A stretch of 64,000 bases of DNA from an uncultured Alphaproteobacteria bacterium (GTDB taxonomy: Bacteria; Pseudomonadota; Alphaproteobacteria; Rhodobacterales; Rhodobacteraceae). Below, piece after piece: positions 1-64,000 of the stretch. The stretch's first letter is position 1; every line of letters begins with the position of its first letter. The notes beneath the pieces are model-generated. The model was not told where the DNA came from. It saw nothing but the letters and a program-made list of their open reading frames with translations, and searched no databases. Position numbers and translations under genes: made by a program. The stretch lies in the NCBI GenBank assembly GCA_902586885.1, contig CACIJG010000001.1, positions 1 to 64,000 of the forward strand, read 5' to 3'.

Positions 1-840
1 TCGAAAAAAGAAGAGTTTGCAAAGCTATTGATAGATGTATTTAGAGTTGACGAATTTGGAAATATAATAACAGCAGGAAAAATATCAGAACAAGCAGAAA
101 TTGAAATTATTAGTGATAATAAAGAGATATTGGGTTCAGCAGAAACCGAGGGAAATGGCAATTTCGTAGTTTTTGGAAAAATTCAAGGAACTGGTCTAGT
201 TCAAACAGTAAAAGTTAGAGGTTTGATAAAAAGCGAGAGCGAGAAAAAAATTGTAACAACTGATAATTTGTTTTTTGTCTTGCCAAAAGTAGAGAGAAGT
301 AATCAAGCTAAAAAAACTGAAAAAATTGGTCTCCCTACTATTGTAAAAGATGATGGAACGGACTTAAAAATACTTTCTCCAATAAAATCAAATTTTGTGG
401 AGAGTATTACTTTAGATACCATTAGTTACAGAGATGACTCTGTTGCGGTTTTAGCGGGTAGGGCAAGGACAAATAATATTGTTAGAATATATTTAGATAA
501 CATTTTTGTGGTTGAGACCGATGTTGATGCAAGCGGGGCATGGTTAGTTTCGTTAGAGTCTGTTGTTTCTGGCGTTTATACGTTGCGTTTGGACGAAGTG
601 AATAAAACCGGTAAGGTTCAAGGAAGGTTGGAACTTCCATTTAAGAGAGAAAGTGAAAGTTTAGTGCAATCAATGGGTGAGGGTAGCATTACAGTTCAGC
701 CAGGAAATAGTTTATGGAGAATTGCAAGAAGATATTATGGAAGAGGTATCCAATATATAGATATTTTTGAGAGAAACTCTCACCTAATTAAGGATCCTGA
801 TCTTATTTATCCAGGTCAAATATTTTCATTGCCAAACTAA
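1..840 (+). CDS. LysM domain protein (5' end truncated by the window)
   Basis: Reading frame is open to base 1. C-terminus ITVQPGNSLWRIARRYYGRGIQYIDIFERNSHLIKDPDLIYPGQIFSLP is a LysM domain. Confidence 0.85.
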   Translation, partial: SKKEEFAKLLIDVFRVDEFGNIITAGKISEQAEIEIISDNKEILGSAETEGNGNFVVFGKIQGTGLVQTVKVRGLIKSESEKKIVTTDNLFFVLPKVERSNQAKKTEKIGLPTIVKDDGTDLKILSPIKSNFVESITLDTISYRDDSVAVLAGRARTNNIVRIYLDNIFVVETDVDASGAWLVSLESVVSGVYTLRLDEVNKTGKVQGRLELPFKRESESLVQSMGEGSITVQPGNSLWRIARRYYGRGIQYIDIFERNSHLIKDPDLIYPGQIFSLPN

Positions 841-1172
841 CAAGACATGTTCATTTTTAGCATTTTTGTAATCTATTGCCGGTTTCATTTAAACTAACCC
901 CGAGTTAGCTGTAATCTTAATTAATTAACGTCGAAAATAAGTCCAAAACTGGAGAAATAAATAAAACTTTATGTAGAAAAATAGAAACAAAGACTTTAAA
1001 TATAAAAGCTCATCGGTTATCGTCAGTTGCTAATGCTGTCAAAATCATTTCGACTTAGGGTGAAGTAGTCAAATTAATGAAACAAAAAAGTTATCAAAGG
1101 CATATTGTCTCTTTTGGGCAATACTGGGTAATTTAGCGTAAAGGTTCTAACCAAGTTTTATGAGGTTAATAT

Positions 1173-1811
1173 ATGGTTGAAACAGAGAATTTTATCAAAG
1201 AAATCCGTGAAGAAGTCAGAAAAGACAAACTTTTCAAAACTTTAAGGCGTTATAGATGGATTCTGTCTGGATTGATTTTTGGTATAATTTTGGTAGTCAG
1301 CGGTTATGAATATTACAAATATAACAGAAAGATTTCTTCAGAAGCTAATGGACAATTATTATTTAATTATATTGAATCCATAGAAAATGTAACCGAAGAA
1401 GACTTAAATGTTTCATCAGATAGTTTTGTGGCTTCAATTGCAAAACTTCATAAGGCCAAGTTGTTAGTTGAACAAGGGAACCATGATTTAGCTAAGAAAT
1501 TGTATGAGGAAGTAATCCAAAGCCCTGGTTTGGATGATTTTTTTAAAAAATATTCTATTCTTATGCTGTATTTACTATCACCTGCAGAGTCTCTATCAGA
1601 TAGTAATAAAATTAAGTCCCTTGATGAGCTTTCAGCACCAGACTCTCCATTCCAAATACTAGCATTAGAACAAAAGTTATTATTATTTCTAAAATTGAAC
1701 GAGATAGAGAAGGCTAAAAACTATATTAGCCTAATAGATGAAAATCCTGGTGTTACTTCGGAACAATTGGAAAGAATTAAAGAGGTTAAAGAACTTTATG
1801 GATTCGATTAA
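1173..1811 (+). CDS. YfgM-like membrane-anchored TPR protein
   Basis: One N-terminal TM helix followed by a helical repeat region; located directly upstream of bamB and der, as yfgM is. Confidence 0.7.
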   Translation: MVETENFIKEIREEVRKDKLFKTLRRYRWILSGLIFGIILVVSGYEYYKYNRKISSEANGQLLFNYIESIENVTEEDLNVSSDSFVASIAKLHKAKLLVEQGNHDLAKKLYEEVIQSPGLDDFFKKYSILMLYLLSPAESLSDSNKIKSLDELSAPDSPFQILALEQKLLLFLKLNEIEKAKNYISLIDENPGVTSEQLERIKEVKELYGFD

Positions 1812-3081
1812 ATTTTTGTATATGCGATACTTTAATTTCTTAATAATTGTTGTTTTTGCATTCAATATAGGCTGCTCTAATGACGAAATATTGCTGGGCC
1901 AAAGACAAAATGTTCTTGAAAACCAGATCAAAACTGTTTCTGCCAATAACATAAGTCAGTTGATATTAAATAAGCCAAAGAACTGGAGTTCATGGAAGAA
2001 TAAAGGTAGAAACTCTTCACATGATATTGGAAATTTAGTTTTTAATGAAAAACAAAACTACTCAATAATAAGAAAAAAGATAGGTCCAAAGGGAATTTAT
2101 AATGAACCCGTAGTATTGGACAACATCATTTATATATTGGCTCCAAGTGGTTACGTAGTTGCTTATAATACAGACGGAAGTTTTTTGTGGGAAGTGGATA
2201 TAGTTCCCTTAAATTTAAAGAAAAGAAAATCTAATGTATTTGGCGGGTTATCAATATACAAAGAACACCTAATTCTAACCTCATCATTAGGTGAGGTTCT
2301 TTCTATCGATATAAAAAATAGAAATGTTAAGTGGCGATTTGATTTTAAAAGAGCATTTCGATCGCCACCATTAGTTCATGGAAATAAAATATATGCCATT
2401 ACAGGAGATGACATTGCATTATCTTTAACTCTAAATGGCAAACTTAGATGGACAAGAAAAGGTCCTCAAAAAAATACAAAACTCATGAGTGCTGCAATGC
2501 CTGCAGCGTCAGGGAGTAGAGTACTATTTCCTTTTAGCGGAGGCTCTCTGATGGCATTGAATGCTTATAATGGTTTGGAGCTTTGGACTAATAATTTTCA
2601 AAAATCAAGTTTGGGCAGTGCCTTGGCAACTATTGGGGATTTTGGAGGAGATCCAGTCATAGTAGGCTCAAGAATTTATGCAGTTAGCGCTTTTGGAGAG
2701 ATATTCGCAACAAGCTTGAATGGAAAGGTTGTTTGGCGCAATAATATTCCTGGTAGAAGTAGGCTTATAGTTTCAGGTAACTCAATATTTTTTATTTCCG
2801 GTGATAATAGTTTAGTAAGAATTGACAAAAAATCAGGCAGACTAATTTACAAAACACAAAACTTGATAACAAAGAAGAAAATTCGTTTTATTGGGCCTTT
2901 GCTGGTAGAAAATAAGTTATTAGTATATAGCAGTAATGGTTATATGATGTGGTTTGATGCCAAAACTGGTAATTTATTGAAGGAAAGTGAAATTGGAGAA
3001 AATGTGAGTTCTCCTCCAATTTTGGTTGATAAGAAAATTATTTTCGTTTCAGCTGAGGGTGTGTTAAATATTCTTAGTTAA
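1798..3081 (+). CDS. bamB: Outer membrane assembly lipoprotein BamB-like, PQQ beta-propeller
   Basis: ATG at 1798 gives a lipobox-like signal (FAFNIGCSN); repeated PQQ-type blades (GSFLWEVD, NVKWRFDF, GLELWTNNF); sits upstream of der. Confidence 0.8.
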   Translation: MDSIKFLYMRYFNFLIIVVFAFNIGCSNDEILLGQRQNVLENQIKTVSANNISQLILNKPKNWSSWKNKGRNSSHDIGNLVFNEKQNYSIIRKKIGPKGIYNEPVVLDNIIYILAPSGYVVAYNTDGSFLWEVDIVPLNLKKRKSNVFGGLSIYKEHLILTSSLGEVLSIDIKNRNVKWRFDFKRAFRSPPLVHGNKIYAITGDDIALSLTLNGKLRWTRKGPQKNTKLMSAAMPAASGSRVLFPFSGGSLMALNAYNGLELWTNNFQKSSLGSALATIGDFGGDPVIVGSRIYAVSAFGEIFATSLNGKVVWRNNIPGRSRLIVSGNSIFFISGDNSLVRIDKKSGRLIYKTQNLITKKKIRFIGPLLVENKLLVYSSNGYMMWFDAKTGNLLKESEIGENVSSPPILVDKKIIFVSAEGVLNILS

Positions 3082-3103
3082 ATAAATCTAGGGAAACTTT
3101 GAA

Positions 3104-4459
3104 TTGGCCGTTAGAGTAGGCATTGTGGGCAGACCAAACGTTGGTAAGTCAACACTCTTCAATAGTATAGTTGGTAAAAACCGTGCTTTGGTCAGCAATA
3201 TTGCAGGCGTAACTCGTGATTATAAAGAAGAAAAGATTTTTATAAATGAGTTCAATATAAACTTAATTGATACAGCCGGCTTGAGCACAAGAGTTTTTAC
3301 TAATCAAGAAAGAAGATTAAACTCATACACAGATAAAGCTATTAACCAACTAGATATAATACTGTTTGTTTTTGATGGTAGGCAGGGCTTTACTATCGAA
3401 GATGAAACACTTTTATCAAAATTTCGCAAGCTCAACAAACCTTTGATAATTATAATAAATAAAGTAGAAAATAAAAAAATTGAAGATAATTTTTACTATG
3501 AAACCCATAAATTGGGCAATATAGAGCAACTGTTAATTTCGGCAGAACATCGTATTGGAATATCTGATGTTAAAAGCAAAATAACTGAAATTATTGTAAA
3601 TAAAGACCTAAACAAAAAATACGATGAGGCAACTGAAAATAATAAAAAACCAATAAAGATAGCAGTTATTGGCCGACCAAATGTTGGTAAATCTACGCTA
3701 GTTAATTCAATAATAAATATAGAAAGATTTATCACTGGGCCAGAGTCTGGTTTGACCAGAGACACCAACGAATTTTTTTTCCATTGGTTTGGTGACTTTT
3801 TTTGTATCCAAGACACTGCTGGAGCTAGACGAAAGAGTAACATTATTGATGCTCTGGAAAAGGACTCGGTAAAGAGAACAATAAACGCAATTAACTTTTC
3901 GGAAGTAGCCGTTCTTGTATTGGATATCAATGATATTTTAAATGCTCAAGATTTGAGAATTGCATCTCTTTGTATAAGAGAGGGTAGAGCTTTGGTTTTA
4001 GCAATTAACAAAATCGATGAAAAGAAAATTCGAGATAAATTCGCTGAAAATCTTCGGCTTAAGTTAGATAAGTCTCTACCACAATTAAAAGGCGCCTATA
4101 TTGCTGAAGTTTCTGGCCTTAAAAAGATTGGCCTAAAAGGATTAAAAGAATGCATCATAAAATCTCATAGAAATTGGAATTTGAAGATAGCAACGTCTGA
4201 GCTTAACTCATGGTTAGAGAGAAAAAAGGGAGAGCACAGTCCGCCTACCAACAAAGAAAAGAGAAGGATAAAACTGAAATATGTTGTTCAAACAAGGTCA
4301 AGACCACCTTCATTGACTATATTTACTTCATACAATGCAAGCGTTCCTGAATCATATCGAAAATATCTTCAAAATTCTCTAAGGAAAGATTTTAAAATAT
4401 ATGGTACCCCAATAAGAATTTTTTTCAAATCAGGAAATAATCCTTACAAGAAGAACTAA
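3104..4459 (+). CDS. der: Ribosome biogenesis GTPase Der
   Basis: Two tandem G domains (GRPNVGKSTLFNSIVG and GRPNVGKSTLVNSI) plus C-terminal KH-like domain; TTG start. Confidence 0.95.
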   Translation: MAVRVGIVGRPNVGKSTLFNSIVGKNRALVSNIAGVTRDYKEEKIFINEFNINLIDTAGLSTRVFTNQERRLNSYTDKAINQLDIILFVFDGRQGFTIEDETLLSKFRKLNKPLIIIINKVENKKIEDNFYYETHKLGNIEQLLISAEHRIGISDVKSKITEIIVNKDLNKKYDEATENNKKPIKIAVIGRPNVGKSTLVNSIINIERFITGPESGLTRDTNEFFFHWFGDFFCIQDTAGARRKSNIIDALEKDSVKRTINAINFSEVAVLVLDINDILNAQDLRIASLCIREGRALVLAINKIDEKKIRDKFAENLRLKLDKSLPQLKGAYIAEVSGLKKIGLKGLKECIIKSHRNWNLKIATSELNSWLERKKGEHSPPTNKEKRRIKLKYVVQTRSRPPSLTIFTSYNASVPESYRKYLQNSLRKDFKIYGTPIRIFFKSGNNPYKKN

Positions 4460-5121
4460 ATTAATAATTTTTTTGTTAGCTTTATAGCTTCCATTCGAGT
4501 GGTATTTAAATTCTTTTTGTCCTCTCCAGGGTATAACTTAAGTCTTATCCCAGAGTTCATCGGCATAGGTTTGTAGATGAACACTCTAACCCCCAGCCGC
4601 TCACTCTCAGACTTATATGAACAAAACAGCTCCTCAGATGCTCTCTTCGTGGCATTGTATAGACTATTAAATTTTTTTGTTTGTTCATCAGTTACATAAA
4701 TAACTTGCCCTTTGGGAGAATTCTTTAGCGCATTATCAAAAGAGGCAATCAATCGCAAGGAAACAATAAAATTTAAGGATACATGGTAATTAGTTTCCTT
4801 ATTTAATGACTGCGTTACAGGCATCATTGGCAAAGTAGAAGAAGCGCAATGAATCATTATATCTAATTTTTGCCATCGCTCATAAATATTCACTGCCATG
4901 TTTTCAATAGAATTGGCTTTTTCTAAGTCTACTGGAATTAAAGTGCATGAACCCGATATGGCCTCTATGGAGTCAGAAAGAAGCTCCAATTTTTTTACAC
5001 TTCTGCCCGCAGCTAATATATGTGCTCCATGTTTTGCAAGAATTAGAGCTGTCTCGAAGCCAAGGCCACTAGAGGCACCAGTAATTAATACAACCTGACC
5101 TTGTAGTTTTTTTTTAGTCAT
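4456..5121 (-). CDS. SDR family NAD(P)-dependent oxidoreductase
   Basis: TGASSGLGFETA Rossmann motif; YNATKRASE resembles the YxxxK motif. Confidence 0.8.
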   Translation of the reverse strand: MTKKKLQGQVVLITGASSGLGFETALILAKHGAHILAAGRSVKKLELLSDSIEAISGSCTLIPVDLEKANSIENMAVNIYERWQKLDIMIHCASSTLPMMPVTQSLNKETNYHVSLNFIVSLRLIASFDNALKNSPKGQVIYVTDEQTKKFNSLYNATKRASEELFCSYKSESERLGVRVFIYKPMPMNSGIRLKLYPGEDKKNLNTTRMEAIKLTKKLLI

Positions 5122-5127
5122 AGTTAC

Positions 5128-5703
5128 TCATCTAACAAGACAATTAGTAACCAATGACTCATAATTATTTATCAGCCATTTTGGAATGTTCTTTGGGTAA
5201 TAAGCAAGAATTTTATTTTGTAAGTTAATTGTTATGCTATTTGATTTTGAATTTTTTACTGTTTTCCATCCACCTTCAGTCCAAATTTGATTATGTACAA
5301 TTAGGAAAACTATTATAATCAACGCTCCTCGCAAAATTCCGAAACAAAGACCGAGAACTTTGTTAATCTCGCTGAATATTGAAGTTTCTACAAATTTAGA
5401 TATGTTTAACGTAAAAAATGAAACGATAATTAACGAGAAAATGAACCCAAATAAAAAAGCTAATATCATTATTAACTCACAGCTATCACTAAAAATATCT
5501 GTAATGATTTCGATGTTTGAAATCAAATTGAATATGGCCGGTGAAATAAGGTAAGATACAAGGATAGAAATAAACCAATTTGAGATAAGAATAATTTCTC
5601 TAAAAACTCCCCTAAAATATGCAAAAACGGATGAAAATAGGATTAAGCCTAATCCCAAAAAATCAAATGAGGTGTAAGAATCCATTTCTTTTACTCTATC
5701 CAA
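5128..5703 (-). CDS. cvpA: CvpA family protein
   Basis: Four predicted TM segments with the N-terminal pattern FDFLGLGLILFSSVFAYFRGVFREI typical of CvpA. Confidence 0.75.
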   Translation of the reverse strand: MDRVKEMDSYTSFDFLGLGLILFSSVFAYFRGVFREIILISNWFISILVSYLISPAIFNLISNIEIITDIFSDSCELIMILAFLFGFIFSLIIVSFFTLNISKFVETSIFSEINKVLGLCFGILRGALIIIVFLIVHNQIWTEGGWKTVKNSKSNSITINLQNKILAYYPKNIPKWLINNYESLVTNCLVR

Positions 5704-5727
5704 AAATATTTAAAAAAGTCTTCAATA

Positions 5728-6471
5728 TCATTTAATTGTTCCTTTTAAAAACTCTTTTATCAATTTTGATTTTGTTTTGAAAATTTGAGTTTTTAGGCCA
5801 GACCATTCAACATGGCCTTCATGCAAAAGAAGTATTTCTGAAGCAAGTGATAGCGCTAAATTTATGTCGTGAGTTATTGTAATGGCACTCTTCATGGAGC
5901 TAGCCATTATTTCTTTGATTAGGGCTATGATTTTTCTAGACATTAAAGGGTCAAGTCCAGTTGTTGGTTCATCGAAAAAAAGAATGTCAGGGTTTGAAAA
6001 AATAGCTCTAGCAATTCCTACTCTCTTTTGCATCCCTCCTGATAATTCAAAAGGGTACAAATCAGCAGTTTCGGTAGGAAGCCCAACCTCCAATAGTTTA
6101 GCTACAGCGTTATCTCTTGCTATTTTTCTACTCATTAATTGTTTCGTGTGAATTTTTTCAAAAGCGACATTTTCCCAGACTTTATAACTGTCAAAGAGAG
6201 CATTTCCTTGAAAACAAACTCCAATCTGCTTTAAGAACTCAGGTCTTTCGTTCTTTATACTTACATTATTACCTTTAAAGTAAACTTTACCTTCACTTAA
6301 TGACTGGAGGCCTAGTATACATTTAATAAGCATAGACTTACCTGCACCTGATCCTCCTATAATAACCAAGTGACTCTTGTGATTTAATTTAAAATTAATA
6401 TCAGTAAGAATTTGTTTGGAATTTATATTTTTAGTTAAATTCTTTACTTCTATTTCCGGATATTGGTTCAT
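5728..6471 (-). CDS. mlaF: ABC transporter ATP-binding protein, MlaF-like
   Basis: Walker A GGSGAGKS, signature LSGGMQKRVGIARA, Walker B DILFFDEPTTGLDP; overlaps the downstream end of an MlaE permease gene. Confidence 0.85.
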   Translation of the reverse strand: MNQYPEIEVKNLTKNINSKQILTDINFKLNHKSHLVIIGGSGAGKSMLIKCILGLQSLSEGKVYFKGNNVSIKNERPEFLKQIGVCFQGNALFDSYKVWENVAFEKIHTKQLMSRKIARDNAVAKLLEVGLPTETADLYPFELSGGMQKRVGIARAIFSNPDILFFDEPTTGLDPLMSRKIIALIKEIMASSMKSAITITHDINLALSLASEILLLHEGHVEWSGLKTQIFKTKSKLIKEFLKGTIK

Positions 6472-7250
6472 TTGTTAAACAACGCTTCTGTTAAAAGATA
6501 ATTACTAGCTAGAATCAAAATAGAGGACCAAACGACTGAGTTTGTAGTAGCGCGGCCAACACCTTTTGCTCCGATAGATGTGTTTAACCCATTAAAAGTT
6601 CCCAAAATTCCAATTATAAAGCCAAAAACTGCAGCCTTTATAAGGCCAGAATAGATATCTTCAAATTGAAGGTATTGTAACGTATTAACCAAATAATTAG
6701 TCGAATTGAAATCAAGTGTACTTATCCCAATTAGATAGCCTCCCCAAATACCCAGTAAATCTCCTATCAGAGTAAGAAATGGTAGTGATATTACACAAGC
6801 GAAGATTCGTGGAATTATCAAAAAATTATAAGGATTAGTATTCAGAGTGTATAAGGCGTCTAGTTGTTCAGTTACTTTCATTGTACCAATTTCAGCTGCA
6901 ATAGAAGAAGATACTCTTCCTGCCATTATTAAACCACACAAAACAGGTCCTAATTCTCGAGTTATTCCTATTGCTACTATGGAAGGAACAACACTTTCCG
7001 CATTAAATCGTGATCCTCCTGAGAATATCTGTAAAGCTAGAGCTGCGCCAGTAAATATAGCAGTTAATCCTATTACAGGAAGAGAGAGAAAACCTATTGA
7101 GAATAACTGATAGATGAAATTCTTGAAATAGAAAGGCCCTGAAAATAATCTTTTTAAATTGAAAAGTATAAATAGAACAAGGCGACCTAATAGCGACAAA
7201 AAAACCCTAAAAATAGATCCAATTTTTTGAATGTAAGATACAATTATCAT
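6468..7250 (-). CDS. mlaE: MlaE family ABC transporter permease
   Basis: MlaE/DUF140 motifs (FTGAALALQ, ELGPVLCGLIMAGRVSSSIAAEIGTMKVTEQLDAL). Confidence 0.9.
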   Translation of the reverse strand: MIIVSYIQKIGSIFRVFLSLLGRLVLFILFNLKRLFSGPFYFKNFIYQLFSIGFLSLPVIGLTAIFTGAALALQIFSGGSRFNAESVVPSIVAIGITRELGPVLCGLIMAGRVSSSIAAEIGTMKVTEQLDALYTLNTNPYNFLIIPRIFACVISLPFLTLIGDLLGIWGGYLIGISTLDFNSTNYLVNTLQYLQFEDIYSGLIKAAVFGFIIGILGTFNGLNTSIGAKGVGRATTNSVVWSSILILASNYLLTEALFNK

Positions 7251-8300
7251 TTACTGTTCTATAAAATATTTTCTTTTGTAACGGCTTCCTAATTTAACGA
7301 AAATTTCGTGACTAATGGTATCAGTTTGTTTTGCCATGTCTGAAACATCATATTGATCAGAGAAGAAATTAAGGTAAGTTGGCTCGGTCTTCAAGTCAGA
7401 AATATCAACTGTTAGGAGGTCCATAGAAATCCTGCCTACTATTGGACATTTTACATTCCGAAAAAAAAGGAAACCTCTATTACTCAATAACCGAGAGATA
7501 CCGTCTCCATACCCTGTCGGTATTGTTGCTATTTTCATAGCTTTTTTTGCTTTAAAAGTAAGATTATAGCCTATGCCCATTCCTTTCTTTAACCTATAAG
7601 TATTAATAATTGGCGATTTTATCTGTAAAACTGGTCGTAAATTTGCCCCTTTTATCCCACCATATGCACCGATGCCTACTCTTATTAAATCAAAATGAAA
7701 ATCTCTATTTAAAAGGGCTCCATGGCTAGCTGCCAGACTTTTTCTTATTTTTGGAAAATGTTCACAACACTTTAGAAACTCTCTTTTCTGCTCAATGTTA
7801 GACTCTGAATTCGGTTCATCTGCACTAGAAAGATGGGAGATAATAAGGTTTAATGGTATTTTTTTAAATAAGTTAATATTTTCTCTTAATATTTTTCTAG
7901 TAACTCCTAGTCTATTCATGCCTGAATTAATTTGCAAAGCTACGCTAGAAGGGCCAAGATCGGCTTCTAAAAATTTTTTTACTTCAAGAAGACTATTTAT
8001 TACTGGAAAAATGTTATATTTATGATATTTCTGCGCTCTTTGAAAATAAAAGCCATTTAAAGTATAAACTTTTGCAGACTTATCTATCTTTCTAACTTTA
8101 ATAGCTTCTTCTAAAGTAGCAGTAAAATAGGTTTTAATATTTTGGGTAGTAAAAAACTTTACAATTTTTTTTAACCCTAACCCATATGCGTCGCACTTTA
8201 CAACTACCCCAACTTCGGTTTCTTCATTTGATATTGACCTAAAATATTTGAGATTTGCCTCTATACTGCTTAGTTGAACTTGTAATTCTGGTGAGAACAC
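7251..8300 (-). CDS. alr: Alanine racemase
   Basis: PLP lysine region VVKCDAYGLG; catalytic region VGRISMDLLTVDIS; located next to dnaB. Confidence 0.9.
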   Translation of the reverse strand: MFSPELQVQLSSIEANLKYFRSISNEETEVGVVVKCDAYGLGLKKIVKFFTTQNIKTYFTATLEEAIKVRKIDKSAKVYTLNGFYFQRAQKYHKYNIFPVINSLLEVKKFLEADLGPSSVALQINSGMNRLGVTRKILRENINLFKKIPLNLIISHLSSADEPNSESNIEQKREFLKCCEHFPKIRKSLAASHGALLNRDFHFDLIRVGIGAYGGIKGANLRPVLQIKSPIINTYRLKKGMGIGYNLTFKAKKAMKIATIPTGYGDGISRLLSNRGFLFFRNVKCPIVGRISMDLLTVDISDLKTEPTYLNFFSDQYDVSDMAKQTDTISHEIFVKLGSRYKRKYFIEQ

Positions 8301-8313
8301 GGGCTTTTAAAAA

Positions 8314-9765
8314 TTATTGAGGTTTATTTTCATAATTTTTTGCCAAATTACCAAAGCGTGTATATCTTCCATCAAAGGCTAATTGTATTGTGCCAACTGG
8401 GCCATGCCTTTGTTTTCCGATTATAAGCTCAGCTTTGCCATGGATTGCTGACATTTCTTCTTGCCATTTAAGAAGTGCATCTAAATCCTGATCCCCTGGT
8501 TTTTCTCTTTCTTTATAATATTCTTCACGAAAAATAAAAAGCACAACATCAGCGTCTTGCTCTATGGAGCCGCTTTCTCTAAGGTCGGCTAATTGAGGTC
8601 TTTTATCATCCCTATTTTCAACCTGTCTGGATAATTGAGACAGTGCTACAACTGGAATATTCAACTCTTTTGCAATAGCTTTGAGTCCTTGAGTTATTTC
8701 AGCAATTTCATTAACCCTATTGTCTCTGCTTGAAGATGCTCTTATTAATTGCAGATAGTCAATAATTAAAACATCTAAACCATGAATACGTTTTAATCTT
8801 CTTGCTTTAGATGCTATGGATGATATCAGAAGAGCTGGTGTATCATCTATATAAAACTTACTTTGTTCTAACGATTGAGAGGCTTCTAAAAATTTGTTAA
8901 ACTCTTTATCTGTTAGTTCGCCTCTTCTAATTTGCTCAGAAGGTACTTTTGATAAATCTGAAAGTATTCTAGTAGCCAATTGTGCAGAAGACATTTCTAA
9001 TGAGAAAAAGCCTACACTGGATTGAATTCCATGCTTCTTTTTATTATTTACCGCTGCGTTAAAAGCAATGTTTGTAGCAAGAGCAGTTTTTCCCATTGAT
9101 GGTCTTCCTGCTAGAATAATCAAATCTGAATTTTGCAATCCACCTAATTTCTTGTCTATGTCGATAAAGCCTGTCGGAATTCCTGAAATGCCTTGAATAT
9201 CGGATTCAAAAGCCCTATTAGCAATATCTATTGCTTCGGTAGCAGCTTTTACTAGCGGCTCAAAAGTTCTGTTATTTGATCCTTTGGATGCTACGTCATA
9301 AAGTGATTGCTCAGCTTCTACGATAAGTTTTTCAGGTGTGTTATTTTCAGATACAACTCTAGCCTTTGAAATTACATCGTGACCAATTTCAATCAATTTC
9401 CGTCTAACAGCTAAATCAAAAATTGATCTTGCATAATCTTTTGCAGCAAAAGCATTTATAGCTCTGGCGGAAAGCTCTGTTAATAGGGTAGCAGAATCAA
9501 TGTCTTTAAAGTCCTCATCTGAATCAAGATAAGGTTTAAGTGTTACTGGGGAAGCGACAAGACCTTTTCTTGCCTTTGAAGCAATTAGGCTGAAAATCTT
9601 CTTATGAAAGCTATCAAAAAAATGTTCTTCGTTTATTAGCGAGTCAATTTCTGTTAAAATCTCATTATTGATTAGAAGAAGACCAATCAAAGACTGTTCA
9701 GCCTCTATATTAAAGGTAGAAACACCTGAATCATAATCTCTATCTATATTTGTAATGTTTTCCAT
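8314..9765 (-). CDS. dnaB: Replicative DNA helicase DnaB
   Basis: Walker A GRPSMGKTALA; DYLQLI; EIAEITQGLKAIAKEL. Start placed at ATG 9765; the ORF track gives 9786. Confidence 0.95.
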   Translation of the reverse strand: MENITNIDRDYDSGVSTFNIEAEQSLIGLLLINNEILTEIDSLINEEHFFDSFHKKIFSLIASKARKGLVASPVTLKPYLDSDEDFKDIDSATLLTELSARAINAFAAKDYARSIFDLAVRRKLIEIGHDVISKARVVSENNTPEKLIVEAEQSLYDVASKGSNNRTFEPLVKAATEAIDIANRAFESDIQGISGIPTGFIDIDKKLGGLQNSDLIILAGRPSMGKTALATNIAFNAAVNNKKKHGIQSSVGFFSLEMSSAQLATRILSDLSKVPSEQIRRGELTDKEFNKFLEASQSLEQSKFYIDDTPALLISSIASKARRLKRIHGLDVLIIDYLQLIRASSSRDNRVNEIAEITQGLKAIAKELNIPVVALSQLSRQVENRDDKRPQLADLRESGSIEQDADVVLFIFREEYYKEREKPGDQDLDALLKWQEEMSAIHGKAELIIGKQRHGPVGTIQLAFDGRYTRFGNLAKNYENKPQ

Positions 9766-9887
9766 AGCGTGTATTTTAAATATCATACACTAAAAAATTT
9801 TATCCACATCATGTTAATTAAGTGGATAACTGCATAAATATTAATTTTTTTGAAAAACTTTTAATAAAAATCAAAGATATTATCTTT

Positions 9888-10514
9888 TTAATCTTTAGAT
9901 GATTTATTATCTTCGTCTTCAGACACATTTTCCACATCTGACATTTCTAATGTTTTTTCTTCAGCTGATGGAATTGCACCATCTTCAAAAAGATTTTCGT
10001 CTATATTCAGATCTTTAGTTTCACTTTCACTCACACCTATTTCTAACTCTTCTTTTTTTGTTGTTTCATTTAAGCTTCTAACGACTTTAAGGTTGATAAA
10101 TATTTCTACCTCAGCATGTATATTAACTTTTACTTCGTATACACCCAGCTCTTTTATGGGTTTGTCTAGAACTATATCTTTTCTATTAACTAAACGCTCA
10201 TCCTCATTCACAATTTTAGCTATATCTCTTGTAGTCACCGACCCATATAATATTCCTGTGTCTGAGGCTGATCTAACTATTGAAGGATTAAATTTAGATA
10301 ATCTTTCTTTGATCTTTTCAGCATTACTTTTCTCTTCATTGTTTTTAGCCAACAACTTCTCTTTATCTTTTTCAAAGATTGCTATATTTTCTTTTGTTGC
10401 TCTGAGCGCTTTACCAGAAGGTAGTAAGTAGTTTCGTGCAAAACCGGATTTAACTGAAACAACGTCACCGATGCTTCCAAGTTTATTTATTTTTTGAAGA
10501 AGAATTAGTTCCAT
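9888..10514 (-). CDS. rplI: 50S ribosomal protein L9
   Basis: MELILLQKINKLGSIGDVVSVKSGFARNYLLPSGKAL; acidic C-terminal extension. Confidence 0.95.
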   Translation of the reverse strand: MELILLQKINKLGSIGDVVSVKSGFARNYLLPSGKALRATKENIAIFEKDKEKLLAKNNEEKSNAEKIKERLSKFNPSIVRSASDTGILYGSVTTRDIAKIVNEDERLVNRKDIVLDKPIKELGVYEVKVNIHAEVEIFINLKVVRSLNETTKKEELEIGVSESETKDLNIDENLFEDGAIPSAEEKTLEMSDVENVSEDEDNKSSKD

Positions 10515-10524
10515 TACACACTAC

Positions 10525-10785
10525 TTACTTCACGGCATACGGCAACAAGCCGAGAAATCTAGCTCTTTTTATTGCTGTGGCTAACTCACGCTGCTTTTTT
10601 GTAGAAACAGCGGTTATCCTAGAAGGGATAATTTTACCTCTTTCTGATATATATTTTTGAAGCATTCGCACATCTTTATAGTCAATCTCTGGCGCGTCTT
10701 TTTCAGAAAAAGGACATGATTTTTGCCTTTTAAAATAATGCTTGTTATTACTATTAGATCTTCGTTCGGTTGCTCTTCGTTCCAT
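10525..10785 (-). CDS. rpsR: 30S ribosomal protein S18
   Basis: [48 protein letters not shown]. Confidence 0.95.
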
Positions 10786-10792
10786 TTTCTAT

Positions 10793-11137
10793 TTATACTC
10801 TTTCATCTTCTCTATTTTTATTGTTCATCATTACTGACGCGCCTTCTTTATGCGCTTTTACTTTAACAGTCAGAAAACGCATAATATCTTCATTAATGTT
10901 CATTAACCGTTCCATCTCTGAAACTGCAGATGCTTCACTCTCTGAACGCAAAAGAAAATAGTGACCTTTACGATTTTTATTCATTCTATAAGCTATAGAT
11001 TTCAACCCCCAATACTCTGTGTCGATTACTTTGCCTCCATTATCAGATAGCGTTTTTTTAAATTCATCAGCAATAGATTCTGCTTGTGTTGAGGTTAAAT
11101 CTTGCCTACAAATGAAAACATGTTCGTAACTGGGCAT
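10793..11137 (-). CDS. rpsF: 30S ribosomal protein S6
   Basis: MPSYEHVFICRQDLTSTQAES...KGHYFLLR; start taken at ATG 11137 rather than the ORF-track start at 11185. Confidence 0.93.
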   Translation of the reverse strand: MPSYEHVFICRQDLTSTQAESIADEFKKTLSDNGGKVIDTEYWGLKSIAYRMNKNRKGHYFLLRSESEASAVSEMERLMNINEDIMRFLTVKVKAHKEGASVMMNNKNREDERV

Positions 11138-11339
11138 TGTAGAATTCCTTAAAGTTCGTAAATATAACATGTTTATATACAGCAAAAATAAAAAAGCAAG
11201 AGAACAGTTTAATACTTTTTATTTTAAATGATCCTATGCAAATATTTTTTTTTTAGTGAATAGTACGTTTATAAATGTGAGGGATTTTTAAGGTGGTCGG
11301 GTTACAAAATCAAAAGTTATATCGAGAAGGTTTTTTAAA

Positions 11340-12287
11340 ATGGCAAATGCAATTCTCTTTCCTGGGCAAGGATCCCAATTCATCGGAATGGGGAAAAAAT
11401 TGGCTGAAACCCTGCCCGTAGCCAGGGAGGTTTTTGAAGAGGTTGATGAAGCCTTGAATGAAAGTCTTTCCTCAATAATTTGGAATGGAGACGTGGATGA
11501 ACTCACACTGACCAAAAATGCTCAGCCCTCGATAATGGCTGTATCTATGGCGGTTTTTAGGGCTTTAATTTCAAGAGGATTAAATCTTGATAAGATTTCT
11601 GTACTAGCAGGCCATTCCTTGGGAGAATACTCGGCATTTTGTGCGTCCGGTGTATTTTCACTTACTGATACTGCTAAAATTCTTAGAAAAAGAGGCCTCT
11701 CTATGCAAAAAGCAGTTCCATTAGGCGAAGGTGCAATGGCCGCAATTCTTGGTTTGACAGCTGGCAAAGTTAGCGAGCTCTTAAAACAGGGCGGATTTGA
11801 TTTAAAAAAAGTACAAATAGCAAATGATAATGACCCGAGTCAGGTTGTGATTTCAGGAGAAAAGGGTAGTGTTGAGCGGTTTAGCAAATTTTTAAAAGAT
11901 AACGGAGCCAGAAAAACAATAGCTCTTCCAGTTTCTGCCCCTTTTCACTCTCACTTAATGTCACCAGCTGCGATAGAAATGGGGACTACGCTTGAAGAGA
12001 TAGAGTTTTCTAACCCCAAAATTCCTATAGTTTTGAATGTAAATCTTCAAATTCTTGGAACTAAAGAAGGAGCCCTGCAGAGCCTAATCAATCAAGTCAC
12101 CGGTACTGTGCGTTGGAGGGAGAGTTTAATTATTATGAATGAAAACAACAATGTTGATAATTTTTATGAAATTGGTCCCGGAAAAGTTCTTTCAGGAACT
12201 GTTAAGAGAACTTTGAAAGATGTAAAGACTTTTTCAGCATGTGAACTTGAAGATATAGATAAAATGATTGAGGTAATAAATGTATAA
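11340..12287 (+). CDS. fabD: Malonyl CoA-ACP transacylase
   Basis: FPGQGSQFIGMGK and the GHSLGEYSA nucleophile motif. Confidence 0.95.
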   Translation: MANAILFPGQGSQFIGMGKKLAETLPVAREVFEEVDEALNESLSSIIWNGDVDELTLTKNAQPSIMAVSMAVFRALISRGLNLDKISVLAGHSLGEYSAFCASGVFSLTDTAKILRKRGLSMQKAVPLGEGAMAAILGLTAGKVSELLKQGGFDLKKVQIANDNDPSQVVISGEKGSVERFSKFLKDNGARKTIALPVSAPFHSHLMSPAAIEMGTTLEEIEFSNPKIPIVLNVNLQILGTKEGALQSLINQVTGTVRWRESLIIMNENNNVDNFYEIGPGKVLSGTVKRTLKDVKTFSACELEDIDKMIEVINV

Positions 12288-13023
12288 TTTCCAGAACTTA
12301 AATGTTTTAATTACTGGAGCTACTGGTGGTATAGGTAAAAGCCTTGCCCTAGCTTTTATGAAAACGGGCGCTAATTTATTTTTAGTTAGTTCGTCTAAAG
12401 ACAAGATAAACTCTTTAAAAAATGAAGTTTCGAACGCTGGTAATCTAAATTTATTTGCTGTAGACCTAAGCAATAAGGATGAGGTTTATGAATTTTGTAG
12501 TAAGATCATAGAAAATCAATCTCAAATTGACGTTGTTATCAATAATGCAGGCTTAACTGAAGATACTCTTTTTATGAGAATGTCTGACGACGCCTGGAAT
12601 AAAGTTTTCGATGTGAATTTAAATGCATCGATGATAATTTGTAAGAAATTTATTAGACCCATGATTAAAGCGAAGTGGGGAAGGATAATTAATATATCGT
12701 CAGTGGTAGGGTCTACTGGGAACCCGGGTCAGGCTAATTATGTAGCTTCTAAAGCTGCTCTAAATGGGTTAACGAAGTCTCTTGCTTTAGAAGTAGCTAA
12801 CAGGGGAATAACTGTAAACTCCATTTCTCCTGGCTTTATAGATACTTCAATGACTAAAAAGTTGAGTGAAAAACAGCGAGAAGCAATATTAGAAAAAATT
12901 CCAATGGGTAGGATGGGATTAGGAGAAGATGTATCTTCCCTAGCTTTGTTTTTGACATCTGAATTATCTAATTATATTACGGGACAAAATATTCATGTAA
13001 ACGGGGGTCTGTTTCTTGGATAA
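12280..13023 (+). CDS. fabG: 3-oxoacyl-ACP reductase FabG
   Basis: TGATGGIG; NNAG; YVASKAALNGLTKSLALEVANRGITVNSISPGFIDT; overlaps fabD by 8 nt. Confidence 0.95.
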   Translation: MYNFQNLNVLITGATGGIGKSLALAFMKTGANLFLVSSSKDKINSLKNEVSNAGNLNLFAVDLSNKDEVYEFCSKIIENQSQIDVVINNAGLTEDTLFMRMSDDAWNKVFDVNLNASMIICKKFIRPMIKAKWGRIINISSVVGSTGNPGQANYVASKAALNGLTKSLALEVANRGITVNSISPGFIDTSMTKKLSEKQREAILEKIPMGRMGLGEDVSSLALFLTSELSNYITGQNIHVNGGLFLG

Positions 13024-13185
13024 TATAATATTTTTCATAAATTCTTTATCAAATAGGATAGATATTTATTGCGTCTTTTCTTTCAAATCTGTATATGACA
13101 CTTAATTAGAAGTTTATAGTGTACAAAGGTAGAAATAATACATATATAGTCGGATTAAAATTAAATTTTTAGTGAGGAGGTTTTC

Positions 13186-13419
13186 ATGAGTGATATTGTT
13201 GAAAGAGTTAAGAAGATTGTTGTAGAGCATTTAAGCGTAGAGGAGAGTAAAATATCAGAAACCGCGTCATTTATTGACGATTTAGGGGCAGATAGCTTAG
13301 ATACAGTGGAATTGGTTATGGCGTTTGAGGAAGAGTTTGGTATAGAAATTCCAGATGATGCAGCAGAAACCATTCAAACATTTGGAGACGCTGTAAAGTT
13401 TATTGAGGACAATTCTTAA
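13186..13419 (+). CDS. acpP: Acyl carrier protein
   Basis: [27 protein letters not shown] with the DSL phosphopantetheine site. Confidence 0.97.
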
Positions 13420-13449
13420 TATAGTTATTTCATATCAAAAAGATGTAAT

Positions 13450-14712
13450 TTGATGAAAAGAGTTGTGGTAACAGGGCTTGGAATGGTCACACCGTTAGCT
13501 TGCGGGGTTGAAGAGACTTGGAAAAAATTATTATGTGGAGAGTCTTCGGCAGGTGGTATAAAAAAGTTTGACGCTTCCTCATACGCAACAAAGTATGCAT
13601 GTGAGATTCCTTTAGGCAATACTCATGATGGTAAATTTGATCCTGAACATTGGATGGATGCAAAAGAAATAAGAAAGATAGATGACTTTATTTTGTATGG
13701 TGTAGCCGCTGCTGAACAAGCGATCAAAGATGCTAACTGGACCCCTCAGTTGGAGAAGGATTTACTGAAAACTGGTGTAATGATTGGCTCGGGTATCGGT
13801 GGCTTACAATCAATAGGGGATACAGCTCTTTTAATAAAAGAAAAAGGTCCCAGACGCGTATCACCTTTTTTTATTCCAGGAGCTCTTATTAATTTAGTTT
13901 CAGGGCATGTGTCTATACGCTATGGATTCAAAGGTCCAAACCATTCAGTGGTAACCGCATGCTCCACTGGCGCCCATGCAATAGGTGATGCAAGTAGATT
14001 TATCAAAACAGGTGAAGCAGATGTGATGATTGCTGGTGGAACAGAAAGCCCTATTACTGAGCTAGGGATAGCAGGATTTAATGCCTGTAAAGCGTTGTCT
14101 ACTAAATTTACAGACGAGCCAAAAATTGCAAGTAGGCCATATGATAGGGATAGAGATGGATTTGTTATGGGAGAGGGAGCCGGGGTAGTTGTACTGGAAG
14201 AGTATGAACATGCTAAGAAAAGAGGAGCGAAAATATACTGTGAGATAATAGGATACGGCTTAACAGGAGACGCTCACCATATCACAGCTCCTCCACCAAA
14301 TGGCGAGGGTGGAAGAAGATCTATGGAGGCTGCGCTGACTAATGGAAAAACAAATCTCGACGAAATAGACTATGTAAACGCCCATGGGACGTCGACAATG
14401 GCAGACACAATAGAGCTAAATGCAGTAGAAGCCTTGTTTTCTAACTACGCAAAAAAAATATCAATGTCATCAACTAAATCAGCTATCGGTCATCTTTTGG
14501 GAGCTGCTGGATCAGTCGAAGCCATTTTTTCAATTCTCGCTATAAGAGATCAGGTTGTTCCTCCTACAATTAATCTAGAAAATCCAGATTGTGACACCAA
14601 AATAGATTTAGTTCCTTTGAAGGCAAGAGAAAGAGTAGTCAGCAAAGCATTATCAAACTCCTTTGGCTTTGGTGGTACAAACGCATCGCTAATAGTTGGC
14701 AGGGTGTCTTAG
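13450..14712 (+). CDS. fabF: Beta-ketoacyl-ACP synthase II
   Basis: Catalytic TACSTGAHAIGDA and FGFGGTNASL. Confidence 0.96.
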   Translation: MMKRVVVTGLGMVTPLACGVEETWKKLLCGESSAGGIKKFDASSYATKYACEIPLGNTHDGKFDPEHWMDAKEIRKIDDFILYGVAAAEQAIKDANWTPQLEKDLLKTGVMIGSGIGGLQSIGDTALLIKEKGPRRVSPFFIPGALINLVSGHVSIRYGFKGPNHSVVTACSTGAHAIGDASRFIKTGEADVMIAGGTESPITELGIAGFNACKALSTKFTDEPKIASRPYDRDRDGFVMGEGAGVVVLEEYEHAKKRGAKIYCEIIGYGLTGDAHHITAPPPNGEGGRRSMEAALTNGKTNLDEIDYVNAHGTSTMADTIELNAVEALFSNYAKKISMSSTKSAIGHLLGAAGSVEAIFSILAIRDQVVPPTINLENPDCDTKIDLVPLKARERVVSKALSNSFGFGGTNASLIVGRVS

Positions 14713-14730
14713 TTGCAATAAAATAACTAT

Positions 14731-15708
14731 ATGAAGTTTATTTTTTCTAACTTATTTTACATGCTATTATTTTCAATGCTAGCTGCTTCATCGCTTTTAT
14801 ACATTCTGGATTATCAGTATACGAAGAATGGACCTCTAGAGGCAGCCAAAATAATAAATATTGGGCAAGGAGATAGTTTAATACAAATAAGTGATAACCT
14901 AGCACAAAATGGTATAATAGATAACAAGCTGTTGTTTCTTACCTTAGTTAAAATTAAAGGTTTATCAAACAAAATAAAGTATGGAGAGTATTTAGTTGAA
15001 GAAAGTGTCTCTATAAGTTCACTTCTAGAAAGCTTTTCTAAAGGAGTGCCATTTCAACGGCAAGTCACCATACCTGAGGGACTTACGTCTAATGAAATAT
15101 CACAAATTTTAAATAATGATATAAGAATAAAAGGACAAGATGTTAAAGTAGTTCGAGAAGGTGTTTTGGCGCCAAATACCTACAGTTTTGATATGAAAAT
15201 AAGTAAAAAAAATTTACTGGATATCATGAAAAAACAGCAAGAGAAAATAGTTCAAATGGCATGGGATAATAGAGAAAGAGATCTCCCGTTAAAAACATCT
15301 TTTGAACTCGTAATCCTTGCATCAATAGTAGAGAGGGAAGCTATAAAAAATAGTGAGAAGCCTATTATAGCTTCGGTGTTTATCAACCGTCTTAATAGAA
15401 AGATGAGATTACAGTCAGATCCAACAGTAATTTACGCGATAACACAGGGAAAAACCAATTTCAAACGTAAACTATCAAAAAAAGACCTTAAGAAAATCAG
15501 TGAATTTAATACTTACAAAGTTTTTGGTCTTCCACCAGCTCCAATCTGTAATCCTGGGAGGGAGGCCATAATAGCAGTTTCGCAGCCTGCAAAGACAGAT
15601 TATTTATATTTTGTTGCAGATGGAAAGGGAGGACACAAATTTTCAAAAAATCTTGAGCAACATATAAATTACGTTTCTCAATACAGGAAACTTCTTAAAA
15701 ATAAATAG
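14731..15708 (+). CDS. mltG: Endolytic transglycosylase MltG
   Basis: IPEGLTSNEISQIL; ASIVEREA; MRLQSDPTVIYA; YKVFGLPPAPICNPG. Confidence 0.93.
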   Translation: MKFIFSNLFYMLLFSMLAASSLLYILDYQYTKNGPLEAAKIINIGQGDSLIQISDNLAQNGIIDNKLLFLTLVKIKGLSNKIKYGEYLVEESVSISSLLESFSKGVPFQRQVTIPEGLTSNEISQILNNDIRIKGQDVKVVREGVLAPNTYSFDMKISKKNLLDIMKKQQEKIVQMAWDNRERDLPLKTSFELVILASIVEREAIKNSEKPIIASVFINRLNRKMRLQSDPTVIYAITQGKTNFKRKLSKKDLKKISEFNTYKVFGLPPAPICNPGREAIIAVSQPAKTDYLYFVADGKGGHKFSKNLEQHINYVSQYRKLLKNK

Positions 15709-15760
15709 AAAACTTTGTTCTTAAAATGTGTTATAAAATTAGAATTTGGAGAAATCAGTG

Positions 15761-16558
15761 ATGGAGAAAAAGAAAAATCAAATAGAAAAGCTTTGGAGCA
15801 CAATAAAGGATGAAGTAGCGATATCTATAAAAACTAATGGGATGGCTGCAGAGTTCTTAGAAAGAAGTATTCTTCGATATAGCTCTTTCTCAGAAGCTTT
15901 AGCTTCGCGAATAGCCTCTAAGGTGTCAAATAGTGATTTTACTAGAGATGAAATTTACGAAATTTCAAAAAGGCAGTTTTCAGAATTTCCTGAAATAAGT
16001 AACTCTGCATCCAAAGATTTGTTATCTTTCTATGAAAGAGATCCAGCGTGCAATTTTTTTTACCAACCATTTTTATATTATAAAGGTTTTTTAGCCCTGC
16101 AAATATATCGGATAGGGCGAAGTTTGTATGAGTCAAATCAAATTGATTTGTCATACTTTCTACAGATGAGATCTTCTGAGGTCTTTGGGGTTGACATTCA
16201 CCCCGCAGCAAAAATTGGCTCGGGTATAATGATCGATCACGCGCATAATATTGTAATTGGAGAAACTGCTATTATAGGAAACCAAGTGTCAATGCTACAT
16301 GCGGTAACGCTTGGTGGAACAGGAAAGTCAAAAGGGAATAGGCACCCAAAAATAGGAGATGGTGTCCTTATAGGCGCAGGAGCAAAAATATTGGGTGATA
16401 TTTCCATAGGTAATTGTTCGCGTATTGCCGCTGGCTCAGTAGTATTAAAATCTGTGCCGCCTTGTAAGACCGTTGCGGGGGTGCCAGCAAAAGAAGTAGG
16501 AGATGCAGGGTGCCCTGAGCCAGCTAAAACTATGAATCAACTTTTAGGAAAAAATTAA
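15761..16558 (+). CDS. cysE: Serine O-acetyltransferase
   Basis: Left-handed beta-helix repeats (IDHAHNIVIGETAIIGNQVSMLHAVTLGGTGK); start chosen at ATG 15761. Confidence 0.92.
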   Translation: MEKKKNQIEKLWSTIKDEVAISIKTNGMAAEFLERSILRYSSFSEALASRIASKVSNSDFTRDEIYEISKRQFSEFPEISNSASKDLLSFYERDPACNFFYQPFLYYKGFLALQIYRIGRSLYESNQIDLSYFLQMRSSEVFGVDIHPAAKIGSGIMIDHAHNIVIGETAIIGNQVSMLHAVTLGGTGKSKGNRHPKIGDGVLIGAGAKILGDISIGNCSRIAAGSVVLKSVPPCKTVAGVPAKEVGDAGCPEPAKTMNQLLGKN

Positions 16559-16564
16559 ACTCTA

Positions 16565-17443
16565 TTATTTTATCATTAGAAGATTGGGGTTCTCTATGTA
16601 AAAAACAATTTTGTTTAAAAAGTTTGCAGCTGTTGCTCCATCAATAGCTCTATGATCAACTGAAAGTGTCAGGGAAATTATTTTTGAATCCTGGGTCTTT
16701 TCATTAACTATTTCTAATTTGCTTTGGACAGCACCAATTGCAAGAATTGACGAATTAGGAGGGTTAATTATTGCATCAAAATTATCGACTCCATACATAC
16801 CTAAATTAGAAATTGCGTGAGAACACTCCCCGAAGTCCGTTCCTCTCAAAGATTTTTCATCTGCTTTAGCTATTAAAAGTTTCATCTCATTAGAAATATC
16901 ACTTAAAGATTTTGATTGAACATTATTTAGTGTAGGCGTGTAAAGACCGCTATTTGAGGATATAGCAACTCCAATATTTGAGTTTTTAAACTTAACTAAA
17001 TGCTCTTCTGCCCAAATGATATTGCAATCGGGATTCTCTGCGAGAGCTACAGCAGAAGCTTTAATAAAAAAGTCATTAATAGATATTTTTTTATTTTTGC
17101 TATCAAGATTATCATTGATATTTTTACGAACGCTTAATAGATTGTCCACATTCATACTTCTCCGTAAATAAAAATGAGGGATAGTAGATTTAGATAAGGT
17201 TAACTTATCGGCAATTAATTTTCTAATTTTAGGAGTTTCTATTATTTCTTTTTGATCTTCATTGATAATGGAAGTATTGTCTACTCTCTGTTCTGAAATA
17301 TTCGATTCTTTATTTTTTATTATTTTTTCTACATCAGATTTTATTATCCTGCCTCTAGGTCCAGATCCTGTTAACGAATTTGGATCTATTTGGTTGATAT
17401 GAGCAAGTTTTTTTGCGAGAGGAGTAATAAAAATTCGTTCCAT
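16565..17443 (-). CDS. pdhC: Pyruvate dehydrogenase E2 (dihydrolipoamide acetyltransferase) without an N-terminal lipoyl domain
   Basis: Begins at the peripheral subunit-binding domain (ITPLAKKLAHINQIDPNSLTGSGPRGRIIKSDVEKII); catalytic domain ends with LSVDHRAIDGATAANFLNKI. No lipoyl motif is present; the preceding stop is 18 nt upstream. Confidence 0.93.
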   Translation of the reverse strand: MERIFITPLAKKLAHINQIDPNSLTGSGPRGRIIKSDVEKIIKNKESNISEQRVDNTSIINEDQKEIIETPKIRKLIADKLTLSKSTIPHFYLRRSMNVDNLLSVRKNINDNLDSKNKKISINDFFIKASAVALAENPDCNIIWAEEHLVKFKNSNIGVAISSNSGLYTPTLNNVQSKSLSDISNEMKLLIAKADEKSLRGTDFGECSHAISNLGMYGVDNFDAIINPPNSSILAIGAVQSKLEIVNEKTQDSKIISLTLSVDHRAIDGATAANFLNKIVFYIENPNLLMIK

Positions 17444-17461
17444 TTTATTTCGCTTTGATTG

Positions 17462-18841
17462 TTAAAAGTATATTACTTCTTTTACAGACGATATGATCTC
17501 ATCTGTCGTTATTAACGCTGCCTTTTCTAGGTTCTCTGCATATGGCATTGGTACGTCCTTACCAGTGCAGCTAATAACTGGCGCGTCTAGGTGGTCAAAT
17601 GCTTTTACCATGATTTGCGAGGCAATATAGCTTCCTACAGAACAAACGGGGAATGATTCTTCCACTGTTATACATCTATTTGTTTTTTTCACTGATCCAA
17701 TTATCATATCAAAATCAATAGGTCTAATAGTTCTTAAATCGATAACCTCAGCTTTTATACCCATATCATTAAGTTTTAATTCGGCTTCCAATGCATGCAT
17801 TACTCCAATACCATAACTAACAATGGTCACATCAGAACCAGTTTTTAAAATCTTGGCCTTTCCGATCGGCTCTAAATCTTCTTCATTTTCTTCAGCACTA
17901 AACGATTTTCCATATAGAATTTCATTTTCTAAAAATATAACTGGGTTATTGTCTCTTATAGCTGATTTCAGTAATCCTTTAGCATCTGCTGCACTGAAAG
18001 GTTGGATGACTTTTAAGCCTGGTATTGATGCGTAAAGGGAAGAAAAGTCTTGGCTATGCTGAGCAGCAACTCTAGCAGCAGCCCCATTTGGCCCTCTAAA
18101 AACAATAGGGCATGTGATTTGACCTCCAGACATATAATGGGTCTTTGCTGCAGAGTTTATTATCTGGTCTATTGCTTGTAGAGCAAAGTTAAACGTCATA
18201 AACTCTACGATAGGCCTAAGTCCAGTGAATGCGGCACCAACACCCAAGCCTGTAAATCCGTGCTCTGTGATTGGAGTGTCGATCACTCTCGAAGGCCCAA
18301 ATTCTTCAAGAAGACCTTGGCTTACTTTATAAGCACCTTGGTATTCGCCAACTTCTTCTCCCATTATAAAAACATTTTCGTCACGGCGCATTTCTTCAGC
18401 CATTGCATGATTTAAAGCTTCTCTTACTGTAATATTGTTGGTGTTTACTTCTGTTAATTCAGAGTGGGTAATTTCGTTAGAAATTAATTGTTTTTTTTCA
18501 TTGTTATTGATGTCTTGATCTTCATAGGCTGTTTTAGTGTCGTCTTGAGTATCTTTAATCAAATCATTCGGCGGTATTTCTGAGTCATTCTGGCTAATGC
18601 TCTCAACTTCTATAACTGCAATAGGTGTATTGATCTTTACGTTTTCAGAACCCTCAGCAATTGAAAGTTCTAATACTACACCCTCTTCGACGCTTTCATA
18701 TTCCATAAGAGCCTTATCGGTTTCAATATCAGCTAGAATATCTCCTGGCTGAACCCTATCCCCAGGTTTAACATACCATTTAGCTAGACTTCCTTCTTCC
18801 ATCGTCGGAGAAAGAGATGGCATCAAAATATTAACTTTCAT
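17462..18841 (-). CDS. pdhB: Pyruvate dehydrogenase E1 beta subunit with N-terminal lipoyl domain
   Basis: N-terminus [54 protein letters not shown] is a lipoyl domain; the rest is E1-beta ([39 protein letters not shown]). Confidence 0.95.
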
Positions 18842-18859
18842 ATATTTCTTCTTTTATGA

Positions 18860-19834
18860 TTAATTTGTATACACATCTGTCCATAATTCTGAAATATCTG
18901 GCTCAGGGCTTTCAACAGCAAAGTTTGCTGCTTCTGTAACAGACATTTTCACTTCCTTATCTATATCTTTAAATTTTTTTTCTATAATATTATGATTCTT
19001 AATTAGCAAGTCACGTAAGTTATCAATTGGATCTTTTTCTTCTTTAATCTTTTGCACCTCTTCACGAGTTCTATATTTAGCGGGATCTGACATAGAATGT
19101 CCACGATACCTATAAGTCTTCATTTCCAAAATATATGGTCCTTTTCCAGATCTGCAATGCGCCGAAGCTTTCAGGCTTTCCTTGGCTACTTCTCTTACGT
19201 CCATACCATTAACTTCTTTCCCTGGAATATTAAACGCTATTCCTCTAGCATGCATTGCATCCGTTGATGACGAACGTTCGATGGATGTGCCCATTGCATA
19301 TTGATTGTTTTCTATCACAAATACTACTGGCAGTTTCCAAAGTGATGCCATGTTGAAAGCTTCATAAACTTGTCCTTGATTTGCAGCTCCCTCACCAAAG
19401 TATGTGAAGCAAATATTCCCATTTTTCTTATATTTATTTGCAAAAGCTATACCTGTACCCAAGGGCACCTGAGCTGCCACTATACCATGTCCACCATAGA
19501 AATGCTTACTTTTTGAAAACATATGCATTGAACCTCCTTTGCCTTTAGAATAGCCAGTAGCTTTCCCCGTAAGTTCAGCCATCACTTTCTTAGGATCCAT
19601 CCCACATGCTAGCATATGCCCATGGTCACGGTATGAAGTTATGGTTTGGTCACCATTTTTTGTTATTGAGTCAATACCTACTACAATTGCTTCTTGTCCA
19701 ATATATAGATGACAAAACCCTCCAATTTGTCCCATACCATATAACTGCCCTGCTTTTTCTTCGAAGCGCCTTATAAGCAACATCTTTTTGTAAAGACTTA
19801 TAAGTGTTTTTTCTTCTTCAAGGATCTTTTTCAT
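18860..19834 (-). CDS. pdhA: Pyruvate dehydrogenase E1 alpha subunit
   Basis: TPP-binding region GEGAANQGQVYEAFNMASLWKLPVVFVIENN; TYRYRGHSMSDP. Confidence 0.95.
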   Translation of the reverse strand: MKKILEEEKTLISLYKKMLLIRRFEEKAGQLYGMGQIGGFCHLYIGQEAIVVGIDSITKNGDQTITSYRDHGHMLACGMDPKKVMAELTGKATGYSKGKGGSMHMFSKSKHFYGGHGIVAAQVPLGTGIAFANKYKKNGNICFTYFGEGAANQGQVYEAFNMASLWKLPVVFVIENNQYAMGTSIERSSSTDAMHARGIAFNIPGKEVNGMDVREVAKESLKASAHCRSGKGPYILEMKTYRYRGHSMSDPAKYRTREEVQKIKEEKDPIDNLRDLLIKNHNIIEKKFKDIDKEVKMSVTEAANFAVESPEPDISELWTDVYTN

Positions 19835-19877
19835 AAATATAGTTTAATATTAAACTAACTATTTTTAAAGAAAAAAA

Positions 19878-20186
19878 TTAATAAACAATCAACTCTTTCT
19901 CTCCTATCATGCCCAAAACTCGTCTTGCTTGTTCATCAAGAAGTTCTAAGTCTAAAGAAGAAATTGATAACCTATTGACTTTATTCTGCAAAGCCTGTTT
20001 TTTTTCTGTCTGATATATCAACTCATGTTTAAGGACGTTTTCTGTTGCAAGTAGTTGATATTTTTTAAAGAGACCATACTCGCCTTTAAATGTAGCCAAT
20101 AAAAAGTAAATTGATAGTATCAGGCAAACACTAAAATATATTAGTTCAAATATTGGAACTCTAATATTTACAGAAAATTTTTTCAT
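19878..20186 (-). CDS. ftsB: FtsB/DivIC-like septum formation initiator
   Basis: Short single-TM coiled-coil protein upstream of pdhA (LDLELLDEQARRVLGMIGEKELIV); start taken at ATG 20186. Confidence 0.8.
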   Translation of the reverse strand: MKKFSVNIRVPIFELIYFSVCLILSIYFLLATFKGEYGLFKKYQLLATENVLKHELIYQTEKKQALQNKVNRLSISSLDLELLDEQARRVLGMIGEKELIVY

Positions 20187-20242
20187 TTGCGAATCATTGC
20201 ATAACTGATTCGAAAATGGAATCACTTTTTACTTTGATTCGG

Positions 20243-21442
20243 TTATTTTTTAATCGATTCGATTCCTGGTAGTTTTTTTCCTTCTAGCCATTCTAAAAAG
20301 GCACCGCCTGCCGTTGAAATATAACTTAAATCATTTTCGACAGAAGCAATTTTTAAGGCACTAACAGTGTCACCACCACCAGCGACTGATCGCAATTTCC
20401 CTTCTTTCGTATTATTGGCTACATGTTTCGCTATCTCTATCGTAGATCGATCGAAAGGTTTTATTTCAAAAGCCCCAAGTGGACCGTTCCATATAAGCGT
20501 TTGGCACTTATCAATTATGTCTTTAATATAGCGTTGTGTTTTGACTCCAACATCTAGAATCATCATTTCTTCGGGGCAACTGTCACTCTCGTAGGTGCTA
20601 TAAGGTACGTTTTCCTTTAAGAATTTGGCGCATACAATATCATTTGGTAAAATTATATTACAATTAGTAGATTTTGCTTGGATGGTTAAATTTTTAGCTA
20701 TGTCAGTCATTTCGGGCTCGATCAATGAGTTGCCTATTTTCGTGCCTCTCGCATGGAGCATTGTATTTGCCATTGCTCCTCCAATTATCAAAAAATCTAC
20801 TTTTTGAATTAAATTATTTAAAACGTTTAATTTAGTAGATATTTTTGATCCACCAACAATTGCAGCAATTGGTCTATTAGGCTTTTCAAGGACCTCTGAC
20901 AAGGCTATCAACTCCTCTTGAATCAGAAAACCTGCACAGCTTGGTAAAAATCTGCTTATTCCCTCTGTAGAAGCATGTGCGCGGTGTGAGGCAGAGAATG
21001 CGTCATTACAAAAAAAATCTCCAAGGGATGCTAATTCTTTACTTAAAGCAATGTCATTTTCTTCCTCTCCTTTCAAAAATCTAGTATTTTCTAATAAAAA
21101 TAGAGATGGGAAAGGGTTGCGCTCTATTTCAGATTTTATTTTATCTACATCGAAATTTGGCAAAAATATTAAATTTTTATTAAATATTGGTTCTATAAAT
21201 TTAATCAGTTTTTCTAGACTTAAGTTGCTCTTGAAAGTGCCCTTCGGTCTACCAAAATGTGACAAAATTATTATTTTTGCGCCCTGAGACAACAAAAAAT
21301 CGATTGTTGGAATAGTTCTCTCTATTCGGGAAGCATCTGTTAACTTACCATTTATAATGGGTACGTTAAAATCTAGACGAAGTAGTACAGTCTTTTTTTT
21401 AGCGTTAATATCTTGTAATTTTTGTATTAATTTAGTGTTCAT
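20243..21442 (-). CDS. pgk: Phosphoglycerate kinase
   Basis: VLLRLDFNVPI; ILSHFGRPKG; VAGGGDTVSAL. Confidence 0.96.
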   Translation of the reverse strand: MNTKLIQKLQDINAKKKTVLLRLDFNVPIINGKLTDASRIERTIPTIDFLLSQGAKIIILSHFGRPKGTFKSNLSLEKLIKFIEPIFNKNLIFLPNFDVDKIKSEIERNPFPSLFLLENTRFLKGEEENDIALSKELASLGDFFCNDAFSASHRAHASTEGISRFLPSCAGFLIQEELIALSEVLEKPNRPIAAIVGGSKISTKLNVLNNLIQKVDFLIIGGAMANTMLHARGTKIGNSLIEPEMTDIAKNLTIQAKSTNCNIILPNDIVCAKFLKENVPYSTYESDSCPEEMMILDVGVKTQRYIKDIIDKCQTLIWNGPLGAFEIKPFDRSTIEIAKHVANNTKEGKLRSVAGGGDTVSALKIASVENDLSYISTAGGAFLEWLEGKKLPGIESIKK

Positions 21443-21454
21443 AAAAGGATCAAA

Positions 21455-23473
21455 TTAAACTAATTTTTCAACCTGTTTACAAATCTCTTCAGAATTGATA
21501 CTGAAATGGTCAAAGATTTTTTCTACAGGTCCAGATGCCCCAAACCCACTCATTCCTATAAAACAGGCCTTGGAGCTTTTACCTCGTTCTCCTGAAAGCC
21601 ATTTGTGCCAACCAGTTTCTACCCCGGCCTCTATACCAACTCTGATTGGTCCAGAGGGTAAGATTTTCTTTTTGTATTTTTCATCTTGCTTTTCAAACAA
21701 TTCCCAACAAGGCATTGATACAACTCTAGTCCCTATACCCTTGCCCTCCAACAGATCTTGGGCTTCAAGAGCTATTTGTACTTCGGAACCAGTTGCTATA
21801 ATTATTACTTTCTTTTTGTGCTTAAAGTCTTTAATAATATATGCCCCGTATTCACATAAGTTTTTTGATGTATAATTTTTTCTTAAAAGAGGTAGTGATT
21901 GGCGGGTCAAAGCTAAAACTGTAGGTGTGTTTATAGATTTCACAGCCATCTCCCAACATTCTATCGTTTCGATTACATCGCATGGCCTCATTACAGTTAG
22001 ATTTGGAATAGACCTTAGGGAAGCAAGGTGTTCCACCGGTTGATGAGTTGGGCCATCTTCACCCAAACCTATGCTGTCATGTGTCATAACATAAATTACT
22101 CTAAGACCCATTAGTGACGATAACCGAATAGCGCCTCTACAATAGTCTGAAAAACTTAAGAAAGTGCCCCCGTAAGGTAAAATACCACCATGTAAAGCCA
22201 AACCATTCATAATCGCAGCCATTGCATGCTCTCGAATACCATAATGAATATACCTGCCGCTTCGGTTTGTGACTGAGAATATTTCAATATTATTCGTTTT
22301 AGTATTATTTGAACCCGTTAGATCCGCCGAACCTCCAATAGTTTCCTTGAAAACTGAATTTAAAACTTCCAAAGATAGCTCACTAGCTTTTCTAGTCGCA
22401 ACTTTTGTGAAGTTATTTGTATGATATTTTTTAAACTTTTTTATTTCTGAACTTAAGTTCTTTGGAGTTTTCTGTTCCACTTCTTGGGTGAACTGTAATT
22501 TTTTTCTTTCTGACAAGGCATCAAAATTATTTTTCCACCTACTAAATAAATTTTTATGTTTTTTACCTATTTCTTCCCATTGTTTTTTTACTTCTTTAGG
22601 AATCGAAAATTCTGGATGCAGCCACTTATACTCTTTTCTAACATTTTTTACTTCATCTGATCCCAAAGGTGACCCATGTGCACTAGCGGTACCCTGTTTT
22701 TTTGTGGAGCCAAATCCAATTATTGAACGAGCCGAAATCAAAGACGGGCGACTATCTTTTTTTGCTTTTGTTAATGCTACATCAATCTCTGTAGGATTAT
22801 GGGCATCGCATGAAAAAGTAGACCAACCTGAAGCTTGAAATCTAGAAATTTGATCAGTTTCACATGACAGATTTATTTCACCATCTATGGTGATTTTGTT
22901 ATCATCCCAGATCACTATTAACTTACCAAGACTAAGCTTTCCCGCTAGTGTTATTGCTTCTTGACTTATTCCCTCCATCAAACAGCCATCTCCGGCTATT
23001 ACATAGGTATAATGATCACAAAGATTTTTTCCCCATCTATTCGCAAGATGAGCCTCTGCTATTGCAAAGCCAACAGCATTTGCTAAGCCTTGACCCAAAG
23101 GGCCTGTTGTTGTTTCTATTCCTGGAATATGACCGAACTCTGGATGACCAGCAGTTTTTGAGTTGATTTGTCTAAAATTCTTTAAATCATCCAAGCTAAT
23201 GTCTTTGTACCCACATAAATATAGTAAGGAATAAAGCAACATTGAGCCATGGCCAGCCGATAAAATAAAACGATCTCTATCAAACCAATTGGGTGCACTG
23301 GCATAAAATTTAATATGTTTTTCAAATAAAACGGTAGCAACATCCGCCATGCCCATAGGCATCCCTGGATGACCACTATTTGCTCTTTCCACTGCATCTA
23401 TAGATAGCATTCTTATTGCAGTAGCTTTTGCCCAATGATCTGGAAAATTAGCTCTAAGTTTTTCTAATTGCAT
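21455..23473 (-). CDS. tkt: Transketolase
   Basis: AVERANSGHPGMPMGMADVATVLF; GDGCLMEGISQEA; THDSIGLGEDGPTHQPVEHLASLR. Confidence 0.97.
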   Translation of the reverse strand: MQLEKLRANFPDHWAKATAIRMLSIDAVERANSGHPGMPMGMADVATVLFEKHIKFYASAPNWFDRDRFILSAGHGSMLLYSLLYLCGYKDISLDDLKNFRQINSKTAGHPEFGHIPGIETTTGPLGQGLANAVGFAIAEAHLANRWGKNLCDHYTYVIAGDGCLMEGISQEAITLAGKLSLGKLIVIWDDNKITIDGEINLSCETDQISRFQASGWSTFSCDAHNPTEIDVALTKAKKDSRPSLISARSIIGFGSTKKQGTASAHGSPLGSDEVKNVRKEYKWLHPEFSIPKEVKKQWEEIGKKHKNLFSRWKNNFDALSERKKLQFTQEVEQKTPKNLSSEIKKFKKYHTNNFTKVATRKASELSLEVLNSVFKETIGGSADLTGSNNTKTNNIEIFSVTNRSGRYIHYGIREHAMAAIMNGLALHGGILPYGGTFLSFSDYCRGAIRLSSLMGLRVIYVMTHDSIGLGEDGPTHQPVEHLASLRSIPNLTVMRPCDVIETIECWEMAVKSINTPTVLALTRQSLPLLRKNYTSKNLCEYGAYIIKDFKHKKKVIIIATGSEVQIALEAQDLLEGKGIGTRVVSMPCWELFEKQDEKYKKKILPSGPIRVGIEAGVETGWHKWLSGERGKSSKACFIGMSGFGASGPVEKIFDHFSINSEEICKQVEKLV

Positions 23474-23622
23474 TTTATACCTTAAAAAATTTTATGGTCA
23501 AAAATCTTGGTGTTCATATAATATTTATTTTTGGTATTTAGTAAATCTAATTGTTTGGCAGAGAAAAGGTTTATTAAAACTTTTCATGGAAACCTAATAT
23601 ATGTTATAAATAACTATATTAG

Positions 23623-23892
23623 TTGGTAGAACGAATGAATAAGTTTTTAGAATTAGAAAAAAGATTTGAGAAAATTATGGAGGATATTGAAAAGCTACCT
23701 CTTAAACAATCAAATGTGATAAATCCTTCTCAAAAAAAAGATGCCGTTACTGATGTTTTGTTGCCATCGGAAGAAATTTCTAAGCTTTCCAATAGAGTCA
23801 AAGAGTTAGAAATTGAAGCAAAAAAAGATAGTGAACAATTAGATAAGTTAATTACGGAGTTACAATCTTTGTTGGAGAATAAAGATGACTGA
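23623..23892 (+). CDS. Small coiled-coil protein, DUF4164-like
   Basis: Short, highly helical protein between divergent tkt and zapA, as in many alphaproteobacteria. Confidence 0.55.
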   Translation: MVERMNKFLELEKRFEKIMEDIEKLPLKQSNVINPSQKKDAVTDVLLPSEEISKLSNRVKELEIEAKKDSEQLDKLITELQSLLENKDD

Positions 23893-24325
23893 AGTTGATT
23901 TAATAATCGGGGGAAGAAGTTTTGTAATTGCTTGCGAAGAAGATGAGCAAGAAAAGGTAAAAGAGGCCGCAGAACTGATAAATACTGAAGCAGAAGAGAT
24001 TCAGTCTAAACTAGGAAGACTTCCTGAATCTAAAATGCTCTTACTTTCAGCTTTAATGATCTCAGATAGATTAATTGATCTTGAAGTTGAGATAAAGGCA
24101 TTAAACAGGAGTGTTGAAAATCTAGAGCTTTCGTTAAATAACTACAAAGAGGGCGAAGACAAAAATTCTGTTGAAAAAATTAAAAATTTAAAGATGGAGG
24201 GCTTAGTAGAAAAGATACTTTCAAATCTTGAGGCTTTTATTAGTCAGGCTTCTTTAACTAATAATATAGAAAAGGATCAACCGATTAATGATCCGAATAG
24301 TTCAGATCAACCAAAATTATTTTAA
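23885..24325 (+). CDS. zapA: Cell division protein ZapA
   Basis: VDLIIGGRSFVIACEEDEQEKVKEAAELINTEAEEI...MLLLSALMISDRLIDLE. Confidence 0.85.
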   Translation: MTEVDLIIGGRSFVIACEEDEQEKVKEAAELINTEAEEIQSKLGRLPESKMLLLSALMISDRLIDLEVEIKALNRSVENLELSLNNYKEGEDKNSVEKIKNLKMEGLVEKILSNLEAFISQASLTNNIEKDQPINDPNSSDQPKLF

Positions 24326-24329
24326 CACC

Positions 24330-24695
24330 TTAGGCGTTCTCCTCCCTTATTTTTGTTGCAGCGTCTTTACTGTAGCTTATACCTTTTTCTGAAAATAGCT
24401 GGTCTAACTCTCCAGACATTGTCATTTCTGTTATAATATCTGAACCACCAATAAAATCTTGGTTTACGTATAATTGAGGAATAGTTGGCCAGTCGGAGAA
24501 GTCTTTTATACCCTGTCTTATATCATCATCCTGCAGCACGTTTATGTCTTTAAATTTTACTTCCAGAAAGTTGAGAATTCCTGCTACTCTGCTTGAGAAA
24601 CCACACTGTGGCATGTTAGCGGTACCTTTCATAAAAAGCACAACCTCATTATTTTTTACTATTGTTTCTATTTGCGTTTTTGTTTTTTGATCCAT
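24330..24695 (-). CDS. grxD: Grx4 family monothiol glutaredoxin
   Basis: VVLFMKGTANMPQCGFSSRV with the CGFS active site; WPTIPQLYVNQDFIGGSDI. Confidence 0.95.
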   Translation of the reverse strand: MDQKTKTQIETIVKNNEVVLFMKGTANMPQCGFSSRVAGILNFLEVKFKDINVLQDDDIRQGIKDFSDWPTIPQLYVNQDFIGGSDIITEMTMSGELDQLFSEKGISYSKDAATKIREENA

Positions 24696-24706
24696 TAGTT
24701 AACTCC

Positions 24707-24955
24707 TTATTTCGGTGATGTTTGCAGTGCCAAAGCATGCAAAATTCCATCTTTGCCATCCATAGCTCCCCTTAAAGCTTTGTATACCATTTTGTGTTGC
24801 TGAATGCGTGTTTTCCCGGAAAACTCCTCTGATATTACCTTTGCAGAATAATGGTTTCCATCACCGGCTAGGTCCACGACCTCTACATGAGAGTTAGGAA
24901 AGCGTTTTTTTATTAAATCACTTATTTCGTTAGCTGAAATTGCCATTACCAACAT
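24707..24955 (-). CDS. BolA family protein
   Basis: IQQHKMVYKALRGAMDGKDGILHALALQT; adjacent to grxD. Confidence 0.92.
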   Translation of the reverse strand: MLVMAISANEISDLIKKRFPNSHVEVVDLAGDGNHYSAKVISEEFSGKTRIQQHKMVYKALRGAMDGKDGILHALALQTSPK

Positions 24956-25002
24956 GAATATAAATATTTAATAAAGTATTATAGTTAATATTCATAATAT
25001 TT

Positions 25003-27201
25003 CTAGTGTCTTTCAAAGATATCTTCCAGTTTATTTAAGTATAAGTTTTTAATTTCGCTAAGACATATATTTTTTTTGCCAAATTTTAAACTAGTTCCTG
25101 TGAATACACCTATTTTTTCAATATTTACTCTTTCTTTTAGAGCTAATTTAGCTAGCAACTTCTCATTTACTTCGTTTAATGCAATCAGGTAACGCCCTTG
25201 AGTTTCATTAAAGAAAAACAGAAGGTCGTCAATATCAGTCTCCAGTCCAATATTATTATTTATAGACATCTCAGCTAGTGCTAGCCCGATACCACCATCG
25301 CTAACATCATGAACAAAGGAGACTAATTCTCTGCTAATTAACTTTAAAATAAAATTGCCAGTTTTTGCCTCTTGCTTAAGATCTACACTAATGTTTGCAT
25401 AAGTTATAGGCTCTCGATTTACCTCGTTAAGAAGAGATAATGGAGTGATGTTGTTGTCATTAAAACCAACTAAATAAATGAGTTCGTTGTTGTGAATTTT
25501 TGTATCTTTTGCCGACCTGGGTTTTTCTATCAAACCCACCCCTCCTATAGTAGGTGTTGGCAAAATAGATTTTCCATCTGTTTGGTTGTAGAAACTAACA
25601 TTACCAGAGACAACAGGGAAATTTAATGTCCGACAAGCTTGGGTAATCCCTTGAATACATTCAACAAATTGACCCATTACTTTAGGGTCTTCTGGATTCC
25701 CAAAGTTCAAATTATCGGTTACAGCTATCGGTTTTGCTCCAACTGAAATGAGGTTTCTATATGCCTCAGCCACTGCTTGCTTTCCGCCTTCTCTAGGGTT
25801 TATTTTACAAAAAAGAGGATTGCAATCTGAAGTAAATGCTAGAGCCTTTTGGGTATCTCTAGCTTTAACAACCCCAGCGTCGATGCCAGGCACTCTAAGC
25901 GTAGAATTTAGTATCATGTGGTCATATTGTTCCCATACCCATCTCTTTGAGCAGTGATTAGGAGAAGAGACCATTAATGATATTGCTTCAATAACATTAT
26001 AGTTTACATTAGGCAGAGCTACCGGGGTTAACTTAGTTTTTGACCATTTTCTGTCATATTGCGGGGCGTCAGCAGATAGGCATTTTAGAGGTAATCTAGC
26101 TTCAATCTTATTTTTATATTCAATTATTAGCTCATCTTTGGCTATAGTCTTTCCTATCTCAGCAAAATCTAAATCCCATTTTTCAAAAATATGCTGGGCA
26201 ATATCTACTGTGCCAGGCTTTATAACCGCAAGCATTCTTTCTTGGCTTTCTGAAAGCATTATTTCATATGCAGTCATATTTGACTCTCGCTTAGGAACAT
26301 AATCTAAATTAATTCTTATACCCAAATTTCCTTTGTCTCCCATCTCAACTGATGAACAAGTTAAACCAGCAGCTCCCATGTCTTGAATAGCTATAACACA
26401 GTCCTCTCTCATGAGTTCTAAACATGCCTCCATAAGTTTCTTCTCCAAAAAAGGGTCTCCTATTTGTACATTAGGCCGTTTTTTCTTTTTGTCTTCATGG
26501 TCTTCAGAGAAGCTCTCAGAAGCCATAGTAGCACCACCAACCCCGTCTTTACCTGTCTTTGCACCCATGTAAATAATAGGAGCATCAATGCCAGTGGCTT
26601 TAGAGTAAAATATTTTATCCCGTTCAACTAAACCCGCTGCAAAAGCATTTACTAGACAGTTTGAATTGTAGCTTTTGTGAAACCTTAGCTCACCTCCAAT
26701 ATTAGGGACGCCAAAGGAATTTCCGTAATGACTAATACCCTTGACAACCCCCTTAAGAATGTCTTTTGTAGCAGAGCAGTTAACAGATCCCATTGATAAT
26801 GAGTTCATAACAGCTATCGGTCTTGCCCCCATAGTAAACACATCTCTTAGAATACCTCCCACCCCTGTTGCTGCGCCATTAAATGGTTCAATGAAACTTG
26901 GGTGATTATGGCTTTCCATTTTAAAGGCTAGCGCCATTTTTTCGTCTATCGCGATTATTCCAGCATTTTCTCCTGGTCCACAAATTACGTCATTCCCTTG
27001 ACTATATAGCTCCTTTAGCCACTTCTTTGAAGATTTATAAGAGCAGTGCTCATTCCACATCGCTGAAAAAATGCCAAGTTCAGTAATATTTGGAGTACGA
27101 CCGATAAGATGAGTGATTTTTTGATATTCGTCTACAGATAACCCATGAGCAAATACTGTTTGTAAGCTTAATTCTTTTTCGCTACCTTTATTTTTTTTCA
27201 T
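25003..27201 (-). CDS. purL: Phosphoribosylformylglycinamidine synthase subunit PurL
   Basis: [48 protein letters not shown]. Start may be ATG 27201 (ORF track 27216). Confidence 0.96.
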
Positions 27202-27643
27202 GAGCTTTAAGAACATCTTTTCTAGCTAACGCATTATCTTTATCTGATAAGCCAAGCAAATTACATAAAAGTCTCATATAAGATTCTTCTTCATCTGTTT
27301 TTATTTTATCTGCTAAAATGATTTCCCATATATCTTTTAATAGCTCAAACCTTTCTTCAAAATTGATATGCTGTTTTATCTTTTTTGTTAATTGGACATT
27401 GTCATTAATTGAAACTTCTATTGCTTCCGCTTTGGTTAGAATTGAATTCAAGATATCTCTGTCCAGATCAAACCTTTTTATTAAGAGAGCTTTTATTTTT
27501 TCTTTCTCAATGGTTGCTAGGTGATTATCAAGTTTACCCACTCTTATGAATATGCACGCGACTTCAATAACACCTTCTTTAAAAAATTGAACCGACTCTC
27601 TATTTTCCTTTGCTTTAAAAATCCTCAATAAATTGTTAAACAT
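27188..27643 (-). CDS. TerB-like / tellurite resistance TerB family protein
   Basis: All-helical ~150-aa protein; [32 protein letters not shown] resembles the TerB domain end. Confidence 0.65.
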
Positions 27644-29170
27644 TCAATTATCTGCTTTCATCTCTTTTAAATTTCTTTTAAGCACTTTGCCGGTTGCATT
27701 TCTGGGCAATATGTCAATAAACTCAATTTCAGTCGGAACTTTAAATTTGGCAAGGTTTTTTATACAATGTTCTATGATCCGTTCCTTCTTTAGACTTCTA
27801 TTTTTCTTCAAAACCACAAAGAGTTTACCTGTTTCCCCCCATCTTTTATCAGGAACCCCGATAACTGCTAATTCTGCTACTTCTTCCAATTGGTATAGTA
27901 CGTTTTCTACTTCTGCAGGATAAACGTTTTCTCCTCCCGATATATACATATCTTTCTCACGGTCTACTATATAAATAAAACCTTCATCGTCCGCTTTAGC
28001 CAAATCACCTGTTTTTAACCAGTCGTCAACAAATGACTCATTAGTTGCTTTCTCATTCTTCCAATAACCGGGCGAAATATTAGGCCCTCTAATCAGCAAT
28101 TCACCTACTTCATTTGCCTTTACTAAGTTACTTTCCTTATCGATAATTTTTACCGAAGTATGTAAGACCGGTTTACCTGCTGATCCAATTTTTCTAGCTG
28201 AGTCCTCAGCAGCTAGAAAAATTCCAGCAGGGCTTGTTTCGGTCATTCCCCAACCTTGAATAACATCAATTCCTTTTTCTTGCCATTTCTTAATAATTAT
28301 TTCTGCGCAAGGAGCACCTCCAACTCCAACGTTCTCTAATCGGCTAAAGTTAATTTTGTCAAATTTTGGATCTTGCATCATGAATTGTAAAGGAGCTGGA
28401 ACTGCAAACAAATGTGTTATTGATAAATTTGGATCATCTATTGCTTGTAAAGCATCTGAAGGATTAAATTCTCTCATGATTACTAATTGTCCTCCTTGAT
28501 GAAGGATAGGATTAGCATAACAATTTAAACCGCCAGTATGAAAAAGAGGCAGAACAACCAACTGGATAGTTTTACTAGTAATACCTCCGAGGCCAGACAA
28601 ATTAATAGTATTAAACAAATGCATTTTGTGATTAATCTTTGCTCCTTTTGGGTGCCCAGTTGTTCCGGAGGTATACATAATCATTATTAAATCGTCTAAA
28701 CTTCTATCAACTGAGGAAAACTCTGGTGATTGATTACTTATGGCAAGCGCTAATTCATCCTTACTATTAAAGGGGTCAAATTCCATGACTCTTAAACTTG
28801 GTAATACGTCTAATATTTCTTTTATGATGTTTTCAAAAGAACAGTCGAAAAACAATAATTCAGGGCTACAGTCTCCTAAGATATAAGACAATTCTGGAGC
28901 TGTTAGTCTCCAATTAAGAGGCACAAGAATAACACCTGTTTTTGCGCATGCAAACTGTAACTCAAAGAAAATACTGTGATTCTTGGCTAATAATGCTACT
29001 CTATCTCCAGCTTTTATATTTTGACTTTCAAGATAATTAGCAATTTTTGAGGCTCTTGAATTTAGTTCAAGATAAGATATTTCTTCTTTAAGAGTATAAT
29101 CCTTAATCGCTATCTTATTAGGTCGCATCACTGCTTGATGTGTTGCCCAATCAAAATGCATTAAACTCAT
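27644..29170 (-). CDS. Acyl-CoA synthetase (AMP-forming)
   Basis: MYTSGTTGHPKGAKI; GWGMTE; WLKTGDLAKADDEGFIYIVDREKDM; RNATGKVLKR. Confidence 0.93.
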   Translation of the reverse strand: MSLMHFDWATHQAVMRPNKIAIKDYTLKEEISYLELNSRASKIANYLESQNIKAGDRVALLAKNHSIFFELQFACAKTGVILVPLNWRLTAPELSYILGDCSPELLFFDCSFENIIKEILDVLPSLRVMEFDPFNSKDELALAISNQSPEFSSVDRSLDDLIMIMYTSGTTGHPKGAKINHKMHLFNTINLSGLGGITSKTIQLVVLPLFHTGGLNCYANPILHQGGQLVIMREFNPSDALQAIDDPNLSITHLFAVPAPLQFMMQDPKFDKINFSRLENVGVGGAPCAEIIIKKWQEKGIDVIQGWGMTETSPAGIFLAAEDSARKIGSAGKPVLHTSVKIIDKESNLVKANEVGELLIRGPNISPGYWKNEKATNESFVDDWLKTGDLAKADDEGFIYIVDREKDMYISGGENVYPAEVENVLYQLEEVAELAVIGVPDKRWGETGKLFVVLKKNRSLKKERIIEHCIKNLAKFKVPTEIEFIDILPRNATGKVLKRNLKEMKADN

Positions 29171-29182
29171 TTTTTAAATCCT

Positions 29183-30826
29183 TTACACTAACCTTGTTTG
29201 CTCTAAAGCTGCTTTTATAAAACTTGAAAAAAGGGGGTGAGGTTCAAAAGGTTTCGATTTTAGTTCTGGGTGAAATTGTACACCAATAAAAAATGGATGG
29301 TTAGTAATTTCAATTATCTCTGGAAGCTGGCCATCTATAGAAAAACCTGAAAAGTGTAACCCTTTATTTTCTAAATTTTTTACGAATTTTATATTGACTT
29401 CATATCTATGTCTATGTCTTTCAGAGATTCTATCAGTCTTATAGATTGAGTGTGCAAATGAGCCTTTTTTTATTTTAGCTGGGTAAGCGCCTAGTCGCAT
29501 GGTACCGCCCTTATCTTGAATCTTTTCTCTAACCTCAAGATTCTGACCTTTAAACCAGTGACTTAAGTGATAAATTATTTTCTCTCCCGATTTCTTGAGA
29601 TCTTCTTCTTCGAATTCTTCTGAATTAGCATCAATTATACCTGCCACATTCCTAGCATACTCTATAACCATTAGTTGCATCCCGAGGCAAATACCCAAGA
29701 AAGGGATTTTTGTTTTTCTTGCAAAATTGATTACATTTATTTTTCCTTCTGTTCCTCTTTTTCCAAAACCACCAGGGATCAGTATACCATCAAATTTGTT
29801 TAAGGTTTCCGTTTTTGATTTTTTTTCAAAAGTCCCAGAGTCAAACCAAACTGTCTCAACTTTAGTTTTGTTTGCCATTCCTCCATGGATAAGAGCTTCT
29901 GACAAAGATTTATAAGCGTCTTCAAGCTGGGTATACTTTCCTACCACAGCAATTCGAACAAGGCCTTCTGAATTTTTTACTCTTGAACATACATCATTCC
30001 ATCTTGTTAAGTCAGGTTCTTTCCGCGTGTCTAGGTTAAGGACTTTCAATACTGCGGTATCTAATCCTTCATCAAAATACGCCAGCGGAGCGTAATATAT
30101 AGAATCTAAGTTTGTAGCAGATATGATATTCTTCTTATTAACATTACAGAAAAGAGCGATTTTTTCTTTTTCCTTTGTAGGAATTGGTTGTTCAGAGCGA
30201 CAAACAAGTATATCCGGGGCTATACCAATTGACCTTAATTCTTTTACGGAGTGTTGAGTTGGTTTAGTTTTAAGCTCTCCTGAAGACGACAGGAAGGGGA
30301 GCAGAGTTAAATGAACAAATATACAGTTCCCTCTTTCTCTTTCTTGAGAAAATTGTCTAATAGCTTCAAAAAAAGGCAATCCTTCTATGTCTCCTATTGT
30401 TCCCCCGATTTCACAAAGCATAAAATCAACCTCTTCTTCTTTTTTTTCCAAGAAAGACTTAATCTCATTGGTGACATGAGGGATAACTTGAATAGTTTCC
30501 CCTAAATAATCTCCTTTTCTTTCTTTTTCTAAGACTGTTGAGTATATTCTTCCAGAAGAAATCGAGTCTGTACTTTTTGCTGCTACGCCTGTAAATCGCT
30601 CGTAGTGACCTAAGTCCAAGTCTGTTTCTGCTCCATCGTCAGTAACGAATACTTCCCCATGCTCAAATGGAGACATGGTACCAGGGTCTACGTTTAGATA
30701 GGGGTCTAACTTTCTTAACCTTACAGTAAAACCTCTTGACTGAAGTAAAGCTCCCAGTGATGCCGAAGTAAGCCCTTTTCCTAAAGAAGAAACTACACCC
30801 CCGGTGATGAAAATAAATTTTGTCAA
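29183..30826 (-). CDS. pyrG: CTP synthase
   Basis: [26 protein letters not shown]; glutaminase [18 protein letters not shown]. Confidence 0.97.
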
Positions 30827-30909
30827 CTGTAACCCAAGTAAGAAAGTAATAATTTAATTTAGATAATATTTGAGTTTACAAAAACTAACAAGATCATACT
30901 AAAAAAACT

Positions 30910-31263
30910 TTATTCTGATGGAGGGGTTAGCACCCCATTATTTTTCTTAAATTTATTCAGGTTAGGAAGTTCTGGAGCCTTGTTTTCTTCATTAACTTCC
31001 TCCTTTATTTGTTGGTTTTGGAATACAGATTTATTTTTTCCCTCGTTCACTGAAAGTATAGTCAGAAGTATTGCAATAATAAAAAATAGAGCCGTAAGAA
31101 TCCAAGTTAAACTAGAGAGAGGATTTTTAGAAGTAGATCCAGTTCCAAAGCCCTGATTGTCAGAACCCATTCCCAATCCACCACCTTCCGATTTCTGAAA
31201 CAGAACTACTAAGATTAGCAATAAAGTAACAATTAAATGACTTATAAGCAAAATATTAGACAT
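30910..31263 (-). CDS. secG: Preprotein translocase subunit SecG
   Basis: VVLFQKSEGGGLGMGSDNQGFGTGSTSKNPLSSLTWILTALFF; adjacent to pyrG. Confidence 0.9.
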   Translation of the reverse strand: MSNILLISHLIVTLLLILVVLFQKSEGGGLGMGSDNQGFGTGSTSKNPLSSLTWILTALFFIIAILLTILSVNEGKNKSVFQNQQIKEEVNEENKAPELPNLNKFKKNNGVLTPPSE

Positions 31264-31265
31264 TA

Positions 31266-32309
<1,044 letters not shown>

Positions 32310-32363
32310 TTAAACTCTTTTAACCTATTTTTTTGAATTCTCCAGTATAAATTTAAAATTTTA

Positions 32364-33584
32364 CTATGATTCACTTTTAAGGCCGACATTCATAAGAAAA
32401 CTTTTAATAGTTAAGTTTTTAGAAATTGTGTTTAGAGCTATTTTTCTAAATTTTTGAGAGATAGGGTAGTTTGTCATCGATATTTTGTTTAGAAAATGCA
32501 TCCCAGCAGTTTTCAACCCAATAGAATTTAATCGAGATTTATTATACTTCATTAATACACTATTACCCCCAATATCCTTATCTTCAGACCTTGCTTTAAC
32601 TAAAATATTACTCAAAGTTCTTATGTCTTCTATTGAGGTGTTTAAACCTTGGGCCCCAGTGGGGGGCATAACATGCGCGCTTTCTGCTAATAGAACCACG
32701 CGTTTTCCATAGAGTTTCTTAGCAAACTGTGTAATAATCGGATAAACTTGTTTTGCACCATTCAACTTTATAGTTCCTCTTACATTATAACTTTTTTCCT
32801 GAAGGGTTTTATTAAACGCCGATTGATCCAAATCACAAATTTCTTTTATATTTTTTGTATAATCCATCCAAACGATAGTTGAATAATTACAATTCACATT
32901 TCGTTTTAGTGGAATAATTGTGAATGGGCCACCGTTATCCAATATCTCGGTAGTGGTGTTATTATGACTAAACTTGTGAGCAACTTCAAAGACTAAACCT
33001 AATTGATTATATGAAGTGCTAAAAGACTTAATTTTTTCTCTTTCTCTTATTGAACTATTCCTGCCATCACATGCAATCAATAACTTGCCATTATAATTGG
33101 AGCCAACCTCTGTTTTAACAGAAATAAAATCATCGTATCCATAATGGGAAACTATTTTTGTTCCAAATTTGCATTCGATATTCTTTTTAGTTTTCAAATA
33201 CTTTGATAATATGGTTACTACCTCTTTATTAGGTATATTAAAACCGAATTGACTAACTGAGATTTCTTTCGCATTGAATAGAGTTTTAGCTGGTTCGCTG
33301 CTTTGAGCATTGCTGACGTCAATTATCTCCATTGTTGATAAAGGTTGTGCAAACTTTTCTAACTCGGTCCATACTCCTATTTCTTTAAACACTTCTATCG
33401 CTGGATTTAGAAATGCTGTTGTACGTCTATCCACCACTTGCTTTTTTGAGCTTTTTGATGTTGGTTCGAAGCACTTTATAGAAAAGTCATGTTTTGCTAG
33501 TAAGCAAGCTGTAATAAGCCCGGATATTCCCAAACCTGCAATCATAATGGAATTACCCGCTTCGCTAAATCCTTTTTTAATCAT
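32364..33584 (-). CDS. UbiH/UbiF/COQ6 family FAD-dependent monooxygenase
   Basis: MIAGLGISGLITACLLAKH; LLIACDGRNSSIRE; LLAESAHVMPPTGAQGLNTSIEDIRTL. Confidence 0.85.
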   Translation of the reverse strand: MIKKGFSEAGNSIMIAGLGISGLITACLLAKHDFSIKCFEPTSKSSKKQVVDRRTTAFLNPAIEVFKEIGVWTELEKFAQPLSTMEIIDVSNAQSSEPAKTLFNAKEISVSQFGFNIPNKEVVTILSKYLKTKKNIECKFGTKIVSHYGYDDFISVKTEVGSNYNGKLLIACDGRNSSIREREKIKSFSTSYNQLGLVFEVAHKFSHNNTTTEILDNGGPFTIIPLKRNVNCNYSTIVWMDYTKNIKEICDLDQSAFNKTLQEKSYNVRGTIKLNGAKQVYPIITQFAKKLYGKRVVLLAESAHVMPPTGAQGLNTSIEDIRTLSNILVKARSEDKDIGGNSVLMKYNKSRLNSIGLKTAGMHFLNKISMTNYPISQKFRKIALNTISKNLTIKSFLMNVGLKSES

Positions 33585-34701
33585 TTACAGAACTTCCAAT
33601 TAATTTGTAAAATTTTTCAAAAAGGTGTTTGCTATCGTGAGGACCTGGGCTTGCCTCAGGATGGTATTGAACAGAAAATAATTTTCGATCCGGATAATCA
33701 ATACCGCAATTTGAGCCATCAAATAGCGAAATGTGAGTTTCATTTATGGAACTCGGTAATGTATTAGCATCAATAGAGAAACCATGGTTCATTGAAGTGA
33801 TCTCTACTTTTCCCGTTTTTAAGTTTTTTACTGGGTGATTTGCTCCATGATGTCCATGGTTCATTTTTATTGTTTTGGCCCCTAAAGCATGTCCTAATAA
33901 TTGGTGGCCAAGGCAAATACCAAATATAGGTATTTTCGTTTCAAAAATTAATTTCTTTAAAACTTTTTTTGTAAATTTACTTGTAGCGAAAGGATCGCCT
34001 GGACCATTTGATAATAAAACTCCATTGGGTTTTGTATGTATCAACTCTTCAAACGTAGTAGTTGCTGGTAACAAGTCTACTCTTAAATCAAACATGTTTA
34101 AGCATCTCAAAATATTTGATTTCGCGCCAAAATGAAGCACTGCTACCTTAGGGAGAAAGTTCTTAATAGTTCTTTGCGCTGGCATTGCAGTAGTTTTTTT
34201 TATAGAAACCTTTTTGGTTAGATCTTGGTTTATAATTCCCGGCCATAAGCTTAACTTTTTTCTAAGTGCTGGAATGTCATGGGCTCCATCCTTTTTGTAT
34301 TGTATAACTGCCTTACATGCTCCAAATTCTCTTATTTTTTTTGTTATAGATCGGGTGTCTAAGCCATACAAACCAACAATTTTATGTTTTTTTAGCCAGC
34401 TCTCTAGCGAATATTCGCTTCTCCAGTTAGAGGGTTGGGTAGGAATTGTTCTGGTTATAACTCCTTTAGCAACAGGATAATCGGATTCATTGTCTTCATT
34501 ATTAGTTCCGGTATTTCCAATATGTGGAAAAGTAAAGACGATAATTTGTTCAGCGTAAGAGGGATCAGAGATAATCTCTTGATAGCCAGTCATGGCAGTA
34601 TTGAAGCAAAGCTCACCAATTCGTGCACCTTGAAACCCATAACCATGAGCTGGCCATTCAGAACCATCATCTAATATTAATATACCTGTAAATTTTCTCA
34701 T
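33577..34701 (-). CDS. carA: Carbamoyl-phosphate synthase small subunit
   Basis: NTAMTGYQEIISDPSYAEQIIVFTFPHIGNTG; FGICLGHQLLGHALG. Confidence 0.96.
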   Translation of the reverse strand: MRKFTGILILDDGSEWPAHGYGFQGARIGELCFNTAMTGYQEIISDPSYAEQIIVFTFPHIGNTGTNNEDNESDYPVAKGVITRTIPTQPSNWRSEYSLESWLKKHKIVGLYGLDTRSITKKIREFGACKAVIQYKKDGAHDIPALRKKLSLWPGIINQDLTKKVSIKKTTAMPAQRTIKNFLPKVAVLHFGAKSNILRCLNMFDLRVDLLPATTTFEELIHTKPNGVLLSNGPGDPFATSKFTKKVLKKLIFETKIPIFGICLGHQLLGHALGAKTIKMNHGHHGANHPVKNLKTGKVEITSMNHGFSIDANTLPSSINETHISLFDGSNCGIDYPDRKLFSVQYHPEASPGPHDSKHLFEKFYKLIGSSVND

Positions 34702-34849
34702 AAGCTCACTAAATCTTTTTAACGTAGGAGTTTTAAATCAAATTAGATTTAATTCTTTTTCATTGCAAATAAAAGATTAAATTGTTAAAGCAACTGTCGT
34801 ATTAATATATCTAAGGATTTTTACCTTCTGCAAAATTTGGAAAAATTAC

Positions 34850-35305
34850 ATGAGAAATGAATTAAACGAAAATCTTAAAAAAGCAATTAAATCACAAGAT
34901 AAGCCTCGAATATCAACTTTGAGACTAATTAATGCCGCCATTAAGGACAGAGATATAGCTGTGAGATCGGAAGAAAATACTGAAGGCGTGAGTGATCAAG
35001 AAATCCTTGTAATATTGTCAAATATGGTAAAACAACGAAAACATAGTATCACTCAGTATGAAGAAGGTGGTCGTATTGAACTAGCTGAGAGAGAAAGAGA
35101 AGAAATACGAATAATCGAAGATTTTTTACCTGTCCAGTTGACAGAAGAAGAAACACATTTAGAGATTAATAAAATTATAAATGCAAATGAAGATTACAAC
35201 ATTCGAGATATCGGTAAGGTAATGGCAGAACTTAAGAAAAACTTTAATGGAAGAATGGACTTTTCTAAGGCATCATCAGTTGTTAAGGCTTTATTGACTA
35301 AATAA
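34850..35305 (+). CDS. GatB/YqeY domain protein
   Basis: SQDKPRISTLRLINAAIKDRDIA...ILVILSNMVKQRKHSITQYEEGGR. Confidence 0.92.
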   Translation: MRNELNENLKKAIKSQDKPRISTLRLINAAIKDRDIAVRSEENTEGVSDQEILVILSNMVKQRKHSITQYEEGGRIELAEREREEIRIIEDFLPVQLTEEETHLEINKIINANEDYNIRDIGKVMAELKKNFNGRMDFSKASSVVKALLTK

Positions 35306-35315
35306 AGCCTTAACA
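35281..35315. terminator. Perfect 15-bp inverted repeat with 5-nt loop at the end of the yqeY-like gene, possible bidirectional terminator
   Basis: TGTTAAGGCTTTATT-gacta-AATAAAGCCTTAACA between convergent genes; no strong U-tract follows. Confidence 0.55.
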
Positions 35316-35327
35316 TAGTAAAATTAA

Positions 35328-37343
35328 TTATACTAGTAATGGTGCTATCACTAAACTAACTATCGCCATAACATTGATAAGAATGTTCATTGACGGTCCA
35401 GACGTATCTTTCATTGGATCACCGACAGTATCTCCCACAACAGCTGCCTTATGGACTTCAGAGCCTTTTCCTCCTAGGTTGCCCTTTTCAACGTATTTTT
35501 TTGCATTGTCCCAAGCTCCTCCTGCGTTTGCCATCATTAATGCCATCATTACACAACAAATAAGTGCTCCTCCTAACATACCTCCTAGGGCTTTTGGACC
35601 TAGAAAGGGTAAAAAACCTACAATCACTGGAGCTAATACTGCTAGCGCTCCCGGGGCAATCATTTTTCGTAAAGCGGCTTTTGTGGCTATGTCGACGCAC
35701 TTTGCGGTATCTGGCTTTGCCTTTCCCTCTAAGAGACCAGGGATCTCTTTAAATTGACGTCTAATTTCTTTAATCATATCAAATGCTGCATCGCCAACAG
35801 CCGTCATGGTCATTGAACTAACTAAAAATGGAAATATCCCTCCGAGAAACATTCCGGCAAGCACCAAAGGGTCGTTGATTGCTAAAACAAAGTTTTCATC
35901 ATCCATGCTTATTTTTTCAATATATGCGCTGATAAGTGCTAGGGCAGCGAGAGCTGCTGCACTGATAGCAAACCCTTTACCGATTGCAGCGGTAGTATTT
36001 CCTACTTCGTCTAAAGAGTCTGTTATCTCTCTAGTGTCTTTGCCCATTTCAGCCATTTCAGCTATTCCTCCAGCATTATCTGCCACTGGTCCATAAGCGT
36101 CTATAGCCATGGTTATCCCAACGGTACTTAACATTCCAACGGCCGCCATTCCTACTCCATATAGTCCTGCAAAGGCATTAGCAGTGAAAATAATCACAAC
36201 TATTGCCAAAACAGGAATTGCTACTGACTGCATTCCTACAGCTAAGCCTGTAATCATAATGGTCGCGGGCCCAGTATCACCGCCTTCAGCAATCTTCCTA
36301 ACGGGTGCACCCCCTGTGTAATACTCTGTAGTAAGGCCCACTACAATTCCGCCTATTGCTCCTACTAAAACGGCTATCCAAACATTAGAAGAGACGCCAG
36401 AACTTGTAATTGTAAGGTATGCTGCAACAATAAATAAGACAGCCGATCCGATTGTTCCGAAGCGAAGCGCCATTTCAGGACTACTATTTGAAAAAATTCT
36501 AACGGTCAAAATTCCAAGAACAGAGCATATCAACCCAACGGACGCAAGTATTAGTGGCATCATAATAAGTAAATCAACATTTCCGCCTAGAAGATTAACT
36601 GATGCTGCTGACATTGTTGTAGCGAGTATTATGGAGGCTATTATAGACCCACAATAGGACTCAAATATGTCAGAACCCATTCCTGCCACATCACCAACAT
36701 TGTCACCAACATTGTCTGCAATCACTCCAGGGTTTCTGGGGTCATCTTCTGGTATGCCTGCTTCTACTTTTCCTACCAAATCTGCTCCTACATCAGCACT
36801 TTTGGTAAAAATACCACCACCCACTCTTGAAAAAAGAGCCACTGAGGAAGCACCCATAGCGAAACCCTCAATTGCATGTATTTTTTCCATATCCCCAGCA
36901 AAATTATAGAATAGAATTCCTATTCCAAGGAGCCCCATTGCAGCTACAGTTAATCCCATTATGGAACCACCAAAAAAAGCAATATTTAATGCAGCACCTG
37001 CACCTTTTTCACTTGCAGCAACAGCAGTTCGCACATTGGCCTTTGTCGCAGTATACATTCCTATGTAGCCAGCAGATCCTGAGCAAAGAGCCCCAAGGAA
37101 GAAAGCCAAGGCTGTTTCCCACCCAAGGAATTGATAAAGGGCTGCCAGGCAGATAACGCAGAAAATGCTAAGTATTTTATATTCTGCTGCCATGAATACC
37201 ATGGCTCCTAAATGAATTTCGTCTCCAATTTCTTTGACCTTGCCTGAACCTTCATTAGCACCTCTTACCTGTAAGTAAACCAAATAAGAGCAAAATAAAC
37301 CAAAAATGCCAAAGCAAATAGGTATTAGCGGATTAAACAACAT
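35328..37343 (-). CDS. hppA: Membrane-bound ion-translocating pyrophosphatase
   Basis: [37 protein letters not shown] region; [35 protein letters not shown]. Confidence 0.95.
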
Positions 37344-37435
37344 TAAACTTTCCTTCTTAAATTTATTCCTTGAAGAGGCAAATAACTAAAAATTGCCGCT
37401 TTGTAAAGTGAAGAAAAGTAAACTAATTCAAATTA

Positions 37436-38539
37436 TCAACCATCAACGCTATTTTTAAGAACAAATTCCTTTATGATTAAATCAAGTTTATTGAAATTGG
37501 TGCTTTGCTCAATGTAGTCAATTATATTGACATAACTCCGCTTCTTGAGCATTTCCAATGATAAACTGAAAAAAGGACAATTTCTTATTTTTCTACCTCC
37601 TATAAGCTGAAACCATCTTCCAGCTGGATCTAGGTTGCAGCTTCCTTTTTCTTCAGTAAAAACCTCCTTTAGCGATAAAACCTCTGTTTTGATTCCGTAG
37701 CGTGTAAATAATTGGACTATCAGGTCTGTGTTTAGAGCAGCGAAAGTTTCAACTTGACCCTTGTCACTGATCATAATTGCTGAAAAATTCTCTGATACTC
37801 CTGAAAAGCTTCTTGGGGTAATGAAGAAAACTTCATCTGGGTAGTCGGTAACGCTTCCACCTCTGGATATGAAGGTTAAAATTGTAGCCTCTGCCAGATT
37901 AGCAACTGGAATATCTCTTCCAGGAAAATACCTGTCTGCTATCGGTTTAGGCATTAGATTGCCAATAACTTTCGGGTCAAAAGCATAATCGTTCTCTAAG
38001 ATTTTTAAGATTTCTTTAAAAGTTAAATTATTAGGCTTTAATTTGTTAGCAGCAAAAGAAACAAAAGTGTCTAACTCCGCATCTAATGCTATTTTGGTTA
38101 TTTCCTGAATTACCGAAAATTCTGCGTTCAGTCTTTCAATTGGAGAACCTTTATACAACGATATCATTTGGCAATCAGGAAGTAGAATTTTTATTTTTGT
38201 TTCAAAATCGCTTAGTGCATCCGGAACTTCGCCTGATAGAGATGCGTAAGTAGCTAGAGAAATCTTCACCGGCTCTTTTGATTTTATTTGATTAAAAAAA
38301 TGTTTTGATTTCATAACAAATAATTGTTCCTCTGATAAAGTAACGTTACCTTCATCATCGACAGGAGGCTCAAAAGGAAGATAGTTTCCATAAATCAATT
38401 GATATAGCAAAGCGATATTATCTTCAGCACACGGCTCATTTCTGTCTTTATCTTCAGGTAATGCTAATGAGAAACTTGAGATAATAATAAAAACGCAAGC
38501 GCAAGCAATGCTTTTAAATTTTTCTATCAAATCATTCAT
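37436..38539 (-). CDS. Hypothetical exported protein
   Basis: ATG at 38539 gives a signal-peptide-like N-terminus (MNDLIEKFKSIACACVFIIISSFSLALPEDKD); no family recognised. Confidence 0.65.
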   Translation of the reverse strand: MNDLIEKFKSIACACVFIIISSFSLALPEDKDRNEPCAEDNIALLYQLIYGNYLPFEPPVDDEGNVTLSEEQLFVMKSKHFFNQIKSKEPVKISLATYASLSGEVPDALSDFETKIKILLPDCQMISLYKGSPIERLNAEFSVIQEITKIALDAELDTFVSFAANKLKPNNLTFKEILKILENDYAFDPKVIGNLMPKPIADRYFPGRDIPVANLAEATILTFISRGGSVTDYPDEVFFITPRSFSGVSENFSAIMISDKGQVETFAALNTDLIVQLFTRYGIKTEVLSLKEVFTEEKGSCNLDPAGRWFQLIGGRKIRNCPFFSLSLEMLKKRSYVNIIDYIEQSTNFNKLDLIIKEFVLKNSVDG

Positions 38540-38606
38540 CTTTCTTAATTGGCAAATCTTTATATTAATGCAAATTTTACGCCATATCTTTTTAAGACAT
38601 GAATTA

Positions 38607-39836
38607 TTAGGCTTTGAATGGCCTATTAAGGAAGTAAAGAAACAAAACACTAAATATAGCTAAAGCGATAAATGGTGTTGCTACTAAGTTTATAAGTTGC
38701 CAGCCTAATTCTGCTGAACTGGAGCTGCAATTCATTAAAAAGCCTGAAACTAAAGATGCCAAAGCAACAAAACCAAAAATACAAAAATCATTTAACCCCT
38801 GAATTTTGCCTTTTTCGAGGAAAGAATGGTTTTTAGTAAGTAGACTTGTAGAGCCTATAAATCCAAAATTCCAGCCTAACCCAACTAAAATCAAAGATAA
38901 GTAGAAGTTTGATAAAGAGTTATTAATTAAAGCTATAATTACTGCGAGTATGAGCAAAAGCATGCCAGACAATATTACTTTTTTTTCTCCAATTTTTTCG
39001 ATAAGTCTTCCTGTAAAAAAAGAAGGCAGATACATAGCCAAAGCATGAGCAGAGACAACACTTGCAGCATCTCCTGCAGTAAAACCACAGCCTACTATTG
39101 CCATGGGCGTCGCAGTCATCACCAAATTCATCAGCCCATAAGTTATCATTGCACACAATATTGAAATTCCAATAATTGGATTTTCTAACATCTGAAATAA
39201 AGATCTGTTTGATGTATCATTATTGACTATGTCAAATTTGTTAACACTACTTTCTGATTCTTCCGTTTTGGGAATATCTAAGAACACAAAAAGAGCTGGG
39301 CCTATCAAGTTTAGTAAAACGATTGCCATGTAAGGGTAAAAAAATGGTACTGGATTATGAATAGTTAAAGAAATTTTTACTATACTTGGACCCAATACTG
39401 CGGCTATGAGCCCTCCTGTAAGAACAAAAGAGATAGCTCTTGCTTTAAATTTTTGTTCACAAGTATCCGCTGCTGCAAATCTATAAAAACCCTGTGACGA
39501 CATATAACTGCCGCAAATGAAAGAACCTAACATAAAAAAACTAAATGATTGATTGTAAATAGCAAAAAGCGATATTAATGACCCCATTAGACCACCAATA
39601 TTGCCAAGAATCAGACCTGTTCTTCTACCGTGATCCTGCATTAATTTTGAGAGTATTGGAGCGCTAGTCATTGAGCCAATGATTAAGAGAGAAATTGGTA
39701 ACGTAGAAAAGCAAATGTTTTGAGAAAGTGACTGTCCAACCAGGCCTCCTAAAATAATGTAAATAGGCATTTGTGACCCAAGAATAGCTTGAGCTATAGA
39801 AAGAATAAGTGCATTTTTAAATGATCTTTTATCCAT
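38607..39836 (-). CDS. MFS transporter
   Basis: About 12 hydrophobic segments; MFS-like loop LSKLMQDHGRRTGLILGNIGG. Confidence 0.8.
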   Translation of the reverse strand: MDKRSFKNALILSIAQAILGSQMPIYIILGGLVGQSLSQNICFSTLPISLLIIGSMTSAPILSKLMQDHGRRTGLILGNIGGLMGSLISLFAIYNQSFSFFMLGSFICGSYMSSQGFYRFAAADTCEQKFKARAISFVLTGGLIAAVLGPSIVKISLTIHNPVPFFYPYMAIVLLNLIGPALFVFLDIPKTEESESSVNKFDIVNNDTSNRSLFQMLENPIIGISILCAMITYGLMNLVMTATPMAIVGCGFTAGDAASVVSAHALAMYLPSFFTGRLIEKIGEKKVILSGMLLLILAVIIALINNSLSNFYLSLILVGLGWNFGFIGSTSLLTKNHSFLEKGKIQGLNDFCIFGFVALASLVSGFLMNCSSSSAELGWQLINLVATPFIALAIFSVLFLYFLNRPFKA

Positions 39837-39839
39837 GGA

Positions 39840-40163
39840 TCATTTGGCTTTTTTAAATAATTTTTCACTTTCTAAAAGGGCTGATTTTGTCTTTATCCCA
39901 CCAGTACCACTATAACCGCCTAAGCCTCCATCCGATCTAACAACCCTGTGACATGGAATTGTGATAGGGAAAGGATTCTTACTGCAGGCATTAGCTACAG
40001 CTCTGAATGACTTTGGCTTTCCAATTGATTTTGCTATCTCTGAGTAGGTAATCGTTTGGCCTGCGGGAATTATAGATATTTGTTTCCAAACTGAAATTTG
40101 AAAACTGGTACCAAAAACATGCTTTCCGTTTATAATATCTTTATTTTTATAGGTGGATGGCAC
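39840..40163 (-). CDS. Methylated-DNA-protein cysteine methyltransferase family, short form
   Basis: GTSFQISVWKQISIIPAGQTITYSEIAKSIGKP...PITIPCHRVVRSDGGLGGYSGTGGIKTKSALLESE with PCHRV active site; only 107 aa. Confidence 0.85.
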   Translation of the reverse strand: MPSTYKNKDIINGKHVFGTSFQISVWKQISIIPAGQTITYSEIAKSIGKPKSFRAVANACSKNPFPITIPCHRVVRSDGGLGGYSGTGGIKTKSALLESEKLFKKAK

Positions 40164-40750
40164 TAATATTCCTCTGTACTAATCAAAGCACCCATTGACC
40201 AGGTTTCCCTCTTTACAAGTTCTCCTGCCTTATCAAATATTTCTAACAATCCGTCTCGAACACCATCCTTTTGGAATCCACTTTCAATTAACTCACCTGT
40301 TTCTAAGTAGAATTGCCAAATACCTTGAAGTTTACCATTTTTGTATTCTTCCTTCGTTCTTATCTTTCCTGACCTGTAATTTAGTTCCCAAATCCCAGTT
40401 TTTTTACCCTTCTCATAATTTTCTGATGACCTCTTATTACCATTGCTGTAATGAGTAACCCAACTGCCTGTTTTTTCCCCCTCTATGTATGAACCTGAGG
40501 CCCTTAACTTCCCATTTTGATGGAAATATTCCCATTTTCCTTCTTTCTTTCCAACTTTTAATTCCCCCTTATTTTCAACAAAACCATTGGCCCAAAAAGT
40601 TTTAACAAGGCCGGACACAGGGTTGCTGGTTTTCTTATAATAATAAATTCTATTTTCTCTCAGCAGATCATTCAAAGATATAAAGTTTTCTAATAAACCT
40701 AAGTTTAAAGAGAAAAGAAATGGCAATATTAATAAACATTTTAATTGCAT
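40163..40750 (-). CDS. MORN/YwqK-like repeat protein
   Basis: Repeats of the type GKKEGKWEYFHQNGKLRASGSYIEGEKTGSWVTHYSNGNKRSSENYEKGKKTGIWELNYRSGK. Confidence 0.8.
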   Translation of the reverse strand: MQLKCLLILPFLFSLNLGLLENFISLNDLLRENRIYYYKKTSNPVSGLVKTFWANGFVENKGELKVGKKEGKWEYFHQNGKLRASGSYIEGEKTGSWVTHYSNGNKRSSENYEKGKKTGIWELNYRSGKIRTKEEYKNGKLQGIWQFYLETGELIESGFQKDGVRDGLLEIFDKAGELVKRETWSMGALISTEEY

Positions 40751-40820
40751 GGCTAATTCTAATATAAAACCTTCTTTACGTTAAAGAATATTTTTTGATA
40801 GTAACATTCCTGGTAAAATT

Positions 40821-42011
40821 TTATGTTGAATTTAATTTAATTTTTAGGTTTTCAAGGCCATGAAAATGATAAATATCTGCGTATTGAGGTTTCTCACTCA
40901 ACCAACTTCTTGGAAACGCTTCAAAGAAGCATTTTATTGCTATATTTATCTCAAGCCTTGCCAATGGAGCACCTATACAAAAGTGTATTCCTGCTCCAAA
41001 GGAATTATTATTTAAAATTTTTCGATCAGGAATAAATTTATCTGGCTGGTCCCATTTTTTTTTATCGTACCCAGAGGCTCCTATAATTAAACCAACTTTT
41101 TCCCCTTTTTTTATCTCGGTATTATTAATTTTAACATTTTCGTAAGCGTACCTAGTAAAAATATGCAGTGGAGGATCAAACCTCAAAATTTCTTCAACAA
41201 CTGACTGGGTATGTTTTTTTAGGAAGTGTTTAGTGTCAATATTTTGCTCTAAAAGGGTCTTAATGCCATTTCCTATTGTGTGCACTGTAGCCTCATGACC
41301 TGCATTTAGGAGTAATATGCAGGTAGAAACCAATTCTTTGAAATTGAGTTTTAATCCGTCTTGTTTGGCATTTAGCAAATGAGTTATTAAATCATTTTCT
41401 GGGGTGGCTTTTCTTTTGTATGCGTAGCCTTCTATATAATTAAAGAAATCTTTTGCTGCCTTATTTGCTATCTTCTCTAGGTTCGGAGAAAGTCTTGCTT
41501 GATACATGGCAACCATTTTATTTGACCAGTCTACCAATTGGTCTGACATTTCTTCTGGAACACCCAATAAATTTGCTATGGTAACTACAGGTACTTTTTT
41601 AGCGTATTCCTCAATTAAATCCACTTCATTAGAGTTCATTTTATTTAAAAGTTTAAAACAAAGTTCTTCTATCTGAGGCTCTAGACTTTTAATATTTTTA
41701 GTTGTAAAAGCTCGAAGTACTAAAGAACGCAATCGCGTATGTCTCGGAGGCTCTAATTCAAGCATGGAATTTTTCTCAATCCTATAAAAATCATTCAAAT
41801 GTTCAGGGGTTGTTTTAACCAGTCCACTTGGAACCTCTCTTCCAAATCTCTTGTCTCGAAAAATTTTATTGATTGTTTCAAAGTCAAAAAAGGCTTTGAA
41901 TTTATAATCTTCCCAAAAACATACTTCATTAAATTCTAAAATTCTCTGATAGAATTCATAAGGATTTTGAACAAACCTTGGGTCGGTAGGAGGTTGCTTT
42001 ATTGCTTTCAT
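40821..42011 (-). CDS. Cytochrome P450
   Basis: Heme-binding FGAGIHFCIGAPLARLE; ExxR-type region EEILRFDPPLHIFTRYAYENV. Confidence 0.93.
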   Translation of the reverse strand: MKAIKQPPTDPRFVQNPYEFYQRILEFNEVCFWEDYKFKAFFDFETINKIFRDKRFGREVPSGLVKTTPEHLNDFYRIEKNSMLELEPPRHTRLRSLVLRAFTTKNIKSLEPQIEELCFKLLNKMNSNEVDLIEEYAKKVPVVTIANLLGVPEEMSDQLVDWSNKMVAMYQARLSPNLEKIANKAAKDFFNYIEGYAYKRKATPENDLITHLLNAKQDGLKLNFKELVSTCILLLNAGHEATVHTIGNGIKTLLEQNIDTKHFLKKHTQSVVEEILRFDPPLHIFTRYAYENVKINNTEIKKGEKVGLIIGASGYDKKKWDQPDKFIPDRKILNNNSFGAGIHFCIGAPLARLEINIAIKCFFEAFPRSWLSEKPQYADIYHFHGLENLKIKLNST

Positions 42012-42108
42012 TAAATTGCTGTTAAAAAATTATTTTTATTTATAATACGTGGGCTTTATTTTTCAAATATTTTGAGTCAAAGTATTTGAAACATAAAGGA
42101 GATAGTTA

Positions 42109-43272
42109 ATGCCTGTAATTAACAGAATAGCAGATTTTTTTAATGATATGCAAGATTGGAGACAGCATATTCACTCAAACCCTGAACTAGGGTTTGAATG
42201 CTACAAGACTGCAGATTTTGTTGTTTCAAAACTGAAGGAGTTTGGCGTAGATGCAATATATACAAAAATAGCAAAGAGTGGCGTGGTCGCAATTATAAAA
42301 GGAAAGTCGCCAGGACAAACCATTGGGTTGAGAGCAGATATGGATGCTCTGCCTCTATCAGAGACAGTTAATCATTCTTACAAGTCAAAGGTTACTGGTG
42401 TAATGCATGCATGTGGGCATGATGGGCATACTGCAATGCTTTTAGGTGCCGCTAAATATCTAACTGAAACCCGAAATTTTTCTGGAAATGTAGCATTAAT
42501 TTTTCAACCAGCAGAAGAAGGAGGAGGGGGTGCAGAGGTGATGTGTAAAGAGGGTATAATGGAAAGATTTGCAATAAATCAGGTCTACGGAATTCATAAT
42601 GACCCAAGCTTGCCATTGGGTTATTTTAAAACTTGTAAAGGCCCGACAATGGCTGCAGCAGATGAATTTTCAATTTTTATTGAAGGAAAAGGGGGCCACG
42701 GTGCTAACCCTGAAGAAACCATCGACCCATTAATGACTGCTGTACAAATAGCGCAAGCTATTCAAACTATTTCTTCTAGAAATTTGTCTGCATTGGACCC
42801 TGTGGTTATTTCTATCACGCAAATACACTCAGGAACTACCCATAACATTGTTCCGAATAATGCTTTTATAAATGGAACCGTTCGTACATTAACAAAAGAA
42901 ACCCAAAAAATAGTAGTAAAAAGGTTGGAGGAAGTTTGTAAGGGCCATTCAATCGTTTTTAAAGGAGACGTTAGGTTGGATTATCAATACGGATACCCTC
43001 CTACGATAAATCATCCAAAAGAGACAGATTTTGCTGCAAGTGTAGCGGCTCAAATAGTTGGGGATGACAAGGTCAATGCCAATGCTGACCCTATAATGGC
43101 TTCAGAAGATTTTTCTTATATGATTGAGAAACGTCCAGGATCTTACTTGGCTGTAGGTCAAGGAGTGGGTCCATCTTTACATAATCCGCAATATGATTTT
43201 AATGATGACTTATCTCCTATAGGGGCAAGTTTTTTAGCGAAATTAGTAGAAACCGCTCAGCCTATAAAGTAA
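42109..43272 (+). CDS. M20 family amidohydrolase (hippurate hydrolase-like)
   Basis: WRQHIHSNPELGFE; GLRADMDALPL; MHACGHDGHTAMLLGAAKYL; FQPAEEGGGGAEVM. Confidence 0.93.
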   Translation: MPVINRIADFFNDMQDWRQHIHSNPELGFECYKTADFVVSKLKEFGVDAIYTKIAKSGVVAIIKGKSPGQTIGLRADMDALPLSETVNHSYKSKVTGVMHACGHDGHTAMLLGAAKYLTETRNFSGNVALIFQPAEEGGGGAEVMCKEGIMERFAINQVYGIHNDPSLPLGYFKTCKGPTMAAADEFSIFIEGKGGHGANPEETIDPLMTAVQIAQAIQTISSRNLSALDPVVISITQIHSGTTHNIVPNNAFINGTVRTLTKETQKIVVKRLEEVCKGHSIVFKGDVRLDYQYGYPPTINHPKETDFAASVAAQIVGDDKVNANADPIMASEDFSYMIEKRPGSYLAVGQGVGPSLHNPQYDFNDDLSPIGASFLAKLVETAQPIK

Positions 43273-43314
43273 AAAAATTTAAAACCAAAAAAGGGAAATC
43301 GGGCGTTTTAGACT

Positions 43315-43863
43315 TTAAAAAGATGACCCGGGCTTCTTAAGAAAACTTAATTCTTCTTCTGTAGACAGTCTGCCTAAAATATTGTTTCTATGGGGGAATC
43401 TTCCAAATTTCTTAATAATTTTTTGATGTTTCAATGCAAAGTTATAGGTGTGATTTGAGGTATATTGTTTGAATAAAGGAAGAGCTTGATCTTGAATATT
43501 AAGATTTTCACTATGCATCATTGGGATTAGCATAAAGTGACACCACTCTTGGGGTGAAAGACTTAGATAATTTTCTTGAACACATTTGGAACTGATCTGC
43601 AGTGCTTTTTTGTCACCGGCGAATGACTTTTTATCTTCTCTATATATGTTTCTAGTGAATTGATCCAACAAAAGTATCAATGCTAGGGAGCCTTCAGGGT
43701 TGGTTGCCCATAAATCCAATACATTGTTCAATGCTTGCTCTATTAAATTTTTAAACCTAGTTCTAATTGTATTGTCGAAATGATCGTTTTTCTTGAACCA
43801 GTCTTTTGGTTCGCATTCGTCAAACCAAAAAGTTAAAACGCTCTTTATATCCTTATATGACAT
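43315..43863 (-). CDS. DUF924 family protein
   Basis: VLTFWFDE...SLALILLLDQFTRNIYREDKKSFAGDKKAL pattern. Confidence 0.85.
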   Translation of the reverse strand: MSYKDIKSVLTFWFDECEPKDWFKKNDHFDNTIRTRFKNLIEQALNNVLDLWATNPEGSLALILLLDQFTRNIYREDKKSFAGDKKALQISSKCVQENYLSLSPQEWCHFMLIPMMHSENLNIQDQALPLFKQYTSNHTYNFALKHQKIIKKFGRFPHRNNILGRLSTEEELSFLKKPGSSF

Positions 43864-43998
43864 TTACCCAGCATTCTTACTGTAATATAGCCAAATCGGT
43901 ATGAGAATTAAATGAATAAATACAACTACAGCCATCATAATCCATATAATTTCTCTTTTGTTACGTAAATATTATCCCAATGAGCGAAACTATCTTTT

Positions 43999-44346
43999 CT
44001 ATTTGACATCTAACCAACTTGGTAAAATATGAGTGTTATTTTGATCTAAAACTAAAGTGAATTCTCTAGTGACTTCTGCTATTGGTAAGACACCGTAAAG
44101 ATGGGGAAAAAAATTATCATTTCTACTTTTTTCCCAATTTATCTGCAATTTATCGGTCTTTATTTCAAGCAAAACTAAACCTTCTTTCCCTTTAAAATGA
44201 ATCTTAGCTGTTTCATGAACTTGATCGCCGGAGGACAAGTGAATGTAGCCATCTCTTTTATCAATTTTAGAACCCAAAAAGACTGTCATCTTTTTCGCTT
44301 CGCTCCACTCATCTTTTGAGCATATTTTATAGATTTTTTTTATCAT
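43999..44346 (-). CDS. DUF952 family protein
   Basis: IYKICSKDEWSEAKK...DGYIHLSSGDQVHETAKIHF...FPHLYGVLPIAEV. Confidence 0.85.
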   Translation of the reverse strand: MIKKIYKICSKDEWSEAKKMTVFLGSKIDKRDGYIHLSSGDQVHETAKIHFKGKEGLVLLEIKTDKLQINWEKSRNDNFFPHLYGVLPIAEVTREFTLVLDQNNTHILPSWLDVK

Positions 44347-44639
44347 GAAAGCTGATTATTTGAAAATTTCTTAAAGTTTTAAAGCTATTAAATCAATATA
44401 TTACAACATCTTTAGATTTTTTGATCTTCTTTTCTGATTTTTAAGCCTTTGAAAATGAAAAAGATTAATTTCAAAGAGGAAAAGAAGGACAGTTTTAAAA
44501 ATATTTAGTATATGATCACTTTTTTTATGTTTCTATTATATATTTGCAGTAATGAATCAGATCAATTTACTGTTGAACAGGTTATAAAACTGTTAAAAAA
44601 ATAAATTAGAAAAAACGTTAAAAATATGAGGTTTAATTT

Positions 44640-44816
44640 ATGATTGACACAAAGGTAATCGATTCTAAAGAAAGAAAATTTTATGTTCGTTTAATAATAA
44701 GTCTTATTTTGTTCTACGTAACAGGAAGTATGTTTTACAAGGCTATTTCTCCCTTTCACAATTGTATTCGAGCTGAGGAACCAATTATAGAATGCAATAA
44801 AAACGCAAAATGGTAA
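44640..44816 (+). CDS. Possible small membrane protein, 58 aa
   Basis: MIDTKVIDSKERKFYVRLIISLILFYVTGSMFYKAISPFHNCIRAEEPIIECNKNAKW; one TM segment; below the 60-aa cutoff of the ORF track. Confidence 0.35.
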   Translation: MIDTKVIDSKERKFYVRLIISLILFYVTGSMFYKAISPFHNCIRAEEPIIECNKNAKW

Positions 44817-44994
44817 GCAATCCTAAATTTTCTATTATCTCAAGTGGTGTGTATATTTTTGTTCGGGAGGCAAAATGCAATCAATTGGTTGCAACGGAGA
44901 AAGAGGTTTTAAAATATCTGTTGCCGACAAAAGTGCAGCAAACCTTAGTGAAAATATAAAATAATGAGAACAATAGTTTTCACAAAATTCAACT

Positions 44995-46638
44995 CTAAAT
45001 GAAGTCAAATGCCTCATTAAGAAAGGGCTTAAATTTTTTCCATTTTTCAGAGCTACCCTGATAAACTTTTTTCCTAACTTGTGACTTAGATGCTGTGGTT
45101 ACAGCTCTTTTGTTTTCTTGAGGTGATAAACACTCTTTTTCCCATTTTAAATTCAGATGCTTAATCAGTTTCTGTGTCTCACTTTCTTGGCTAGTCGTCA
45201 GCAATTCATAGTCAAGATGATAAATTTTATTACCAAGTTTCTCCTGCCAAAATTTCATAAGGTTTTTGTACAATGAGTAATATTTAGTAATGTCATCGAT
45301 AGAGTAAGAATAACCCAAAGATTTTGTTGTAAAATATTGTTTGTAATTAGCCCAACATAGTGCGGCGGGATCTCTTTTAACATGCACTATTTTAGCTTCA
45401 GGGAACGCTGCCGCGAGTAAACCCAGGAACCGAAAGTTTTGAGGCAGCTTATCGGTAACAAACGGACTCTCGTTGGAGAGTTTTTGTAATTGGAACAAGT
45501 ATTTTTCTCTGAAATCAAGTAACGTATTTGTATTTGCTTCATGTAAACCTGTTGCGATAAGATGGCCAAATCGAGCAACAAAAGGTAGTTCTCCCGCACC
45601 GGTTACTTGAGAGTGTGATGAAATAATTTGTTCAACTAAAGTGGTTCCAGAACGCGGCATTCCAACAATAAAAATTGGAATTGAATTGTTTACATTTTTT
45701 TCAATTTTTAATGAGTTTCTTTCTACTTTAGCATAGCTGGATTTAAGCAGCTTAAAAAACTGAATATCCAGCCTGATATCATACTTCAAAAGTTTTTTGC
45801 GTAATAGATTACCTTCGCGATAATGTTTAAACGATTTTGCTAAGTCTCCTATATCTTCGCAAGCCTTTGCTAAAGCAAAATTAATGTCACAGCGGTCTTC
45901 ATCTGAGATTGTTTTATCGAAATATAGTTGCTCCATTTTCGAAAATTCTTCATCCTTTTTTTCAAAAGTTTTTACTTGTGTAAGAAATCGGTAGGCCACA
46001 GAGTAACTGGGTTTTAATGCGATGGCTTTCCTATAACTTGCTTTAGCTTCTTTTAATTTGCCCAGTGCATGAAGAGTCACTCCTAAATTATTGTGCGCTT
46101 GAAAATATTCCGGTTTTAATTTTATGGCTTTCCTATAACTTGCTTTAGCTTCTTCTAATCTGCCTAATGCGTGAAGAGTCACTCCTAAATTATTGTGCGC
46201 TTGAAAATATTCCGGTTTTAATGTTATCGCTTGCCTGTAGCTTGCTACAGCTTCATCTAAATTATCTATTTTATGAAGTACAAGACCCAAGTTATAAAAG
46301 GCTTGTTCATGGTCAGGTTTATATATTGTTACCTCTCTATAACTAGCGACTGATTCCTTTAATCTGCCTAGACCGTCAAGTAAAATGCCCAAGTTTAAAT
46401 GTGCTTCTACCAATTCTGGCTTATATTTTATAGCCAATCTGTAACTTGCTTCAGCCTCTCTTAGTTTGCCAAGCTTTTTAATAACGGTCCCCAAGTTGCA
46501 ATGTGCTTCAGCAAAGTCAGGCTTAAGTTTTAATGTGTGAATGTAACTAGTTACTGCTTCCTTTACTTTGCCTAATTTTTGAAACGCAACTCCTAGTCTG
46601 TAATGCGCTAGTGCGTCTTCAATATTAGATTTTGGCAA
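44995..46638 (-). CDS. TPR repeat-containing sulfotransferase
   Basis: About six TPR units (AHNNLGVTLHALGRLEEAKASYRKAI) then a sulfotransferase domain (PIFIVGMPRSGTTLVEQIISSHSQVTGAGEL). Confidence 0.9.
   Translation of the reverse strand: MPKSNIEDALAHYRLGVAFQKLGKVKEAVTSYIHTLKLKPDFAEAHCNLGTVIKKLGKLREAEASYRLAIKYKPELVEAHLNLGILLDGLGRLKESVASYREVTIYKPDHEQAFYNLGLVLHKIDNLDEAVASYRQAITLKPEYFQAHNNLGVTLHALGRLEEAKASYRKAIKLKPEYFQAHNNLGVTLHALGKLKEAKASYRKAIALKPSYSVAYRFLTQVKTFEKKDEEFSKMEQLYFDKTISDEDRCDINFALAKACEDIGDLAKSFKHYREGNLLRKKLLKYDIRLDIQFFKLLKSSYAKVERNSLKIEKNVNNSIPIFIVGMPRSGTTLVEQIISSHSQVTGAGELPFVARFGHLIATGLHEANTNTLLDFREKYLFQLQKLSNESPFVTDKLPQNFRFLGLLAAAFPEAKIVHVKRDPAALCWANYKQYFTTKSLGYSYSIDDITKYYSLYKNLMKFWQEKLGNKIYHLDYELLTTSQESETQKLIKHLNLKWEKECLSPQENKRAVTTASKSQVRKKVYQGSSEKWKKFKPFLNEAFDFI
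46009..46212 (-). repeat. Near-identical 102-bp tandem duplication encoding two consecutive TPR units
   Basis: EYFQAHNNLGVTLHALGRLEEAKASYRKAIKLKP followed by EYFQAHNNLGVTLHALGKLKEAKASYRKAIALKP; DNA also near identical. Confidence 0.85.
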
Positions 46639-46652
46639 TATTTACTCCCACT

Positions 46653-47270
46653 CTAAACTGAACGTTTCATGGAGTTATAGAGAGACGTTTTATCTAAATC
46701 TTTCATAACACTTTGAACAGACTCATAATCTACCTTCTCTCTATTCTGGCTGATCTTCGATTTTGCTGAAATCCTTTCAACTTTGAGTTTAAACGCCACG
46801 ATATTTTCTAGCATTTGCTCCATAAAATCTTTTGGGGCATCAGACATTTTCCATGCTTTTTTTCCAGAGAAAGCGAGTTCATACGTTTTAGTTAATTTGC
46901 CGACAGTGGAGAGCTTGTCCTTTTTTGATTTATAGAAGGATAAGTGTCCATGAAGATGTACAACTTGATAATTCCATGTAGGTACATGTCGATGTGTCTC
47001 TGGCTTTGTGGGATACCAATTAGGAGATATGTAGGAATCTTCCGCTCTAAATATAGCTATTGCATTTGTCCCATTTGGAAACGTCTCATGTAGATAGTTT
47101 GCCCTAGCTATATGTCCGATGTATTCATTATTTTTGTGGTGTATAATTGGAATATGATTTGCTATGAAATTACCATCCAAATAGCAAATTAAGGTCGCCA
47201 AAGGAAATTGTTTAATTAGCTTTTCTATTTCTTTTTTGTCATTTTCCTTAAAGTGATTTGGCAAATACAT
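46653..47270 (-). CDS. FMN-binding negative transcriptional regulator, PaiB-like
   Basis: MYLPNHF...YIGHIARANYLHE...AIFRAEDSYISPNWYPTK...VPTWNYQVVHLHG. Confidence 0.9.
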   Translation of the reverse strand: MYLPNHFKENDKKEIEKLIKQFPLATLICYLDGNFIANHIPIIHHKNNEYIGHIARANYLHETFPNGTNAIAIFRAEDSYISPNWYPTKPETHRHVPTWNYQVVHLHGHLSFYKSKKDKLSTVGKLTKTYELAFSGKKAWKMSDAPKDFMEQMLENIVAFKLKVERISAKSKISQNREKVDYESVQSVMKDLDKTSLYNSMKRSV

Positions 47271-47323
47271 TTAAAAGACTCTAACTTTTATTTTCTTGCA
47301 TTTATTTATTGTTTTGACACCCA

Positions 47324-47532
47324 TGATTCCCATTCAATAGTTCTAAACATTTTTTGTTATTTAAAATCAATAACTTACAAAAAGTCTGCCATAAGCCTTT
47401 AACACTTTAAGCTTTTTGAAATTAACAGAACTATAGATTTTACCCTTTATTAAATTTAAATTGAGCTCAACTATACTTGAATGTTAAGTCATTGTCACTT
47501 AACAAGAGACTGTAATGAAAAGTGGCAGACTT
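47324..47532 (-). repeat. Degenerate copy (C) of the guaA-tail plus ~208-bp element-end repeat
   Basis: Minus strand core AGAACTATTGAATGGGAATCA resembles guaA GGAACTATTGAGTGGGAGTAA; the other end (GTCTGCCACTTTT...AAGTGACAATGA...) lines up with copies A and B at the same length. Confidence 0.65.
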
Positions 47533-47731
47533 TGACACAAAATAATGCTAAACAGAAACTATATATCCAGAGCATCAAAACGACATTCAAGAATATTATT
47601 AAACCGAAAAGGAATGAGTAAACCTAATACTTTGTAAATATTAAATCTCAATATTTCATTATATTAAAAATGATATACTGTGACTTTGTTCAAGTTATGC
47701 TCACATATTTTATTGAAGTTTGGTTTCCAAC

Positions 47732-49468
47732 TTATGGTGATAGGAAAACATCGAACGCCCCATTTAGGAATGGTTGATATTTTTTCCATTGTTGAGAGCT
47801 GCCCTGGTATAGTTTTTCTCTAACTTGAAGATTGGATGCTGTTGCTACTCTTCTTTTGTTATTTTGTGGTGAGAGACATTTTTCATCCCAATCTAAGTCA
47901 AGATGATTAATAAGCTGCCGAGTTTCATTTTCCTGATTAACAGTTAAAGTTTCATAATCAAGATTGTAAATTCTATTGTGTAGTGTGTTTGTCCAAAACT
48001 CCATAAGATTTACATACAGCTTATGATAACTGACGATATCATCGAGAGCGTAACAGTAGCCCAGATCTCTTGAGACAAAATACTGTTTATAATTTGCCCA
48101 ACATACTGCTGCGGGGTTTCTTTTAACATGTATTATTTTAGCCTCAGGAAAAGCTGCAGCAAGCAGTCCTATGTAACGGAAGTTTTGAGGCATTTTGTCT
48201 GTAACAAGTAATTTTCTGTAGGAAATTTTCTTAAGTTCTCCTAGGTATTTGTGCCGAAAATCAAGCAAAACTTCACGATCTACTTTAGAACTACCATTTG
48301 CAATAGTTGATCCAAACTTAGCTGCATAAGATAACTCCCCTGCACCTGTAACTTGCGAATGAGAAGAAATAATTTGTTCAACTAAAGTTGTGCCAGAACG
48401 AGGCATGCCAACGATAAAAATAGGCCTCACATCCTTTGGCAATTTTTCTGGATCTAACGAATTGTACTCTATCGCCGAATAACTAGATTTGATTTGCCTA
48501 AACAATTCAATATCTTTACTGATATCATAGTTCAACAATTTTTTACGTAGGGTATTACCTTCTCTATAGTGAGCAAAAGCTTGTTCAAAATCTTTTAAAT
48601 CATCACATGCCTTGGCTAAGCCAAAGTTAATCTGGCAACGCTGCTCCTCTGATATATCTCCATTAAGATATAGTTCTAGCATTTTTGAAAACTGTTTGTC
48701 ACGTCTGTCAAATTTTTTTATCAATGTGAGGTTTCTATGAGCTTCAGCATAATCAGGCTTCAAGGCTAATGCTTTGATGAAGCAGGCTGTAGCCTCGTCC
48801 AATTTCCCTAGTTCCTGGAGTATCAAGCCCAAGTTATTTCGGGCTAAGGGGTTATCAGGATTCAACGAGATCGCTTTCTTACAGCAAGCTTCGGCAGCTT
48901 CTACCCTACCAAGTTTTTTTAGTGTGTTACCTAAGTTGTTATAAGCTGCAGCAGAGTTTGGTTCAAGTGCTATAGCTTTCTTGAAAATTACTTCGGCTTC
49001 ATCTAGTCTCCCCAGTTCCTCAAGCGTAGCACCCAAATTATTGTGAGCGTTAGGGTAAAGAGGCTTTATTGCTATTGCGTGTCTAAATCTTACTTCAGCT
49101 GCATTTAGTCTACCTAGTTCTTTGAGCGTGATGCCTAGGTTATTGTGTGCTGCAACAAAGTTAGGGTTCAAAACTATTGCTTGGGTGAAACTTTTCTCAG
49201 CTAAATCTAATTTACCCATTCTTCTGAGAATGAACCCTAAGCTATTATGGTTTTCTGCATCTTGAGGAGATAACGCAACTGCTTTTTCATTAGCAAAAAG
49301 CGCATCTGAAATCCTACCTTTTTGTGCTAACACAGCGCCGAGAGCCTTCCAACCTATCATAAAAGAAGGAAATTGTTGCGTCATTAACACTGCTTGTTCT
49401 TCTGCTTCCTCATATCGTCCTTTTCGGTAATGCTCTATTAATCTTTTTATTTTCTCTTTAGAAGGCAT
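47732..49468 (-). CDS. TPR repeat-containing sulfotransferase (paralog of 44995-46638)
   Basis: TPR units then PIFIVGMPRSGTTLVEQIISSHSQVTGAGEL; start likely ATG 49468, because the ORF-track start (49537) lies in the repeated guaA tail. Confidence 0.9.
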   Translation of the reverse strand: MPSKEKIKRLIEHYRKGRYEEAEEQAVLMTQQFPSFMIGWKALGAVLAQKGRISDALFANEKAVALSPQDAENHNSLGFILRRMGKLDLAEKSFTQAIVLNPNFVAAHNNLGITLKELGRLNAAEVRFRHAIAIKPLYPNAHNNLGATLEELGRLDEAEVIFKKAIALEPNSAAAYNNLGNTLKKLGRVEAAEACCKKAISLNPDNPLARNNLGLILQELGKLDEATACFIKALALKPDYAEAHRNLTLIKKFDRRDKQFSKMLELYLNGDISEEQRCQINFGLAKACDDLKDFEQAFAHYREGNTLRKKLLNYDISKDIELFRQIKSSYSAIEYNSLDPEKLPKDVRPIFIVGMPRSGTTLVEQIISSHSQVTGAGELSYAAKFGSTIANGSSKVDREVLLDFRHKYLGELKKISYRKLLVTDKMPQNFRYIGLLAAAFPEAKIIHVKRNPAAVCWANYKQYFVSRDLGYCYALDDIVSYHKLYVNLMEFWTNTLHNRIYNLDYETLTVNQENETRQLINHLDLDWDEKCLSPQNNKRRVATASNLQVREKLYQGSSQQWKKYQPFLNGAFDVFLSP

Positions 49469-49527
49469 TCCATTTTTAGTTTTTTTATTATTTTTGTATA
49501 TATTGCTCAACAAACTAGCTTTCAGCC

Positions 49528-49735
49528 TTATTCCCACTCAATTGTTCCACGTCTGTAAGCCAATGTTTTTGTTGCCTTTTTAAAAAGTTTGTCACTACTT
49601 TGTCATTTTTTACACTTTCAGACTTTCGAAGAACTATTGCTTTTATCCTTTTCTAAATCCTTATTACGCTCAATCATACTTAAACATTAGTTAATTGTCA
49701 CTTGGTGAGACTCTGTCACCAAAAGTGACAGACTC
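49528..49735 (-). repeat. Copy A of the guaA-tail plus ~208-bp element-end repeat
   Basis: Minus strand GGAACAATTGAGTGGGAATAA encodes GTIEWE-stop, the GuaA C-terminus; the whole 208 bp matches 50832-51040 closely in the same orientation. Confidence 0.9.
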
Positions 49736-49825
49736 TAACAATAAATTTATCGTAACAGTGATTTAATGTTGACAAATTAACAGAATTCTTTCAAGAGACA
49801 AAATCACTGTTGAGGTTGCAGTTTT

Positions 49826-50761
49826 ATGAAATCAGAAAAGTTAGGGTTAATTCTTGTTTTATTGGGAATGGGCTTATTCTCGATACAAGATGTTATTATT
49901 AAACTAATCGCAGATCGTGTTTCTTTAATGCAAATTCTGTTTTTTAGAGCTAGCTTAGGCACTCTTTTACTAATCTGTTTTTTGTGGGTTAGTGGCAAGC
50001 CAATAAAATTGGGCTCTTTTTACCCCAAAACTGCCATGTTTAGAGGTGTCACCTTTTTCATTGGTTTTACGTTATTTTATGTTTCTATTTCAAAGATCTC
50101 ATTAGCGGAGGCAAATAGCTTGTTTTTCTCCAATCCTATTTTTGTAACAATTTTTTCTGTATTCTTTTTAAAAATCTCAATAGGAATTCATCGGTTTTTC
50201 GCTGTTTTTTTTGGTTTTTTAGGGGCTTTGTTAATTATCAAGCCATCTTTGAATAATATTAATTGGTATATGGTTTTACCATTGATCACTGCAATAAGCT
50301 ACTCTATTGGAATGTTATTGGCTAAGAAGACAAGTGATAAAGATAATGCTTTTCAACAATCTTTTCATATATACCTTGGAGGAGTGATTTTATCTCCTTT
50401 AGTTACAATGGTAGCAAAATATGGCTTCCCTCAATATGAAAATGATCAAACTAAATTCCTCTTTATGCCCTGGGAATTTGGTGAAATATATATATTAGGT
50501 ATGTTATTAATAATTACTATTACTGGTACAATTGGAATTTTTCTATTAGTTTATGCATATAACATAGGTTCTCCTCAATCTAATGCCCCCATGGAATACG
50601 TCCTTCTATTTTATTCTTTAGTTTTGGGCTTTTTTATTTTTGGAGATGTTCCCGATTTTCTATCTTTTCTAGGGATAGTTTTTATCATCTTAAGTGGAGT
50701 TTATATTTTTATACGTGAAGCAAAGCGTGAAAAGTTGGTTGCTGTTAAGAAAGAAAGATAA
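49826..50761 (+). CDS. EamA/DMT family transporter
   Basis: About ten TM segments; LGMGLFSIQDVIIKLIADRVSLMQILFFRASLGTLLL. Confidence 0.88.
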   Translation: MKSEKLGLILVLLGMGLFSIQDVIIKLIADRVSLMQILFFRASLGTLLLICFLWVSGKPIKLGSFYPKTAMFRGVTFFIGFTLFYVSISKISLAEANSLFFSNPIFVTIFSVFFLKISIGIHRFFAVFFGFLGALLIIKPSLNNINWYMVLPLITAISYSIGMLLAKKTSDKDNAFQQSFHIYLGGVILSPLVTMVAKYGFPQYENDQTKFLFMPWEFGEIYILGMLLIITITGTIGIFLLVYAYNIGSPQSNAPMEYVLLFYSLVLGFFIFGDVPDFLSFLGIVFIILSGVYIFIREAKREKLVAVKKER

Positions 50762-50831
50762 TCCAGAATTTCTTTTTACGTCCACTCAATAATACTATTA
50801 CTGTAAAATATTGATTTTATTGACTTTTTAA

Positions 50832-51040
50832 TCACTCCCACTCAATTGTTTCACGTCTGTAAGTCATTGATTTAATTAAATTTTTTAAAAGTTTGTCACT
50901 ACTTTGTCACTTTTTACCCTTTTAGACTTTTGAAGAATTATTGCTTTTATCTTTTAGTAAATCCTTATTATGCTCAATCATACTTAAACATTAGTTAATT
51001 GTCACTTGGTAAGACTCTGTCACCAAAATTGACAGACTTT
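50832..51040 (-). repeat. Copy B of the guaA-tail plus ~208-bp element-end repeat
   Basis: Minus strand GAAACAATTGAGTGGGAGTGA core; direct repeat with 49528-49735; the sequence beyond the core (TTAAAAAGTCAATAAAATCAAT) also resembles the sequence just after guaA. Confidence 0.9.
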
Positions 51041-51140
51041 GTTTGCTTTTATATGCGTTTAGATTAGCTCACAAAAACTCGGGCTCTGCCAAAGGAGTTT
51101 ACATGGGGCATCCTGAATTTGAAGGGTTTGAGGTTGTAAT

Positions 51141-51365
51141 CTAATCTGTGCCTATCTCACCCTCTACCACATGTTCAAGATTTAGTTCCTCACAAGATAA
51201 AACCATTTTTACTTTCACCATACCTGTACCACTATAAACTTTTTCTATCTCTTGTTGAGAAGTAATCCCTACTTTCTTTAGGAACTTCCTTATGGACATA
51301 GTCACCTCATCATCATTCATGATTTTCTCCATATCAGTATTAAATTTTTCAAATCTTTCTCCCAT
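51141..51365 (-). CDS. DUF6494-like small protein
   Basis: EVTMSIRKFLKKVGITSQQEIEKVY resembles the DUF6494 pattern. Confidence 0.65.
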   Translation of the reverse strand: MGERFEKFNTDMEKIMNDDEVTMSIRKFLKKVGITSQQEIEKVYSGTGMVKVKMVLSCEELNLEHVVEGEIGTD

Positions 51366-51551
51366 ATCTAGCCATTTTCTTTTAGCTCTTAGATATTACA
51401 AAACTCTTTGAGCATATCAATAAACTGATAATATTTGCCAATAACTTGAACTATAAATAAATTCACTTTTTCTGACAATTAATACTCCTTTATCAGCGTG
51501 TTAACAATAATAGCAGCTTTAAAATTCTTTATTTCACCTTAAATCATTTTT

Positions 51552-51620
51552 TTAAGAAACAGGGGTTGCGCCAGTATCATGTCGCCAAACCACTCCGTCT
51601 TTCTTAATGTAAACTGCCAT
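51552..51620 (-). CDS. Possible 22-aa ORF downstream of 51623-51925
   Basis: MAVYIKKDGVVWRHDTGATPVS; starts 2 nt after the stop of the upstream gene, suggesting coupling. Confidence 0.25.
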   Translation of the reverse strand: MAVYIKKDGVVWRHDTGATPVS

Positions 51621-51622
51621 TA

Positions 51623-51925
51623 TCACCTTTCCCCTGCCTTTACTTTACTTGAAAAGACATGCTTCACAACCATATCTCCAGATAGCCTGAAATTCTCCTT
51701 AACAAGATGTTTTAATTCTCCCGAAGTACGACTTTCAGCGAGATTGCGAGCTTCTTCGTTGGGATAAACTGAAACGCCCACACAGCTTGTTTCAGTGGTT
51801 TTAATCATCAATAGCATTTCAGCATCAGGGTATAGAGTAGGGCTATCTCTTTCATACATATCCAGAAAATCTTGCATAGCCTCTTTTGTTTCAAAATCCA
51901 TTGATACAACGTTAGTAGGTGTCAT
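51623..51925 (-). CDS. Hypothetical protein, 100 aa
   Basis: Intact ORF in the same direction as its neighbours; no family recognised. Confidence 0.6.
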   Translation of the reverse strand: MTPTNVVSMDFETKEAMQDFLDMYERDSPTLYPDAEMLLMIKTTETSCVGVSVYPNEEARNLAESRTSGELKHLVKENFRLSGDMVVKHVFSSKVKAGER

Positions 51926-51944
51926 TTTAAATTTCCCTTTTTTT

Positions 51945-52271
51945 TCATTCTTTGATAGGAATTCTATTAATTATAGTTCTCCATGGTTTTCCATCTCTAA
52001 AGTGTGTAGTATTTACCGATAAAACAAATTGTCCATCAAGAACGTACTTTTGTTCAAAAACTACCAGGTGTTCAGTTTCTAAAAGACATTTGGCATTATC
52101 ATGAAGGGTTACTTCGCCATCATCGAACTCTTTTTTTGACGCGTCAAGCCAATCGTCTCTCGTAAGCAATTCAAAATCAGCAACAAATAAAAAATCAGGA
52201 TGTAACCATGCCTTAATAGCATCCAAATCCTTGTTGCTCATGTCTCTCACCATTTTATCGAAATAATTCAT
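51945..52271 (-). CDS. SnoaL/NTF2-like protein
   Basis: AIKAWLHPDFLFVADFELLTRDDWLDA...NTTHFRDGKPWRTIINRIPI. Confidence 0.75.
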   Translation of the reverse strand: MNYFDKMVRDMSNKDLDAIKAWLHPDFLFVADFELLTRDDWLDASKKEFDDGEVTLHDNAKCLLETEHLVVFEQKYVLDGQFVLSVNTTHFRDGKPWRTIINRIPIKE

Positions 52272-52524
52272 ATCAAGCTACTTTCTTTAAATTTTTTACA
52301 CACTATTTCTGCATATGTTCATTTGCTTAGCAACTAGTGATAGCAAAACGTCAAAAACAAAGTAAATCTTTACGATGTCTCATAAAGTCTAAAAGTTTGC
52401 CGAAAAGTTTGAAGCCGTAAAAATTAAATGATTTAATATCAATGGCTTAGGTTTATAAAAATAATGTTTTTAAAAAAATAAAATCATATAAGTAATTGTT
52501 TTAATTGACTTTTTATAAACCAAG

Positions 52525-54066
52525 TTACTCCCACTCAATAGTTCCGGGAGGTTTTGATGTAATGTCAAATAAAACTCTATTAACACCTTCTATTTCATTT
52601 ATTATTTTATTACTTGTTTCGCTTAGAAAAGCCTTGCTAAAATAAAAAAAATCGGCAGTCATCCCATCTGTACTATTTACAGCTCTTAATATGCAGGCGT
52701 ATTCGTGGGTTCTTGCGTCGCCCATGACACCAACGCTTTTCACAGGCAAAATTATAGCTAAAGCCTGCCAAATCTTATTATAAAGTTTATATTTGATTAG
52801 TTGGCTAACAAATATATTATCCACCTCTCTTAAAAGTTTGAGCCTCTTATTCGAAATTACTCCAGGGCATCGTATTGCCAGGCCGGGTCCTGGGAAAGGG
52901 TGTCTTTGTATAAATGTTTTATCAAGACCAAGGTTAACACCAATTTTTCTTACCTCATCTTTGAAAAGAGCTCTTAAAGGTTCAACAAGTTTTAGGTTCA
53001 TATTTTTTGGAAGACCTCCCACGTTATGATGGCTTTTAATTGTATGTGAGGATTTGCCATGAATAGAAATCGACTCAATTACATCCGGATATAATGTACC
53101 TTGGGCTAAATATTTTATGCCCTTTAATTTTTCTGACTGAGACTCGAAAACTTCAATAAATGTTTTTCCGATAATTTTACGTTTTTTTTCTGGCTCAGAT
53201 ATTCCTTTAAGCCTTCTTAGGAATAAATTTTTGGCATTTATCGATATCAACTTAATTTTGTAATGTTTTTTGAATAGTTTTGTGATTTGTGCGGGTTCAT
53301 TTTTTCTTAAAAGTCCATTGTCAACAAAAATACAGGTAAGATTACTTCCAATAGCTTTGTTTAAAAGTAAGGCTGTAACAGAGCTGTCTACTCCTCCAGA
53401 CAAAGCGCATAATACTTTCTCTTCCCCTATTTTATTCTTTAATTTATATATTATGTCTTCGGTAATCTTAGATGCAGTCCAATTAGGTTTAATATTTGCA
53501 ATTTTTAAAAAGTTTTTAAACAATAGAGAGCCATTTTTAGTATGAAAAACTTCTGGATGAAACTGCACACCAAAGAACTTGTTCTTGAAATCTCCTACAA
53601 TCGCAAAATCTGAACTATCTGACTTTGCTAAAGAAACAAAATTTTTAGGTAATTGAGAGACAGCATCTCCGTGGCTCATCCAAACCTTTTCAAACCCCTT
53701 CTTAAAGAGTCCGTTTAGAAGGGGGCTTTTTTGCTCGATAGTTTTAGTGATTAATGTTCTTCCAAATTCTCTCTTGGATTGTTTTTGTACCTTACCGCCC
53801 ATTAGTTTACACAATAATTGATGGCCGTAGCATATGCCTAAAATAGGAATTTTCAGATCAAAAATCTCTCTTGGTATTGTAGGACTATTATCGGATGAGG
53901 TCGACTCTGGTCCACCGGATAAAATTAGAGCCACTGGTTTTAGTTGCTCAATATTTTTTAATAAATCGTTTTCCCATGATATTATTTCGCAATAAACGTT
54001 TAGCTCTCTTACTCTTCTTGCGATTAACTGAGTAACTTGACTACCGAAATCTATTATAAGTAACAT
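52525..54066 (-). CDS. guaA: GMP synthase (glutamine-hydrolysing)
   Basis: ILGICYGHQLLCKLMGG; LSGGVDSSVTALLL; C-terminus TSKPPGTIEWE. Confidence 0.97.
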   Translation of the reverse strand: MLLIIDFGSQVTQLIARRVRELNVYCEIISWENDLLKNIEQLKPVALILSGGPESTSSDNSPTIPREIFDLKIPILGICYGHQLLCKLMGGKVQKQSKREFGRTLITKTIEQKSPLLNGLFKKGFEKVWMSHGDAVSQLPKNFVSLAKSDSSDFAIVGDFKNKFFGVQFHPEVFHTKNGSLLFKNFLKIANIKPNWTASKITEDIIYKLKNKIGEEKVLCALSGGVDSSVTALLLNKAIGSNLTCIFVDNGLLRKNEPAQITKLFKKHYKIKLISINAKNLFLRRLKGISEPEKKRKIIGKTFIEVFESQSEKLKGIKYLAQGTLYPDVIESISIHGKSSHTIKSHHNVGGLPKNMNLKLVEPLRALFKDEVRKIGVNLGLDKTFIQRHPFPGPGLAIRCPGVISNKRLKLLREVDNIFVSQLIKYKLYNKIWQALAIILPVKSVGVMGDARTHEYACILRAVNSTDGMTADFFYFSKAFLSETSNKIINEIEGVNRVLFDITSKPPGTIEWE

Positions 54067-54224
54067 ATTTCTTTTAGATGCTAATTTTTTCGACTAAAAA
54101 CATATAATCATATATATTATACAACTTGATCATATGGAACATATTAAAAAAATTTAATGATTTATTATTATTTGGAAAATAAACAAGAAAATTATTAAAT
54201 TTAACCAAGAAAGAAAGGTGGAAA

Positions 54225-55751
54225 GTGAGTAGAAGAAGCTCAGGTGGAAGGTCGGCAAGAAGAGAAGAGAGAACCTCTCAACAATTAGAGTTTTCAAAAT
54301 TTATTGAAAGAAAGATACCAAATTTTGAATTGCTTAACGATGAAGCTCTAGAGATTATTGAGGAGGGTGCAGAACGGATTCTATCAGAAATTGGTGTAAA
54401 ATTCCCAGACAATGAATTTGCGCAAAAACTTTGGAGAGACGCAGGTGCTGATGTAAAGGGAGATCTTGTGCGCATACCAAAAGGGTTAGCAAGAAAGTTA
54501 TGCTCTACCGCTCCTAGTGAGTTTACGCAGCATGCCCGGTCTCCTGATAAAAATGTTACAATAGGTGGAAAAAACTTGGTTTGCGCTCCTGTTTATGGGC
54601 CTCCATTTGTTCGAGATTTGGAAAAGGGTAGGCGGTACGCTGAAATGTCAGATTTCGAGAAATTCGTAAAGTTAGGTTATATGTCTAAATGGTTACATCA
54701 TTCTGGAGGAACCCTTTGTGAACCGACGGATGTGCCTGTAAACAAAAGGCATCTAGATATGATCTATGCTCATATTACCCTTTCTGATAAACCTTTTATG
54801 GGATCAGTAACCGCTCCTGAAAGGGCTAAGGATTCTGTCAAAATGTGCGAGATTGTTTTTGGTAAAAATTTTGTCGAAAAAAATTCAGTTTTGACGTCTT
54901 TAATAAACATTAACTCTCCGTTAGTGCTTGATGAAACTATGATGGGCGCGTTAGAAGTTTACGCAAAGTCCAACCAAGCTTGTATAGTATCACCATTTAT
55001 AGTTGGAGGTGCAATGGCACCTGTGACGGTTGCAGGGACTTTAACTCAAATTTTGGCAGAGGTATTGGCAGCAGTTGCGTACACTCAGCTAATAAAAATT
55101 GGAGCTCCAGTGATTTTTGGAACTTTTGTTGCCTCGATCGACATGAATTCAGGAGCCCCAACATTTGGCACGCCTGAGTCCTCTAAAGTATTGTTTGGTG
55201 CAGGTCAATTAGCTCGAAGACTAAATCTTCCCTTTAGATCAGGAGGAGGTCTTTGTGGCTCAAAAATAACAGATGCGCAAGCTGCATACGAGTCTTCAAA
55301 TAGTATGCAGGCAGGTCTTTTAGGTGGAGTAAACTTTATGCTTCATGCTTGTGGTTGGCTAGAGGGGGGTCTAGTTGCAAGTCTAGAAAAGTTTATTATG
55401 GATGCGGACCAACTCGGGATACTTCACTCAATAGCTTCTGGTATAGATCTGTCAGCAGAATCTCTAGCATTTGAAGCTATAAAGGAAGTTGGCCCTGGGG
55501 GACATTTTTTGGGGTGTAGTCATACGCAATCAAATTTTAAGAATGCATTCTGGCGTTCTGAAATACTTAATTACAAACCTTTTGAAACCTGGTTAGAAGA
55601 AGGAGAGATTGATCTGACCGAGAATGCTAATAAGAGGGTTAATCAGCTTTTGAAGTCTTATGTGAAACCGGAGCTTGATATAAGCAAAAAAGAGGAGTTG
55701 GACGCATTTGTTAAGCAAAAAAAAGACTCTATGCCTGATGCCTTTGTTTGA
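54225..55751 (+). CDS. MttB-like trimethylamine/betaine methyltransferase family protein, no in-frame amber codon
   Basis: COG5598-type N-terminus (LNDEALEIIEEGAERILSEIGVKFPD); continuous 508-aa ORF; GTG start. Confidence 0.85.
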   Translation: MSRRSSGGRSARREERTSQQLEFSKFIERKIPNFELLNDEALEIIEEGAERILSEIGVKFPDNEFAQKLWRDAGADVKGDLVRIPKGLARKLCSTAPSEFTQHARSPDKNVTIGGKNLVCAPVYGPPFVRDLEKGRRYAEMSDFEKFVKLGYMSKWLHHSGGTLCEPTDVPVNKRHLDMIYAHITLSDKPFMGSVTAPERAKDSVKMCEIVFGKNFVEKNSVLTSLININSPLVLDETMMGALEVYAKSNQACIVSPFIVGGAMAPVTVAGTLTQILAEVLAAVAYTQLIKIGAPVIFGTFVASIDMNSGAPTFGTPESSKVLFGAGQLARRLNLPFRSGGGLCGSKITDAQAAYESSNSMQAGLLGGVNFMLHACGWLEGGLVASLEKFIMDADQLGILHSIASGIDLSAESLAFEAIKEVGPGGHFLGCSHTQSNFKNAFWRSEILNYKPFETWLEEGEIDLTENANKRVNQLLKSYVKPELDISKKEELDAFVKQKKDSMPDAFV

Positions 55752-56480
55752 TCAGGCCTTAGAAATCTCTATGAATTCTTTTTTTTTGAGAGATGCTCCT
55801 CCTACAAGTAGACCGCCTACATCACTTATGGACATTATTTCGGCGCAATTTTTTTCGTTCGCTGATCCACCATAAAGTATAGGCACTTGACTAGCTTTTG
55901 AGCCAAAATTCTCAATTAGAAAGTCTCTTATAAATCTGTGAATTTCCGCAATATCTTCGATTTTTGGGGTAAGACCTGTTCCTATTGCCCATACAGGTTC
56001 ATAGGCAATAATTAAATCATCAAAATCTATATCCTTCGGAATACATTGTCCAAGTTGACTCTCTATAATTTCCTTTGCTTTACCTTGGTTCTTTTCCTCT
56101 AAGTCTTCACCCACGCATAATATTGGCACTAATTTAAATTTTGTGGCACACAACAGCTTATTAAATATTAACTTGTTACTTTCTTTGAATATAGATCTTC
56201 TTTCAGAGTGACCTAAAATAACATACCTAGCCCCGGATTCGTATAACATCGCTGCAGAGATTTCACCGGTGTAGGGGCCTGAGGCATTTTCGTTACAGTT
56301 TTGTCCTCCAATAAAAACTTCTCGAGGTAAGATCTCTTTACTCTTACAGATAAGAGTGGTAGGCGGGCAAATGATGATTTTATTTTTTGAAGAAGGGAGT
56401 GAAGATAAAGAATGTAATAATTCTAAAGATCCATTCATTTTCCAATTAGCTGCTATAACTTTCTGGGATTTTTCTGACAT
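55752..56480 (-). CDS. tpiA: Triosephosphate isomerase
   Basis: IAANWKMNGS; VILGHSERR; IIAYEPVWAIGTG; LYGGSANEKN. Confidence 0.96.
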   Translation of the reverse strand: MSEKSQKVIAANWKMNGSLELLHSLSSLPSSKNKIIICPPTTLICKSKEILPREVFIGGQNCNENASGPYTGEISAAMLYESGARYVILGHSERRSIFKESNKLIFNKLLCATKFKLVPILCVGEDLEEKNQGKAKEIIESQLGQCIPKDIDFDDLIIAYEPVWAIGTGLTPKIEDIAEIHRFIRDFLIENFGSKASQVPILYGGSANEKNCAEIMSISDVGGLLVGGASLKKKEFIEISKA

Positions 56481-56498
56481 AACAACTTTAGAAAAAAA

Positions 56499-56837
56499 TT
56501 AACTGTTTCCAAATTTTATGGACTCACCGCAGCCGCAAGCCTCGGTAACATTGGGATTTGAGAATTTAAAACCTGATTCAATTAACCCTTCTTCATAATC
56601 TATTGTGGTCCCAAATAAAAACATCTGTGCTGTTGGGGCAACAATTATTTGAGCCCCATTTGATTCAATAACTTCATCATTCTCCTTTATCTCTTCTACA
56701 AGATCCATAGTATATTCCATACCTGCGCAGCCACCTTTTTTCAGGCCAATTCTTAGGGCTTTACAGGAGCTATTATCATCAATTATTTTCTTTATATGCT
56801 TAGCAGCTGAGTCGCTTATTGACAAAAAATTACTCAT
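56499..56837 (-). CDS. HesB/IscA family iron-sulfur assembly protein
   Basis: LRIGLKKGGCAGMEYTMD; ESGFKFSNPNVTEACGCGESI. Confidence 0.92.
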   Translation of the reverse strand: MSNFLSISDSAAKHIKKIIDDNSSCKALRIGLKKGGCAGMEYTMDLVEEIKENDEVIESNGAQIIVAPTAQMFLFGTTIDYEEGLIESGFKFSNPNVTEACGCGESIKFGNS

Positions 56838-56845
56838 TTCTATAC

Positions 56846-57223
56846 CTACATAAATCCAAGTTCTAATCTAGCTTCATCTGACATCATTTCCATTCCCCAC
56901 TGAGGCTCCCAAACAATTTCCACATCAACGTTATTGACTTCTTGCGTAGGTTTAATAGCGTCTGAAACCCATCCAGGCATTTCATCAGCTACAGGACAGC
57001 CCGGTGCTGTTAAAGACATCTGTATTTTCACGTCATTTTTATCGTTTATTTCAATGGTATAAATGAGTCCTAAATCATAAATATTTACGGAAATCTCAGG
57101 GTCAAATACTGTCTTACAAGCTGATACAACTTTTTCATATAGAGGATGGTCAGTAGTAGACGGTTTTATTATTTGCCCCTCTTCCATGTAATCAGCTCTT
57201 GAGTTTTCTTTATTCTTGTTCAT
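56846..57223 (-). CDS. MIP18/DUF59 family protein, SufT-like
   Basis: VFDPEISVNIYDLGLIYTIEI...MSLTAPGCPVADEMPGWV; start chosen at ATG 57223 (ORF track 57316 overlaps tgt). Confidence 0.88.
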   Translation of the reverse strand: MNKNKENSRADYMEEGQIIKPSTTDHPLYEKVVSACKTVFDPEISVNIYDLGLIYTIEINDKNDVKIQMSLTAPGCPVADEMPGWVSDAIKPTQEVNNVDVEIVWEPQWGMEMMSDEARLELGFM

Positions 57224-57286
57224 TGTATATGGACCCTTACTATAAATATATTTATTTGCATAGATAAATTCAAGAGGAATTAAAAT

Positions 57287-58378
57287 ATGTCTCAAAACGG
57301 GTTTTCCATAAAACATATTGAAGGGAAATCCCGGGTAGGTACCTTAAAAACTAGTAGAGGCATAATCAACACACCAGCATTCATGCCTGTAGGCACAGCA
57401 GGAACGGTTAAAGCAATGCTTCCAGAAAATCTTAGAACAATAGGAGCAGATGTTTTGCTCTGTAATACATATCACCTAATGTTGAGACCGGGAGAGGAAA
57501 TAGTTAATAAATTAGGGGGATTAAATAAGTTTATGAATTGGAAAGGACCAATATTGACCGATAGTGGAGGGTTTCAAGTTATGAGCCTTGCTAATCTTAG
57601 AACAATTTCAGAAGAAGGAGTTATTTTTAAGTCTCATGTTGATGGGAAAAAGTTTTCTCTTTCTCCAGAAACTTCAATTTCGATTCAAAAGAAATTGCAA
57701 AGTACTATAATTATGAGCTTCGACGAGTGTACGCCTTATCCAATTGATAAAAGTGAAGCTGAAAAGAGTATGAAACTTTCTTTGAGGTGGGGGAAAAGAT
57801 CAAAAAACTCCTTTGGTAGAAATTCGGATAGTTTACTTTTTGGTATTCAGCAAGGCAGCATGTTTAAAGATTTGAGAAAATCTAGTGCCATAGGTTTAAC
57901 TGATATTGGTTTTGACGGGTATGCATTAGGAGGGTTAGCGGTTGGGGAAACTCAGGAGAAAATGTTTGAAGTTATTGATTTTTCTATAGATTTATTTCCT
58001 TATAACCGACCCAGATACTTAATGGGTGTTGGTAAGCCGAGTGATATAGTTGGAGCAGTATTACGAGGAGTCGATATGTTTGATTGTGTAATTCCAACAA
58101 GATCAGGTAGAAACGGTCAAGCATTTGTAGAAGAAGGAACAATCAATTTAAAGAATGCCAAATATAAAAATGACGATCTAGCTCTTGACCCAACTTGCAA
58201 TTGTTACTGCTGTAACAATTATTCAAAGGGGTATTTAAGTCACTTAGTTCGTTCAAATGAGATCTTAGGATCCATTCTGGTTACTTGGCACAATCTTTCC
58301 TTTTACCTTAATTTAATGAAAGATATTAGATCAAAAATAGCAGAGGGAACTTTTACAGATTTTGCAAAAAAATTTTAA
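57287..58378 (+). CDS. tgt: tRNA-guanine transglycosylase
   Basis: TPAFMPVGTAGTVKAM; LTDSGGFQVMSL; DMFDCVIPTRSGRNGQAF; zinc ligands CNCYCC. Confidence 0.97.
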   Translation: MSQNGFSIKHIEGKSRVGTLKTSRGIINTPAFMPVGTAGTVKAMLPENLRTIGADVLLCNTYHLMLRPGEEIVNKLGGLNKFMNWKGPILTDSGGFQVMSLANLRTISEEGVIFKSHVDGKKFSLSPETSISIQKKLQSTIIMSFDECTPYPIDKSEAEKSMKLSLRWGKRSKNSFGRNSDSLLFGIQQGSMFKDLRKSSAIGLTDIGFDGYALGGLAVGETQEKMFEVIDFSIDLFPYNRPRYLMGVGKPSDIVGAVLRGVDMFDCVIPTRSGRNGQAFVEEGTINLKNAKYKNDDLALDPTCNCYCCNNYSKGYLSHLVRSNEILGSILVTWHNLSFYLNLMKDIRSKIAEGTFTDFAKKF

Positions 58379-58434
58379 AATAGTGTCAAATAGTGAAATT
58401 TGAGATGCAAAAAATTTTAACTTCGTGACCAAGC

Positions 58435-58465
58435 CTTGAATTTTCACCAAGAGTGCTCATATTAT
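58435..58465 (+). promoter_or_regulatory. Candidate RpoH (heat-shock sigma) promoter for lon
   Basis: CTTGAA, 17 nt, CATATTAT, about 30 nt upstream of the lon ATG at 58496. Confidence 0.4.
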
Positions 58466-58495
58466 ATTGTGTAGAAAACTTCGGAGTACAACCAT

Positions 58496-60895
58496 ATGAA
58501 TGATAAAAAAAACCCAATTCCCGTATTGCCCTTAAGAGATATTGTTGTATTTCCAAATATGATCGTTAGATTGTTTGTTGGGAGAGAGAAGTCTGTTTTA
58601 GCTCTAGAAGAAGTTATGAAAACTGAGCAACAAATTTTACTCGTATCTCAGAAAGACGCTGGTGATGATAATCCTGTTGAGGAAAGTATCTATAAAGTTG
58701 GTGTTGTAGCTAATGTATTACAAGTTCTCAAGCTTCCGGATGGCGCTGTAAAAATCTTAATTGAAGGCAAGCAGAGAGTAGAAATAACTGAATTCCTTAA
58801 CAAAAAAAAGTTTTTTGAGGCTTATTATCAAGACCTTCCTGAAAACGAAAATTCGGGAGAAGAGCTAGAAGCATTAAGGAGAACCGTAACGCAGGACTTT
58901 GACCGTTATTCAAAGCTTAACAAGAATATTTCTGAAGAATCCTTAGCTGCTATTAAAAAAGCAGAGGATCCAATAAAGCTATCCGATACTGTAGCCGGGC
59001 ACCTAACTCTAACTGTTGAGAAAAAGCAAGAACTGTTGGAAACGACAGATGTTGCAAAAAGACTAGAAAAGATTTTGGAATTTATACAGTCGGAACTTAG
59101 TGTTTTGAGAGTAGAGAAAAAGATAAAGACCCGAGTAAAAAATCAGATGGAAAAAACGCAAAGGGAGTATTATCTGAACGAGCAGATGAAGGCGATCCAA
59201 AAAGAACTAGGAGACAACTCAGAGGGTCCAGATGAAATTGCTGAAATCAAGGCAAAAATAGAGAAAATAAAGCTTAGTAAAGAGGCTAGAGAAAAAGCTG
59301 TCGCTGAGTTAAAGAAACTAAAATCAATGTCTCCAATGTCAGCTGAGTCAGCAGTCGTTAGAAATTATCTTGATTGGCTTCTTTCAATTCCCTGGAAGAA
59401 AAAATCAAGAATCAAGTCAGACTTAAACATCGCTCAAGGTATATTGGACAGTGATCACTTTGGTTTAAAAAAAGTTAAAGAGCGGATCGTAGAATACCTA
59501 GCGGTTCAGCATAGAAGTAAAAAATTGAAGGGACCTATATTGTGTCTCGTTGGCCCTCCAGGAGTAGGAAAAACGTCGTTAGGTAAGTCCATAGCAAGAG
59601 CTACGGGAAGAGAGTTTATAAGAGTTTCGCTTGGAGGTGTACGTGACGAGAGTGAGATAAGAGGCCATAGGAGAACATACATCGGTTCGATGCCAGGTAA
59701 AATTATTCAAAGTATGAAAAAAGCAAAGACCTCTAACCCTCTTATACTCCTCGATGAGATAGACAAGATGGGCTTTGACTATAGAGGTGACCCTGCCAGT
59801 GCGATGCTTGAGGTTTTGGATCCTGAGCAAAATAATACCTTCACTGATCATTATTTAGAAGTCGAGTATGATTTGTCTGACGTAATGTTTATTACGACTG
59901 CTAATACGTTCAATATGCCTCGGCCCTTACTTGATAGAATGGAGATTATACAACTTGCAGGTTACACAGAGGATGAAAAGGCTGAAATTGCGAAAAGACA
60001 TCTGATAAAAAAACAAATTGATAATCATGGTTTAACTGAAAAGGAATTTGGTCTTCAGGATAGCGGTTTACTTGAAATTATCAGGCGATACACCCGTGAA
60101 GCTGGAGTAAGAAACCTTGAAAGAGAAATCGCAAAACTTTGTAGAAAGGTGCTTACCCTTATAATTAAAAAGGAAAAAACTTCAGTTAAAGTTGATAAAA
60201 AAAATATCAACGAATTGTTAGGCGTAAAAAAATATAAATTTGGTCTTGCCGAGGAACAAAATCAAATTGGAGTAGCAACAGGATTAGCATGGACAGAAGT
60301 TGGTGGTGACCTGTTGTCAATCGAGGCAATAAAGCTTCCAGGAAAAGGCAGAATGAAAGCAACTGGAAAGCTAGGAGATGTTATGAAGGAGAGTATAGAT
60401 GCAGCATCGAGCTTTGTGAGATCCAAATCACCAGATTTTGGTATAAAGCCAACTGTCTTTGAGAGGTCGGACATACATGTTCATGTTCCTGAAGGTGCGA
60501 CACCCAAAGACGGGCCCTCTGCTGGGATAGCCATGGTAACATCTATTGTGTCTATGCTAACAAGTGTTCCTATAAAAAGAGATGTTGCGATGACTGGGGA
60601 AGTCACTTTGCGTGGAAATGTTTTGGCTATTGGTGGCTTGAAAGAGAAACTGTTGGCTGCTTTAAGGGGTGGTATTAAGACTGTAATAATACCTAAAGAG
60701 AATGTAAAAGATCTCGTAGATATTCCAGAGAATGTAAAGAATTCGTTAGAAATCATCCCTGTTTCTCATGTTTCAGAAGTCCTTAAAGTGGCGCTAATTA
60801 AAAAACTGGTAAGTATTGATTGGGATTTTAATGATCATGAAAATAATGATAAAATAAAGGTGCATCCTGCCGAAGGGGCAGAATTACCTAACTAG
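58496..60895 (+). CDS. lon: ATP-dependent protease Lon
   Basis: Walker A GPPGVGKTSLGKSIA; catalytic PKDGPSAGIAM; N-terminus PVLPLRDIVVFPNM. Confidence 0.97.
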   Translation: MNDKKNPIPVLPLRDIVVFPNMIVRLFVGREKSVLALEEVMKTEQQILLVSQKDAGDDNPVEESIYKVGVVANVLQVLKLPDGAVKILIEGKQRVEITEFLNKKKFFEAYYQDLPENENSGEELEALRRTVTQDFDRYSKLNKNISEESLAAIKKAEDPIKLSDTVAGHLTLTVEKKQELLETTDVAKRLEKILEFIQSELSVLRVEKKIKTRVKNQMEKTQREYYLNEQMKAIQKELGDNSEGPDEIAEIKAKIEKIKLSKEAREKAVAELKKLKSMSPMSAESAVVRNYLDWLLSIPWKKKSRIKSDLNIAQGILDSDHFGLKKVKERIVEYLAVQHRSKKLKGPILCLVGPPGVGKTSLGKSIARATGREFIRVSLGGVRDESEIRGHRRTYIGSMPGKIIQSMKKAKTSNPLILLDEIDKMGFDYRGDPASAMLEVLDPEQNNTFTDHYLEVEYDLSDVMFITTANTFNMPRPLLDRMEIIQLAGYTEDEKAEIAKRHLIKKQIDNHGLTEKEFGLQDSGLLEIIRRYTREAGVRNLEREIAKLCRKVLTLIIKKEKTSVKVDKKNINELLGVKKYKFGLAEEQNQIGVATGLAWTEVGGDLLSIEAIKLPGKGRMKATGKLGDVMKESIDAASSFVRSKSPDFGIKPTVFERSDIHVHVPEGATPKDGPSAGIAMVTSIVSMLTSVPIKRDVAMTGEVTLRGNVLAIGGLKEKLLAALRGGIKTVIIPKENVKDLVDIPENVKNSLEIIPVSHVSEVLKVALIKKLVSIDWDFNDHENNDKIKVHPAEGAELPN

Positions 60896-60965
60896 AACTA
60901 AAAAAATCTTCTTATGATATTTATTTCTTGATGTTATAGTTTAAATTCGATAATGAGAGCAAGGA

Positions 60966-61041
<76 letters not shown>

Positions 61042-61067
61042 TTTTGAACGTTATGTTCAATTTGTGC

Positions 61068-61144
61068 GCGGTTGTAGCTCAGCTGGTTAGAGTGCCGGCC
61101 TGTCACGCCGGAGGTCGCGGGTTCGAACCCCGTCAACCGCGCCA
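61068..61144 (+). tRNA. tRNA-Asp (anticodon GTC), CCA encoded
   Basis: Acceptor gcggttg/caaccgc; anticodon arm ccggc-ctgtcac-gccgg; T loop gttcgaacc. Confidence 0.96.
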
Positions 61145-61280
61145 ACCTAATTTACTTAATCTATATTAAAATACTTTTTCTTTATAAGAATAAAATTTAG
61201 TCACAGATGTTTTGTAATTTATGCTATCCATGAAGATAAAATAGAATCGGAATTTATTTATAATAATCTTGGTCAATTTA

Positions 61281-62126
61281 ATGCTCAAAAAAAAATTAAC
61301 TATTCCTGAGTTAAAGGAAAAGAAAATTAACAAGGAAAGATTAGTAATGGTAGCAGTGGGTGAGTACCTTTCTGCAAAGTGGGCAGAGACAGCTGGAGTA
61401 GATATAATAGGCGTTGGTGACAGCCTTGGAATGACTTTATACGGTCATGAAAACACTATTAAAATGACAGTTGGACAAATGATAAATCATTGTCAAGCAG
61501 TTAAAAATGGAGCACCTAACACATTTTGTATTTTAGCTATGCCATATGGATCATATGCAACTAAAAAAATAGCAGTAAAAAACGCCGTAAGGATGATGAA
61601 GGAGAGTGGGGCAGACGCCGTAAAGATGCAAGGTGGAAAGGAAATGTTTGAAATAATCAAAGCTGTAGCTGATTCTGGTGTGCCCGTGATGAGCCATGTT
61701 GGATTAACGCCTCATTTTGTTCATGGTTTTGGAGGGTTTAAAATGCAGGGAAAAACGGCTGAAGAAGCGATCCGTATAATAGAAAATGCAAAAGCAATCG
61801 AGAGGGCAGGAGCTATCGGGATAGAGATTGAAGCAGTTCCCGATGAGGTCGCTAAAGCTATTGATGATGCAATTTCTATTTTCACTTTTTCCATAGGTTC
61901 AGGTTCTTCAGGAAATTGCCAGCTCCTAAATGGTTATGATCTCTTAGGAGGCTTTGACAGTTTTAAACCAAAGTTTGCAAAACGGTATGCAAACATTAGC
62001 GAAATCGCTGTTTCTTCATTTAAGAATTACGCTGATGACGTAAGAAAAAGAAAATTTCCTGATAATGATCACAGTTATCAAATGTCTTCAGAGGAAGTTA
62101 CAAAACTAAGATCATATTTAAAGTAA
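61281..62126 (+). CDS. panB: 3-methyl-2-oxobutanoate hydroxymethyltransferase
   Basis: VGDSLGMTLYGHENT; SHVGLTPHFVHGFGGFKMQGK; start chosen at ATG 61281. Confidence 0.93.
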   Translation: MLKKKLTIPELKEKKINKERLVMVAVGEYLSAKWAETAGVDIIGVGDSLGMTLYGHENTIKMTVGQMINHCQAVKNGAPNTFCILAMPYGSYATKKIAVKNAVRMMKESGADAVKMQGGKEMFEIIKAVADSGVPVMSHVGLTPHFVHGFGGFKMQGKTAEEAIRIIENAKAIERAGAIGIEIEAVPDEVAKAIDDAISIFTFSIGSGSSGNCQLLNGYDLLGGFDSFKPKFAKRYANISEIAVSSFKNYADDVRKRKFPDNDHSYQMSSEEVTKLRSYLK

Positions 62127-62143
62127 ATTTCCGTGAATTTTTA

Positions 62144-62629
62144 CTAAACAAAAGTCAAGAAGTTTACTTTTACTTTGAGAGACTCAAAAAATTTTGTTAA
62201 TCCTAGGTAACTAATTGCTATTGTTTTATCATTTACTAATGGATGACAAAATATCTTTACTTCATTTTTTACTCTTTCATCAACAAAGAGGCTGACGTCT
62301 CCTTCTACATTATTTATAAGGCTTAAAGGCGTTACAGAACCTGGACGTACTCCGAGCTTTTCAAAAAGTCTGTCAGGAGAACCAAAAGACACACGAGATG
62401 AACCTATTTTTTTTTGCAGGTCTTTTAAGTCAACTTCTAGATCTTCTTGAACAACAATTAAAAAATTTTGTTTTTTCTTATCTCTTAGAAAAAGATTTTT
62501 TATATGAAACCCTTTCATATTTTTTCGATTTCTTTTTGACTGAGAAACGGTCAAAAAAGGTTCGTGTTCGAACAATTCGTATTTGATATCTAATTTATTG
62601 AGATACTGATATAAAGCTTCAGGTTGCAT
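62144..62629 (-). CDS. YbaK/prolyl-tRNA editing domain protein (ProX-like)
   Basis: KNLFLRDKKKQNFLIVVQEDLEVDLKDLQKKI; RPGSVTPLSLIN. Confidence 0.88.
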   Translation of the reverse strand: MQPEALYQYLNKLDIKYELFEHEPFLTVSQSKRNRKNMKGFHIKNLFLRDKKKQNFLIVVQEDLEVDLKDLQKKIGSSRVSFGSPDRLFEKLGVRPGSVTPLSLINNVEGDVSLFVDERVKNEVKIFCHPLVNDKTIAISYLGLTKFFESLKVKVNFLTFV

Positions 62630-62660
62630 AGTAAGCTTTTATTTTGAACGTAAAAAAAAA

Positions 62661-63287
62661 TTAATTAACATAATTAGTAATCAGTTTAACATTGTTTTCT
62701 AACATTGCTTTTTTTGCTTGAGTTTTTGAGGAGTTTAAATTGATTGCTTTGGTAAGAGGTTCAATAACAAAAACTTCATATCCTAACTCAATTCCATCCA
62801 TTGCGGTATAAAAAACGCAAAAATCAAAAGCGAGTCCACAAATGTATAAATTCTGAATATTTTTAGATTTAAAATATCCATCTAATCCAGTTGATGTTTC
62901 TCTGTCATTTTCAAAGAAAGCAGAGTAGCTATCAATATTTTTGTTAAGGCCCTTTCTTAATATAAGGCTTGATCTAGTAGTATCTAATTTGTCATGAATA
63001 GCTGCCCCAATAGTATTTTGAATACAGTGTTTAGGCCATAATATTTGATTGCCATAGGGAAATTCTATCATTGAGTATTCTTTTAATTTGTGATTAGAAG
63101 CAAAGCATTTGTGGTCTTTAGGGTGCCAATCCTGAGTAATTACAATATTATCAAAATCTGATTGAAAATTATTTATTGGCTCAACAATCTGATCCCCGTT
63201 CGTAACTTCCAGTGCTCCACCTGGGCAGAAATCATTTTGAACGTCAATAATTAATAAAGATGCGTTATTTATTTTATTTTTCATCAA
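62661..63287 (-). CDS. pncA: Nicotinamidase (isochorismatase family)
   Basis: LLIIDVQNDFCPGGALEV; TQDWHPKDHKCFAS; LWPKHCIQNT; ICGLAFDFCVFYTAMD. Confidence 0.92.
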   Translation of the reverse strand: MMKNKINNASLLIIDVQNDFCPGGALEVTNGDQIVEPINNFQSDFDNIVITQDWHPKDHKCFASNHKLKEYSMIEFPYGNQILWPKHCIQNTIGAAIHDKLDTTRSSLILRKGLNKNIDSYSAFFENDRETSTGLDGYFKSKNIQNLYICGLAFDFCVFYTAMDGIELGYEVFVIEPLTKAINLNSSKTQAKKAMLENNVKLITNYVN

Positions 63288-63290
63288 AAA

Positions 63291-63827
63291 TTAAATGCAA
63301 TTCGAAGATAAATATCTCAAAGATTTAGTGAAACCAATTAAACTAAATTCATCAATCAAAGTAGAGTTGTCTGCAGCAATAAATACAGCTGTAATTTTTG
63401 TTCCAGATATCAACAGGTTAACGTCATTGTTTGAAATAGAGAATATCCCAGCATTTTTAAAATTAATTGAAGTTTCAGATCCTAGTACTCTAAGAGGTAT
63501 TTCTTTTTTATTGTCGATACGGAGAATCCCATTCCCATTTTTTTGCAAAGGAAAGTCAGAAAAATATGACATTGAATATAAGTTTTTTGATCTATCATAC
63601 AAAAAATATAGAAAAACATTATCTCGGTTTCTTCCTATGATCTCATTTGCATTAACTAAGGATTTTGTTGTTTTTGCATTCGAACCTAGAAAACAAGACC
63701 CATTGTTTGAAGCAAAAACAGACCAGTCTCGGTAGGATTTTTTTGGCAGAAATTCCTCTCCTACTAAAATAGAAGAAAAAAATAAAAAAGGTAATAACGT
63801 AAATATTAATTTAAAAGTTTTTTTCAT
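63291..63827 (-). CDS. Invasion-associated locus B-like exported protein
   Basis: Signal peptide; YRDWSVFASNNGSCFLGS pattern typical of IalB-type proteins. Confidence 0.6.
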   Translation of the reverse strand: MKKTFKLIFTLLPFLFFSSILVGEEFLPKKSYRDWSVFASNNGSCFLGSNAKTTKSLVNANEIIGRNRDNVFLYFLYDRSKNLYSMSYFSDFPLQKNGNGILRIDNKKEIPLRVLGSETSINFKNAGIFSISNNDVNLLISGTKITAVFIAADNSTLIDEFSLIGFTKSLRYLSSNCI

Positions 63828-63891
63828 TTGATCGCTTATATCTTATCCTGATAACTTAATTTATATTGCATTATAGAAATAAAAAGAATAA

Positions 63892-64000
63892 ATGGAAATA
63901 CTATATATTACTGGTGCAGGGGTAAGCGCAGAGAGCGGTATCCCTACATTCCGCGGTAAGGATGGGTTCTGGACTGTCGGAAGTAAAAATTATACACCTC
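63892..64000 (+). CDS. Sir2 family NAD-dependent protein deacylase (truncated at window end)
   Basis: [36 protein letters not shown]; GAGxSxxSGIPxFR sirtuin motif. Confidence 0.85.

Follow-up and report, generated by a model that had tools for sequence, protein, structure and literature searches.

Repeats around a DMT transporter gene as probable ends of small integrase-less units stacked behind guaA in a Rhodobacteraceae draft genome

The window, meaning the whole stretch of 64,000 nucleotides that was analysed, belongs to a 1.84-Mb draft genome of 68 contigs that is 76% complete, and it carries guaA, the gene for GMP synthase, whose product is 68–72% identical in amino acids to most orthologues of the genus. 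Among named genomes the nearest GuaA is that of Chachezhania, which makes Rhodobacteraceae the probable family. Downstream of guaA, that is, toward falling coordinates, follow unit 1, end module B, unit 2, end module A, unit 3, end module C and an accessory block (Table 1), beyond which genes for DUF952, DUF924 and M20 peptidase proteins are kept at the same place in relatives. The Pfam domains of the ORFs in the window include no integrase among the array genes, and the TPR-sulfotransferase ORF of unit 3 has a likely ATG start at 49468. Allowing at most one mismatch, the tail of guaA occurs in the window as four cores and nowhere else. The motif GAGTGGGA is the 8-bp consensus reported for guaA islands (PMC7775301), and the duplication of a core with this motif at the 3′ end of guaA, which guaA-integrated genomic islands require, is present, with core C having GAATGGGA.

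Table 1. Features of the guaA locus, with positions in the window
Feature	Position	Strand	Details
guaA (GMP synthase), host gene with the integration site at its 3′ end	52525-54066	-	Pfam GATase + GMP_synt_C
Genuine guaA 3′-end core GGAACTATTGAGTGGGAGTAA	52525-52545	-	contains GAGTGGGA
Unit 1	50853-52524		DUF4440-like ORF 51945-52271 (-) and 100-aa ORF 51623-51925 (-)
End module B	50832-51041	-	core 50832-50852; IHF-consensus site AATCAATGACTTA 50860-50872; paired arm repeats 50892-50910
Degenerate second core AATAGTATTATTGAGTGG	50782-50799	-	about 50 bp beyond core B
Unit 2 cargo: EamA/DMT transporter, 311 aa	49826-50761	+	PF00892, E 7.7e-26
End module A	49528-49738	-	core 49528-49548; paired arm repeats; inverted GTGACA/TGTCAC pair
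Unit 3 cargo: TPR + sulfotransferase protein	47732-49537 (ORF as listed)	-	
End module C, diverged copy, guaA-like core AGAACTATTGAATGGGAATCA	47324-47536	-	
Accessory block beyond core C	44995-47270	-	FMN-binding protein 46653-47270; TPR-sulfotransferase 44995-46638

The sequence-only reading had described the transporter gene as bracketed by direct repeats of about 208 bp, 85–90% identical by eye, each with a guaA tail and with exactly one gene between them. Pairwise alignment bears this out, as 49532–49734 and 50836–51038 align without gaps over 203 nt at 90% identity (score 301; the best of 200 shuffles scored 30), both copies, A and B, start in the plus orientation with the guaA 3′-end core TCCCACTCAATTGTT, and the transporter is the one gene enclosed. 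The 10-bp guaA-core fragment noticed just after the transporter stop, CCACTCAATA at 50782–50791, is likewise real, and belongs to the degenerate second core (minus strand, GTATTATTGAGTGGAC). The earlier reading overlooked copy C, which aligns with a score of 75 against a shuffled maximum of 31 and is matched at 143 bits (E 8.8e-42) by a six-sequence model of the end in which C is itself included. This third copy makes the locus an array of at least three units. The transporter gene does form a discrete unit, as had been proposed, but one among those in tandem; similarly, the repeats are of the site-specific attachment type with a guaA core, but the 203 bp represent a shared element end rather than a repeat formed around the transporter. 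The end module always sits on the guaA-distal side of the cargo, and no further copy was found elsewhere in the 1.84-Mb draft, at its 76% completeness. That the arrangement is an assembly artefact, a concern with a source in 68 contigs, has a negligible probability, since one position in ten differs between the copies and separate genomes of other species and genera show the same architecture.

Each end of about 206 bp, when read toward guaA, presents GTGACA/TGTCAC-type sites (an inverted pair, a single site, a direct pair) and then the core, with more such sites in end module B up to about 51040. Counting positions from the ATTGA of the core, CAAAGT at −60 and CAAACT or CAAAGT at −49 form an arm pair in A, B, L089, L090 and the integrase-bearing element of L117, with one repeat of the pair left in L113 and a spacing one base shorter in L121. 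The arm repeats have an 11-bp period, and the geometry of the whole end is lambda-like. At −26, the ends B, L113, L117 and L090 have the IHF consensus WATCAANNNNTTR, and L089 has it with one mismatch; the exact form is thus found at the same position in four of ten ends, partly kin by descent and not ten independent trials, against a mean of 0.06 and a maximum of 1 in 2000 shuffles. Copy A is without the IHF consensus and copy C without the arm pair. At the guaA-proximal ends of the units no clear arm repeats were found, and IHF-type sites occur there in 2 of 25 cases, a count reached in 26 of 2000 shuffles and hence weak evidence. The letters of the arms vary by element type, being GTGACAAA here, GTTACAAA in L089 and TTTCAAA in the integrase element of L117, which would fit their being read by different integrases.

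Among 397 genomes of the family and 22 of the genus, the pattern of an arm pair, a gap of 38 to 52 bp and a guaA core matches these guaA-type ends alone, all with equal spacing save one end that is a base shorter, and control hits numbered 0. The sequence model of the end module gives 11 matches in the 22 genus genomes, spread over six of them and all behind guaA; six ends went into building the model and match it by construction, and the matches beyond these lie in G215 (two ends, one short piece), G212 and G206 (one end each). Matches in G172 and G054, being short and partial, were dropped. Such a repeat could in principle be an interspersed or regulatory one, i.e., a promoter, terminator or small-RNA element that flanks genes by chance, as the inverted GTGACA/TGTCAC pair and the single-strand folding of copy A, mildly better than shuffled (z −2.3), might suggest. 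This is very unlikely given that the matches in the 22 genomes are confined to the region behind guaA and joined to its core, that the end module has no match in Rfam, and that the two hairpin halves change independently among the copies.

In relatives, guaA cores are found behind the gene at +1157 in G209, +3350 and +8536 in G216, +1816 in G215, +1868 in G218 and, in another genus, +1398 in G033, while in G204 the conserved flanking genes come directly after guaA, and the 65 bp starting at core B are 88% identical to the post-guaA sequence of that genome. The cargo at such ends differs from place to place: an HNH nuclease in L089, a TPR-methyltransferase in L122, NTF2-like genes in L121 and a type I restriction-modification system in L117. 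In G033 a single HNH nuclease gene occupies the space between guaA and a core at which the last 80 bp are related. TPR-methyltransferase cargo is also recorded for L090, and G092 shows an end module following a TPR-methyltransferase gene near a contig end, with guaA outside the stretch read. The variation of cassettes at one locus, which additive flexible islands require, was found between species of the genus and in other genera. As separate observations, a small serine resolvase/invertase-like gene comes after the distal core in L113 (G209, +1508 to +2059 behind guaA), where it adjoins Sel1-like repeat and methyltransferase-like genes, all named by eye from their translations; and about 185 bp at 47518–47701 of the window match, at 77% identity, an intergenic stretch of G033 (L089) that precedes a cytochrome b561-like gene, this gene being absent at the present locus.

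The comparisons with G212, G218 and G204 reveal presence/absence polymorphism with junctions at the core. In G212 the homologue of unit 3 stands directly at guaA, with units 1 and 2 absent; its similarity to the unit described here, 86.9% over 1848 bp and 93.3% (673/721) over the first 721 bp, begins at base 1 of core A on this side and of the guaA core in G212, whereas the backbone of the two genomes is 66–72% identical (guaA 67%, the upstream gene 72%, the downstream genes 66%). Unit 3 being far closer to G212 than the backbone is, with homology that starts at the core, it follows that units have moved on an evolutionary timescale, and, as judged from these sequences, unit 3 has evidently been transferred horizontally between two species that stand well apart within one genus. 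G218 is a sister species, with 92–93% nucleotide identity in the end of guaA and the downstream genes, in which a single TPR-methyltransferase unit between guaA and end C replaces units 1–3; its end module is 84% identical to end module C, and the FMN-binding and TPR-sulfotransferase block is present at the corresponding place. The sequence-only reading had called for strains lacking only the transporter, and the DMT unit is indeed missing in G212 and G218, both other species; within the genus the DMT protein has no near-identical copy, its best relatives reaching 63–64%. For unit 1, a 351-bp match at 96% identity links the region around its 100-aa ORF to a guaA unit of G209, with the backbone at 69–73%, but this match stops short of the unit ends, and some cargo therefore appears to move by other recombination.

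Relatives encode tyrosine integrases beside guaA. G216 has a 434-aa tyrosine integrase gene starting 145 bp behind guaA; after it come another gene and then two cores with a type I restriction-modification system between them, and the distal end of this integrase element has the same geometry as the array ends. Integrases of the same clade adjoin guaA in three more genera (G282, G318, G336). The first 200 bp behind guaA in L115 (G206) were also seen to hold a left-end sequence very like those of the G282, G318 and G336 integrase islands, with no intact integrase ORF there. A cassette array of the integron kind, in which an integron integrase acts on folded attC sites, would likewise consist of tandem single-gene units with a common site, yet this reading is rated very improbable on the features at hand: the recombination core is the tail of guaA, the double-strand arm geometry does not fit attC, and the integrase of the relative is a generic PF00589 enzyme encoded beside guaA.

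In the window's own draft genome, 76% complete, no integrase of the guaA clade was found, and none with GTGACAAA-type arms was found in any of the genomes or records searched. The one PF00589 match found in that genome was set aside as a helper, since it adjoins tRNA-Thr and is unrelated to guaA; it is a 378-aa tyrosine integrase (contig C8, L181:4174–5310) directly beside the tRNA gene, which probably marks another, tRNA-targeted island. Viral contigs and phage and plasmid records gave no match to the end module or to the arm-gap-core pattern, and the viral contigs held no relatives of the G216 integrase. By itself, the 19-bp arm pair matches two related viral contigs, in a stretch read without a guaA core and with no integrase among the neighbouring ORFs listed. 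In viral contigs L201 (9888–9983) and L202, three repeats of the GTGACAAAGTAGTGACAA type, two of them 11 bp apart, were observed without a guaA core.

Taken together, the repeats are probably the guaA-distal ends of small mobile units without an integrase, which build up one behind another at the 3′ end of guaA and are most likely moved in trans by guaA-specific integrases. As read from its sequence, each repeat is an attR-like end (attLR inside the array) joined to the start of the next unit. A competing account would treat the units as relics, i.e., remnants of ordinary integrase-bearing guaA islands that lost their integrase and spread today only by homologous recombination, not by site-specific recombination, through the guaA regions at their flanks or through their 200-bp ends. 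Integrase-bearing guaA islands do exist in relatives, the sequence behind guaA in G203 holds an integrase fragment interrupted by a stop codon, and several ends are decayed (C here, the second and third in G215, and that of G212). Against this, the boundary of the G212/G000 transfer is the first base of the core, next to guaA sequence of 67% identity, whereas homologous exchange usually brings guaA sequence along, and A and B, still 90% identical, have their arms, spacing and core intact. The relic account is accordingly regarded as improbable, though a good deal less so than the artefact or the regulatory repeat.

CIMEs (cis-mobilizable elements) are att-flanked and integrase-less, accrete in tandem with helpers, and are usually deleted conjugative elements. 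The array units share the att sites at both ends, the lack of an integrase inside, which is also the structure of CR2-sul2-type units, and the tandem order, but unlike CIMEs they have no conjugation genes. Islands at guaA are well established: the guaA-associated genomic islands (Song et al. 2012, cited in PMC7775301, and ICERspD18B) share the integration site and core with the present array, their published direct repeat being ACAATNGAGTGGGAATNNTT and core A ACAATTGAGTGGGAATAA. They are large and equipped with their own integrase, whereas the array units are of about 1.3–2.2 kb, integrase-less and stacked; the absence of an integrase beside guaA is why the units are not classed as guaA islands proper. 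A precedent is CR2-sul2, an integrase-less unit between att cores behind guaA that the GIsul2 integrase has been shown by experiment to excise and integrate (PMC9376610). The attLR site of GIsul2, at which recombination was demonstrated, joins a unit end to the next start like the internal sites here (PMC9376610), although CR2-sul2 is an ISCR-related resistance unit beside its helper, whereas in the present array one 206-bp end is common to several cargo units and the helper is absent. Additive flexible genomic islands of marine bacteria gain and lose cassettes by site-directed recombination, the last 20 bp of a tRNA-Lys gene recurring in the flexible island of Ca. Methylopumilus (PMC5217437, PMC10872708); the cassette turnover is the same, but the target here is a protein gene and the end is long and conserved, with arm and IHF geometry. 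Tycheposons, as described in PMC10872708, are also tyrosine-recombinase cargo elements of streamlined aquatic bacteria, but with tRNA targets and sizes of 4–200 kb, compared with guaA and 1–2 kb for the array. A literature search, mostly of open-access papers, found none combining guaA, genomic islands and Rhodobacteraceae. New here would be the combination of stacked units of one or a few genes, a common and recognisable long end, and the core-precise transfer of one unit between species.

In the proposed model of trans-mobilised units, a guaA-specific tyrosine integrase from another element would bind the arm repeats and the core while IHF bends the DNA between them, following which the circular unit would insert at the guaA core, restoring guaA intact. 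Each new insertion would push the earlier units outward, and single units such as the DMT unit could then excise via recombination between neighbouring cores, i.e., sites B and A. Because each repeat joins a unit end to the next start, excision of the DMT unit, if it occurs, would be an attLR × attLR event; the guaA-proximal ends having no clear arm repeats, such excision may be poor or impossible. Distal ends are decayed in C here and, in G215 and G212, at the outer positions; this agrees with the outward-pushing order, yet does not form a clean gradient.

A broader proposal, offered tentatively and with rather less than even confidence, is that of a cassette economy at guaA in small-genome Rhodobacteraceae, in which single genes would become mobile through an end on one side only, about 206 bp long and made up of arms, IHF site and guaA core, and would be inserted and removed by the integrases of other elements; if true, this would amount to a gene store comparable to an integron but based on an attachment site of the lambda type. 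Streamlined marine bacteria often have variable genes without a visible mobility gene, and the locus provides a concrete, testable minimal transfer unit, with a short searchable end module and a fixed arm-to-core spacing, by which helper-dependent mobility becomes measurable beyond the setting of resistance islands.

Two further features of the array are recorded as side observations. Both at 50782–50852 and behind guaA in L121 (G215) from +1816 to +1880, two cores are separated by only about 50–64 bp, and the truncated end module that they enclose makes the arrangement resemble an empty unit. Genes for TPR-sulfotransferase proteins like those at 44995–46638 and 47732–49537 are recurrent guaA cargo in the genus, e.g., in G000, G212, G215 and G218, and contain internal 102-bp repeats.
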